DNA of 41,779 nt from Dehalococcoidia bacterium. GTDB lineage: Bacteria > Chloroflexota > Dehalococcoidia > SHYD01. Location: assembly GCA_009692945.1 (NCBI GenBank), contig SHYD01000016.1, positions 1 to 41,779 of the forward strand, read 5' to 3'. Below, piece after piece: positions 1 through 41,779 of this stretch (position 1 is its first letter; every line of letters starts with the position of its first letter). The notes under the pieces are model-generated. The model worked only from the letters and a program-made list of their open reading frames with translations. It searched no databases and had not been told where the DNA came from. Position numbers and translations under genes: made by a program.

Positions 1-139
1 TGGCGGACCGGGCGCACCCCTTGACCCCCTCCCCGCCGCAGGAGAAATAAAGAGATGGATGGTGAGGGTACACCCCTCACACTCCCCGCCAGCAGGAGAC
101 CCGCTGGACACCCCTGGAGGAGATATCGGTTCCTTGTGA
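1..139. repeat. Terminal direct repeat, left copy (contig self-overlap)
   Basis: These 139 bases are identical to the last 139 bases of the window (41641-41779). The identity covers part of a family B dispersed repeat and continues about 20 bases past its edge into otherwise unique sequence. Internal copies of family B differ at many positions, so a perfect match running beyond the repeat edge is best read as one locus seen twice, that is, a circularised contig. The short ORF at 55-264 that starts here is repeat sequence, not a gene. Confidence 0.95.
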
Positions 140-163
140 GCCACCGCCTGTTCACAGCGGCAC

Positions 164-207
164 CTCCACTCCCCCGGCTGAGGACTGCCGCCCCTCAACA
201 GTGGACG
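164..207 (+). repeat. Partial family A repeat (right arm)
   Basis: A degenerate right-hand arm of the family A element. It shows CTCCACTCCCCCGGC, a decayed GGCTGAGGACTGCCG hairpin part and the end CCCCTCAACAGTG. It follows directly on the family B element that spans the contig join. Confidence 0.6.
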
Positions 208-298
208 CTCACCGCGCCGCACCCTTTGACAGGGGACCGCGCGGGCGGTAGCTTGGTGCCGTAGGGCCGGTCGGGCCGAAACTCCCCAGGAGGCGATC

Positions 299-1009
299 AT
301 GGCTGCCATCGAAGTTCCTCAGGCGATCTTGGACCGCTACAAACAGGTCTGCAGCGCCACCGTGTATAGCGCGGTCCGAAACCGCGGCGCCAACCTCTGC
401 TTCATGGAAGATGTGGTGTGCATGACCCCCGGCCGGCGTTTGGCCGCCCGTGCCCGCACGCTGCGCTGCCTTCCGCCCCGCCCCGACCTGCGGGCCGAGG
501 TAGTCATCGGCGAGCACTCGCCGGAGTACCGGGCCATGGCACTATGCGGCCCCGGCGACGTGCTGGTGGTGGACACCATGCGACAGGCATACTCCACGGT
601 GCTGGGCGACGTGAAACTCTTGCAGCTCAGGAGCCGGCGGGCCGACGGCTTCGTGACCGACGGCGCCATCCGTGACCTGGATGTGGTCTCCGGCTACGGC
701 TTCTCGATCTTCGCCCAGCGCCGCACCCCCACCGCCCGCGAATACGGTGACGCCTACCAGGAGAATGTCGATATCCAGTGCGCCGGGGTGCTGGTGCGCC
801 CGGGCGACGTGCTGGTGGGCGACGATGACGGCGTGGTGGTGGTACCATCGCACATGGCCGAGGAGGTCATCGATTGGGTGGAGATCCATGAGGCGGCGGA
901 GGAGTACGTGAAGGAAAAGATCCTGGCCGAGGGTTGCGCGCCGGGCCGCTACTACCCACCCACCGACGCCACCAAGGAGGAGATGCTGCGGCTCCGCGGC
1001 AGGCCTTAA
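299..1009 (+). CDS. RraA-family protein (4-hydroxy-4-methyl-2-oxoglutarate aldolase-like)
   Basis: A 236-residue protein of the RraA/HMG-aldolase-like fold, once annotated as demethylmenaquinone methyltransferase. The family signature is clear: GPGDVLVVD near residue 84, [10 protein letters not shown] at 117-126, which carries the Arg-Asp pair binding the 2-oxoacid and divalent metal, and the C-terminal [18 protein letters not shown] at 166-183. Family members cleave 4-carboxy-4-hydroxy-2-oxoadipate-type substrates or decarboxylate oxaloacetate at the end of protocatechuate/gallate routes, while others regulate RNase E. A catabolic role is inferred here from the Chloroflexota-like context. 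The ATG at 299 has a strong AGGAGG eight bases upstream. Length is normal (about 200-240). The exact substrate cannot be read from sequence. Confidence 0.85.
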
Positions 1010-1027
1010 GCGGCTGAAGTTTGCTGC

Positions 1028-1185
1028 GGAAAGGGGTGTCCAGCGGGTCTCCCGCTGGCGGGGTTTGAGGGGTGTCCCCTCAACGCCTCTCTTTTTGCTC
1101 TTCGGGGAGGGGTCGAACGCTGATCGTGTCGCTTTTCATGAACCAGGGTGTGAGCCCGGGGGCGTCTGAATAGGCCGGCAGGTGG
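1028..1185 (-). repeat. Family B dispersed repeat, copy B2
   Basis: It carries the family B core GGGGTGTCCAGCGGGTCTCC followed by CGCTGGCGGGG, a CT-rich stretch (CTCTTTTTGCTCTT), then a CTTTTCATGAACC arm ending near GGGCGTCTGAATAGG. It fills the gap between the RraA-like and NIPSNAP genes. No ORF is present. Confidence 0.75.
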
Positions 1186-1223
1186 CTCATTGACGGGCAA
1201 AGAATACCTTCTGGAGGAACGCC

Positions 1224-1916
1224 ATGCTCTACGAACTCCGCAAATACGAGGTGATGCCCGGCAAGCTCCCGGCGCTGCTGAACCGTTTCAGCAGCTTCAC
1301 CGTCCAGAAGTGGCAGGAGTACGGGATCCGGTTGGTCGGGTTCTGGACGCCCGAGATCGGCGGCCATAACCAGCAGCTCATTTACGCCTGGGCCTGGGAG
1401 AGCCACGCAGAACGGATCGAGAAGTTTGGCGCGTGGCGGGCCGACCCCGAACGGGCGAGGGTGTGGGCCGAGACCCAGCGGGACGGCCCGCTGGTGCGGC
1501 GGGTGCACAACCTGCTCATGGACCCCACAGACTTCTCGCAGATCGATCTCGGCCTGCCCTACGGCCCGGATGCCGCCACCCGCCCGCCCTACGTCTTCGA
1601 GCTGCGGGACTACGAGGCGATGCCGGGGCGGCTGCCCGAGGTGGTCCAACGCTTCCGCGGCTTCACCTGCGACTCCTTCGCCGCCCATGGCTTCCGGCAG
1701 GTCGGCTACTGGACGCCTTCGATTGGGGAGCACGACCACCTACTGGTATACATACTCGCCTGGGAGAGCGTGGAGGAGCGCAACCGCCTGTTCGGGGAGT
1801 TCCGGGTCGACCCCGAACGGCGTCGGGTGTTCGCCGCCAGCGAGGAGCACGGTCCCATCGTAGAGCGGGTGACCAACGTCCTGATGAACCCCACCGCGTT
1901 CTCACCGATGCGGTGA
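1224..1916 (+). CDS. Tandem NIPSNAP-domain protein
   Basis: A 230-residue cytosolic protein made of two consecutive NIPSNAP (dimeric alpha-beta barrel) domains, residues about 1-105 and 113-228. Both begin with YELRKYE or FELRDYE, followed by MPGKLP or MPGRLP, then VGFWTP or VGYWTP with a ..H..L.Y..AWES segment, and end in LMDPT or LMNPT. The two halves are clearly homologous, so it arose by internal duplication. A ferredoxin-like fold is the family norm; bacterial members have no firmly established reaction and often sit by catabolic genes. A GGAGG lies just before the ATG. The following small gene begins 70 bases downstream and may be cotranscribed. Confidence 0.85.
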   Translation: MLYELRKYEVMPGKLPALLNRFSSFTVQKWQEYGIRLVGFWTPEIGGHNQQLIYAWAWESHAERIEKFGAWRADPERARVWAETQRDGPLVRRVHNLLMDPTDFSQIDLGLPYGPDAATRPPYVFELRDYEAMPGRLPEVVQRFRGFTCDSFAAHGFRQVGYWTPSIGEHDHLLVYILAWESVEERNRLFGEFRVDPERRRVFAASEEHGPIVERVTNVLMNPTAFSPMR

Positions 1917-1927
1917 TGACAGAGGTA

Positions 1928-1949
1928 GGGCGGCCACAAAGGACCGCCC
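1928..1949 (+). terminator. Weak hairpin after NIPSNAP gene
   Basis: GGGCGG at 1928-1933 pairs with CCGCCC at 1944-1949 around a ten-base loop. It is followed by C-rich sequence rather than a T tract, so it may be an attenuator or no terminator at all. Confidence 0.3.
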
Positions 1950-1986
1950 CCACCCAGACAGGTTGCCTTTTATCTGGGAGAGGGCG

Positions 1987-2316
1987 ATGGCGCCCAATCC
2001 CGCAGCATTCTCCGAGGTTGGAGACACCATCGTGACCACCCCGTGGCAGCGGGAGCATTGGCTGGCACTCTACGAGCCCCAGGGCGTCGAGGCCGGGATC
2101 GTCGGGCTGCTGCGCGCCTGGGCGGGCTATGCCGACAACTACCGGGAAACCTACGACCGGCCACTGGGCGACCATCTGGCGCTCGGCCCGCCCTGGGAGG
2201 CTACCGGCCTCCAACTGCTACGGCTGCTCGACGGCAACTTGGGGCGCCTCGATTACGCCGAACTGGAGAGCTTCATCCTTGAACGGTTGGCGGCCGAGGG
2301 GTTCACGGCGCCGTGA
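1987..2316 (+). CDS. Small hypothetical protein
   Basis: A 109-residue, mostly helical acidic protein that I do not recognise. I chose the ATG at 1987 because a purine-rich GGGAGAGGG lies just upstream; an in-frame ATG at 1963 has none. The sequence is rich in Leu, Glu and Trp (TPWQREHW, LRAWAGYADNY, LLRLLDGNLGRLDY) and ends in an amphipathic helix (ELESFILERLAAEG). There is no signal peptide or membrane segment. It sits between the NIPSNAP and cupin genes on the same strand, and GC-rich third positions support real coding. Confidence 0.6.
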   Translation: MAPNPAAFSEVGDTIVTTPWQREHWLALYEPQGVEAGIVGLLRAWAGYADNYRETYDRPLGDHLALGPPWEATGLQLLRLLDGNLGRLDYAELESFILERLAAEGFTAP

Positions 2317-2433
2317 TCTGATGGAGGCTCCCCGTCGGCCAATTGCCGTGATAGCGCGCCCGTCACCATCGCCTGTTGCCCTCCGTAGGAGAGTGGTATC
2401 CTTGCCGCAGACTCTGCAAGCGGAGGAGGGCCG

Positions 2434-2844
2434 ATGCCCATCAAAGTGGTGGATCTGATGGAGATGGCGGCCGGTCCGGACGCCAAACGGACCAACCTGA
2501 TCAATGGGCCCCGCTTCAATGCGTGGTTTCACATCTACCAGCGCCCCGGCCAGCACGACGAGATGCACTGCCATAACGCCGACCAGACCTTCTACTGCAT
2601 CGGCGGCGAGTGCACCATGCGGTTTCCCGATGGCGGGACCTCGGTGCTGCGGCCGGGCATGGTGGCGCTCATCACCGGTGGGTCGTTCTATCAACTGGAG
2701 AACTCGGGTTCGGAACCCATGGTGATGCTCGGAGTCCGCGGCGCGAGCGAGCAGGCGGTCCAGACCATCGGCTACGAGTCCCGCGAGGAGTTGTTCCCCC
2801 GGGAGGACAAGGCCCCGCCCCGCGGCACCTCGATCCTGGTGTAG
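2434..2844 (+). CDS. Single-domain cupin protein
   Basis: A 136-residue cupin barrel. Motif 1 is seen around residues 39-55 (PGQHDEMHCHNADQTFYCIG), where the usual HxH is kept as H-C-H but the following Glu is replaced by Gln. Motif 2 (PGMVALITGGSFYQLENSG, about 75-93) lacks the usual His, having Tyr/Gln at that place, so only two classic metal ligands remain. It may bind a small ligand rather than act as a classic metallo-dioxygenase. The start at 2434 has GGAGGAGG upstream. It is the last gene of the 299-2844 run of plus-strand genes. Confidence 0.8.
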   Translation: MPIKVVDLMEMAAGPDAKRTNLINGPRFNAWFHIYQRPGQHDEMHCHNADQTFYCIGGECTMRFPDGGTSVLRPGMVALITGGSFYQLENSGSEPMVMLGVRGASEQAVQTIGYESREELFPREDKAPPRGTSILV

Positions 2845-2907
2845 GCGGGGTACGGGCTGAGGGCTGATCCACAGATTCCGGAGATATTCGCAGAATCAAA
2901 TGGGGCC

Positions 2908-2931
2908 GTAGCGGCGGGTTTCAAACCCGCC
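2908..2931 (+). repeat. REP-like palindrome with GTAG head (1)
   Basis: GTAG at 2908 is followed by a near-perfect palindrome in which GGCGGGTTT at 2913-2921 pairs with AAACCCGCC at 2923-2931. It shares its GTAGCGGCG head with the palindrome at 34209. A GTAG tetranucleotide before a palindrome is typical of REP elements mobilised by REP-associated tyrosine transposases. Confidence 0.6.
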
Positions 2932-3058
2932 CTCGGCCCGCCCGCTTGCCGCCGTCCTTGCCGTGCGGCGGGCCCACCGTTTCTCTTCCCAACTCCGCAC
3001 TTTGAACCCAGAACTTTGAACTCTAGTTGAAGCTGCGTTCATCTGCGCAATCTGCGGA

Positions 3059-3532
3059 CTATTCCGGTTCCACCAGTTCGAGTTCGGTGGTGATGTCGAT
3101 CGCCGCCTTCACGCTGAGGTACATGGGGCAGAAGGGGGCGTGGAACCCGTGAACCCGCTCGGCGGTTTCCCACTGGTCCTTGGGCGCTTGCAGCCGGTAG
3201 TGGACGCGGATCCGCCGCACCACCAGCACGTTGCCCTCCTTCTCTACCTCGCCGGTGGCTTCTGAGGTGAGGTAGGGTTCGCCCGCCGGAATTTGACGCG
3301 CTTCCAGCGCGCCTCCAAAGGTTCCGGTCAGTCAGCCGGCGGTGGCGGCCACCAGGTAATCGAGGGTGGTCGAATGGGGCTGGTGGATATTCAGGTCGGT
3401 CCCGTAGTGCTGTGCCACCTCATCGTGGACGCCGAAGATCACGGTCTCGCCCATGGGGAGATGCGCCCGGCGCACCGGGCCCCGGACCCTCTCGATACGG
3501 ATCTTGGAACGGTAGACGACGGGATCCGGCAT
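3059..3532 (-). CDS. OsmC-family peroxidase, probable selenoprotein (in-frame TGA at the peroxidatic Cys)
   Basis: Read through one TGA, this gene encodes 157 residues of the OsmC/Ohr fold. It starts at the ATG 3530-3532 (minus) behind a GAGGAG site and ends at TAG 3059-3061. The TGA (3332-3334) is codon 67, inside LDYLVAATAG-U-LTGTFGGAL, where OsmC proteins carry their peroxidatic Cys. The second, resolving Cys is intact in HAPFCPMYLSVKAAIDI near the C terminus. All 90 codons after the TGA stay in frame with strong family similarity. A stem-loop meeting the bacterial SECIS rules follows the TGA (separate entry). OsmC enzymes reduce organic hydroperoxides; Sec would raise reactivity. The alternative is a simple TGC-to-TGA nonsense mutation. 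Confidence 0.72.
3286..3327 (-). promoter_or_regulatory. Candidate bacterial SECIS element
   Basis: Downstream of the TGA in the mRNA sense, GGCGCGCT (3306-3313) pairs with AGCGCGTC (3295-3302) over 8 bp including one G-U, closing a GGA loop (3303-3305). A second perfect 6-bp stem, CCGGAA (3322-3327) with TTCCGG (3286-3291), lies below it. The apical loop is 26 nt from the TGA and starts with G. Known bacterial SECIS elements have a 3-14 nt loop with G in its first two bases, 16-37 nt after the UGA. Caution: the stem overlaps codons for the conserved GALEAR, so part of it may be fixed by protein sequence. Confidence 0.6.
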
Positions 3533-3639
3533 GGTGTGCTCCTCGTATGGCCACAGATGTGCATCTTGCGCGCGCTGTCTCCATCGTAGAGTCACCGCAA
3601 TGGCCGTGGCAAGCGCGAACCATGCCCGGTGCATGGCCG

Positions 3640-3790
3640 GTATCTATTCAGTGTCAGGGGTTCGGCGGTATGAGCCGCTCCCCCCACCCCAGAAAAAGAA
3701 GAGAATTCTATGTGGGGGCACCCCCACTCCCCCGGCAGAGGGCTGCCGCCCTCGTGCACTCCCGCTTCTGAGCCGGCCGCCCCTCAATTC
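3640..3790 (+). repeat. Family A MITE-like repeat, copy A2
   Basis: It begins GTATCTATTCAGTGTCAGGG and has the purine run AGAAAAAGAAGAGAATTC, the GTGGGGGCACCCCCAC hairpin, the GGCAGAGGGCTGCC palindrome and the GTGCACTCCC arm. It ends near CCCCTCAATTCTG and contains no ORF. Confidence 0.85.
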
Positions 3791-3796
3791 TGCTAT

Positions 3797-3858
3797 GAAA
3801 AGGCAGCCTTTTCATAGCCCGGTGGTGTCCCCTGGTCATGGGCATCTGAACTCTTGCC
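3797..3858 (-). repeat. Family B arm fragment (B6) joined to A2
   Basis: This is only the head of a family B element: GCCTTTTCATAGCCCGGTGG, TGTCCCCTGGTCATGGGC, then ATCTGAACTC. The central family B core is missing. It directly follows family A copy A2, the same A-then-B order seen at 18512 and 35883. Confidence 0.7.
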
Positions 3859-3872
3859 ATGCCCGCCGCCAT

Positions 3873-3902
3873 TTGAGGGCTGCCCGCCTGCCGTGGTAAT
3901 GT
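3873..3902 (+). promoter_or_regulatory. Possible sigma-70-type promoter for the solute-binding protein
   Basis: TTGAGG at 3873-3878 and TAATGT at 3897-3902 are 18 bases apart, about 80 bases upstream of the solute-binding-protein start. The match to consensus is weak and rests on sequence alone. Confidence 0.3.
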
Positions 3903-3984
3903 TACCTAATTCGTTTGCCCGGTTCCGTGAACTGGAGTGGCCTCGTTAAGTGCCGGGCAATCCAAGATTTAACAAGGAGGGATC

Positions 3985-5142
3985 ATGAACGTGAACAAAG
4001 ACATCGACCGCAGGGGATTCTTGACCGCCACGGGAGTGGCGCTCGCCGCCATGGCATGCGCACCTTCAGCGGCGCCCGCCCCGGCGGCGCCCGCTGCCGC
4101 CCCCGCGCCAGCCGCCGCCAAGGCGGCCTGGGAGGGCGAGTGGGAGAAATTGGTCGAGGCCGCCAAGAAAGAGGGTAAGCTTGCGGTGTTCACCCTCTCG
4201 GGCGCGGGCTACCGCAGTGCACTGGGCGAGTTCGAGAAGATGTTTGGCATCACGGTGGAGCACCAGGCCGAGAACTCTTCCTCCGTCTGGGTCCCCAAGA
4301 TGCAGAAGGAGCGCGAGGCCGGCCTCTACTCCTTCGACATCCTGGTGGTGCCGCCCAACAGCGCACTGATCCGGCTGAAACCGTCGGGCGCCTTCGACCC
4401 CATCCGTCCCCTGATCTTCCGGCCCGATGTATTGGACGACAAAGTTTGGCCGGACGGGTTCGACAACCAGTTCATGGACGCCGGGAAGTCGCTGGCTTTC
4501 GGTCACAGCATGGAAATCAACCACAACGTGGCCATCGACACCAACCAGGTGCAGCCCGATGAGATCAAGAGCATCCAGGACCTGCTGAACCCCAAGTGGA
4601 AGGGCAAGATGGTTATTGCCGACGCCCGTAGCGGCGCCACCTGGCTCTCGATGCAGGTGGTGCGCAGCCGGGTTCCGAACCCGGACGACTACATCAAGCG
4701 GCTGCTGGTGGACCAGCAACCCATGTTCATCCGGGACGACCGCCAGCGGGCCGAGACGGTGGTGCGGAGCCGCAACCCCATCGTGCTGGGCATCGTCTAC
4801 GCCACCATGAAGGAGTTCAACGACGCGGGCGTGGCCAACCACGTCAAGTTTCTGGACCTGCCGGACATGGACTACGCGGTCAGCTACACGGCGCTGTTGT
4901 ACAACAAGGCGCCTCATCCCAATGCGGCGAAGCTCTTCATCAACTGGTTTCTCACCAAGGAGGGCCAGACCATCTGGAGCAAGGCTATCCCCCTCAACAG
5001 CGCCCGGGCCGACGTCGAGATCGTCAATAACCTGGCCTCGGGGGCCCGTGGCACCAAGTACCACTTCATCTCCCGTGAGTCTGAATACGCCAAGCAGGAG
5101 GATACCCAGAAGTTCCTCAACAAGATGCTGGGGATCGAATGA
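3985..5142 (+). CDS. Extracellular solute-binding lipoprotein (Fe3+/polyamine-type ABC family)
   Basis: A 385-residue periplasmic-type binding protein. The N terminus has a twin-arginine pair (DRRGFLTATG, RR at 9-10) and a lipobox ending at Cys25 (LAAMAC), then an Ala/Pro-rich linker, so it is probably Tat-exported and lipid-anchored. The mature part resembles AfuA/FbpA-type binding proteins, with conserved LLNPKWKGKM, APHPNAAKLFINWFLTKEGQ and WSKAIPLNS. It is clearly paralogous to the gene at 23147-24304 and the pseudogene at 25070-26038. No permease or ATPase gene is nearby, so it is an orphan receptor here and its ligand is unknown. AAGGAGGG precedes the ATG. Confidence 0.88.
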   Translation: MNVNKDIDRRGFLTATGVALAAMACAPSAAPAPAAPAAAPAPAAAKAAWEGEWEKLVEAAKKEGKLAVFTLSGAGYRSALGEFEKMFGITVEHQAENSSSVWVPKMQKEREAGLYSFDILVVPPNSALIRLKPSGAFDPIRPLIFRPDVLDDKVWPDGFDNQFMDAGKSLAFGHSMEINHNVAIDTNQVQPDEIKSIQDLLNPKWKGKMVIADARSGATWLSMQVVRSRVPNPDDYIKRLLVDQQPMFIRDDRQRAETVVRSRNPIVLGIVYATMKEFNDAGVANHVKFLDLPDMDYAVSYTALLYNKAPHPNAAKLFINWFLTKEGQTIWSKAIPLNSARADVEIVNNLASGARGTKYHFISRESEYAKQEDTQKFLNKMLGIE

Positions 5143-5161
5143 GCGATTGAGCCACTGGTGA

Positions 5162-5181
5162 GGCCGGGTGAAAAGCCGGCC
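5162..5181. terminator. Possible bidirectional hairpin between convergent genes
   Basis: GGCCGG at 5162-5167 pairs with CCGGCC at 5176-5181 around an eight-base loop. It lies between the convergent ends of the solute-binding-protein and sulfite-oxidase-like genes and has no T tract. Confidence 0.35.
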
Positions 5182-5195
5182 CATTCAACGGCGGC

Positions 5196-6404
5196 CTACT
5201 CCTCGACCAGGAGGGTCACCTCCTGGATGGCTGCTCGCCCGGACTTCGCGAAGGGCCGCGGCATCGGTTGGGCGATGCCGTTCAGGTCGACGCTGCGGCA
5301 CCGCAGCACATAGGCGCCGGCGGCGACTCCCCTGAGCGTTGCCGACCAATGGGCCACCGTGTACCGCAGCGGCCATGATCGCGGTCGTCCGGTCGTAGCG
5401 TCGAACTGGAGCGGGGTCCCGGGCAGAGGGCCGGCGGGCAGCCCGCCGCCCCAGTCGTGCGGAGCGGGCAGGATCTCGGCATCACGCCAGTCACCGCGGG
5501 TGAGGTTAGGGTCGTCCGCCGGTAGCGGAGCATCGGCGAGATGCAGCCAGTACTGCACCTTCGCCAACCCCGAAACGCCGACCTGTGCCAGGCCGGCGAT
5601 GGGGATGGGGTTGCCCGCCTTCGCCCGCTCCGGTACCTGGGAGAAACGGGCGAAGGTCTTCATGGGGCTATCGATATCGTTGTTCGAAAGGCCGTAAGTG
5701 TCGTTGGCCCTGAAGTCGTTGGTGAGCACCACCCGCTGTAGCCACTTTACCGACTTGAACCCGTAGGCCTCGGGCACCAACATCCGCACCGGACCGCCGC
5801 GCTTGCCGGTCAGGAACTCACCGTTCAGTTTGTAACACAGCAGGACGGGCAGCTCACCCGGCGGGTCCTCGAACACGCGGCCGATCGCCAACGAACTCTG
5901 GAACATCTGGTCGGGGTCGTCGTTGTGGTACCCGTAGTAGTACACCCGCCGGACGTTTTCCACCGGCTGCGCCAGCCACAGCACCTCGCGCAGCGGAACA
6001 CCCTCCCACAGCCCCATGCCCAGCGGTTCGCCGATGTTGTTGCAGGTGACGCCCTTCAGGTACTGCACGGCATGATGCTCGGCGAGGCGCATCAGCCCTT
6101 CGAAGCTCAGAGCGGTTCCTGCCGCCCGCGTCAGCGGGCGCTCGATCTTGGCGTCGCTCTCCGGGCCGGCCACGACCTCCAGCAGCCACGTGTCGCGCTC
6201 CAAACCGGCAGCACGGCGCGTTTCCAAGGGGAGAGTATACGGCAGGGGATTGCCCCGTTCCACGTCGCCGAACGCCGCTTCTGGAGTCAGGTACCCATGG
6301 GGAGCGATGCTGTCCGCTCGCTCCACCCGCGCCCGCATTCGCCCGTCGATGGTTCCCGTTGAGACCGGCGCTGCGTCGGCCGCTCTGATCGCTGGTGTAT
6401 CCAT
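5196..6404 (-). CDS. Sulfite-oxidase-family molybdopterin oxidoreductase
   Basis: A 402-residue protein with the sulfite oxidase/YedY molybdopterin domain (about 40-260) followed by a Mo-co dimerisation-type domain (about 280-400). The Mo-binding Cys is Cys121 in KGVTCNNIG. Other family segments are GLWEGVPLREVL, GYHNDDPDQ (usually substrate/cofactor contacts) and GGPVRMLVPEAYGFKSVKWL. There is no heme domain and no Tat signal, so it would be cytosolic unless exported with a partner. The C-terminal WPLRYTVAHW part replaces the usual W..W motif loosely. The start ATG at 6402-6404 has GGAGG six bases upstream. The physiological substrate is unknown; bacterial homologues oxidise sulfite or reduce oxidised Met or S-oxides. 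Confidence 0.85.
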   Translation of the reverse strand: MDTPAIRAADAAPVSTGTIDGRMRARVERADSIAPHGYLTPEAAFGDVERGNPLPYTLPLETRRAAGLERDTWLLEVVAGPESDAKIERPLTRAAGTALSFEGLMRLAEHHAVQYLKGVTCNNIGEPLGMGLWEGVPLREVLWLAQPVENVRRVYYYGYHNDDPDQMFQSSLAIGRVFEDPPGELPVLLCYKLNGEFLTGKRGGPVRMLVPEAYGFKSVKWLQRVVLTNDFRANDTYGLSNNDIDSPMKTFARFSQVPERAKAGNPIPIAGLAQVGVSGLAKVQYWLHLADAPLPADDPNLTRGDWRDAEILPAPHDWGGGLPAGPLPGTPLQFDATTGRPRSWPLRYTVAHWSATLRGVAAGAYVLRCRSVDLNGIAQPMPRPFAKSGRAAIQEVTLLVEE

Positions 6405-6456
6405 CTAAAGCCTCCGTCCCCGCCCGAGATTAGGTCTCCACGAGGGCGACCGCCGA

Positions 6457-6623
6457 GTATGAGTTCACCTTCATCGGCCGGCGGCGTTAGCCCGCCCCGC
6501 CCGCCCCCGAAAAAAGAGAGGGGAATTCGTTGTGTGGGGCACCCCCACTCCCCCGGCAGAGGGCTGCCGCCCTCGTGCACTCCCGCTCCCCAGCGCGACG
6601 GCCCCTCTACTGTGAACTCATAC
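6457..6623 (+). repeat. Family A MITE-like repeat with perfect 12-bp terminal inverted repeats (A3)
   Basis: This is the cleanest copy. It starts GTATGAGTTCAC (6457-6468) and ends with the exact inverse GTGAACTCATAC (6612-6623), 167 bp in all. Inside are GAAAAAAGAGAGGGGAATTC, the CACCCCCACTCCCCCGGCAG arm and the GGGCTGCCGCCCTC palindrome. It has no ORF. It separates the molybdoenzyme gene from its upstream minus-strand neighbour. Confidence 0.9.
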
Positions 6624-6640
6624 AACCGCCGAGGCGCCGG

Positions 6641-7048
6641 TCAGCCCTTCCCCTTGGCCTTCGCCTCCAACCGCGCCTGGAAACGGGACCACTCGACCAC
6701 GAACCGCTCGTGGCGCCCCTCGCCGATCTTCTCGGTGTCGTCGTAGGCCTCCACCCGAAACACCAGGCGGCGGCCGTCGACCTCCGCCAGTTCCGCCTTC
6801 GCCACCACGTCGAATCCCACGGGCGTGGCGGCCAAGTGGGTCATATCGTTCTTGGTGCCCACGTGGTTCCAGCCCTCGGGGAGGTGTCCGGCGAGCGCGG
6901 CGGTGCAGGCCATCTCCATCGCCAGCACCAACTGCGGGGTAGAGTACACGTAGACGCCGGTGTGGCCGGTGTGGTGGGCGGTGTGGGCTTCGGTCACGCG
7001 CACCCGGTACTCCCCTTTGAGGCCGGGGGCGAGGCTCAGGTCTGCCAT
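6641..7048 (-). CDS. FlK-like acyl-CoA thioesterase (hotdog fold)
   Basis: A 135-residue hotdog-fold protein close to fluoroacetyl-CoA thioesterase FlK. The catalytic trio of that family is visible: Thr37 (VYSTPQL), Glu45 (LAMEMAC) and His71 (NDMTHLAATPVG). FlK hydrolyses fluoroacetyl-CoA and related acyl-CoAs; most genomic homologues have unknown, probably detoxifying, acyl-CoA substrates. I chose the ATG at 7046-7048, 10 bases after GGGAG; an in-frame GTG at 7058-7060 would add four residues but has no room for that site. The C terminus is Lys/Ala-rich (RFQARLEAKAKGKG). It is flanked by family A repeats on both sides and so is probably transcribed alone. Confidence 0.85.
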   Translation of the reverse strand: MADLSLAPGLKGEYRVRVTEAHTAHHTGHTGVYVYSTPQLVLAMEMACTAALAGHLPEGWNHVGTKNDMTHLAATPVGFDVVAKAELAEVDGRRLVFRVEAYDDTEKIGEGRHERFVVEWSRFQARLEAKAKGKG

Positions 7049-7065
7049 GGTTGAGGTCACTCCCA

Positions 7066-7226
7066 GGTTTGCTCAGCTGTTCAAAATCCGGGCGGGCCGG
7101 CATTAGCCACTCCCCGCACCCGAAGAAATAAAGAAGAGAATTCTCTGTGGGGGAGCACCCCCACGCCCCCGGCAAAGGGCTGCCGCCCTCATGCACTCCC
7201 GCTCCCGAACCCGATCGGCCCGCTCG
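7066..7226 (+). repeat. Family A repeat, copy A4 (degenerate ends)
   Basis: The inner parts are well preserved (AGAAGAGAATTCTCTGTGGG, CACCCCCACGCCCCCGGCAA, GGGCTGCCGCCCTC, GCACTCCCGC). The ends (CAGCTGTTCAAAATC and GTGAACACTCC) only loosely match the inverted-repeat consensus. Confidence 0.75.
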
Positions 7227-7281
7227 CGTGAACACTCCTCTGGTTGCTGCGGCCGATCGTAGCTCGGACGGCCTGGCGCCC

Positions 7282-8123
7282 CTACCCCAAGCGGCGCTTC
7301 GCTTCGCCGTACACCTCGGGACTCAACGGGCCGCGCCGGTAGGCCCGCAGGTTCTGCTGCAGGTGCTCCGGGTTCATGGTGCCCACGATGGTGGTATGCA
7401 TCGAGGGGTGCGAGAGGGTGAACCGGAGTAGAAACTCGGTCCTCGTCTCCTCCGGCTCCAACAGTCCGTCCAGGCCGGCCTGTTCCCACCTTTGCCAGCG
7501 GTCGCCCTGCTGGCTGGCGGCCTCGCCCCGCGGGCCACACCGCCCCGGATGATGGTGCCTGCCCCCGCCTGTGCGGCGGCGGTCATCAAGTCCTCGTGTT
7601 CCCGCTCCCATCGCGATGTGATCGGCCAGGTTGGGGATGGTGCCCGACATCCCCAGGAACCGGACCTTACCCTCCCGCTGCAACCCCTTGAGGGTCTCGA
7701 TGGTCCCGTTTTCTTCGAGTTCCTTGCGGGAGGGGCTGATGTGGACCTGGACCAGGTCCAGGTGATCGGTCTTCATGCGCTGGAGGCTCTGGTTCACGCC
7801 GCGTTCGATGTTTTCCCGCGTGAACACGTGAGGCGAGCGTTGTCCCCGGGGGGCAGGCACTGCGCCCACCACGCAGCCGCACTTGCTGGCCAGGAAGTAT
7901 TCGCTGCGCCGATGAGCCCCTCGCTGAGGCCGTAGTCGATGGAGGTGTCGATGAAGTTGATCCCCTCGTCGAGCACGGCGTTGAGCACGGTATTGGCGGT
8001 TTCCTTGCTGATCGCCCGTCCCCGCGGCTCACCCCGCAGTTCCATTGCGCCGAAGGAGAGGGCGGTCACCTCGATCCCGGTGCGTCCGAGGGTGCGGGTG
8101 GGGTTGGCGACGGATGTGGTCAT
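7282..8123 (-). pseudogene. Aldo/keto reductase pseudogene
   Basis: It starts well, with an AGGAG site, the ATG at 8121-8123 and TLGRTGIEVTALSFGAMELR, then NFIDTSIDYGLSEGLIG. After that the frame is lost and resumes as SEYFLASKCGCVVGAVPAP, runs through NIERGVNQSLQRMKTDHLDL to LADHIAMG, loses about 15 codons and the frame, resumes as EHEDLMTAAAQAGAGTIIRG, then shifts again to FLLRFTLSHPSMHTTIVGTM and the end at TAG 7282. At least three frame breaks and two internal deletions make this a real dead gene, not sequencing noise. The intact ancestor would be a cytosolic NADPH-dependent oxidoreductase of about 300 residues. Confidence 0.85.
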
Positions 8124-8249
8124 GGGGTCTCCTGGTGGTTTCGTTGGGGGAATTGCCGGGATTGCCCCATGCGGGGCTCTCTTGTTGTACCAGAACGCCT
8201 GAGCGAGGGCAAAGGGGAACCGGACAGAGTGACCGAACCCGGGGAGGTC

Positions 8250-8696
8250 TCACGCCGTCCGGTTGAGCAACGGGTTCTCTGTCCGCATGTAGTGACCGAA
8301 GCGGCTGAAATCCCGGTCCACGGTGAGGAGCCTCTCGACACCATGGTAATGACACAATGCCGCGATGCGGGCGTCATGCACCCTTGCTCCGATGACCTCC
8401 GAAGACTTCAGGATCTCTTCAAGCGTTCGCGAGAACCCGGCTGTTTCGGCCAACAGCACCAGGCTCGGGCTCTCGAGCCAGCCGGCTAGCTGGAGGAGAG
8501 CATGACCCATTGCCGTTGGTGGGCTGTAGATACGCGGGTTGGTGACTACAGACAGGAACTCGTAAAGACACGGCCAGGGAATCGCCCATGGGCTGCGACT
8601 TTCGGCGAGCTGCGTCACGACCTGATCCGCTTGTTGGTACCAGGGCGAGTCTGCCCGGGATGAGTAGACGAGCACGTTGCTGTCGACGGCGATCAT
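8250..8696 (-). CDS. PIN-domain toxin (VapC-like)
   Basis: A 148-residue PIN-domain ribonuclease. The acidic metal-binding residues are Asp5 (MIAVDSNVLVY), Glu46 (CLYEFLSVV), Asp108 (GARVHDARIAAL) and Asp127 (LTVDRDF). The ATG at 8694-8696 overlaps the TGA of the upstream antitoxin gene by four bases (ATGA), which fixes the start; longer in-frame starts lie inside the antitoxin gene. Family members cleave tRNA or rRNA when freed from the antitoxin. It forms a two-gene operon with the gene at 8693-8944. Confidence 0.88.
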   Translation of the reverse strand: MIAVDSNVLVYSSRADSPWYQQADQVVTQLAESRSPWAIPWPCLYEFLSVVTNPRIYSPPTAMGHALLQLAGWLESPSLVLLAETAGFSRTLEEILKSSEVIGARVHDARIAALCHYHGVERLLTVDRDFSRFGHYMRTENPLLNRTA

Positions 8697-8944
8697 GGCT
8701 CGCGCCGAAAGCCGTACGCAAGATCCATGATCGTCTCCCAATCGCCCTCACGGATGCCCGGCTGCAGCCCGTTGCCCCCGGTAAACGGGTGTTTTTTCAG
8801 CCGGAACGGTAGCGGTTCGGGGCTTTCGGCCAGCACCCGGCGCAGGCCTTCCTCAACGATGTCGCGGAGGGTCCGGTTTTCCTCTGCCGCCTTCCGTTTG
8901 GCTTGTGACAGCAGGTTGGTAGCAATATCTATGGTTGTTTTCAT
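8693..8944 (-). CDS. VapB-like ribbon-helix-helix antitoxin
   Basis: An 83-residue antitoxin starting MKTTIDIATNLLSQAKRKAA, the usual N-terminal strand and helix of RHH-type VapB antitoxins, then LRDIVEEGLRRVL. The C-terminal part (LPFRLKKHPFTGGN and onward) should wrap the PIN toxin. No clear ribosome site precedes the ATG at 8942-8944; three in-frame codons upstream is another ATG, and translation may be leaderless. It would repress its own promoter in the 54-base gap shared with the divergent second toxin-antitoxin pair. Confidence 0.82.
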   Translation of the reverse strand: MKTTIDIATNLLSQAKRKAAEENRTLRDIVEEGLRRVLAESPEPLPFRLKKHPFTGGNGLQPGIREGDWETIMDLAYGFRREP

Positions 8945-8983
8945 ACGGGTAACCATACCACAGGGGCCCACCAGAATGTTAAC

Positions 8984-9005
8984 GGTAAGGGTTCACTGTT
9001 GAGGG
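8984..9005 (+). repeat. Family A terminus remnant at the 5' end of an antitoxin gene
   Basis: These 22 bases match the right end of family A copy A15 (read inwards from 40211) at 21 positions: GGTAAGG, then TTCACTGTTGAGGG. The rest of the element is absent. The homology to Phd antitoxins begins immediately after it, so it marks an old insertion or deletion junction. Confidence 0.65.
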
Positions 9006-9184
9006 TCAAGGGCGAACCGTTCGTGATCGCCAAGGCGGGCAAGCCGCTGGTGAAGGTTACCGCGCTGGATGCCCCCGCGGCGCCGCAACGTTTGGGCTTC
9101 CTGGCGGGCGAGATCGCCGTGCCCGAAGATTTCGACCGTATGGGCGAAGCCGAGATCGAGGCCCTGTTCGGGAACGGCGCGTGA
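8999..9184 (+). pseudogene. Phd/YefM-type antitoxin, N-terminally truncated
   Basis: What remains encodes the Phd family middle (GEPFVIAKAGKPLVKVTALD) and the C-terminal toxin-binding region (LGFLAGEIAVPEDFDRMGEA). The usual first 25 or so residues with the DNA-binding start (..VNVHEAKTHLSRLLE..) are missing and are replaced by a family A terminus. The only in-frame starts are non-ATG (TTG at 8999). It may still be translated as a toxin-neutralising peptide unable to autorepress, or it may be dead. Its TGA overlaps the toxin GTG by four bases. Confidence 0.7.
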
Positions 9185-9567
9185 AGCTCCTGCTCGACAC
9201 CCAGATCCTGCTGCAGGCGGCAGGCCAGCCCGAGCGGCTCTCCACGGCGGCCCGCAAGCTGCTGAACGACCCGGGCAACGATCTCCTCTTCAGCGCCGCC
9301 AGCCTGTGGGAGATCGCCATCAAACGCACCCTGGGACGAGAAGACTTCCGCGTCGAGCCGCGCCTGCTGCGCCGGGGATTGCTCAACAACGGCTACGCCG
9401 AACTTCCCGTCACCAGCCAGCACGCGGTGAACATCGACGGCTTGCCCCCGCTGCACAAAGACCCCTTCGACCGCCTGCTGCTGGCCCAAGCCCTCAGCGA
9501 GGGCATCACCATCATCACCGGCGACCCGCAACTGGCCCGGTACCCCGGGCCAGTGCGCAAGGTGTAG
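9181..9567 (+). CDS. PIN-domain toxin paired with Phd-like antitoxin
   Basis: A 128-residue PIN-domain protein. The acidic site is complete: Asp6 (MKLLLDTQILL), Glu44 (SLWEIAIKR), Asp94/Asp97 (HKDPFDRLLLAQA) and Asp115 (ITGDPQL). It belongs to the PIN subgroup normally encoded after Phd/YefM-type antitoxins. The GTG at 9181 is fixed by the GTGA overlap with the antitoxin stop. It is likely an mRNA/tRNA-cleaving toxin. Because the antitoxin gene is truncated, its control may be altered, yet the toxin reading frame itself is undamaged. Confidence 0.86.
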   Translation: MKLLLDTQILLQAAGQPERLSTAARKLLNDPGNDLLFSAASLWEIAIKRTLGREDFRVEPRLLRRGLLNNGYAELPVTSQHAVNIDGLPPLHKDPFDRLLLAQALSEGITIITGDPQLARYPGPVRKV

Positions 9568-9725
9568 GCGACGGGCGGCGCATCCGGGGTGTGAGGCAAA
9601 CTGGAGAGGGCCGGACGCCGAAACGTGGCGCCGCCTACGGCGTTTGACGGCCCCGCTGCCGTCCGGTAGCATACCTGCGAGCCGTCCGGGCGCCGCCCGG
9701 CCATTCCCTCCCAGGAGAACCCGCC

Positions 9726-10496
9726 ATGGCCACCATCGAAATGCTGCTCCACGGTTTCACCGTCGCCTCGGACCAGGGGAGCTTCGCCTTCTGCGGCATC
9801 TCCCTGATCCGGGGCGCCAAGAACATCGTGGTCGACGCCGCCCATGTGGGGCGCCGCGAACTGATCCGGGAGAAGCTGGCCGTCAAGGGGCTGAAACCCG
9901 AGGATATCGACTACGTGTTCCTCACCCACGCCCATTGGGACCACTCCCAGAATGTGGACATGTTTCCTAATGCCAAGATCCTGCTGAACCCCAAGGAGCG
10001 GGAGTACGTGAAAAACCCGCGCGCCTCAGACTGGGCCACCCCCAAGTGGACCTCCGCCATGCTGGAAATGCAGCCGATCCAAGAGGTGCGCGACGGGGAG
10101 GAGATCGACGATGGGGTGACGGTCATCGAAACCCCCGGGCACAGCCGCGGCACTCAGGGACTGCTGGTGCGCCAGGGCGACCGGGTGGTGGCAGCGTGCG
10201 GCGATGCCCTGCCCAACGCTTGGGCCGCGGGACACGGCCTGCCCCGCATCGTCTTCTGGGATGTGGACGAAGCGCGCGCCAGCATTCGCAAGCTGCTGGA
10301 CCGCGCTCAGGCCTTCTACCCCGGCCACGACCGCCCCTTCGAGTGGCAGGCGGGCCACCCCAAGTACCTGGAGCCCACCAGCATCCGCATCTTCGGCTGG
10401 CCCGACATCGGCGAGGGCGAGGGGCCCGGCGGCATGGTGTACGACGCCGGCCAGCCCCGTGAGACGCTGATCGTGGGTAGCGGCAAAGGCGACTGA
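9726..10496 (+). CDS. Metallo-beta-lactamase-fold hydrolase (AHL-lactonase-like)
   Basis: A 256-residue MBL-fold enzyme. The dinuclear zinc ligands are in order: HAHWDH (His68, His70, Asp72, His73), TPGHS (His139), GD (Asp160) and YPGHD (His201). Spacing and the absence of extra domains fit the N-acyl-homoserine-lactonase/AttM-like group, whose members open lactones or hydrolyse thioesters; the substrate here is unknown. There is no signal peptide, so it is cytosolic. AGGAG lies seven bases before the ATG. It stands alone between the toxin gene and a family A-like repeat. Confidence 0.88.
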   Translation: MATIEMLLHGFTVASDQGSFAFCGISLIRGAKNIVVDAAHVGRRELIREKLAVKGLKPEDIDYVFLTHAHWDHSQNVDMFPNAKILLNPKEREYVKNPRASDWATPKWTSAMLEMQPIQEVRDGEEIDDGVTVIETPGHSRGTQGLLVRQGDRVVAACGDALPNAWAAGHGLPRIVFWDVDEARASIRKLLDRAQAFYPGHDRPFEWQAGHPKYLEPTSIRIFGWPDIGEGEGPGGMVYDAGQPRETLIVGSGKGD

Positions 10497-10502
10497 CCGC
10501 CG

Positions 10503-10660
10503 AGGGTTCACGGTTCAGGTTCGCACACGGGGGTGCAGGGGGCGTCGTAGGGGGCCTGGGGGTGTTCCTGGGCGTTCCCCCAGGAATAAAAACTTCTCTT
10601 TTTCTTTAGGGGGTGGGCAAACGGCCGGGACGCATCCCCCGTCACTCTTGAATAGACACC
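10503..10660 (-). repeat. Family A-like repeat, variant copy A5
   Basis: The ends are GAGGGTTCACGGTTCAGG on the left and CTTGAATAGACACC on the right, matching the two family A termini. The inner sequence is a variant, with GGGGGTGCAGGGGGCGTC, a CCTGGG/CCCAGG stem, then AATAAAAACTTCTC and TTTAGGGGGTGGGCAAACG. It resembles copy A14 at 39754 more than A3. Confidence 0.7.
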
Positions 10661-10685
10661 GCCCGAGACGTCGGGGGAGAACACC

Positions 10686-11054
10686 GTGGATCGACTGTGG
10701 TTGGGGTTCGGCGCCGGGTTCGGCCTGGTGGGCGTGGCGCTTGGCGCCTTCGGCGCGCACGCGTTGAAGGCCCAGTTGGAGCCACGGATGCTGGACATCT
10801 TCGAGACCGGCGTCCGTTACCAGATGTACCATGCCCTCGCGCTGGTCCTGTTGGCGGCATTGGCGGGCCAGTTGCCGGAGGGGCCGGCTGCCTGGGCTGG
10901 AAGGCTGTTCGTGGTGGGTATCGTGCTGTTTTCCGGCAGCCTCTACCTGCTGGCCATCTCCGGCGTCACCTGGCTGGGCGCCATCACGCCATTGGGTGGC
11001 GTTTGTTTCCTGGTCGCCTGGGCGCTGCTGCTGGTGGCCGCCGTGCGGGGCTGA
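10686..11054 (+). CDS. DUF423 (YgdD-like) small membrane protein
   Basis: A 122-residue protein with four hydrophobic segments (about 5-27, 45-60, 69-90 and 95-118). The DUF423 hallmarks are present: GFGLVGVALGAFGAHALK, the TGVRYQMYHALALVLLA segment, FSGSLYLLAI and LGAITPLGGVCFLVAW. The family is widespread and of unknown biochemical role. The start is GTG at 10686 behind GGGGGAGA. The next gene begins 13 bases after the stop, so the two are likely cotranscribed. Confidence 0.85.
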   Translation: MDRLWLGFGAGFGLVGVALGAFGAHALKAQLEPRMLDIFETGVRYQMYHALALVLLAALAGQLPEGPAAWAGRLFVVGIVLFSGSLYLLAISGVTWLGAITPLGGVCFLVAWALLLVAAVRG

Positions 11055-11067
11055 AGAGGTCTATCGC

Positions 11068-11490
11068 ATGAGTCCCATGGCTGCCGGGCTTCCCCTAGGA
11101 CCGGCGCCCCTGGGCCGGCCCGAAGAGCGGCCCGCAGGCGTGTGGCGGGTCCGGTGGCGGTTGACCAACCAGACGGAGGCCGGCCTGCGCCTGTTGGAGG
11201 CCTGGTTCCCCCACAACCTCTACTTCGCCCCCCGTTGGCGGTTCGACTCGCCAGCATCCGATTTGGCGGCCGGGGAGAGCCTTGAAGCGGCCTTCGACAT
11301 CACGTGCGGCGAGCCGCCCGGGACGGTGATCGAAAACGCCTTTCTCATCCTCCAGGCATTGGTGCTGGGCGTGCGCTGGCGGCTGCTGGCCCGCCTCACC
11401 GTTGTTGTGGCGGCGGACGGGACCCCCATGGCCACGGTCGAGGCCATCACCGCCCAACAGGCTGGGTTTTCTGCCGGGCCGGCGGGTTAG
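11068..11490 (+). CDS. Hypothetical protein following DUF423 gene
   Basis: A 140-residue protein with no family I recognise. The middle looks like a beta-rich domain (VWRVRWRLTNQTEAGLRLLE, then AWFPHNLYFAPRWRF and GESLEAAFDI), similar in feel to Ig-like or cohesin-like folds, followed by a Leu/Val-rich C terminus. There is no signal peptide. The ATG at 11068 has a weak AGAGG upstream. It is 13 bases after the DUF423 gene and probably in its operon. Base composition matches its neighbours. Confidence 0.6.
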   Translation: MSPMAAGLPLGPAPLGRPEERPAGVWRVRWRLTNQTEAGLRLLEAWFPHNLYFAPRWRFDSPASDLAAGESLEAAFDITCGEPPGTVIENAFLILQALVLGVRWRLLARLTVVVAADGTPMATVEAITAQQAGFSAGPAG

Positions 11491-11540
11491 CGGCTACAAT
11501 ATAAATCGTCGGCGCCGCTGCATCAACGCGAGGAGGGGCC

Positions 11541-11762
11541 ATGCCGCTGAGCGAGGACGACCGTACCGTTCTCCGCCGCATGAACGGCTGATACAACCGC
11601 TGAAGCGGAGACTTCGAGGAGACCACGGGTATGGTCTCGAACTCGCTTCGGATGGAACTCGGGGAATTCCTCACCGTCCTGCACCGGCTGCGTGAGCAGT
11701 CGGGCGACGAACCGGAGTACCAGGAGTTCCGCCGCCGCTTGCCCTCCGGCTGGCCCATGTAG
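11541..11762 (+). other. Small ORF with two in-frame TGA codons
   Basis: An ATG at 11541, behind a strong GAGGAGGGG, opens a frame of 73 codons ending at TAG 11760-11762. It is interrupted by TGA at codons 17 and 21 (MNG-stop-YNR-stop-SGDFEETTG). The part after the stops looks like a real helical peptide (SLRMELGEFLTVLHRLREQS) and could also start at its own ATG, 11631. Trp at both places would read naturally (GWYNRWSG), suggesting two TGG-to-TGA changes; selenocysteine is possible but less likely. I do not recognise the protein. Confidence 0.35.
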
Positions 11763-11771
11763 GGTGGTCTG

Positions 11772-12541
11772 CTAGCCCGTTGTGACCCCAACCACCGGCT
11801 GCAGCAGCTTGAGCGGTGCCACGCCAGCCCAGAAGATCCGCTGGCCGGTCATCGCCTGAACGTGGCCGTCCCACTCCAGGTTGAAGGCGGTGATCCCCAG
11901 TTTGGCGGCGCGCCGCACCCTGTCCTGAGTGGCCGCGTCGGTGGCCAGGGTCCTGATCAACTCGATCTGTCGGGCGCCGTGGCCCACGTCCTGAGCCGCA
12001 TGAAGCCGGTAGGTCTCGCACGCGTGGGGCGAAAAGCCGTAGTGGCCGGTCAGTTCTTGATAGACCGCTGCCGCGACCCCGCCGCTGCCGCCATGCTGGC
12101 TCTCCACGAAAGCGAGCATTGCCAGTCCTTCGAGCGCCGAGCGCCGCTGGCAGCAGCCGATAAGCATCTCGATGGCGGCCAGCGTGCCGGGAGAAGGTTC
12201 CGCCTGGTCCGCCGCCTCGCGGGTGATCCCCCGGCCTCCAGGAACTGGAGCATGATGTCGACATGGGTGCGGGGCCCGGCCAGTTCTTCCATGAAGTTCT
12301 CCAGCACCACGCCCATCAGCGGGTACTGCATCTCGGCAACCGCATTGGTCGCGATGTAGCCGAAGTAGATGGGGTTGGTGCGCACCCGCAGGTAGTGCTG
12401 CACCTCCCCCAGCAGAATCTGCTCCCGGGTCCACCGGTGGTCGATGATGCCGCTGAACCATGGGTGTTCCATCATGGGGACTTCCCGCGCATAGCCCCAT
12501 AACTCTTCGACGAACTCGCCGGGCGGCAACGCGGTCTCCAT
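11772..12541 (-). CDS. TenA/PqqC-like (heme-oxygenase fold) protein, one-base frameshift
   Basis: Translation from ATG 12539-12541 (GGGAGG upstream) gives FVEELWGYAREVPMMEHPWF and on to HVDIMLQFLEAGG; it then continues one frame away as ITREAADQAEPSPGTLAAIE to the stop at 11772. Restoring one base in the C5 run at 12228-12232 yields an intact protein of about 256 residues. The all-helical fold and His/Glu spacing match the TenA/PqqC/CADD group, with MMEHPWF, ENFMEELAGPRTH and AFVESQHGGSGG contributing likely di-iron or pyrimidine-site residues. Its role could be thiamine salvage or an oxidase-type reaction. It lies 50 bases after the gene at 12591 and is probably cotranscribed. Confidence 0.75.
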
Positions 12542-12590
12542 CTCTGCCTCCCTTCCCAAACCTGTTCGGTGAACCAATGTGACGGAGCGG

Positions 12591-13412
12591 CTACCCCGTG
12601 AGTTCAAACCGGGCACGGTACCCCGGCCCCTCCGCCCGTACCCTGCCCTCCCGCTCCAGCTTGGCAAGGTGCTGGCGCACGTTCATCCGGGCTGGCTTGT
12701 GGAGGCGTTTGTCCACGCCGGCGTAGATGCGTGAGACCAGGCGGGCCACCGTCTGCGGACCGCGGCGGAGTGCGTCCAGGATCTGCTGCTCCCGCTGGTT
12801 GCGGTGGGCGATGTACCCGGCGATCACCTTGGCGCCGTCGTCCAGGATCGGTCCGTGACCGGGGCAGATGGTTCCGGGCTCCAGGGCCAGCAGCCGGTTC
12901 AGGCTCGCCATGTAGTCTGGCAGGTCTTTGACCACCGTGGTGCCCATGCCCAGGATGGTGTCGCCGGTGAAGAGGATGCGGCGCTCGCGGTCGAAGAAAC
13001 AGATCGAGTCGGCGCTGTGGCCCGGAGTGTGGTGGACCTCGAACCGGGCAGAGTCGGTCTCCAGGGTGCTCCCGTCATCGAGGGGGGTGAAGCGCTCGGC
13101 GGCCACCTCGGACGCGGCGATGGTGATGGCGCCGGGATGGGCGAAGAGCTTCGGTCCGGCGGCGGCCAGCACCCAGGGAAGGCCGCCGCGGTGGTCCGGG
13201 TGGCTGTGGGTGATGGCGCACTGGGAGACGGAACGGCGGCGGCCCAGCGCCACCAGCTCCTTGAAGATCGCCTGGGAGTAGCGGTCCTCCCGCACCCCGC
13301 TGTCGATCATCGTGAGAGAGGCGCGGCCGACCAGGTAGATATTGGTAGACACCGGCCGCAGCGGCGTCGTCTCCGGCACCTGGACCACGCGGATGTCGTC
13401 CCGAACTTTCAT
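12591..13412 (-). CDS. Metallo-beta-lactamase-fold hydrolase with C-terminal winged helix (LACTB2-like)
   Basis: A 273-residue protein. The MBL domain spans about 1-200, with zinc ligands THSHPDH (His69, His71, Asp73, His74), TPGHS (His132), GD (Asp151) and CPGHGP (His186). Residues 205-273 form a winged-helix-like domain (NQREQQILDALRRGPQTVAR and MNVRQHLAKLEREGRV), as in LACTB2 and glyoxalase-II-like relatives, some of which are RNases or thioester hydrolases. It is cytosolic. The start is ATG 13410-13412. It is the first gene of a minus-strand pair with the TenA-like gene. Confidence 0.85.
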   Translation of the reverse strand: MKVRDDIRVVQVPETTPLRPVSTNIYLVGRASLTMIDSGVREDRYSQAIFKELVALGRRRSVSQCAITHSHPDHRGGLPWVLAAAGPKLFAHPGAITIAASEVAAERFTPLDDGSTLETDSARFEVHHTPGHSADSICFFDRERRILFTGDTILGMGTTVVKDLPDYMASLNRLLALEPGTICPGHGPILDDGAKVIAGYIAHRNQREQQILDALRRGPQTVARLVSRIYAGVDKRLHKPARMNVRQHLAKLEREGRVRAEGPGYRARFELTG

Positions 13413-13542
13413 GGTCGCTCGCGGGGGCCGGCGGGTCCGGTGGTGATGCCTGGCCCCGCGGGTAGTCTAGCCCGCCCGCACCTGGGTTGTCGAGGCGGGA
13501 GAGGGGCAGCTACCTCCTTTTCCCGGTTCAACATTACCCCGG

Positions 13543-14069
13543 GTAAGAGTTCACAATTGAATGAACGCAAGCCAGGGTGCCAAGATGGACAGCGAAAGCT
13601 AGGGAACTTCTCGCGGATCTCGAAGAGTATTGATGCGGTCGCGCGGCGGCTCCGTTATTGTTCGAGCGAAGCGAGAATCTGCGTCGCCCGACTGAGATCG
13701 AGCCGAATGTGAACTCCTCCGGCGGGACCCCCAGCTGTTCAGGCGTGAAGGGCGCCTCCCCGCCGTTTGCCCCGCTCCCAAGAAAAAGAGAAGATTTTGT
13801 TCCTGGGGCGACACCCATAGGAGTGGGCAGGTTTCTCCTCGGACTACCTCGAAGCCTGTACTTCCCACCCACCCATTCCGTTTGTGTGTGGGGAAACCCC
13901 ACGCCCCGGCAGAAGGGGCTGCGCCCCTCTGCACACCCCCCGTCCTGGAACCCACATCCAGCCACGAATTCAAAAAGTGCCCGCTCCTATGGGGAACACC
14001 CCCAGACCCCCGGCAGGATGGCTTCGCCCCCTGCACCCCTGCTTCCGAACGTCAACTCTGAACTCATAC
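13543..14069 (+). repeat. Composite family A repeat region (A6)
   Basis: This 527-base stretch has no gene I can support. It opens with GTAAGAGTTCAC and closes with CTGAACTCATAC. At least two inner family A units are stacked: AAGAAAAAGAGAAGATTTTG, then CCCCACGCCCCGGCAGAAGG with GGGCTGCGCCCCTCTGCAC, then a third partial set (CCCCCAGACCCCCGGCAGG). The 80-base module at 13811 is embedded. The first 150 bases, before the repeat units, look like decayed sequence with short unrelated frames. Confidence 0.7.
13811..13890 (+). repeat. 80-base inner module, copy 1
   Basis: Nearly the same sequence as 40041-40124: CCCATAGGAGTGGGCAGG, TTTCTCCTCGGAC, ACCTCGAAG, CTGTACTTCCCACCCACCC, CCGTTTGTGTGTGG. In both places it sits inside a family A element before the CCCCGGCAG arm. 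Confidence 0.75.
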
Positions 14070-14137
14070 CCGGACCGCTCCCCATGTAGCCCCGGGGGTG
14101 GCCGCCAGATTTTGCGGAACGGCAGGAAGCGAGCGCT

Positions 14138-14266
14138 GATGTCATTGCGAAGGCGGAGGAACGGAGCCTGAAGCAATCTTCCACTCGCTGCTCACGTGCC
14201 CATCGCGGCGCCGCAGCCCAAAGATTGCCACGGCCTCTGCGTCGGCCTCGCAACGACAATGCGGCT
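14138..14266. repeat. Inverted-repeat element around GCAATCTT/AAGATTGC
   Basis: TGTCATTGCGA near 14138 is the inverse of TCGCAACGACA near 14258, and GAAGCAATCTT (about 14171) is the inverse of AAGATTGCC (about 14220). Similar ATTGCGA...GCAATC palindromic units are common intergenic repeats in several bacterial phyla. It lies just upstream of the rpsF promoter. Confidence 0.65.
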
Positions 14267-14326
14267 CGGCTGACCCGGCTGTGGGGCACGCAAAAAGATG
14301 ACGGGCACCCGTTGCCCGGGCCAAAG

Positions 14327-14356
14327 TTGAGCGCGGGTTGTCCCAGGTGCTATAAT
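14327..14356 (+). promoter_or_regulatory. Promoter of the rpsF-ssb-rpsR operon
   Basis: TTGAGC at 14327-14332 and a perfect TATAAT at 14351-14356, spaced 18 bases, lie 31 bases before the rpsF start. This is the best sigma-70-type promoter in the window. Confidence 0.7.
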
Positions 14357-14386
14357 TCGTTGCACTGTACGTTTGGGAGAGGTGTG

Positions 14387-14677
14387 TTGCAAAGACCTTA
14401 CGAACTCGTGGTAATCGTGAACCCCAATATCCGGGAAGACGGCATGCCCCAGATGCTGGAGCGCGTCGGGAAGTATATCACCGACAGCGGCGGCACCCTG
14501 GAGAAGCAGGACGTTTGGGGGCGGCGCAGGCTGGCCTACCCCATCAACAAGTTTATTGAGGGCAGCTACGTCCAGACGGATTTCCAGATGGACACCGGCG
14601 CCGCCGCTGAGTTGGAAAACCAGCTCCGCATCAATGAGGACATCCTGCGCCACCTACTCATCCGCAAGGACGAGTAA
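14387..14677 (+). CDS. rpsF: 30S ribosomal protein S6
   Basis: A 96-residue S6 of normal length. It begins RPYELVVIVNPNIREDGMPQ and carries the family core GGTLEKQDVWGRRRLAYPIN and the YVQTDF strand, ending HLLIRKDE. S6 binds S18 on the 30S platform. The most likely start is TTG at 14387, five bases after GAGAGG; an in-frame GTG directly before it is too close to that site. It is the first gene of rpsF-ssb-rpsR, the conserved bacterial order. Confidence 0.95.
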   Translation: MQRPYELVVIVNPNIREDGMPQMLERVGKYITDSGGTLEKQDVWGRRRLAYPINKFIEGSYVQTDFQMDTGAAAELENQLRINEDILRHLLIRKDE

Positions 14678-14718
14678 CGGCAACGAGGATTTCGGGCTGA
14701 GCCTTCCGGAGGACCGAG

Positions 14719-15129
14719 ATGCCTGGTCTCAACAAGGTGATGATTATCGGGAACGTTGGCAAGGAGCCGGAGATGCGGTTCACCGCCAACGGAGCCCCCG
14801 TCACCTCTTTCAGCGTCGCGGTCAACCGGTTTCGACCCGGGGCCGATGGGGAACGTAAAGAGGAGACCGAGTGGTTCAGCGTGGTCGCCTGGAACAAGCT
14901 GGCTGAAGTCTGTAACCAATTCGTCGGCAAGGGCGCGCGCATCTATGTGGAAGGCCGCCTGCAGACCAGGAGCTGGGACGGCCAGGACGGCGTGAAGCGG
15001 TATCGGACCGAGGTTGTTGCCAACGACGTGCAGTTCCTCGACCGCAAAGGGGCGGCCACGGACGGCGGCGGCGGCGACGAGGCTGGGGGAGAAACAGACG
15101 ACTTCGACGCCGAGGACCTGCCGTTCTAG
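14719..15129 (+). CDS. ssb: Single-stranded DNA-binding protein
   Basis: A 136-residue SSB with one OB fold (about 1-108: NKVMIIGNVGKEPEMRFTAN, TEWFSVVAWNKLAEVC, RIYVEGRLQTRSW), a short Gly/Asp-rich linker and the acidic tip ending DLPF, which recruits replication and repair partners. It coats ssDNA during replication and recombination. It lies 41 bases after rpsF and 43 before rpsR, within one operon. A GGAGG lies upstream of the ATG. Confidence 0.96.
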   Translation: MPGLNKVMIIGNVGKEPEMRFTANGAPVTSFSVAVNRFRPGADGERKEETEWFSVVAWNKLAEVCNQFVGKGARIYVEGRLQTRSWDGQDGVKRYRTEVVANDVQFLDRKGAATDGGGGDEAGGETDDFDAEDLPF

Positions 15130-15172
15130 CGGCAGATCGGCATACGGACGGACGGACAAGGAGAAGTAGAAC

Positions 15173-15817
15173 GTGACAAGCGCACCATCTGCGGCACGAG
15201 CGCCCCGGGAAGGCCGGCCGCGCTACGTCCCACGGCGCAAGGTCTGTGTTTTCTGTGCTGAAAAGAACGAAAACATCGACTACAAGGTTGCCGACAGGCT
15301 GCAGCGGTTTCTTTCCGATCGCGGGCGGATTGAGCCACGACGCAAGACCGGCACCTGTGCCCGCCATCAGCGGCGGGTTGCCCTGGCCATCAAACGGGCT
15401 CGCCATCTCGCATTGATGCCCTTCACCCAGGTGCACCTGCGGGTCTCCGGTATGATCACCCCGCGCCAGGTGGCCCCGCCTGCCCCGGCCCCTGTTGCCG
15501 AGTCCGAGGTGGAGCCGGCCGAGGGAGTTGTGGCTGAAGTGGTGGAGGCGGTGTTGGACACGGCCGAGATCACGCCGGTCGAAGCGGCGCCACCGGAGGC
15601 CGAGGCGGCGCCGGTGGCGGAGGCCGCACCGGTAAAGGCCAGGAGAGCGCCGGTGGCGAAGGCCGCGCCGGTGGCGGAGGCCGCACCGGTAAAGGCCAGG
15701 AGAGCGCCGGTGGCGAAGGCCGCAGCCGTGGCCGCAGCGCCCAAAGAGGTCGAGGCAGTGGACGCGGCGCCCGAACCGCCCATGGCGGAGCTGGTCGCAG
15801 AGGCCGCGAAGCCGTAA
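15173..15817 (+). CDS. rpsR: 30S ribosomal protein S18 with long repetitive C-terminal tail
   Basis: The first 95 residues or so are a complete S18, including the zinc-type Cys25-x2-Cys28, Cys62 and His65 ([29 protein letters not shown]). S18 normally ends near residue 75-95, but here a further 120 residues follow, almost only Ala, Pro, Val, Glu and Lys/Arg. They include an exact 57-base tandem duplication encoding [19 protein letters not shown] twice. The tail resembles the low-complexity AP-rich extensions of some ribosomal proteins. The start is GTG 15173 after AAGGAGAAG. An in-frame stop was probably lost in the past; the tail keeps coding-type composition. Confidence 0.93.
15608..15721 (+). 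repeat. Exact 57-bp tandem duplication inside rpsR
   Basis: Bases 15608-15664 and 15665-15721 are identical. The unit is in frame (19 codons) and itself contains two diverged sub-repeats (GCGCCGGTGGCGGAGGCC and GCGCCGGTGGCGAAGGCC), so the tail grew by slippage or unequal crossing over. Confidence 0.97.
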
Positions 15818-15882
15818 ACGGGCGGGCCGGGCCGGATGCTGACGCCCGGATCGGCTCGACCTCATCCAATGCAGGCACCAAC

Positions 15883-15910
15883 AAGGGGCGGCGCATCCTC
15901 GCCGCCCCTT
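15883..15910 (+). terminator. Terminator hairpin after rpsR
   Basis: AAGGGGCGGCG (15883-15893) pairs perfectly with CGCCGCCCCTT (15900-15910) over 11 bp around a six-base loop. The T tract is minimal. Confidence 0.65.
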
Positions 15911-15929
15911 CGCACGTTCCGACTTTCCA

Positions 15930-16970
15930 ATGAACACCACTGACGCCGGAGCAAGTCCGCCAGCCGTCCGTTCCGTCAAGCGTCCGGACCGCCGCCACGC
16001 GGCACGGGCGGGACGGGCGGCCGCTCCACACCGCTGGCTGGTGGCGGCTGTCATTATCCTGGTGCTGGCGGCGGTCCCGGCCTACGGCTACTACGACACC
16101 TTTGTGGCGCCACTCCAGGTCCAGATGGTCCGTGTCAACGACACCGTGATCACCATGGGCGATTACGTGGAGCGGCTGCGCTACCTGTCGGTAGAGAACA
16201 AGCTCGCAGGGACCACCGTCGACTATGCGTCCGATCCTTTCCGGCTGCTCACCGATCTCAGGGACGGCGAATTGCTGGTGCAGGCTTCGCCCCGGGTCGG
16301 GGTGCGAGTTTCGGACGACGAGGTGACCCAGGCCATCAAAGCCAAGCTGGGGGTGCTGCCAAAGGAAGGCGAACAGGTGGCACCGGAAGAGGTTGAACGC
16401 CATTTCCAAGAGGCGTACAAACAGTATCTGGCTCAGGTGAACCTCTCAGGCCGGAAGTTCCGGCGGGTGGTGCTGGAATCGCTGTTGCGGCAACGGATGC
16501 GCGAGTTGCTGAGCGACCGGACCCCCGCCGTGGCGGAGCAGGTCCACGTGTTGGGGTTCAAGGTGGAGGATGGGCAGCAGGCGGCGGCGCTGCGGGAACG
16601 GGTGCTGAAGGGCGAGGACTTCGCCGCGCTGGCCCGGGATAACTCCGCCGATGCCGAGACGCGGGATAACCGGGGCGACATGGGGTGGCTGCCCCGGCGC
16701 GGGCTCCCCGGGGTGCTGGATGATGCGGTGTTTACGGCAAGGCCGGGCGAGGTGATTGAACCGCTGCTGCAGGACCGCGGCTACTGGGTGCTGAAGGTGT
16801 TGGAACGGCAGGATGCCCGGCAGGTGGAGGGGAAGGCCCGTGAGAAGCTGAAGGACCGTGCGCTGGCCGACTGGCTGGAGGAGGAGCGAAAGGCGAACCG
16901 GGCCGAGACCTATTTCGATTCCGACCGTTACGATTATGTGATCCGCAAGGTGGAGGAGTACCGGCGGTGA
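15930..16970 (+). CDS. Membrane-anchored parvulin-type peptidyl-prolyl isomerase (SurA/PrsA-like)
   Basis: A 346-residue protein with a basic N-terminal cytosolic segment, one transmembrane helix (about 36-53, WLVAAVIILVLAAVPAYGYY) and an extracytoplasmic part. A SurA-N-like helical chaperone region (about 65-195: NDTVITMGDYVERL, VGVRVSDDEVTQAIKAKLG) precedes a PpiC/rotamase domain (about 205-300), recognisable by FAALARDNSADAETRDNRGD, MGWLPR and PGEVIEPL. It folds secreted proteins. There is no ribosome site before the ATG at 15930, and it follows the rpsR terminator by 20 bases, so it may have a leaderless or weakly initiated transcript. Confidence 0.87.
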   Translation: MNTTDAGASPPAVRSVKRPDRRHAARAGRAAAPHRWLVAAVIILVLAAVPAYGYYDTFVAPLQVQMVRVNDTVITMGDYVERLRYLSVENKLAGTTVDYASDPFRLLTDLRDGELLVQASPRVGVRVSDDEVTQAIKAKLGVLPKEGEQVAPEEVERHFQEAYKQYLAQVNLSGRKFRRVVLESLLRQRMRELLSDRTPAVAEQVHVLGFKVEDGQQAAALRERVLKGEDFAALARDNSADAETRDNRGDMGWLPRRGLPGVLDDAVFTARPGEVIEPLLQDRGYWVLKVLERQDARQVEGKAREKLKDRALADWLEEERKANRAETYFDSDRYDYVIRKVEEYRR

Positions 16971-16984
16971 GGGTTCGCGCTATT

Positions 16985-17125
16985 GTGGCTGGTCTGGGAA
17001 GCGGCCCCGGGGGGCTGTGCTTCCCAGACACCCACCCAGTTGGTTTTTATGTGGGGACACCCCACACCCCGGCGGAGGGGGCTCCGCCCCCTCTGCACAC
17101 CCCCGATTGGGTGTGCCATGACCCC
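16985..17125 (+). repeat. Family A-like repeat, variant copy A7
   Basis: It contains TGTGGGGACACCCCACACCC, CGGCGGAGGGGGCTCCGCCC and CTCTGCACACCCCC arms like the second half of A6. It is preceded by a GGGAAGC/GCTTCCC stem. The terminal inverted repeats are not recognisable. Confidence 0.65.
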
Positions 17126-17172
17126 CGTCCCACCATCGTGGTGTCACGCACAAAACTCTTCGAGGACTGCCG

Positions 17173-18495
17173 GTGACCACTGCTCAGGGAACCTCCGCGT
17201 CGGCTCGCCCCCCGGTGCTGGTGGGGATGCTGGGCTTGGGCGTGGTAGGGAGCGGCGTGGCTCAGACGCTGAACGAGCAGCGCGAGCGGCTGGCGGAGCA
17301 GGCGGGCTGCCCGGTAGTGCTGCACCGGGTGGTCGTTCGGGACTTGTCGAAACCTCGCACGCCCGCCGTCGCCCACGGCCAGCTCACCGACGACACGGCC
17401 GCGGTGCTCGACGACCCGGCCATCGCGGTGGTCATCGAACTCATGGGAGGCGAGGAGCCGGCCCTGAGCTACATCAAGCGGGCGCTCGGCGCCGGCAAGC
17501 ATGTCATCACCGCCAACAAGGAGGTGATGGCCAAGCACGGCCCCGAGCTGGCGGCGCTGGCGGCGGAGCGGGGGCTGGCGTTGCATTACGAGGCTAGCGT
17601 CGGAGGCGGCATCCCGCTCATCGCGCCGTTCCGGCAGAGCCTGCTGGCGAACCGGATCTCGGCGCTGCACGCCATCATCAACGGCACCACCAACTATATG
17701 CTCACCCGGATGGCGAAAGAGGGCGTTGAGTTTAGCCCAGTTCTGGCTGAGGCTCAGCGCTTGGGTTACGCTGAGCCCGACCCGAGCTACGATGTGGAGG
17801 GGACCGATGCCGCTTTCAAGCTGGCGATCCTGGCGGGCCTCGCGTTCCATACCAGGGTGGCCCCGGAGCAGGTGTACCGCGAGGGGATCACCAAGCTGAG
17901 CGCGCGCGATTTCCGCTACGCCCGCGAACTTGGCTACGCCATCAAACTGCTGGCGATCGCGAAACGGGCCAACGGCGCGGTGGAGGTGCGGGTCCACCCG
18001 GCGTTCATTGCGGAAGACCGCTTGCTGGGGCAGGTCGACGGCGTGTTCAACGCCGTGGAGGTGGACGGCGACCTCACGGGGCGCATCATGTTCTACGGCC
18101 GGGGCGCCGGCAGCCTGCCGACCACCAGCGCGGTGGTGGCTGACCTGATCGAGGTGGCCCAAGCGCTGGGCCACGGCGGCCGGCCGCGTCCCGCGGTGGC
18201 CGGCGACGCCGGGCTCCCGATCCAGCCTATGGACGAGGTGGTGACCCGCTACTACGCCCGCATGACGCTGCGGGACCAGCCCGGCGTGCTGGCGCAGATC
18301 GCGCAGGCGTTGGGGGATTTGCAGATTAGCATAGCTTCTGTTATTCAGAAGGAGTCCGATTCCGCCGCTCAAGTCGCGGAGATCGTGCTGATGACCCACC
18401 TGGCGCGGGAAGATTCGATGCAGGCTGCGCTGGCGCGGGTGCGCCTGCTGCCGGGGGTGGTGGATATCGGGGCCGTGATCCGGGTGGAGGACTGA
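17173..18495 (+). CDS. hom: Homoserine dehydrogenase
   Basis: A 440-residue enzyme that reduces aspartate semialdehyde to homoserine with NAD(P)H. The order is Rossmann domain (GLGVVGSG at 21-28), TANKEVMAKHG with the family Lys (about 113-123), the catalytic/dimer domain with NGTTNYMLTRM (170-180), GYAEPDPSYDVEGTDAAFK (198-216), and a C-terminal ACT domain (about 358-438: DQPGVLAQIAQALGDLQISI), which normally gives threonine feedback control. The start is GTG 17173. It supplies the pathway finished by ThrC 1.4 kb downstream; a family A+B repeat and a coiled-coil gene lie between. Confidence 0.96.
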   Translation: MTTAQGTSASARPPVLVGMLGLGVVGSGVAQTLNEQRERLAEQAGCPVVLHRVVVRDLSKPRTPAVAHGQLTDDTAAVLDDPAIAVVIELMGGEEPALSYIKRALGAGKHVITANKEVMAKHGPELAALAAERGLALHYEASVGGGIPLIAPFRQSLLANRISALHAIINGTTNYMLTRMAKEGVEFSPVLAEAQRLGYAEPDPSYDVEGTDAAFKLAILAGLAFHTRVAPEQVYREGITKLSARDFRYARELGYAIKLLAIAKRANGAVEVRVHPAFIAEDRLLGQVDGVFNAVEVDGDLTGRIMFYGRGAGSLPTTSAVVADLIEVAQALGHGGRPRPAVAGDAGLPIQPMDEVVTRYYARMTLRDQPGVLAQIAQALGDLQISIASVIQKESDSAAQVAEIVLMTHLAREDSMQAALARVRLLPGVVDIGAVIRVED

Positions 18496-18511
18496 TCAGA
18501 TGTGGTGGTGG

Positions 18512-18674
18512 GTAGAATTCAACACTCAGGAGCCGGCGATGAACCCCGCCCCCCACCCAGGAAAAAAGAGGGGAGAATTCCCCGTGGGGGGCACCTCCAC
18601 GCCCCCGGCAGAGGGCTGCGCCCTCGTGGACTCCCGCTCCCTAAGCCGACAGCCCCGCTACGGTCAACTCCTCC
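18512..18674 (+). repeat. Family A repeat, copy A8
   Basis: GTAGAATTCAAC begins it, followed by GAAAAAAGAGGGGAGAATTC, CACCTCCACGCCCCCGGCAG, AGGGCTGCGCCCTC and an end near GTCAACTCC. It is joined directly to family B copy B3. Confidence 0.8.
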
Positions 18675-18856
18675 CTGAAAAGGGGTGTCCAGCGGGTCTC
18701 CCGCTGGCGGGGAGCGTGAGGGGAGTACCCCTCACCTTGCCTCTCTTTTTTCTCTCTCAGGGGAGGGGCGGGCGGGCGCAGGTGAGCGGATTCCACGTCC
18801 CCGCCTTTTCATGGACCGGTGGTGTCTCCTGGTCATGGGTGTCTGTGAGGCTTATG
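18675..18856 (-). repeat. Family B repeat, copy B3
   Basis: It contains AGGGGTGTCCAGCGGGTCTC, CGCTGGCGGGGAGCGTGAGG, a CTCTCTTTTTTCTCTCTC tract, then CCTTTTCATGGACCGGTGGT and GTCATGGGTGTCTG. The start codon of the next gene lies two bases after its end, so the repeat supplies the 5' untranslated region. Confidence 0.8.
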
Positions 18857-18857
18857 T

Positions 18858-19865
18858 ATGGAAGGGGCTGATCTCAACGCCATTGGCGGTGCCGTCGAAT
18901 GGCTCGAAGAGGAGCACCGGCAGCACAAGGCGGGCGTGTTCAAGCTACAGCAGGCGGTGGAGCAGGTGCAGTCCGCCCTGTGGACGCTCAGCGATCGCGT
19001 CAATACCGTGGAGAGCAGCATTAACGCGGTGTCCGGCCACGGCGCACGTGTCGCCCGGGTCGAGGAGGAGGCCCGCCTGGCGCGTGACCAGGGGGAGCGG
19101 CTCGAATCCCGCATCGAGGCGTTTCGGGATGGGCTGGCCAAGGAGGAGCGGGCACGGACGGCCGAAGGCGAGCGCGACCGTTTGGAGCGGGCCGCACTGG
19201 GCAAGAACCAGGATGCCCTGGAGCGGGCCGACCAGGCGCTGGTCGAACGGATCCAGGCGGTGGAAGAGCTAGCCCGCCGCCGCCAGGAGGACTTCTTCCA
19301 AGTCAACCAGACGTTGGACCTGCTGCGGGTGCAGGATGACAAGCTGAACGCCCTCATCTCTGCCCAGCAGACCCAACTGAAACACCAAATGCAGGAGATC
19401 GAGGGCGCTCAGCACGTGCTGCTGGCGGTGCAGGCGCAGGACGAGATCTTCCAGGGCCGGGTGCAGCACCTGTCCGAGCAGCTCCGGCGGCTGGAAGCGC
19501 AGGAGGAGCTCCACGAGGTAGCGGCACGCTTCGCCCAGATGCTTTCCGAGCAGGGCGAGCTGCACAAGGTGGAGCGCATGCGGCTGGAGCGGTCGATGGT
19601 GGAGGTGCAGATGGGCTACGAGCAACACCGCTCCCAGGCCGACGACCAGCGCCAGGAGCTGATCCACGTCCAGGGGCAGCTGCAGGCGCTGAATGAGCAT
19701 CTGGACCACGTCCGGGAATCGCTGTGGGAGTTCCGCAACGAAATCATCGATCATTTCACCGGGGTGGCCGGAGTCGAAGAACAGCGGCGGCGGCGTCAGC
19801 TCACCGAAACCGAACAACAGATCAAAGAACTCGCGGCCTGGAAGCCCAAGCCGCCCAGGAGCTAA
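18858..19865 (+). CDS. Long coiled-coil protein between hom and thrC
   Basis: A 335-residue, almost wholly alpha-helical, highly charged protein with heptad-like patterning through most of its length ([66 protein letters not shown]). There is no signal peptide or membrane segment. It resembles generic tropomyosin/SMC-like rods and I recognise no family. The ATG at 18858 has GTGAGG upstream. Its TAA is two bases before the GTG of thrC, whose ribosome site lies inside this gene, so the two are translationally linked. Its role is unknown; a scaffold is only a guess. Confidence 0.75.
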
Positions 19866-19867
19866 CC

Positions 19868-20917
19868 GTGCCGCACGGCGTCCTTCACCGCTTCGAAGCC
19901 TTCCTCCCCGTCACCCCGGCCACCCCGATGCTGAGCCTGGGCGAGGGCGACACCCCCCTGGTGAGCTGTCCCCGCCTAGCCGCCGAGGTGGGGTGCGGCG
20001 AACTGTATTTCAAGCTAGAAGGGTGCAACCCCACCGGGTCCTTCAAGGACCGCGGCATGGTGGTGGCGGTGGCCAAGGCCGCCGAGCAGGGCGCCCGGCG
20101 CATCATCTGCGCCTCCACCGGCAACACCAGCGCCTCGGCCGCGGCCTATGGCGCCCGTTTCGGGCTCGCCCCGCTGGTGGTGGTGCCCAAGGGGAACATC
20201 GCACTGGGCAAGCTGGCCCAGGCCGTGATGTACGGCGCCCGCATCATCGCGGTGGACGGCAATTTCGACGAGGCGCTGGACATCGTGAAACGGGTCACCG
20301 AGACCCACCCCATCGCCCTGGTCAACTCGCTGAACCCCCACCGGCTGGAGGGGCAGAAGACCGCCGCCTTCGAGATCGTCGACGAGCTGCGCGAGGCCCC
20401 CGACCTGCTGTGCCTCCCGGTGGGCAACGCCGGCAACATCGCGGCCTATTGGAAGGGGTTCCGGGAGTACCACCAGGCGGGGCGGGCGAAGGTGTTGCCC
20501 CGCATGATGGGCTTCGAAGCCGCGGGCGCCGCCCCCATCGTGCAGGGGGCGCCGGTGGCCCACCCCCAGACCGTGGCCTCGGCCATCCGCATCGGCAACC
20601 CCGCGAGCTGGCGGCTGGCCGTCGCCGCGCGGGACGAATCGGGCGGCGACATCCGCGCTGTTACCGACGACGAGATCCTCAACGCCTACCGCAAGCTGGC
20701 CCGCCAGGAGGGCATCTTCGGCGAACCCGCCTCCGCCGCCTCCTTCGCCGGGCTGCTGCAGCTCGCGCGGGACGGTTACCCCCTGGCCGGGCAGCGGGTG
20801 GTGTGCATCGTCACCGGCACCGGCCTCAAGGACCCCGACACCGCCATGTCCGTCCCCGGCGACCTCGTCGAGACCGCCGCCACGATCGAGGCTGTGGAGC
20901 GGGCGCTGATCGGGTAG
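19868..20917 (+). CDS. thrC: Threonine synthase
   Basis: A 349-residue fold-type II PLP enzyme converting O-phosphohomoserine to threonine. The PLP Lys is Lys60 in [10 protein letters not shown]. Phosphate-cup and substrate motifs [29 protein letters not shown] and [12 protein letters not shown] are all present. The length matches the short bacterial class (about 350). The start is GTG 19868, with AGGAG seven bases upstream. An earlier in-frame ATG at 19724 lies deep inside the coiled-coil gene and is rejected. It shares the operon with the coiled-coil gene and acts after Hom; no homoserine kinase gene is in the window. Confidence 0.95.
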
Positions 20918-20938
20918 GTCATCCGGGGTGACAATCCC

Positions 20939-20966
20939 GTAGGGGCGAATAATCATTCGCCCCTAC
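20939..20966 (+). repeat. REP-like palindrome with GTAG head (2)
   Basis: A 28-base hairpin: GTAGGGGCGAAT at 20939-20950 and its exact inverse ATTCGCCCCTAC at 20955-20966, with a four-base loop. It lies about 35 bases before a REP-associated transposase remnant. It is the same length, with the same GTAG...CTAC ends, as the palindrome at 34209-34236. Confidence 0.75.
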
Positions 20967-20999
20967 CCGGCGGATCGCACCTGTTCCGTGGCACGGCGC

Positions 21000-21209
21000 G
21001 AACAATTGGGTCAATCATTCGTGGTTTCAAAAATTGGGGTGACAAATTGGTTGCGGGCAAACACGGAAATCCAGGTGGTGTGGCAGTGGAATGACTACGA
21101 ACACATCATCCGAGACGAGCCGGACCTGGAGCGCATCCGGAGTTACATCGAGGAAAACCCGCTGCGCTGGAACGAGGATGACGAGAACCCCGGACGGGTG
21201 GCCACCTGA
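21000..21209 (+). pseudogene. REP-associated tyrosine transposase (RAYT) C-terminal remnant
   Basis: Only the last third of a TnpA-REP (Y1, HUH-type) transposase remains. In one frame it reads ARTIGSIIRGFK; one base later in an A5 run it shifts to KIGVTNWLRANTEIQ, VVWQWNDYEHIIRDEPDLER and IRSYIEENPLRWNEDDENP, the typical RAYT ending. The catalytic-Tyr region is kept in spirit (DYEHIIR) but the HUH part is missing, so it is inactive. RAYTs mobilise GTAG-headed REP palindromes, and one lies just upstream. Confidence 0.8.
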
Positions 21210-21283
21210 CCGGCGCCGGCGATGTGGTGGTGGGGGCACGTCGCCACGTGCCCCCACCACCCTGAAATCCGTGGGGATCCGTG

Positions 21284-21691
21284 TCAATCTGTGGATACGC
21301 TCCCCGGCAGCTTGACGCCCAGGTTGGCGAGGCCGGTGAGGCCCGATTCGGTGATGGTGAGCAGGCGGCCGCCGCCCGCCGGGCGCACGGCCCATTCCCT
21401 GCTGAACAGCCAGTCGGTGAGGGCGGCGCCCAGGTCGCCGCTGAGGTGGGCGCGCTTCTCGGTAAGGTCGGCGCAGAAGGAGTAAATGCGCTGCGTCTCA
21501 AGCGGCTTGCTGCGGGCGCCCAGCGCGTAGAGGCGCATGAGGCCGCTGTTGGAGAGGCGGTAGCCCCCCGGCGCGGCAAGCACCCACGACGTGCTGAGCA
21601 GCCAGTCGGTGATGGCCACGCCCACCTGCCCGGCGGGATGCCGGTAGCAAGTGCGGGCGAAGCGGAAGGCGGCGGTGCTGCGGGCGGGCAT
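21284..21691 (-). pseudogene. ArsR-type regulator, C-terminal fragment
   Basis: The 135-codon frame matches only the C-terminal ligand/dimer part common in some ArsR-family regulators, a tandem of similar units: FARTCYRHPAGQVGVAITDW then GYRLSNSGLMRLYALG, and DLTEKRAHLSGDLGAALTDW then LLTITESGLTGLANLGV. The N-terminal winged helix of about 100 residues is absent. Upstream of the break, within about 20 bases, begins family A copy A9. It is probably a remnant of a regulator cut by that element; function is lost unless the stub has another role. Confidence 0.7.
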
Positions 21692-21700
21692 CGGAAGGGC

Positions 21701-21885
21701 TCAGCGTTGAGGACGTGGCGTGAGTCGGGAGCGGGAGTGCACGAGGGCGCCAGCCCTCTTGCTTGTCCTGAGCTCGTCGAAGGGCCGGGGGTGTGGGGGT
21801 CGGCCCCCACGAAGAATTCTCCCCCTTTTTTTCCGAGGTGGGGGGAGTGGGTCACCATGCCGGCCCCGTGACACTGACTTCGTAC
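21701..21885 (-). repeat. Family A repeat, copy A9
   Basis: In reverse orientation it shows the GGGAGTGCACGAGGGCGCCA arm, an inserted short CCTGAGCTCGTCGAAGGGC unit, GTGGGGGTCGGCCCCCAC, GAAGAATTCTCCCCC and the end CTGACTTCGTAC (21874-21885). Confidence 0.8.
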
Positions 21886-21899
21886 ATCCGGCGGCGCCG

Positions 21900-23105
21900 C
21901 TACCCCCGCACCGGGCACTGGTGCTGCAGCATGATCTCCCGCCGTTCCCTGGCCGACTGCATCACGGCCATCACCACCTCCAGCGTAGCCAGGCCCCAGC
22001 GGCCGTCATGCACCGGGGGCTTGCCGAGCCGCAGCGCCCCGTAGATCTCCTCGAGGTCGGTGGCCCCGTCGGCCTGCTCGTTGGAGACCTCGATCTCGCG
22101 GCGGCCGTCGTCGTCGTACACATAGAGGCCCTTGGGCGACTGCCGGATGTCGCCGAGGTCGCAACTCACCACGATAACCCCCACATCGCCCTGGTAGGCC
22201 GAGGACGTCGGGGGGCGCGCGGCGGGCTGCGACGGGGGCGCGCCGCCGAAGCGGGCGCTCTCCTTGGCTTCGCCCTCCTCTGGTGAGGAGCCAGTCTCCC
22301 GTAACTGGCGGCGGATGCGGGTGCCCAACTGCTCGTAAGGGCTGTCGCCCGCCCAGGGCAGGATGTCCCAGGCGGTGAAGTAGCCGTAGCCGTTGTAGGC
22401 CAGCAGCGAGGGGGTGCCGTCTTCGAACTCCAGGAATACGGCGGCATAGCCGGGAACCGCCCGGGCTTTGAACCAGTCGCCGGTCTGGGCGCGCACGCTG
22501 CGCAGCATGCCGCCGCCCAGCACCCGCACCACGTCGACCTGGTGCGGCAGTTGCCGGAACACGATGCCGCCGCCGGTGGCCAGGCTCACCTCTTGGGGCA
22601 TGCGCGGCCGGAACGCCCAGTTGGTGTAGGCAAAGGCGTTGACCGCCCGCATCTTGCCCAACTGGCCGCTGGCCACCAGGTTGATCAGAGCCGCCATGGG
22701 CGGGCGGGTGGCGGCGGTGCGGCCGCACATCAACTGGACGCCGCTGGCCTCGGCGGCGTCGACCATCTGCTGCGCCTCCTCCACTGATAGCGCCATCGGC
22801 TTCTCGACGAACACGTGTTTGCCGGCCTTGGCCGCCAGGACCGCGTGGGGGCAGTGGAACTGGTTGGGGGTGGCGATCCACACCGCCTCGACCTCGGGGT
22901 CGGCGCAGAGGTCCTCGACCCGCTCGTAGGTGTTGCCGCCGAACTGCTCGCGGAACGCGGCCAGCGACTGCGGCCGGAGGTCCGCCGCGGCCACCAGCTG
23001 GATGAGCGGGGAACGGGCCATCACCCGCAGCACGGGGACGGTGGCAGCGCCCAAGCCGATCATGCCGAGACGGACGGGTTTGATGGTGGGGTCGGGTTGG
23101 GTCAT
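21900..23105 (-). CDS. Gfo/Idh/MocA-family oxidoreductase
   Basis: A 401-residue NAD(P)-dependent dehydrogenase. The N-terminal Rossmann domain is seen at VRLGMIGLGAA (11-21); EKPMALS with the family Lys102 follows, then the beta-sheet substrate domain with GGGIVFRQLPHQVDVVRVLG, which has the usual Asp/His positions. It resembles phthalate 4,5-cis-dihydrodiol dehydrogenase-like members, but the substrate is not determined. An unusual low-complexity insert (GSSPEEGEAKESARFGGAPP, about 291-310) splits the C-terminal domain. It is cytosolic. It lies 41 bases downstream of the solute-binding lipoprotein gene on the same strand, so the two may form an uptake-and-oxidation unit. Confidence 0.87.
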   Translation of the reverse strand: MTQPDPTIKPVRLGMIGLGAATVPVLRVMARSPLIQLVAAADLRPQSLAAFREQFGGNTYERVEDLCADPEVEAVWIATPNQFHCPHAVLAAKAGKHVFVEKPMALSVEEAQQMVDAAEASGVQLMCGRTAATRPPMAALINLVASGQLGKMRAVNAFAYTNWAFRPRMPQEVSLATGGGIVFRQLPHQVDVVRVLGGGMLRSVRAQTGDWFKARAVPGYAAVFLEFEDGTPSLLAYNGYGYFTAWDILPWAGDSPYEQLGTRIRRQLRETGSSPEEGEAKESARFGGAPPSQPAARPPTSSAYQGDVGVIVVSCDLGDIRQSPKGLYVYDDDGRREIEVSNEQADGATDLEEIYGALRLGKPPVHDGRWGLATLEVVMAVMQSARERREIMLQHQCPVRG

Positions 23106-23146
23106 CGGTTGGGCCTCGGTTCTGTGGGGTCGTTGATGGGTCGCGG

Positions 23147-24304
23147 CTAGGCCAGCAGTTGCTTGGCGAGGGCGTAGGTCTTTTCGACTTCGGGCAGCAT
23201 CGCCTCGGTATCGATGGTGATGTACTTTCGGCCGGGGGTGGGCATGGTGTCAGGCGTGGACGGTGGCACGTCGGTGCGGCGGCTGTTGCCGGCGGCGGCG
23301 GGCGCCCACAGCGTCTGCCCCTCCTTGGTGAGGATCCAATTGATGAACAGCCGGGCCGCGTTAGGGTTGGGCGCCCGGTTCACCAGGAATGCGTTGTTTT
23401 GAGACGACGAAAGGTAGTCGACGTTCTCCATCGGCACGTACCTGAGGCTCTTCATCAAGCCCTGTTTCTCGAACTCTGGGGAGACTGCGTCCGACAGCGC
23501 GCCGTAGCCGATGGCGTACTGCGCCCTTACCATTTGTTCCGTCATTTGGCGGGGGTCCCGGCCCAGCACGGCCTCCTGGTCCTTCCACAACCGCTTCATG
23601 ATGTCGTCACCCAGTCCGAGCCGGGTCACCGTGGCGGGCCAGGCGCCGCCGCCGTAGCTGCGGACGTCGCCCGACAGGATCCTCCCTTTCCACTTGGGGT
23701 TGAGCAGGTCCTCCACTTTGGTCACCTCAGCGGCTTGCACCTGGTCGGTGTTGATCCAGACCACGCGGTTGCGGGAGGTGCAGCAGGCGTAGCACCACTT
23801 CTTGTCGTTGTCGAGAAAGCCCGCGTCAAAGCCGCCGGCCCAGGCTTTATCGTCCAGCACGTCCGCCCGGAAGATGATGGGGCGCACGGGGTCGATGGCG
23901 CCCTCGGGCCGGAGGTTGATGAGCGGTGTGGTGGTGCTGCTCATCAACACATCGAAGTTGTAGGCGCCCGCCTTGCGCTCCTGGAGCACCCGGGGCACGA
24001 ACTGGCTGGCCACCAGGCCCACCTGCTCCACCGTAATCTCGGGAAACTTGGCGGTGAAGGCGTCGGCCACCTTGCGGTACTCGGCTCCGCTGCTGGTGAT
24101 CAACACCAGCTTTCCCTCTTTCTTGGCGCCGGCCAGCACGTCGTCCCACTGGCGCTCCCAATCGGCCTTTGGTGCGCCACCAATGGTGGGGGCAGGGGCG
24201 GCTGGCGCCGCAGCGGGAGCGCACGCCAGGACGGCTCCTGCGGCGATCGACAGGCCGCCGATGCGGAGGAAAGCCCGGCGGTTCGGTTCCTGATTGTTGG
24301 TCAT
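23147..24304 (-). CDS. Extracellular solute-binding lipoprotein (paralogue of 3985-5142)
   Basis: 385 residues, the same length as its paralogue. It has the twin-arginine pair RR (9-10, NRRAFLRIGG), a lipobox to Cys28 (GAVLAC) and an Ala/Pro linker. The mature domain shares EGKLVLITSSGAEYR, FRADVLDDKAWAGGFDAGF, LLNPKWKGRI and NPNAARLFINWILTKEGQ with the other copy. A Cys-rich KKWCYACCTSR stretch at about residue 170 is peculiar to it. No transporter subunits are nearby. AAGGAG precedes the ATG at 24302-24304. It is cotranscribed with the Gfo/Idh gene, suggesting that its ligand is that enzyme's substrate or a precursor. Confidence 0.88.
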   Translation of the reverse strand: MTNNQEPNRRAFLRIGGLSIAAGAVLACAPAAAPAAPAPTIGGAPKADWERQWDDVLAGAKKEGKLVLITSSGAEYRKVADAFTAKFPEITVEQVGLVASQFVPRVLQERKAGAYNFDVLMSSTTTPLINLRPEGAIDPVRPIIFRADVLDDKAWAGGFDAGFLDNDKKWCYACCTSRNRVVWINTDQVQAAEVTKVEDLLNPKWKGRILSGDVRSYGGGAWPATVTRLGLGDDIMKRLWKDQEAVLGRDPRQMTEQMVRAQYAIGYGALSDAVSPEFEKQGLMKSLRYVPMENVDYLSSSQNNAFLVNRAPNPNAARLFINWILTKEGQTLWAPAAAGNSRRTDVPPSTPDTMPTPGRKYITIDTEAMLPEVEKTYALAKQLLA

Positions 24305-24457
24305 CGAAATCGCACTCCTTCTGTTCAGTCGTCGTGCGGCGGCACTTTCCGAGGTCTGAGGCGCCGGGCCGGTGGGACCGGACGCACCTTGTTACGGCAG
24401 TTATACTACACCGCAACCGGGATCCTTCCCACTGCGCGACCCGGACGTATCTATTTA

Positions 24458-24500
24458 GACGCCCGTGACATCGGGACACCACCAGTTCATGAAAAAGCTA
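24458..24500 (+). repeat. Family B head, copy B4 (left part)
   Basis: GACGCCCGTGACATCGGGAC followed by ACCACCAGTTCATGAAAAAG is the left arm of family B. The matching right arm is at 24712-24830, with family A copy A10 between them, so A10 sits nested inside B4. Confidence 0.65.
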
Positions 24501-24544
24501 GTGTACTGCGTCAGGCAGATCGTCGATTGTCAAACCGCTGACCT

Positions 24545-24708
24545 GTATGGGTTCACGTTCGAGGGCTGCCAGAATCAGGGGCGGGAGTGCACGAGGGCGG
24601 CAGCCCTCTGCCAGGGGTGCGGGGGTGCCCCCCGCACAGAATTCTCCCCTTTTTGCTGGGTTGGGGGAGTGGCTGATGCCGCCTGAACCCCAAAAACTGA
24701 ATGGATAC
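24545..24708 (-). repeat. Family A repeat, copy A10 (nested in B4)
   Basis: It starts GTATGGGTTCAC (24545-24556) and ends CTGAATGGATAC (24697-24708), with GGGAGTGCACGAGGGCGGCA, GCCCTCTGCC, GGGGTGCCCCCCGC and AGAATTCTCCCC inside. Confidence 0.85.
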
Positions 24709-24711
24709 GCT

Positions 24712-24830
24712 GATCTCACCCCCTTGATCCCTCGCTGCTCGAAGGAGCAGGGGTAGAAAGAAAGATGACGTGAGGGGGCACCCTCACACTCCCCGCCAGC
24801 GGGAGACCCGTTGGACACCCCTGGAGGAAA
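24712..24830 (+). repeat. Family B tail, copy B4 (right part)
   Basis: It shows CACCCCCTTGATCCCTC, a GGGGTAGAAAGAAAGATGA tract, then CACCCTCACACTCCCCGCCA, GCGGGAGACCCGTTGG and ACACCCCTGGAGG. The next reading frame starts about 20 bases later. Confidence 0.75.
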
Positions 24831-24850
24831 TGGGCGGATTGGAGACGAGC

Positions 24851-25083
24851 ATGTACCAAGGACAGCGACTCAACAAGTTGATCCACCTCTTGGAGACCGG
24901 TGCGGTGGCGTTTGGCGCTGTGGACATTCCCAACGGGAATTACGACGACCTCGAATTCGTCGCAGACGCGGGGTTCGACTTCGTTATGGTGGAGATGGAA
25001 CACGAAGGGTTCGACCTGCCGAGCCTCCGCCACTCGATGCTGTATCTGATGAACCGGCGTCGTATTGTGACCAGCGGAAGGGT
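24851..25083 (+). pseudogene. HpcH/HpaI aldolase N-terminal fragment
   Basis: ATG 24851 opens about 76 codons of the class II 2-oxo-acid aldolase family (HpcH/HpaI): NKLIHLLETGAVAFGAVDIP, GNYDDLEFVADAGFDFVMVE, MEHEGFDLPSLRHSMLYLM, NRRRIVTSGRVA. About 180 residues with the catalytic and metal site would normally follow, but they are replaced by solute-binding-protein sequence in another frame. It is a deletion remnant. A family B end lies just upstream. Confidence 0.8.
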
Positions 25084-26038
25084 CGCTCAGCGCGGTCACC
25101 TTCTCCGGAGGCGGCTACCGCAGGGCGCTCGACAGTTTCGAGCAGGCCTTCCCGGGCGTGCGTATCGAACAGGAAGCATCCGGCAGTGCGAGCATCCTGA
25201 TCCCGAAGTTGACCCAACAGCGCAACGCCGGAGTTTTCAGCTATGACGTGGGGTCTTCAGCACCGTATCGCTGCTGGCGAACCTCCAGCCGGTCGGCGCC
25301 TTCGATCCACTGCGACCGGCATAGATCCGCCCCGATATCACCGACGACCGCGGTTGGCGCTTCGGCTTCGAATCAGGGTGGGCAGACAATGAAAAGAAGT
25401 GGGTCTACGCCCCCATCGGGAATGCCGCGAGCGATGTGTGGGTCAACACCGACCTGGTCAAGGAAGGGGAGATACGGAGCGCCAAGGACCTCTTGGACCC
25501 AAAATGGCGCGGCCGCACCCTCTCTGCCGGCATCCGTACCGGCGGCGGCTTTGGGACGCTTGGAGCGGTGAGGAAGCAGTTGGGCGATACCGTGGTTAGG
25601 CAACTGCTGCAAGATCAGCAACTGACGGTTCGGCGGGACCGGGCCGATCTTGCCAGGGAGATGGTGCGTGGCACCTTCCCGATCTGCTTGGCCATGGAAC
25701 GGGCTGCCCTACAGGATTTCCTGGATCAGGGATTGGGCAAGAACTTGAAACGGATCGACCTGCCCGAAGCCGTACGGGTCACGGGCTATGGGATCTGGCT
25801 ATTCAACCGCGCCCCCCATCCCAACGCCGCCAAGCTCTTCGTCAATTGGTTCCTCGCCCAGCAGGGGCAGGAGGCGTGGTCGAAGGCGACCGGCGACCAC
25901 AGCCCTACGGGCGGACGTCGTCCCTGTCGACCCGTCGGGGATCCCGGATCCGAAACGCTCTTACATGTGGATGGCCCGCGAGAGCGATAACGCCTACCTC
26001 GAAGAGACCAGGAAATGGCTCGAAGAGATAACCAGGTA
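25070..26038 (+). pseudogene. Solute-binding protein pseudogene (paralogue of 3985 and 23147)
   Basis: The signal and lipobox are missing; homology starts at EGSLSAVTFSGGGYRRAL. It shifts frame near 25250, meets TAG at 25322-25324 (LRPA-stop-IRPDITDD), then runs through NEKKWVYAPIGNAASDVWVN, LLDPKWRGRTLSAGI and RAPHPNAAKLFVNWFLAQQG, and shifts again near 25905 before LRADVVPVDPSGIPD and the end. With a lost 5' end, two frameshifts and a stop it cannot make a product. It lies downstream of the aldolase fragment, with which it was joined by deletion, and ends at a strong terminator. Confidence 0.85.
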
Positions 26039-26047
26039 GGGAAGGGA

Positions 26048-26082
26048 AAACCAGACCCTGCATGAAATGCAGGGTCTGGTTT
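26048..26082 (+). terminator. Strong rho-independent terminator
   Basis: AAACCAGACCCTGCAT (26048-26063) pairs perfectly with ATGCAGGGTCTGGTTT (26067-26082) across a GAA loop, ending in TTT. It lies 10 bases after the pseudogene stop. Confidence 0.9.
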
Positions 26083-26514
26083 AATCAGTCTTTTCGGATT
26101 CGCCCCTGGGCGGGCATGTTGTCCGCAGTGGCGGCCCGTAAGGGCGGCGCCGTTCAAGGTGTGGGGCGGTCTCCGTGGCGAAGGGTCTCGGCGGGTGCGA
26201 GACTCATCGATCAACCTGCCACACAGAGCCGGGCCTGCATGCGTTTTTCGTGGGCCATCGGACACCTCCGCTCTCAGGGTCGCCACTCGGTTCATCACCG
26301 TGGCATACCTCATACTATCGGCCCGGATCATCGAGATGCAGTGCGTTTTCGCACACTCGGGGGCGGGAATTTTTGCCGAGAGCGGACAAACCCCGTCTCC
26401 ACCTACCGCGGCCATCCCAAACGTGCTACAACTGTACCAAACCAGGGTGGGCGGATCCGCATTGAGAGAATCACCGTTTCATTTACGGCGCAGAAACACC
26501 ACACAGGAGGACTG
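26083..26514. other. Intergenic stretch without a recognised gene
   Basis: About 430 bases between the terminator and the cupin operon. No family A or B repeat is present. A minus-strand frame covers it, but its sequence (for example MRYATVMNRVATLRAEVSDG) matches nothing I know. The last 100 bases before AGGAGGACTGATG should hold the operon promoter; CTACAACTGTACC near 26430 is AT-richer but not convincing. Confidence 0.5.
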
Positions 26515-26859
26515 ATGGGCACCTACCGCATGTACACCGACGCGCCGGCCAAAGCGCGCTGGGAGGCAATCGACCTGGCCAAGACGCCGGACTGGCTGGC
26601 AGGGCTCGACACCACCCAGATCAAGTTCGGGTCCCGGCCGCCCGGCGTGATCCAGGACTGGCATCCTGCCCCGCAGCGGCAGTTCGTGATCATTCTCTCG
26701 GGCCGGCTCGAGATCGGCTTCGAAGACGGCTCCAAGAAGGTCTTTGGGCCGGGCGACGCCCGCCTCGTCGAGGACACCACCGGCAAGGGCCACACCACCA
26801 TCGCGCTGGGCGATGAACCCTGCATCACCGCCACCATCGGTCTGAAGGACCAGGGCTGA
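26515..26859 (+). CDS. Cupin-domain protein
   Basis: A 114-residue single cupin. The barrel is seen in FVIILSGRLEIGFEDGSKKV and FGPGDARLVEDTTGKGHTT. Motif 2 keeps its His in GKGHTT; motif 1 has WHPAPQRQFVIILSG, with one His and a Gln/Arg instead of the HxH pair, so metal binding is doubtful. The start at ATG 26515 is set by AGGAGG seven bases upstream; longer in-frame starts have none. It ends two bases before the bicupin gene, so the pair form an operon and may act on the same compound. Confidence 0.82.
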   Translation: MGTYRMYTDAPAKARWEAIDLAKTPDWLAGLDTTQIKFGSRPPGVIQDWHPAPQRQFVIILSGRLEIGFEDGSKKVFGPGDARLVEDTTGKGHTTIALGDEPCITATIGLKDQG

Positions 26860-26861
26860 CC

Positions 26862-27980
26862 ATGACGCAACCAACCGCAACCGCCGCTCCCCGCGAGGAG
26901 CGCCGCAAGGGCTTCCCTCACGACCGCTATATGGAATCGGCCGGGATTCCCATTCACCGCGGCTACTACATCGAGGACCTCCGCACCGTCGAGGTCGGCT
27001 GGTGGCAGGCGCGGGAGTGCCACGCCGCCTTCATACAACTGAATGGGCTGGAGGGTGTGAGCGAGGTGCGGGTCACCGAGATCCCGCCCGGCGCGACGCT
27101 GCCGCCCCACCGGCTGCCGGTGGACGAGGCGGTGTACGTGCTGCAGGGCCGCGGCCTCACCACGGTGTGGCAGGAGGGGTCGTCGCTGAAGAAGAGCTTC
27201 GAGTGGCAGCCCCGCAGCATGTTCATGGTGCCGCGCGGCTTCTCTCACCAGTTCAGCAACACCACCGGCGACCGCCCGGTGCGGCTGATGCACTTCAACT
27301 ATCTCCCCATCGTCATGTCGGCGGTGCTGGACATCCAGCAGTACACGCCGCCCCGGAACGAAGCGCTGCTCACCACCGAGCTCTACGCCGAGGCCAAGGC
27401 GGTGGTCGACGAGTACGCCTTCGGCGGGCAGCGTCACTACTGGTACGGCAACTTCTTCCCGGACATGGCCGCGTGGGACAAGCTGGACGCTCAGCCGGAA
27501 CGGGGCGCGGGCGGGAACGTGGTATTCGTGCAGTTTGCGGGGTCGGAGATGTCGTGCCACATGTCCACCTTCCCCTCCCGCACCTACAAGAAGGCGCACC
27601 GGCACGGGCCGGGGCGGGCCATCGTGATCCCCGGCGGCACCGGCTATTCCATCCTGTGGGAGGAGGGCAAGGAGAAGGTGGTGGTGCCCTGGCACGAGGG
27701 CAGCCTGTTCACGCCGCCCAACAAGTGGTTCCACCAGCATTTCAACGTGGGAGCGATCCCCGCCCGCTACCTCGCGATGCACCCGCTGCCCCAATTCAGC
27801 GGCCATGCCGAGAAGGTGGAGGACCGGGCGCGTGACCAGATAGAGTACCCCGACGAGGACCCGTGGATCCGGGAGAAGTTCGCGGTGGAGCTGGCCAAAA
27901 CGGGCATCACCTCGCTGGTGCCGGACCAGGCGTACCGTGACCGGGACTACCAATGGGCGTACATGGGAGGTAAGGGGTAG
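26862..27980 (+). CDS. Bicupin protein
   Basis: A 372-residue protein with two cupin domains. The first (about 60-160) has LPPHRLPVDEAVYVLQGRG and FMVPRGFSHQFSNTTGD, with H, E and H positions. The second (about 220-320) has YKKAHRHGPGRAIVIPGGTG with an HRH pair and LFTPPNKWFHQHFNVG. The shape recalls gentisate or hydroxynaphthoate 1,2-dioxygenases and other bicupins, so an Fe-dependent ring or keto-acid oxygenase is possible; I cannot set the substrate. It is cytosolic. It directly follows the single cupin gene. Confidence 0.82.
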   Translation: MTQPTATAAPREERRKGFPHDRYMESAGIPIHRGYYIEDLRTVEVGWWQARECHAAFIQLNGLEGVSEVRVTEIPPGATLPPHRLPVDEAVYVLQGRGLTTVWQEGSSLKKSFEWQPRSMFMVPRGFSHQFSNTTGDRPVRLMHFNYLPIVMSAVLDIQQYTPPRNEALLTTELYAEAKAVVDEYAFGGQRHYWYGNFFPDMAAWDKLDAQPERGAGGNVVFVQFAGSEMSCHMSTFPSRTYKKAHRHGPGRAIVIPGGTGYSILWEEGKEKVVVPWHEGSLFTPPNKWFHQHFNVGAIPARYLAMHPLPQFSGHAEKVEDRARDQIEYPDEDPWIREKFAVELAKTGITSLVPDQAYRDRDYQWAYMGGKG

Positions 27981-28097
27981 GAAGGGTGAACGGAAGGGGG
28001 TTCTGACTGGCGCCGGAAGCCGTTCAACTCCGAGGCCCCGCCATAGTGGTGTGGGCCGGCGGGCGGGAGTGGCGGAACCGGAGCGAGACTCGATTCC

Positions 28098-29807
28098 TCA
28101 CGAGAAATCGGCGCGCCACAAGTGGACCGCCCGCGCGGCGAGCCGGCGCTGGCGTTCACCCAGCAACGCGGCGGTCCATTCCTCCGCTGCCATCTCCGGA
28201 ATGGCCCGGGTGATGGCGTAAGCGCTGTTCCGGTACTCCGCTGCTTTGACAGCATAGACGGCGTTACCGGCCCGCCGGTTGGCGGCGGCCTCGAGGAGCG
28301 TGAGATTGCCGAGCCGGTAGGCGGCCTCCTCCCAGCGCTCACGTGGAAACGCGGCCTCCCAATCCTCGGTGGGGTTCTCGGGCAGCAGGTGTTCGATGGT
28401 GGCCGGGTCTGTCTCCGGATCGACGTTGCGGTGGGACGCGTCCGATTCCAATTTCCCGAGGATGTGCTTGGCGAGCTTCTTGCGCTGGCCACTGGTGTTG
28501 ATGGAGAAACGGGCGAAGTCCTGCTCGAACCTGGCATCGTCCACGTAGATGGGCCTGAGGTAGCGGAACACCTCGGCCGGGGTGGTGGCGGCGCCGTCCA
28601 ACACCGCCTTGGCGGCCCGGTGATAGACCGGTTCGAGGGCGTTAGTGTTCAAGCCGCTCACCACGGTGTAACGGAACGACATCACGGCAACGAGCTTGCA
28701 CACCCGAGCGAAGTCTCCTGGCGCAAAGCGCTCCCAGGCGGCGAACAGCAGGGGTGTCGTCTGCTTGACCCGGAACAGAAGCAACTCTGCGATGTAAGGC
28801 CGGGCGTCGGGCCCTTCTATCCAGTACCCGTGGCCGGGATCGGAGAGCGCCGCAAAGAGTTCCGCACGCCGTTCCAGGGCTTCGACCAGCGCAAAAACGT
28901 CCTCCGGCGTTCGCACCCGGTCACGGACGAGCTTGAACAGCCGCTGGCTCCGGATCTGGGGCTCTTCGCAGAGCAGGTGATAGCGGAGGAATTCCGGGAA
29001 CCGTTCCTGTTGCACGGTGGCCAGCAGCGCCTCCCATCGGCGCTCCAGGTGTTCGAGGTCGGCCGGGACCCGGAGCCGGGAGAAAAGGTAGTTCTTGAGG
29101 AGATCGGTGGTGGAGAGTTCCAGTTCGCGGGCATTGAGCGTCTCGAAGACGGTGTAGGCGTTGATCTCGTCATCCACCGTGATCAGGATGAACATCAAAT
29201 GCCGGCCGACGGTCTCAGAAATCAATGTCGCGAGCACAGCGCCATCCTGGCCGAGGGCTTGGTCGCGGACCAGGTGGTCCCGGAAATACCGAAAACACTC
29301 CCACAAGAGGCGGTTCGATTTCGGCAGGCCGCGCGGGTTTAGTGGCTCGCACAGTTGCACCAGGTAATCCTGGTAGAACCCATCATCGGTCTTGTTGAGA
29401 AACAGCTTGCTGCTTTCGACCAGCGACGCCGGATCCTTCTCGCCGATGAACCGCCGGCGCAAGCCGGCGCTGCGTTCGCGGTTGGCTTCGGCGTCCCGGT
29501 TGCCGGCGGCCATGCCGTTCAGTACATGGAGCGCCGCCAGCGCCAGAATGCTGAGGGTCGCGAGCCGCTGCTGGCCGTCGATGATCAGGAACTCGCGATC
29601 GCTCTTGCCCTCGACCACCAGCGCACCTATGTAGTGCCGGTCGCCGGCCTTGCCCCGCAGTTCCACGATGTCGTTCCAGAGGTCCTCCCATTGCTCCTCC
29701 TCCCAGGAATAGTTCCGCTGGTAGGGTGGCACCCGGAAGATTTTCCCTTTGCCGACAAGTTCGAGGAAGTTGGTGGTGTGGGTATTCAGGAGGTTTGTCG
29801 TAGCCAC
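28098..29807 (-). CDS. DUF262/DUF1524 protein (GmrSD type IV restriction-like)
   Basis: A 569-residue protein. The N-terminal DUF262 (ParB/Srx-like nucleotide-binding) domain shows VPPYQRNYSWE (26-36) and DGQQRLATLSIL (77-88). A helical middle follows, then a C-terminal DUF1524 HNH-like nuclease region with IEHLLPENP (471-479; His473) and YRLGNLTLLEAAANRRAGN. In GmrSD these two domains cleave glucosylated hydroxymethylcytosine DNA, so a defence role against phage with modified DNA is the natural inference; many single-chain homologues are untested. It stands alone, with no methyltransferase beside it. The start is ATG 29805-29807. Confidence 0.85.
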   Translation of the reverse strand: MATTNLLNTHTTNFLELVGKGKIFRVPPYQRNYSWEEEQWEDLWNDIVELRGKAGDRHYIGALVVEGKSDREFLIIDGQQRLATLSILALAALHVLNGMAAGNRDAEANRERSAGLRRRFIGEKDPASLVESSKLFLNKTDDGFYQDYLVQLCEPLNPRGLPKSNRLLWECFRYFRDHLVRDQALGQDGAVLATLISETVGRHLMFILITVDDEINAYTVFETLNARELELSTTDLLKNYLFSRLRVPADLEHLERRWEALLATVQQERFPEFLRYHLLCEEPQIRSQRLFKLVRDRVRTPEDVFALVEALERRAELFAALSDPGHGYWIEGPDARPYIAELLLFRVKQTTPLLFAAWERFAPGDFARVCKLVAVMSFRYTVVSGLNTNALEPVYHRAAKAVLDGAATTPAEVFRYLRPIYVDDARFEQDFARFSINTSGQRKKLAKHILGKLESDASHRNVDPETDPATIEHLLPENPTEDWEAAFPRERWEEAAYRLGNLTLLEAAANRRAGNAVYAVKAAEYRNSAYAITRAIPEMAAEEWTAALLGERQRRLAARAVHLWRADFS

Positions 29808-29955
29808 TGCCCCAATGCCCTTTCCGTTTCACGGCTGTCTGTCTACCAGCATACGGGTTGACCAGCGGTTGCAAATGCCCCCGAGGTTCTTCGGCTCAGC
29901 CTGGAGTCCTGGGCGCAGTTCCGACAACCCTCCCCTCGGTGGCCCGCCAACAGGA

Positions 29956-31604
29956 TTATTGTCCCACCCTGAAGGAAGGCGGTGAAGCGACCCGGTAGGG
30001 GACCGCCATGGGGCCGATGCCGTTCAGGTCGATATCGAGCAGCGCCGGGCCCGGCTGGGCGAGTCCCCATGCCACGGCCCCGGCAAAGCCGGCCACCGAC
30101 GAGACCCTGCGGCCGGGGACTCCCATTCCTTGGGCAACCTGCGCGAAGTCGATGGGCGCCATGTCCACCGCGATTTGCCTGTTTTTGAACAGCGTTTCCT
30201 GGTACCTGCGCAGCACGCCGTAGCCGCCGTCGTTGAATACCATCACCAGCACCTTCAGTCCGTATTGGGCGGCGGTGGATAGTTCGCCGATGGCCAGCAG
30301 GAAGCCGCCGTCGCCGGTGATCAACGCCACCGGCCGGTCCGGATGGGCGACAGCCGCTCCCAGCGCCAGCGGCAGGCCGGGGCCAATGGCCATCGACGCG
30401 GCGTGCAGTGACGTTCTTGGTTCATAGACTTCGAGCAGGCGGTTGCCCCAGGTGTACGCCGGGATCGTGCTGTCCTTCACCACGATGGCATCGTGGGGCA
30501 GCCCCTCCCGCAGGACGTCCAACAGCCCCTCGTGGGGCCCCAGCAAGGCGCGCTGGTTGGCGCGGCTGCGTTGGCGCGCCTCCTGGGACCGTTCACGCCA
30601 GCCGTCCTCGGCGCTCGCTCGGCCGTCGAGGACGGCGATGATCTCCTGTAATGCCGCCTTGGCATCGCTGTGGACGGTTGCCGCCGCAGGGTAGTTCAGG
30701 TTGAACTCATCGGCGTCGATGTCCACGTGTACGATGGCGGATGGCAGGCGCATCCGGTAGGTCTGGGTGTTGAATCCTTGAAAGCGGGTGCCGACGGCCA
30801 GCAGAACGTCGCCCGCGGCGACCAACTCCTGCACCGCCGCATCGGTGGGAAAATACCCCAGGCAGAGCGGGTCGTCCTCGGGGATGACGCCGCGGCCGGT
30901 CAGGGTGGTCAGCACGCCGGCGTCGAGGGCGTGGGCGAGGGCGAGCACCTCTGGGCCGGCCCCGGAGGCAACCGCGCCGCCGCCGGCCCAGATCACCGGC
31001 CGCCTCGCTCCCGCCAGCAGGTCAGCCGAGCGCCAGACATCCTGCGGGTCTGGGGCCGGGGGCGGCAGTGGGACCACCGAGGGGATCGGGGCGTCCGCCT
31101 CGAAATATTGGAGTCGATGCACAGGTCCACCGCCACCGGGCGGCGGCGGCCGCTCAGCGCCTGCCGGATGCCTTCCGCCAGCACCGTGGGGATCTCCGCC
31201 GTGCTCTTCGGCTGTCCGGCCCACTTGGTAACCGTGCTCAGCATGGCAAGCTGGTCCTTCGCCTCGTGCAGGAAGCCCCGGCGTTTGCCAAGGTACGGAC
31301 TCTCGACGTTGCCCGCAATCTGCAGCACCGGTGAGTTGGCCCAGTACGCCTCCGCCATGGCGCCCATGGTGTTCGCCGCACCGGGGCCGGTGCTGGTGAT
31401 AGCTACGCCCAGCTTCCCGGTGGTGCGGGCGTAGCTATCGGCCAGGTACACCGCCGACTGCTCGTCGCGCACCATGATGGGCCGGATGCCGCTCCCCCGG
31501 GCTATGGCATCGTAGATCGGCAGGTTGTGCACGCTGGCAATGCCAAAAACGGTATCAACGCCTGCGGCTTTGAGTGTCTCGAGGACCAGGTCTCCACCCG
31601 TCAT
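29956..31604 (-). CDS. Acetolactate-synthase-like TPP enzyme, one-base frameshift
   Basis: From ATG 31602-31604 (GGAGG upstream) the TPP-binding N domain reads ETLKAAGVDTVFGIASVHNL and TSTGPGAANTMGAMAEAYW, up to VAVDLCID. It continues one frame over as QYFEADAPIPSVV, through the central domain (RRPVIWAGGGAVASG) and the C-terminal PYR/PP domain with GDGGFLLAIGELSTAAQYG and NDGGYGVLRR, the TPP-Mg motif, to TAA 29956. One missing base at 31113 (GG to G) explains the shift; the repaired protein has about 549 residues. It could be a benzoylformate-decarboxylase-, oxalyl-CoA- or acetolactate-type enzyme. Glu51-type activation is likely in the RDEQSAVYLAD segment. Confidence 0.8.
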
Positions 31605-31861
31605 GGGTTCTTCCTCCCATCCGAGAAGCAGTACCCCGCTACGGCGACAGGGGCTGGGCGCTATCGTACCGTTTTCCCCCATGCCGGCGCACGTTGGATG
31701 CGCGACCTCGGGTCCACCCCGATTTCGTACCACCTAGCCATCGGTGGGGTGGGCCAGGACTCCAACGCGTTCCCTGCGAAAAGAATGCTACCGTATCTCG
31801 CAGAGCGTTGATGCAGGATGGGATCTCGTACCAGCCGGGGAATCAGCCGGGGAGGTGTAGC

Positions 31862-32626
31862 TTGGTCGAACTGCAGATCGACGGTGCCATCGCGACCCTC
31901 ACCGTGAACGAGTCCGGCCGCGCCAACGCACTGACGCGCCACAACCAACACGAGTTGCGCCGGCTCCTCGCCGAACTCGCGATGAACGACGACGTCCGGG
32001 CCATCATCATCACCGGCGCCGGCGACCGGGTGTTCATCTGTGGGGCGGACATCGGGGAGTTGCGACAACTGACCGCGGTCACCGCCCGCAGCTACATCAC
32101 CGAACTGCACCACACCATCGAGCAGGTACGGCGCATCGAGAAGCCGGTGATCGCGGCGGTCAACGGCGCGTGCCTGGGGGCCGGGCTGGAGCTGATGCTG
32201 GGGTGCGACTGCGTGGTGGCTGGCGAGACCGCGGTCTTCGGGATGCCGGAGATTGAGATCGGCATCCCCTCGGTGATCGAAGCCGCTCTGTTGGTCAACC
32301 TGCTGGGCGCGCTGCGGACCAAGGAGTTTCTGATGACCGGCGATCGCTGGGACGCGGCTACGGCGCTACGTCACGGGTTGGTGAACCACGTGGTGCCGCA
32401 AGCCGAGGTGCGGTCCAGGGCCATCAATCTCTGCAACCGGATGATCCGGCACAGCCCGGTCGCGCTGGCGCTTCAGAAGGACCTGGTGAACCGCTGGATG
32501 AGCACCGACCTGGAGACCGGAATCGCCTACGGCATCAACGCCCTGGGCATCGCGTTCACCACCGGCGAACCCCAGCGGGCGATGGACGCCTTCTTGCAGC
32601 GGCGCAACAAGGGGCCATCGGGTTGA
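31862..32626 (+). CDS. Enoyl-CoA hydratase/isomerase (crotonase family)
   Basis: A 254-residue crotonase. The oxyanion-hole segments are FICGADIGEL (58-67) and NGACLGAGLEL (101-111). Both catalytic glutamates are placed as in true hydratases: Glu110 in GAGLEL and Glu130 in GMPEIEIGIPS. It hydrates 2-enoyl-CoA in fatty-acid or aromatic-acid breakdown. I chose TTG 31862, five bases after GGGAGGT; an in-frame ATG at 31811 lacks a ribosome site. It is divergent from the TPP enzyme, with about 257 bases between them. It ends 11 bases before the tail-to-tail phosphofructokinase fragment. Confidence 0.88.
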   Translation: MVELQIDGAIATLTVNESGRANALTRHNQHELRRLLAELAMNDDVRAIIITGAGDRVFICGADIGELRQLTAVTARSYITELHHTIEQVRRIEKPVIAAVNGACLGAGLELMLGCDCVVAGETAVFGMPEIEIGIPSVIEAALLVNLLGALRTKEFLMTGDRWDAATALRHGLVNHVVPQAEVRSRAINLCNRMIRHSPVALALQKDLVNRWMSTDLETGIAYGINALGIAFTTGEPQRAMDAFLQRRNKGPSG

Positions 32627-32637
32627 GGCGTCCAGCC

Positions 32638-33429
32638 TCAGTCATCCATCCCCCCGCCGGAGCCGGCAGCCGGACCGTACTGATTGGCAAACGCCTCCGG
32701 TTCCATTCCAGCGATGCGTGCCAGCGCGGCCAATTCTTCGGCATCAGTGAAATCGGAGGGCTCGAGACGGATCATATAGCGCCGGGCGACATCGTAGTGC
32801 TCGGACCCGATATCTATCTGGCGCACGCGGATCCGGCCGGTGGCCGCATCTGTGATGTCGCTGAAGGGAATGGGACTGATCCGGCCCCCGATCTGCGCGA
32901 TCAGCGCGCCGTCCTGCAGCGCGGGGCTCGGGGCGGGCGATAGCAGGAAGCGTACGGCGCCAAACCCGAGGGTCCTGGTGTAATCGATGTCGAAGGGGAT
33001 CGGCGGTGCGCAGCGCAGCGTATAGCCCAGGGTCACATCGGTGAGCTTGACCGAATGCCCCTGTTGCGTCAGCCGCGTCTGCAGATGGCGCCGGATCACC
33101 ATGCCCAGGGGCAGATCCTCCAGCCGCAGGTGACCATGGGGGTCGTAGCCAACATTCTCCGCAAAGTGGCGCTCGACCTCGTCCGGTCGCATCCGGCTGA
33201 CCACCCCCTCGGCGACCACCGCCACCCCATACGCGCGGTCCTGGCGCCGGCGCTTGAAGATGGACCCTTCGATGATGGCCGAGATGTCATCCAACGTGAC
33301 CAGTTGATCGCCGAACTCCTCGGGGATGATCGTCAGTGTGGCCCCGGCCGCCTTGCCGATGCCCAGCGCCAGGTGTCCCGCATTGCGGCCCATGATCACT
33401 TCGAGTTGATCCCGGGCGGCAGAGTTAAG
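32638..33429 (-). pseudogene. 6-phosphofructokinase, 3' fragment
   Basis: Homology starts at ARDQLEVIMGRNAGHLALGI (PFK's EVMGRxAGxLAL helix) and runs through GATLTIIPEEF, EGVVSRMRPDEVERHF, LRLEDLPLGMVIRRHL and VTLGYTLRCAPPIPFD to a normal C terminus. The N-terminal half with the ATP glycine loop and the TIDND catalytic motif is absent. Upstream of 33429 the frame runs into antisense sequence of the divergent cyclase-like gene. It was cut by a rearrangement at about 33430 and cannot be active. Confidence 0.8.
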
Positions 33430-33478
33430 CCCTCGTTTCCCGCTCCCATTCGCCGCCGTTGCAAGGAGGAGGTCCCTC

Positions 33479-34156
33479 ATGGTGACCAGACCGATCGATA
33501 CATGGGAAGACTTTGTGGATGGCCGTCTCGGTGAGTTCGCGTTCCTGCGAGTCGACATCGTGGAGCATTCCAAGATCACGGCAGAGAACGCCTACGAGGC
33601 GGTGCAACACATCCTGGAACAGTTCGAGAACATGGTAGAGGAGAAGGTGATCGCCCACGGCAGCCAGCTCTGGACCTGGGGCGGCGATGGCGGGCTCGCC
33701 AGCTACTACGAAGGCGCCAACATCACCGCGAAAGCCCTGGGCGCCATGAGCACCGCCTTCGACATTGTGGAGGCGTTGGTTCCGTTTAACGAAGAGCACA
33801 AGCTGCCCCGGACCCAGGACAAGATCGCCGCTCGGGTCGCCGTCCACGTCGGCACCGCCCGCTACCGCGAGAAGGTGGGCCGCATCCACAGCGAGGCCAT
33901 CAACTTCGTCTCACACCTGGAACACAACCGGACCTTTCCCAACAGCATCTCCCCCTCCCACGAGGCGCTGATCCAGGTCTAGACCGATTTCGGCGACCGC
34001 TTCAACCCCTCCGGCACCTTCGAGAACCACCGAGTCTACTCGTCAGACCGGGAAAAGCGGGGCGCATCGGCCCTAGCGGTGGACGACAAGAAGATTAAAG
34101 AGGGGTTTGGCGCCGGGCTCCGGTTCGCCAAGGGGTTGAAGGACAAGCTCAGCTGA
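33479..34156 (+). pseudogene. Class III nucleotide-cyclase-like gene with one in-frame TAG
   Basis: It begins at ATG 33479 behind GGAGGAGG. The 167 codons before TAG 33980-33982 show a cyclase-catalytic-domain pattern: FAFLRVDIVEHSKI, LWTWGGDGGLASYY, ARVAVHVGTARYRE and GRIHSEAINFVSHLEH. The frame then continues cleanly (TDFGDRFNPSGTFENHRVY onward) for 57 codons to TGA 34154-34156. So it is a 225-codon gene broken by a single amber codon. The usual metal Asp pair is only partly obvious, so it may be a cyclase-fold sensor rather than an enzyme. The truncated form could still be made. Confidence 0.65.
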
Positions 34157-34208
34157 CAGGGGCGCGCTGCGGGCCCCCGGCGGGCCTTTCACCGGCGGAC
34201 CACACCAG

Positions 34209-34236
34209 GTAGCGGCGACGCATGCGTCGCCGCTAC
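34209..34236 (+). repeat. REP-like palindrome with GTAG head (3)
   Basis: A perfect 28-base palindrome: GTAGCGGCGACGCA at 34209-34222 and its inverse to 34236. The rest of the 306-base gap before glgA holds no gene; bases near 34340 (GTGGCAGGCAAACCCCACCC) look like another common short repeat, and AGGAGG for glgA lies at its end. Confidence 0.75.
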
Positions 34237-34462
34237 GGCCAACGGCCCCCAGTTGCGGGACCCGCAACGTGTTCCTGGCGTTTAGCACTGTTGCACAACA
34301 CCGGACCCTGCCTCCTCATTCAACGCAAAATGGTGAGTGGCAGGCAAACCCCACCCTACAAATTTCGCCCATCCAGGCATCTCTGCCTTTCGATCGGCGA
34401 AGTTCCGCTGAAACCAACTGATTCGACCCGGCCGCGCGCACCGCGCATCAGGAGGCATCGCC

Positions 34463-35857
34463 GTGACCGCACCCGATAACCGGCCCCCGCTGAAGATCAT
34501 GTACGTCTCCGCTGAAGTCAGCCCCTTTGCCAAGGTGGGCGGACTGGCCGATGTGGCGGCGTCGCTGCCCAAGGCCCTCGCGGCGATGGGCCACGACGCC
34601 CGCGTCGTGACGCCCGACCACGGCGGGCGGCTGGCCGCGGCCGGCGCCGTCGTCGCCACGTCCTTCGACGTGGCGTTTCTCGGCCGGGACGAGCGGGTGG
34701 TGGTCCTCGCCGGGGAACTGGCGCCCGGGGCTCCGGTCTATTTCATCGGCAACGCCACGTACTTCAGCGGAGAGCGGGTTTACGGCGCGCCCGACGACCT
34801 CCTGCGTTACCACTTCTTCTGCCGGGCCGTGCTGGAACTGCCCAAAGCACTCGATTGGCGGCCGGACGTTATCAATTGCAACGACTGGCACACCGCCCTC
34901 GTCCCCTTCGGCCTCCGCAACCGGGCTTGGAACGACCCGTTCTACCAGGGCGCCGCTTCAGCCCTCACCATCCACAACCTGGGTTACCGCGGCCCGGACG
35001 ACGCCAGCGATGTGCTGAGCCAGGGCATCTACTACGCCGGGGTCGTGAACACCGTCAGCCCAACCTATGCCCGGGAAATCACCACCCCTGAGTTCGGGCA
35101 GGGCCTCCACACCCTGCTGCAGCTCCGGGGCGACCGGCTTTACGGCATCGTCAACGGCCTCGACCTCGACCTCGACCTCTTTAACCCGGAGCCCGACCCG
35201 GCGATAGGCGCTCACTATTCGGCGGCCGCCCCGGGCGGCAAAGTCGCCAACAAGGCCGCGCTCCAGCAGTCCCTCGGTCTCAAGGTGAACCCGGCGGCCC
35301 CGCTGGCGGGCATGGTCTCCCGGCTCGACTACCAGAAGGGGGTCGAGTTGGTGCTGGACTCCATGGAGCGGGCGGTCACCGAACTCGGGATGCAGTTCGT
35401 GGTGCTGGGCAGCGGCGACCCAAAGTACCAGCAGCGGCTGCAGGAACTGGCCGCCCGGTGGCCCGGTTCGGTCCATGCCGAGTTCGGTTTTGCGGCCGCG
35501 CTGGCTCAGCAGATCTACGCGGGGGCCGACCTGTTCCTCATGCCGTCCCGCTACGAGCCATGCGGGCTGGGTCACCTCATCTCCATGCGCTACGGCGCCG
35601 TCCCCGTGGTCCGGCGCACCGGAGGGCTGGCCGACACGGTGCAGGACGCCGCGCCCGGCCTCGGGAGCGGCACCGGCTTCGTATTCGACGACTTCGAGAC
35701 CGAGGCGATGTACGCCACGCTGCAACGGGCGGCCGGAGCGTTCAAGGACCGCGATCACTGGATGGCGTTGGTCCGGCGCGGCATGGAGCAGGACTTTTCC
35801 TGGGGAGCCCCGGCACAGCGCTACGAGGAGATGTACCGGGTCGCCCTCGCCAACTGA
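34463..35857 (+). CDS. glgA: Glycogen synthase (GT5)
   Basis: A 464-residue GT5 starch/glycogen synthase. The ADP-glucose loop is YVSAEVSPFAKVGGLADV (14-31, KVGGL). The middle has VINCNDWHTALVPFGLRN and LTIHNLGYRG; the C-terminal domain has SRLDYQKGVELVL, GADLFLMPSRYEPCGLGHL and GAVPVVRRTGGLADTV, the STGGL-type activating loop here as RTGGL. It extends alpha-1,4-glucan from ADP-glucose. The start is GTG 34463 after AGGAGG. There is no branching-enzyme or GlgC gene adjacent, and a family A+B element follows. Confidence 0.94.
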   Translation: MTAPDNRPPLKIMYVSAEVSPFAKVGGLADVAASLPKALAAMGHDARVVTPDHGGRLAAAGAVVATSFDVAFLGRDERVVVLAGELAPGAPVYFIGNATYFSGERVYGAPDDLLRYHFFCRAVLELPKALDWRPDVINCNDWHTALVPFGLRNRAWNDPFYQGAASALTIHNLGYRGPDDASDVLSQGIYYAGVVNTVSPTYAREITTPEFGQGLHTLLQLRGDRLYGIVNGLDLDLDLFNPEPDPAIGAHYSAAAPGGKVANKAALQQSLGLKVNPAAPLAGMVSRLDYQKGVELVLDSMERAVTELGMQFVVLGSGDPKYQQRLQELAARWPGSVHAEFGFAAALAQQIYAGADLFLMPSRYEPCGLGHLISMRYGAVPVVRRTGGLADTVQDAAPGLGSGTGFVFDDFETEAMYATLQRAAGAFKDRDHWMALVRRGMEQDFSWGAPAQRYEEMYRVALAN

Positions 35858-35882
35858 AGACAGGCCAACCGAACCCACAAAT

Positions 35883-36237
35883 GGTAACTGTTCTGTTTTG
35901 GGTGGCCGGACCGACGGGGGAAGGTGATGGCACACGTTGTGTTACCCCACCCCCCGATAAGAAAAAGAGATTTTATTGTTTGGGGGACACCCCAACAGCC
36001 CCCAGAAAAGGGCTGCCGCCCGCTGCACGCCTCCTTCCAGGGGTGTCCAGCGGGTCTCCCGCTGGCGGGGAGTGTGAGGGGCGTACCCTCACTATGCATC
36101 TCTATTTTATCTTCTCAGATGGGGAAGGGGTCAAGTGGTGGGCCAGTCCGCCATCAGTGATCTTGGCGGAAGGCCGCCCTCCGAGCCTTTTCATGGCCCG
36201 GTCGTGTCCCTTGGTCATGCGCGTCTGAGCAGTTACC
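35883..36237. repeat. Composite family A + family B element (A11-B5)
   Basis: It opens with GGTAACTGTTCTG and closes with CAGTTACC (36230-36237), an 8-bp inverted repeat, 355 bases. The left half is family A (ATAAGAAAAAGAGATTTTAT, GGGGGACACCCCAACAGCCC, AAGGGCTGCCGCCCGCTGC). The right half is family B reversed (AGGGGTGTCCAGCGGGTCTC through CCTTTTCATGGCCCGGTCGT). The same A-then-B order occurs at 18512-18856 and, with the B core deleted, at 3640-3858. Confidence 0.8.
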
Positions 36238-36297
36238 ACGGATGGCGGGCCTGCATCCTTCACTGCTCGGTTGAGCGTGCCCCGCGGCGCTGAACGG

Positions 36298-36888
36298 TTA
36301 CTCGAACTGGGCCCCCGCGGCGGCCATCGCCGCCAGAGCCTTCTCCCCATCACCCGGATTCAGGTCCACCGCCCGGATGGCCTCCTGCACCACCAGCACC
36401 GGATACCCCAACCGCAGCCCATCCAGCACGGTGGCCAAAACGCAGTAGTCGGTGGCCAATCCCAGCACCACCAGGCGCTGGACGCCCCTCGACTTCAGGA
36501 GCGCGTCCAACTCGGTGGGCTACGCCGCGCCAGACACGGGGTCGCGGCAGGTGAAGCCGGAGTAGCCGTCCTCTCCCGCGGTTCCTTTACGCACCACGTC
36601 CCCGGCGATTTCGAGGCTTGGGTGGAGGGCGGCGCCCCAACTCCTCGCCACGCAATGGGCCGGCCAGACCCCGCCGTCCTTGTGAAAGTGGGGCGGGGCA
36701 GCGGGATGCCAGTCCTGGGTGTAGATGACCGGTCCTGCCGCCGCCCGGAACGCCCCGATCTGTGCGTTAGCTTGGGCAACGACAAGCTCGCCCCCTTGTA
36801 CGTAGAGGCTGCCCCGTGGATCAGCAAAATCATTCTGGACATCGACGACAATCAGGGCGGCGGCGGGACCGAAGCGAGGCATGGCCAC
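36298..36888 (-). CDS. Nicotinamidase (PncA-like), interrupted by one TAG
   Basis: The start ATG 36886-36888 has AAGGAGGAG upstream. The catalytic Asp16 (ALIVVDVQNDF), metal-ligand group TQDWHPAAPPHFH and Lys101 (VVRKGTAGEDGYSGF) precede TAG 36520-36522 at codon 123. The frame continues to PTELDALLKSRGVQRLVVLG and GLATDYCVLAT with catalytic Cys149, ending at 36298. The Asp-Lys-Cys triad is complete if the TAG is ignored; the total is 196 codons, a normal length. The role would be nicotinamide deamidation in NAD salvage. The cause could be a true nonsense change or an error. Confidence 0.75.
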
Positions 36889-36955
36889 TCCTCCTTTGCG
36901 CCGGCCAACCTAACGGTCTACGACCCGTGAAACGGATGGTTGGGGCGCTATGCCC

Positions 36956-37294
36956 CTAGAGGCGGCTGGGCGAACCCCGCAGCAGCCGCACCACCACCAG
37001 CAGGGCCACCGCTCCCACCACACCCACGCCGATGCGAGTGAGGCTGAGCGGGCCTCCCGCAGTGTTGCGGGTGACCATGGTATAGACCACCCCGCCGATG
37101 ACGGAACCCGCCAGTCCCACCCCGATGTTCCCCAACGTACCCAGGGTGCTATGGATGATGAGGCTGGCGAGCCACCCGATGATGAGACCCGTGATGAGCC
37201 ATGGGATGAACGCGAAGATGGTCCCGACCAGGAAGACGAAGAAGAACACGGCCAGCACAGCCGCCAGGACCAACAAGGTGAGGATCAACGCCAT
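36956..37294 (-). CDS. GlsB/YeaQ/YmgE-family membrane protein
   Basis: A 112-residue protein with three to four hydrophobic helices. The family marks are FIPWLITGLIIGWLASLII and LGTLGNIGVGLAGSVIGGVV, the glycine-rich transglycosylase-associated motif, plus a long hydrophobic N terminus (ALILTLLVLAAVLAVFFFVF) and a final VGVVGAVALLVVVRLL helix. Members respond to stress; their activity is not settled. I chose the ATG at 37292-37294, GGAG nine bases upstream; longer in-frame starts run into non-coding-like sequence. Confidence 0.85.
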   Translation of the reverse strand: MALILTLLVLAAVLAVFFFVFLVGTIFAFIPWLITGLIIGWLASLIIHSTLGTLGNIGVGLAGSVIGGVVYTMVTRNTAGGPLSLTRIGVGVVGAVALLVVVRLLRGSPSRL

Positions 37295-37470
37295 CGCTTT
37301 GCGCTCCGCCCACTTGCAAGGTGTTCCGGTGTACCAGTAGAGCCAAAGGGCCGCTCGCTGGTCCTGCCGGCGGTATTGCGCCGGACCAGGCAAGCAGAGT
37401 CTACAACGAATGTGGGCCGGCTGGCGCGGTGTTGCCCGGTGAAGTACCTGCTTTGTCAAAACAGGCGAGG

Positions 37471-37629
37471 GCAGGATTCACAATTGAGGCACTATCGGGC
37501 TCAGGATCGGGAGTGCATGAGGGCGGCAGCCCTCTGCCGGGGGGGGGTGCCTCCCACAGAGAATTCTCCTCTTTTTTCCGGGGTGGGGGGCGTGGTTCAT
37601 GCGGGCGGCCCCTGAGTCCGAACTCATAC
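37471..37629 (-). repeat. Family A repeat, copy A12
   Basis: Left end GCAGGATTCACAATTGAGG; right end GAACTCATAC (37620-37629). Inner parts are GGGAGTGCATGAGGGCGGCA, GCCCTCTGCCGGG and AGAGAATTCTCCTC. Confidence 0.85.
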
Positions 37630-37660
37630 AGGCGAGGCCAACACAGGCGCGGTGGTATCC

Positions 37661-37690
37661 TTGACACCCGCTTGCCGTTTCTACTACACT
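37661..37690 (+). promoter_or_regulatory. Promoter of the Pht5-like binding protein gene
   Basis: A perfect TTGACA at 37661-37666 and TACACT at 37685-37690, 18 bases apart, lie about 50 bases before the start codon. Confidence 0.65.
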
Positions 37691-37740
37691 CCGCTCGCAT
37701 CCACGGCGCATAGTTTCGTACCATCTCAGGAGGCTGCGGC

Positions 37741-38691
37741 ATGACCACGTCCACCAAGACCCTGACGCTGAAGAGTTCCTTCGGCACCTACCCCCACACC
37801 GGCGCCCTCAAGGACGGTTCGGTGAAGGTGCGGGGCGTCAACCTCGATCTGCTCGAGATAACCCCCATCACCACCGTCTTCCGCCGCATGTGCCGCAACC
37901 ACGAGTTCGACATCGCCGAACTGGCCATCACCACCTATCTGGCGGCCAAGGCCTACGACCTCCCCTTCACCGCCATCCCGGTGTTCCCGGTGCGCGAATA
38001 CTGGCACGGCCAGATCTACATCAATACCGACATCGTGAAGTCGGCCAAGGACATGGAGGGTAAGAAGGTCGGGGTGCGGGCCTACACCGTCACCGGCGGC
38101 GTGTGGGCCCGCGGCATCCTGGCCGAAGAGTTCGGCGTGGACCTGGACAAAATCACCTGGGTTTTGGCCGACGAAGAGCATGTCGCCGAGTTCCACAAGG
38201 ACTATCCCAAGAACGTCGTCCACCAGCAGGGCGCCAACATCGCCGAGATGCTCGCTTCCGGCGAACTCGCTGCGGCCATCGCTCCCGGACCGGTTAACGC
38301 CCCCAATGTGAAGCAGTTGGTCCCGGACGCGAAGACCGTTGAGAGCGAGTCGCACCGGACCAAGGGTTTCTACCCCATCAACCACACCATTGTGGTGAAG
38401 AACGACATCCTGGCCGCCGAGCCGTGGGTGGCGGTGGAGCTATTCAACGCTTTCTCGACCGCCAAGAAGCAGTACCTGACGGCTATCAAGGCCAGCGCAT
38501 CGCCCACCGACGCCGAGAAGGTCGTGCTCCAGAAGGCCCAGTTCAACGGCGGCGACTCCCACCCCTACGGTGTGGCGGCCAACCGCAAGATGATCGATGC
38601 GATTCTGCGCATGGGACACAACCAGCACATCCTGCCCCGCGCCTTCACCGCCGAGGATATCTTCCCGAAGAACACCCTCGACCTCTCATAA
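37741..38691 (+). CDS. Periplasmic-binding-protein-fold protein (4,5-dihydroxyphthalate decarboxylase/NMT1-like)
   Basis: A 316-residue protein of the PBP-like fold group that includes dihydroxyphthalate decarboxylase (Pht5) and NMT1/TauA-like binding proteins. It has SSFGTYPHTGALKDGSVKV, FRRMCRNHEFDIAELAITTY, SAKDMEGKKVGVRAYTVTGG and GFYPINHTIVVKND. There is no signal peptide or lipobox, which favours a cytosolic enzyme of the Pht5 type over a transport receptor. If so it would decarboxylate an aromatic acid; this remains inference. The start has CAGGAGG upstream. It is monocistronic between its own promoter and a strong terminator. Confidence 0.82.
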   Translation: MTTSTKTLTLKSSFGTYPHTGALKDGSVKVRGVNLDLLEITPITTVFRRMCRNHEFDIAELAITTYLAAKAYDLPFTAIPVFPVREYWHGQIYINTDIVKSAKDMEGKKVGVRAYTVTGGVWARGILAEEFGVDLDKITWVLADEEHVAEFHKDYPKNVVHQQGANIAEMLASGELAAAIAPGPVNAPNVKQLVPDAKTVESESHRTKGFYPINHTIVVKNDILAAEPWVAVELFNAFSTAKKQYLTAIKASASPTDAEKVVLQKAQFNGGDSHPYGVAANRKMIDAILRMGHNQHILPRAFTAEDIFPKNTLDLS

Positions 38692-38710
38692 GTTACTCGC
38701 CGGCGTCCTC

Positions 38711-38747
38711 AGACCCGCCCGTTGATGCAACGGGCGGGTCTCTCTTT
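38711..38747 (+). terminator. Rho-independent terminator
   Basis: AGACCCGCCCGTT (38711-38723) pairs perfectly with AACGGGCGGGTCT (38729-38741), 13 bp with a five-base loop, followed by CTCTTT. It ends the preceding transcript. Confidence 0.92.
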
Positions 38748-38756
38748 GCGGCCCCA

Positions 38757-38880
38757 CCCCTCGGGGTAATGAATAGAATAGCGGGGGAACATCCCCCGCA
38801 CCCCTTCAAAGGGCTGCCGCCCTCTGCACTCCTGCCGTCACACATCGCATGTGACGGCCTAGCGGGAGTGCGAAGACATG
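38757..38880 (+). repeat. Degenerate family A-like repeat
   Basis: CCCTCGGGGTAATGAATAG, a GCGGGGGAACATCCCCCGC stem, CTTCAAAGGGCTGCCGCCCT and TGCACTCCTGCC are family A parts. They are followed by a separate TCACACATCGCATGTGA palindrome (about 38839-38855). Confidence 0.6.
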
Positions 38881-38893
38881 AGGCGCGGGAACG

Positions 38894-39081
38894 GTACGAG
38901 TTCACATTCAGGGGCATTTTAGCAAGAGTGGGATTCCAAAGGGCGGCAGCCCTTGGGCAGGGGGCGTGGGGGACGTGCCTCCACGAACAAATTCTCTTGT
39001 CTTTTCTCGGGGGGGGGTGGGCTGGTCGAGGCCGACGTGATAGCCGGATGGCAGTTCGTCCGTCGAACAGTGAACTCGTAC
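38894..39081 (-). repeat. Family A repeat with perfect 12-bp terminal inverted repeats
   Basis: GTACGAGTTCAC (38894-38905) and its exact inverse GTGAACTCGTAC (39070-39081) bound a 188-base element. It holds AAAGGGCGGCAGCCCTTGGG, ACGTGCCTCCACG and CTTGTCTTTTCTCGG. There is no ORF. Confidence 0.88.
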
Positions 39082-39131
39082 CAGGAACGGGGTCCTGATC
39101 ACGGGGCTGGCATCCCGCATCAGTCAGCCCG

Positions 39132-39668
39132 TCAAAAATGCACCAGTGAGTGGATCTCCTGGCCCTTCAGGGCATCGCGGCCCTTGAGGAAATCGAGCTC
39201 GATGAGCACCGCCATCCCGGCGACCGACGCTCCCGCCTGCTCCACCAGCTTAACCGTTGCCGCCATTGTCCCGCCGGTGGCCAGCACGTCGTCGATGATC
39301 AGGACCTGCTGACCGGGCTGGAGGCCGTCCCGGTGCATCTCCACAATGGCCGAGCCGTACTCCAGCGAATACTCGACCCGGTAGGTGTGCCACGGCAACT
39401 TGCCGATCTTCCGCACCGGCACGAACCCGACCCCAAGCAGAGCCGCCACCGGCGCGCCGAGAATGTAGCCCCGAGCTTCGATAGCCACCACCGCGTCGAT
39501 ACCGCGGTGCTTGAACGGCTCGGCCAGCGCCGCCACCGCCCCCTGGAAGGCGGGGCCATCGCCCAGCAGCGGGGTGATGTCTTTGAACAGCACGCCTTTC
39601 TCGGGAAAGTCCGGGATGTCGCGGATCTTGGCAATCAGGTGCTCAACAGGTACCAAACTGGCCTCCAT
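39132..39668 (-). CDS. apt: Adenine phosphoribosyltransferase
   Basis: A 178-residue type I phosphoribosyltransferase salvaging adenine to AMP. The family core is visible: IRDIPDFPEKGVLFKDITPL, AIEARGYILGAPVAALLGVG, FVPVRKIGKLPW, YGSAIVEMH and the PRPP-binding VLIIDDVLATGGTMAA. I give the ATG at 39666-39668. It has no ribosome site. An in-frame GTG at 39699-39701 lies only six bases after a TATAAT (39708-39713, minus), where transcription would begin, so a leaderless start adding 11 residues is equally possible. Confidence 0.94.
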   Translation of the reverse strand: MEASLVPVEHLIAKIRDIPDFPEKGVLFKDITPLLGDGPAFQGAVAALAEPFKHRGIDAVVAIEARGYILGAPVAALLGVGFVPVRKIGKLPWHTYRVEYSLEYGSAIVEMHRDGLQPGQQVLIIDDVLATGGTMAATVKLVEQAGASVAGMAVLIELDFLKGRDALKGQEIHSLVHF

Positions 39669-39707
39669 CGGATCGTTGGGCGCCGCCACTGCGGCGGCCA
39701 CCGTTCG

Positions 39708-39713
39708 ATTATA
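39708..39713 (-). promoter_or_regulatory. -10 element of apt
   Basis: A perfect TATAAT on the minus strand. No good -35 is seen 17-18 bases upstream. Its spacing to the GTG at 39699-39701 fits a leaderless mRNA. Confidence 0.5.
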
Positions 39714-39753
39714 GGACAATGGCCTCCCCCTTGGTCCCCTCCTGCGAAGAGTG

Positions 39754-39953
39754 GTACGAGTTCTGACTCGGGGTTCAGGCACGGGGGCTCAGGGGGCGAA
39801 ATCCCTGTTTGTCCTGAGGTTCCCCTGAGCCTGCCGAAGGGCTTGTCGAAGGGCCGGGGGACTGGGGGTGTTCCCCCAGAAACAAAACCATCTCCGTTCT
39901 TGGGGGTGGGGCAAACGTCCGGAGGGCAGCCCCCCTCATGTCTGAACAGATAC
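39754..39953 (-). repeat. Family A variant repeat, copy A14
   Basis: Left end GTACGAGTTCTG (39754-39765), right end CTGAACAGATAC (39942-39953). The inside resembles A5 (GGGGGCTCAGGGGGCGAAAT, GGGGGTGTTCCCCC, AGAAACAAAACCATCTCC). It carries an inserted GAGCCTGCCGAAGGGCTTGT, a short repeat unit common in other genomes. Confidence 0.8.
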
Positions 39954-39959
39954 GAAGAG

Positions 39960-40210
39960 GTATCTATTCAGTGTCAGGGGTTTGGAGGCTATGAGCCACT
40001 CCCCCGCCCCAGGAAAAAGAGGAGATTCTATGTGGGGGGCACCCCATAGGAGTGGGCAGGTTTCTCCTCGGACAACCTCGAAGGCTGTACTTCCCACCCA
40101 CCCACCCATGCCGTTTGTGTGTGGGGACACCCCACACCCCGGCAGAGGGCTGCCGCCCTCGTGCACTCCCACTTCTGAGCCCGGGCCGCCCCTCAACAGT
40201 GAATCCTTAC
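39960..40210 (+). repeat. Family A repeat, copy A15, with inner module
   Basis: Left end GTATCTATTCAG (39960-39971), right end GTGAATCCTTAC (40199-40210), 251 bases. It is longer than other copies because the 80-base module lies inside. Its left 22 bases match copy A2 exactly. Its right end matches the remnant before the antitoxin at 8984. Confidence 0.88.
40041..40124 (+). repeat. 80-base inner module, copy 2
   Basis: Second copy of the module at 13811-13890, about 90 percent identical by eye, placed at the same point inside the host family A element. Confidence 0.75.
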
Positions 40211-40346
40211 CTAGGCGATGTGGCCGTGCGTTGGTGTGAGGGTCGCGCTATGATCGCGGAGTGGTGGGTGAAGTCAAGGCGACTTGGTTATAGCTATACT
40301 CGGCGCTCAGGCACCGCGTATACAGCAGCGACGGGGGAGGCCATCT

Positions 40347-41446
40347 ATGGCGACACGAGTACGAGTCATTGATTCCGATACCCATATCGATGAGACGGAA
40401 GACACCTGGAACTGGCTGCAGGAGCACGAACTGCAGTACAAGCCCACGACGGCCTTCCCTCCCAACCAGCACCCGTCGCGCCCGCCAGCGCGGTATTGGA
40501 TGGTGGATGGGCGCCGCCAGCCCCGCTTTCTCAAGGACGACGAGCGTACCCAGACGACGGTTGCGACCCGCGAATTGCTCGATCCGATGGCCCGCGTCCG
40601 TCACATGGACGAACTCGGCACCGAGGTGCAGGTCATCTACCCCAGCCTATTCCTGGTGGGCGTCACCGACAAGCCTGAGATAGAGTTCGCCCTCAAACGC
40701 AGCTATAACCGCTGGCTGGCCGACCGCACCCAGATGACGGGCGGCCGCCTGCGCTGGGTCTGTCTCCCGCCCTTGATGGACATCGACAAGGCCATCGAGG
40801 AAGTTCGGTTTGCCAAAGCCAACGGCGCCTGCGCGGTGATGAAAAAGGGCGACCGCGAGGCCGGCCACTGGGTCAACGAGGAGTACTACTTCCCCTTTTA
40901 CGAGGAGTGCGAGCGGCTTGACCTTCCCGTCGTCTTTCACATCGGGTCTGGCGTGCCCGACTTCACGCCATCCCGCGAATTTCCCTGGGGCCGTTTTGCC
41001 AAGCTTGGCGCCCCTCCCTTGCACGCCTTCTTCAACCTCGTGACTTTCGGTGTTCCGGCCAGGTTTCCTGGCATCCGCTGGGGCTTCATCGAGGCCGGGG
41101 CATCCTGGGTGCCCTTTCTGGTCTACGACCTGCGGCGCCGCCTGAGCCGCAACCTTTCCGGCGACGGCGGCAGCGCCCCCAAGGGGTACCGCTACGAACG
41201 GGCCACCGACATCGTTACCAAGAACAAGTTCTGGATCACGTGCCAGGTCGACGAGGATCTCCCCTACATCCTGCAGTACACCGGCGAGGACCACCTGCTG
41301 GCAGGCTCCGACTATACGCATGCCGACGCCTCTCAGGAGATGGACTTCCCCGCTCGCCTCCAACAGCGGGCTGCCAACGGCGATATCCCCTCAGCGCCGT
41401 CCAGAAGATCCCCCGCGACAACGGCAACGTCTTTTACGGTCTGTAG
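40347..41446 (+). CDS. Amidohydrolase-2 family enzyme, one-base frameshift near the end
   Basis: A TIM-barrel amidohydrolase of the ACMSD-like (PF04909) type: metal motif DSDTHIDE (Asp11, His13), LPVVFHIGSG with the next His, GFIEAGASWVPFLVYDLRRR, and HLLAGSDYTHAD with the late catalytic Asp. The usual reactions are decarboxylation or hydrolysis of aromatic-derived acids. The frame stays good to ANGDI; after a C4 run at 41387-41390 the family-like ending LSAVQKIPRDNGNVFYGL lies one frame over, with TAG at 41444-41446. One missing C explains it. Uncorrected, the frame runs on to 41558 with unrelated residues. GGGGGAGG precedes the ATG. Confidence 0.82.
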
Positions 41447-41556
41447 CACCCCTTTGCGCCATCATGGGCGAGGGCGATGCTCAAGAACCCTACGAGGTGC
41501 CCGATGGGGGTTCTCCCGACCATGGACCAACCGCACAACGTCGCCCTTGCCTTCGT

Positions 41557-41640
41557 AGGAGTTCAGACGCCCATGACCATGGGGACACCACCGGGTCATG
41601 AAAAGGCTAGGACGGCGCCCTCCCCCTAAGAGATCACTCA
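41557..41640 (+). repeat. Family B repeat, copy B1 (left part; continues across the contig join)
   Basis: GTAGGAGTTCAGACGCCCAT, GACCATGGGGACACCACCGG and TCATGAAAAGGCT form the head. The element continues through 41641-41779, which equals 1-139, with the core CTCACACTCCCCGCCAG then AGACCCGCTGGACACCCC. Read circularly it is one uninterrupted element followed by the family A arm at 164. Confidence 0.85.
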
Positions 41641-41779
41641 TGGCGGACCGGGCGCACCCCTTGACCCCCTCCCCGCCGCAGGAGAAATAAAGAGATGGAT
41701 GGTGAGGGTACACCCCTCACACTCCCCGCCAGCAGGAGACCCGCTGGACACCCCTGGAGGAGATATCGGTTCCTTGTGA
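41641..41779. repeat. Terminal direct repeat, right copy (contig self-overlap)
   Basis: Identical to 1-139; see that entry. It holds the right part of family B copy B1 and about 20 bases beyond it. Confidence 0.95.

What the first reader, a model, noticed from the sequence alone, without database searches (positions are those of the whole stretch)
3059..3532. Probable selenocysteine-containing OsmC-like peroxidase with its own SECIS-like hairpin
Seen: a 158-codon frame is complete except for TGA at codon 67, exactly where OsmC proteins have the peroxidatic Cys (LDYLVAATAG-U-LTGTFGGAL). The resolving Cys remains (HAPFCPMYL), and all 90 later codons are intact. A stem-loop follows with a GGA apical loop 26 nt after the TGA, an 8-bp upper stem and a 6-bp lower stem. 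Known: bacterial SECIS elements have a 3-14 nt loop with G in the first two bases, 16-37 nt after UGA; Sec commonly replaces a redox Cys; OsmC-like selenoproteins are, as I recall, reported in selenoproteome surveys. Inference: this is a functional selenoprotein acting on hydroperoxides.
Basis: partly seen in the sequence, partly recalled or inferred. Interest (0 to 1): 0.9.

Follow-up and report, generated by a model that had tools for sequence, protein, structure and literature searches.

The report
Selenocysteine OsmC-like redox enzyme
The gene encodes an OsmC/Ohr-fold redox enzyme whose UGA 'stop' codon almost certainly encodes selenocysteine at the active site; this selenoprotein kind has been on record since 2005, but here it proves widespread in the phylum Chloroflexota and almost always in the selenium form.

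Summary
On the minus strand (3532 to 3059) a 157-residue OsmC-like frame is open except for TGA at codon 67. A 3-nt GGA apical loop on an 8-bp stem follows 26 nt later and meets all four published bacterial SECIS constraints. The same genome has tRNA-Sec(UCA), selB, and a selD that itself has an in-frame TGA at the usual Sec site. selA was not found in this 81%-complete assembly, but both same-family genomes have it. Homologues across Chloroflexota carry TGA at exactly this codon: 38 of 39 non-redundant sequences, the other being TGC. The downstream protein is conserved, including the second Cys. The hairpin shows compensatory changes, exceeds synonymous-codon expectation, and is lost in the Cys homologue. 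AlphaFold and Foldseek give the OsmC/Ohr fold; profile alignments put codon 67 on the catalytic Cys. So this is a real selenoprotein, not a pseudogene. Peroxidase activity is inferred. OsmC-like selenoproteins were reported in 2005 and 2008 from a handful of marine sequences, so this is a new, well-supported member of a known kind. The extra finding is a Sec-dominated clade across Chloroflexota with a U-[LM]-[TYA]-G-[TS] motif.

The parts
3059..3532 (-). OsmC-like selenoprotein gene: 157 residues with Sec at 67, stop TAG
   Evidence: Translation; Pfam OsmC PF02566 1.8e-10 over residues 57-150; homologues
3539..3544 (-). GAGGAG Shine-Dalgarno-like motif, 6 nt upstream of the ATG
   Evidence: Sequence
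3332..3334 (-). TGA codon 67, read as selenocysteine at the position of the OsmC/Ohr catalytic Cys
   Evidence: TGA conserved at this codon in 38 of 39 non-redundant homologues, TGC in the other; profile alignment to PDB OsmC/Ohr catalytic Cys
3283..3331 (-). Bacterial SECIS-like element: upper stem 3313-3306 with 3302-3295, GGA apical loop 3305-3303, lower stem CCGGAA 3327-3322 with UUCCGG 3291-3286
   Evidence: Fold; covariation; synonymous-codon null; bSECIS constraints in PMC13188914
3128..3130 (-). Codon for Cys135, the candidate resolving Cys (invariant in the aligned family, with Pro136)
   Evidence: Alignment A1; aligns with the second Cys of OsmC-like 4mh4

Best explanation
The locus is a functional, stand-alone bacterial selenoprotein gene of the OsmC/Ohr superfamily in a Chloroflexota genome. 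SelB, tRNA-Sec(UCA) and the in-frame SECIS hairpin recode UGA67 as selenocysteine (supported by anatomy plus comparative data; not shown biochemically). The selenolate at 67, in the long central helix, takes the place of the peroxidatic Cys. It is expected to reduce an (organic) hydroperoxide to form Se-OH, then form a selenenyl-sulfide with Cys135 that a thiol reductant such as lipoyl proteins or dihydrolipoamide reopens, as in Ohr (inference from family chemistry).
For: Own genome: tRNA-Sec 70.7 bits, over the Rfam cut-off, ARAGORN tRNA-SeC anticodon tca; selB 619 aa, 347.7 bits; selD 377 bits with its own in-frame TGA at CAGU. Homologues: every hit in the class carries exactly one TGA. Of nine loci from genome contigs, seven have TGA and two TGC at this codon. 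Over all loci read, 46 of 48 copies, or 38 of 39 non-redundant ones, have TGA and the rest TGC. Downstream codons are constrained like the upstream ones: pN about 0.2-0.35 against pS about 0.5-0.9 on both sides for the nearer homologues. Hairpin: 99.3% of cells paired, two pairs with compensatory changes, sliding controls at most 66%. Observed mean stem is 6.4 bp against 2.3 bp under synonymous recoding; the Cys homologue has 0 bp. It meets all four bSECIS constraints. Fold: pLDDT 91.4, pTM 0.83; 63 PDB matches at E<=0.001, the listed ones nearly all OsmC/Ohr. The active-site pair aligns with known OsmC/Ohr Cys.
Against: selA was not found in this 81%-complete, 99-contig genome, although 90 of 148 class relatives including both same-family genomes have it. 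selB is common in the phylum anyway (307 of 400), so its co-occurrence with the TGA gene (31 of 35) is only weakly informative, and four TGA-bearing drafts show no selB. One relative, L083, has TGG at the site together with a frame break in its N-terminal part. The Fisher P values treat related sequences as independent. No protein-level or activity data exist.
Confidence: 0.9

Rival explanations
1. Pseudogene or sequencing error: a former Cys codon TGC/TGT mutated or misread to TGA, and the protein is no longer made full length.
For: Single-genome view only: a TGA in a draft assembly. Some relatives do carry broken copies (L083 with a frame break, G253 and G373 frame-broken copies).
Against: The same TGA occurs in 38 non-redundant homologues from many families of the phylum with the rest of the frame intact; the downstream sequence is under purifying constraint; selB, tRNA-Sec and a Sec-type selD are in the genome.
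Confidence: 0.03
2. UGA is reassigned to Trp or another residue in this lineage, so codon 67 is not Sec.
For: One relative (L083) has TGG at this codon.
Against: Exactly one TGA per homologue, always at the catalytic Cys position; TGA is the terminal stop of several of the homologous genes; tRNA-Sec and selB are present; the intact non-TGA homologues have Cys; L083 is otherwise damaged.
Confidence: 0.01
3. It is a true selenoprotein but not a hydroperoxide peroxidase: an OsmC-like (COG1765/YhfA-type) thiol/selenol redox protein with another substrate.
For: Sequence similarity to characterised Ohr/OsmC is weak (best E 0.0016-1.2 against PDB with a family profile), and the closest structures are uncharacterised OsmC-like proteins (2onf, 2opl). 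No conserved neighbour genes point to a pathway.
Against: The fold and both active-site positions match Ohr/OsmC, and Sec at the peroxidatic position suits peroxide chemistry.
Confidence: 0.25

Closest known systems
OsmC-like selenoprotein family of the Sargasso Sea and GOS surveys (PF02566/COG1765; PMC1088965, PMC2398784, listed again in PMC9312934 and PMC13188914)
   Same: OsmC-family protein with UGA/Sec at the redox Cys, bacterial SECIS in frame, Cys homologues known.
   Different: Only 3 and 5 sequences were reported, with redox motif given as UxxT. Here the motif is U-[LM]-[TYA]-G-[TS], Thr/Ser at +4. The published example sequences could not be fetched, so whether this is the same subgroup is undecided.
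Ohr / OsmC organic hydroperoxide resistance proteins (e.g. 4mh4, 1usp, 1qwi, 6ebg)
   Same: Fold (TM 0.6-0.75 by query length), catalytic residue and second Cys in equivalent places.
   Different: Sec instead of Cys at the catalytic position; 8-16% sequence identity.
Cys-form OsmC paralogue in the same genome (G000 C10:7693-7956)
   Same: OsmC Pfam domain.
   Different: Ordinary Cys (AACLV) and no TGA; not recovered by the P0002 search, so a separate subfamily.

Membership tests
Bacterial selenoprotein | In-frame TGA aligned with Cys in homologues (Sec/Cys pair) | tested here: met
   TGC in L039, L041 and L067 at the same codon; aligns with catalytic Cys of OsmC/Ohr
Bacterial selenoprotein | TGA conserved in at least two independent sequences with conserved downstream protein | tested here: met
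   38 non-redundant TGA sequences; constraint downstream
Bacterial selenoprotein | bSECIS: 3-9 nt loop, 4-16 bp upper stem, G in first two loop bases, 16-37 nt from UGA, MFE <= -7.5 | tested here: met
   3 nt, 7-8 bp, GG, 26 nt, -23.7 kcal/mol
Bacterial selenoprotein | Genome has selB, tRNA-Sec and selD | tested here: met
Bacterial selenoprotein | Genome has selA | tested here: inconclusive
   Not found in the 81%-complete genome; present in both same-family genomes and 90 of 148 relatives
Bacterial selenoprotein | Sec shown in the protein | not testable with these tools
   Needs mass spectrometry or 75Se labelling
OsmC (PF02566) | Pfam score above gathering cut-off | tested here: met
   41.6 bits against 27.5
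OsmC (PF02566) | OsmC/Ohr fold with two-Cys active site | tested here: met
   Sec67 and Cys135 at the two positions
Ohr/OsmC peroxidase (function) | Thiol-dependent hydroperoxide reduction | not testable with these tools
   Enzyme assay needed
Published OsmC-like selenoprotein subgroup | UxxT motif | tested here: not met
   Here U-L-T-G-T and relatives U-[LM]-[TYA]-G-[TS]: +3 is Gly in every homologue read across it. The published sequences could not be compared directly, so only the motif as printed fails

The most novel reading that the evidence does not exclude
This is a distinct, previously undescribed OsmC subfamily, widespread in Chloroflexota (38 of 400 sampled genomes), in which selenocysteine is the normal state and Cys the rare exception: a Sec-dominant hydroperoxidase clade with its own U-x-x-G-[TS] motif.
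Probability: 0.5. Interest if true: 0.45.

Novelty: new member of a known kind. Interest (0 to 1): 0.38.

Why it matters
Gene callers cut such genes in two or drop them: the listed ORFs in this window end at or start after the TGA. Whole Chloroflexota lineages may therefore appear to lack this enzyme. Published evidence for Sec in OsmC proteins rested on a handful of marine reads. A set of dozens of full-length Sec genes with a Cys counterpart makes the usual question, what Sec buys over Cys in a peroxidase, directly testable in one family.

Tried and rejected
Reading the + strand at the given coordinates gave nothing; the gene is on the minus strand. NCBIfam, PHROGs and Rfam gave no match. 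A PDB sequence search at E<=0.001 gave none, and only a relaxed search gave the OsmC/Ohr alignments. A conserved gene neighbourhood was looked for and not found. selB co-occurrence was tested as evidence and is weak because selB is common in the phylum. A tree to ask whether Sec or Cys is ancestral is not decisive: one full-length Cys row, on a long branch. The hairpin on its own was rejected as evidence because similar hairpins occur by chance after other TGAs in this GC-rich window.

Full report
WHAT IS THERE. The feature is on the minus strand of the window. ATG at 3532 opens a frame of 157 codons ending in TAG at 3061-3059, interrupted only by TGA at codon 67 (3334-3332). A GAGGAG motif precedes the ATG. 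With TGA read as a residue, the protein hits Pfam OsmC (PF02566) at 1.8e-10 over residues 57-150. Residue 67 sits in LDYLVAATAG-U-LTGTFGGAL, and HAPFCPMYL follows at 131-139. Neighbours are a cupin (2434-2844, +) and a solute-binding protein (3985-5142, +). No shared neighbour was seen across homologous loci, so the gene looks stand-alone.

SEC MACHINERY. The window is contig C57 of a 2.50-Mb, 99-contig, 81%-complete genome. That genome encodes tRNA-Sec with anticodon UCA (70.7 bits over the Rfam cut-off, ARAGORN). It has a full-length selB of 619 aa (347.7 bits). It has a selD scoring 377 bits with one in-frame TGA, at SCAGUAAK near its N-terminus, the known Sec site of SelD (general knowledge). 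UGA decoding as Sec is therefore expected in this organism independently of the OsmC gene. selA was not detected, but 90 of 148 class relatives, including both genomes of the same family, have selA over cut-off. The gap is most simply assembly incompleteness.

CONSERVATION OF THE TGA. A protein search with stops read through found homologues in 13 of 148 class genomes (this one included), each with exactly one TGA. A scan of 84,980 species genomes gave nine loci from Anaerolineae, SAR202 and other Chloroflexota: seven with TGA and two with TGC at the same codon. A profile search of 400 phylum genomes found 38 with the gene; 35 of these have the TGA form. Reading the codon in every fetched locus gave TGA in 46 of 48 copies, and in 38 of 39 sequences after removing near-duplicates; the alternatives there are TGC. 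One further relative has TGG, but its N-terminal part is out of frame. The invariant residues of the alignment include position 67 and Cys135-Pro136. Codons after the TGA are constrained like those before it: against nearer homologues pN is about 0.2-0.35 and pS about 0.5-0.9 on both sides (synonymous sites are near saturation, so ratios are approximate).

SECIS. After TGA the RNA folds at -23.7 kcal/mol (z = -3.0, 0 of 200 shuffles as low). The published bacterial SECIS rules are: loop 3-9 nt, upper stem 4-16 bp, G in the first two loop positions, 16-37 nt from UGA, MFE <= -7.5 (PMC13188914). Here the values are 3 nt, 8 bp, GG, 26 nt and -23.7. Across 20 diverse homologues the 7 core pairs are 99.3% paired, with both-side changes at two pairs (C-G to U-A; G-C to C-G); sliding the partner by 1-3 columns gives 19-66%. 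Recoding the same peptides with synonymous codons gives a mean stem of 2.3 bp, against 6.4 bp observed; the Cys homologue L039 has 0 bp. One distant clade (L021-L028) keeps a hairpin three bases closer to the TGA. A caution: many TGAs in this GC-rich window are followed by hairpins as long, so the structure counts only together with conservation.

FOLD AND MECHANISM. AlphaFold2 on 13 homologues gives pLDDT 91.4, pTM 0.83, with residue 67 in the long central helix 56-78. Foldseek finds 63 PDB chains at E<=0.001, the listed ones essentially all OsmC or Ohr (TM 0.6-0.75). Profile alignment places Sec67 on the catalytic Cys (SACFIGA in 4mh4) and Cys135 on the second Cys (TCPYSKA). The best reading is a two-residue selenol/thiol peroxidase: Sec67 attacks a hydroperoxide, a selenenyl-sulfide forms with Cys135, and a cellular dithiol regenerates it. 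The recoding step is well supported by comparative evidence. The enzymology is inferred from the family; sequence distance from characterised Ohr is large, so the substrate is open.

KNOWN OR NEW. OsmC-like selenoproteins were first reported with 3 sequences from the Sargasso Sea (PMC1088965), then 5 in GOS (PMC2398784), and remain on the 2022 and 2026 lists with motif UxxT. The paper searches found no account of the family in Chloroflexota (open-access library only). The motif here has Gly at +3 and Thr/Ser at +4 in nearly every homologue read (Val at +4 in the Cys form L039), which differs from UxxT as printed, but the published sequences could not be fetched for comparison. The finding is therefore filed as a new member of a known kind, with the possibility of a distinct Sec-dominated clade.

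CO-OCCURRENCE. 12 of 13 TGA-bearing class genomes have selB over cut-off, against 95 of 148 overall. In the phylum sample it is 31 of 35 against 307 of 400. The direction is right but the test is weak. The five exceptions are draft genomes.

Noticed in passing
window 3734-3762, 6555-6583, 7171-7199, 21734-21762, 24584-24612, 37510-37538, 40141-40169: A dispersed intergenic repeat with core GGCAGAGGGCTGCCGCCCTCGTGCACTCC occurs 7 times in the window on both strands (0 expected in shuffles), next to other shared blocks between genes.
   Followed up: partly
window 20988-21275: A 73-aa ORF (REQLGQSFVVSKIG...ENPLRWNEDD) that by eye resembles the end of a REP-associated tyrosine transposase, though Pfam gave no hit, is followed by a long hairpin (GTGGTGGGGGCACGTCGCCACGTGCCCCCACCAC).
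   Followed up: partly
window 24770-26039: By eye, the start of an aldolase-like ORF runs into a frame-broken solute-binding protein, suggesting a decayed or fused gene.
   Followed up: no
L047 3538-6024: Next to the Sec-type selD lie an ORF that looks like a TusA-type sulfur carrier and a rhodanese-like sulfurtransferase, a possible selenium/sulfur-handling cluster.
   Followed up: no
L032 1501-1794 (G028): A second, very divergent OsmC-like gene in one genome (LVLALAGULAGTLQG) also has TGA at the same position.
   Followed up: partly
L083 (G420), L084 (G253), L085 (G373): Broken copies of the Sec-OsmC gene: TGG with an N-terminal frame break in L083, frame-broken copies in L084 and L085; the gene is sometimes lost by decay rather than by a change to Cys.
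   Followed up: partly
L021-L028 (one family of the class): The SECIS-like hairpin has moved one codon towards the TGA (loop GUU or GAU, about 23 nt after TGA) while the protein is conserved.
   Followed up: partly
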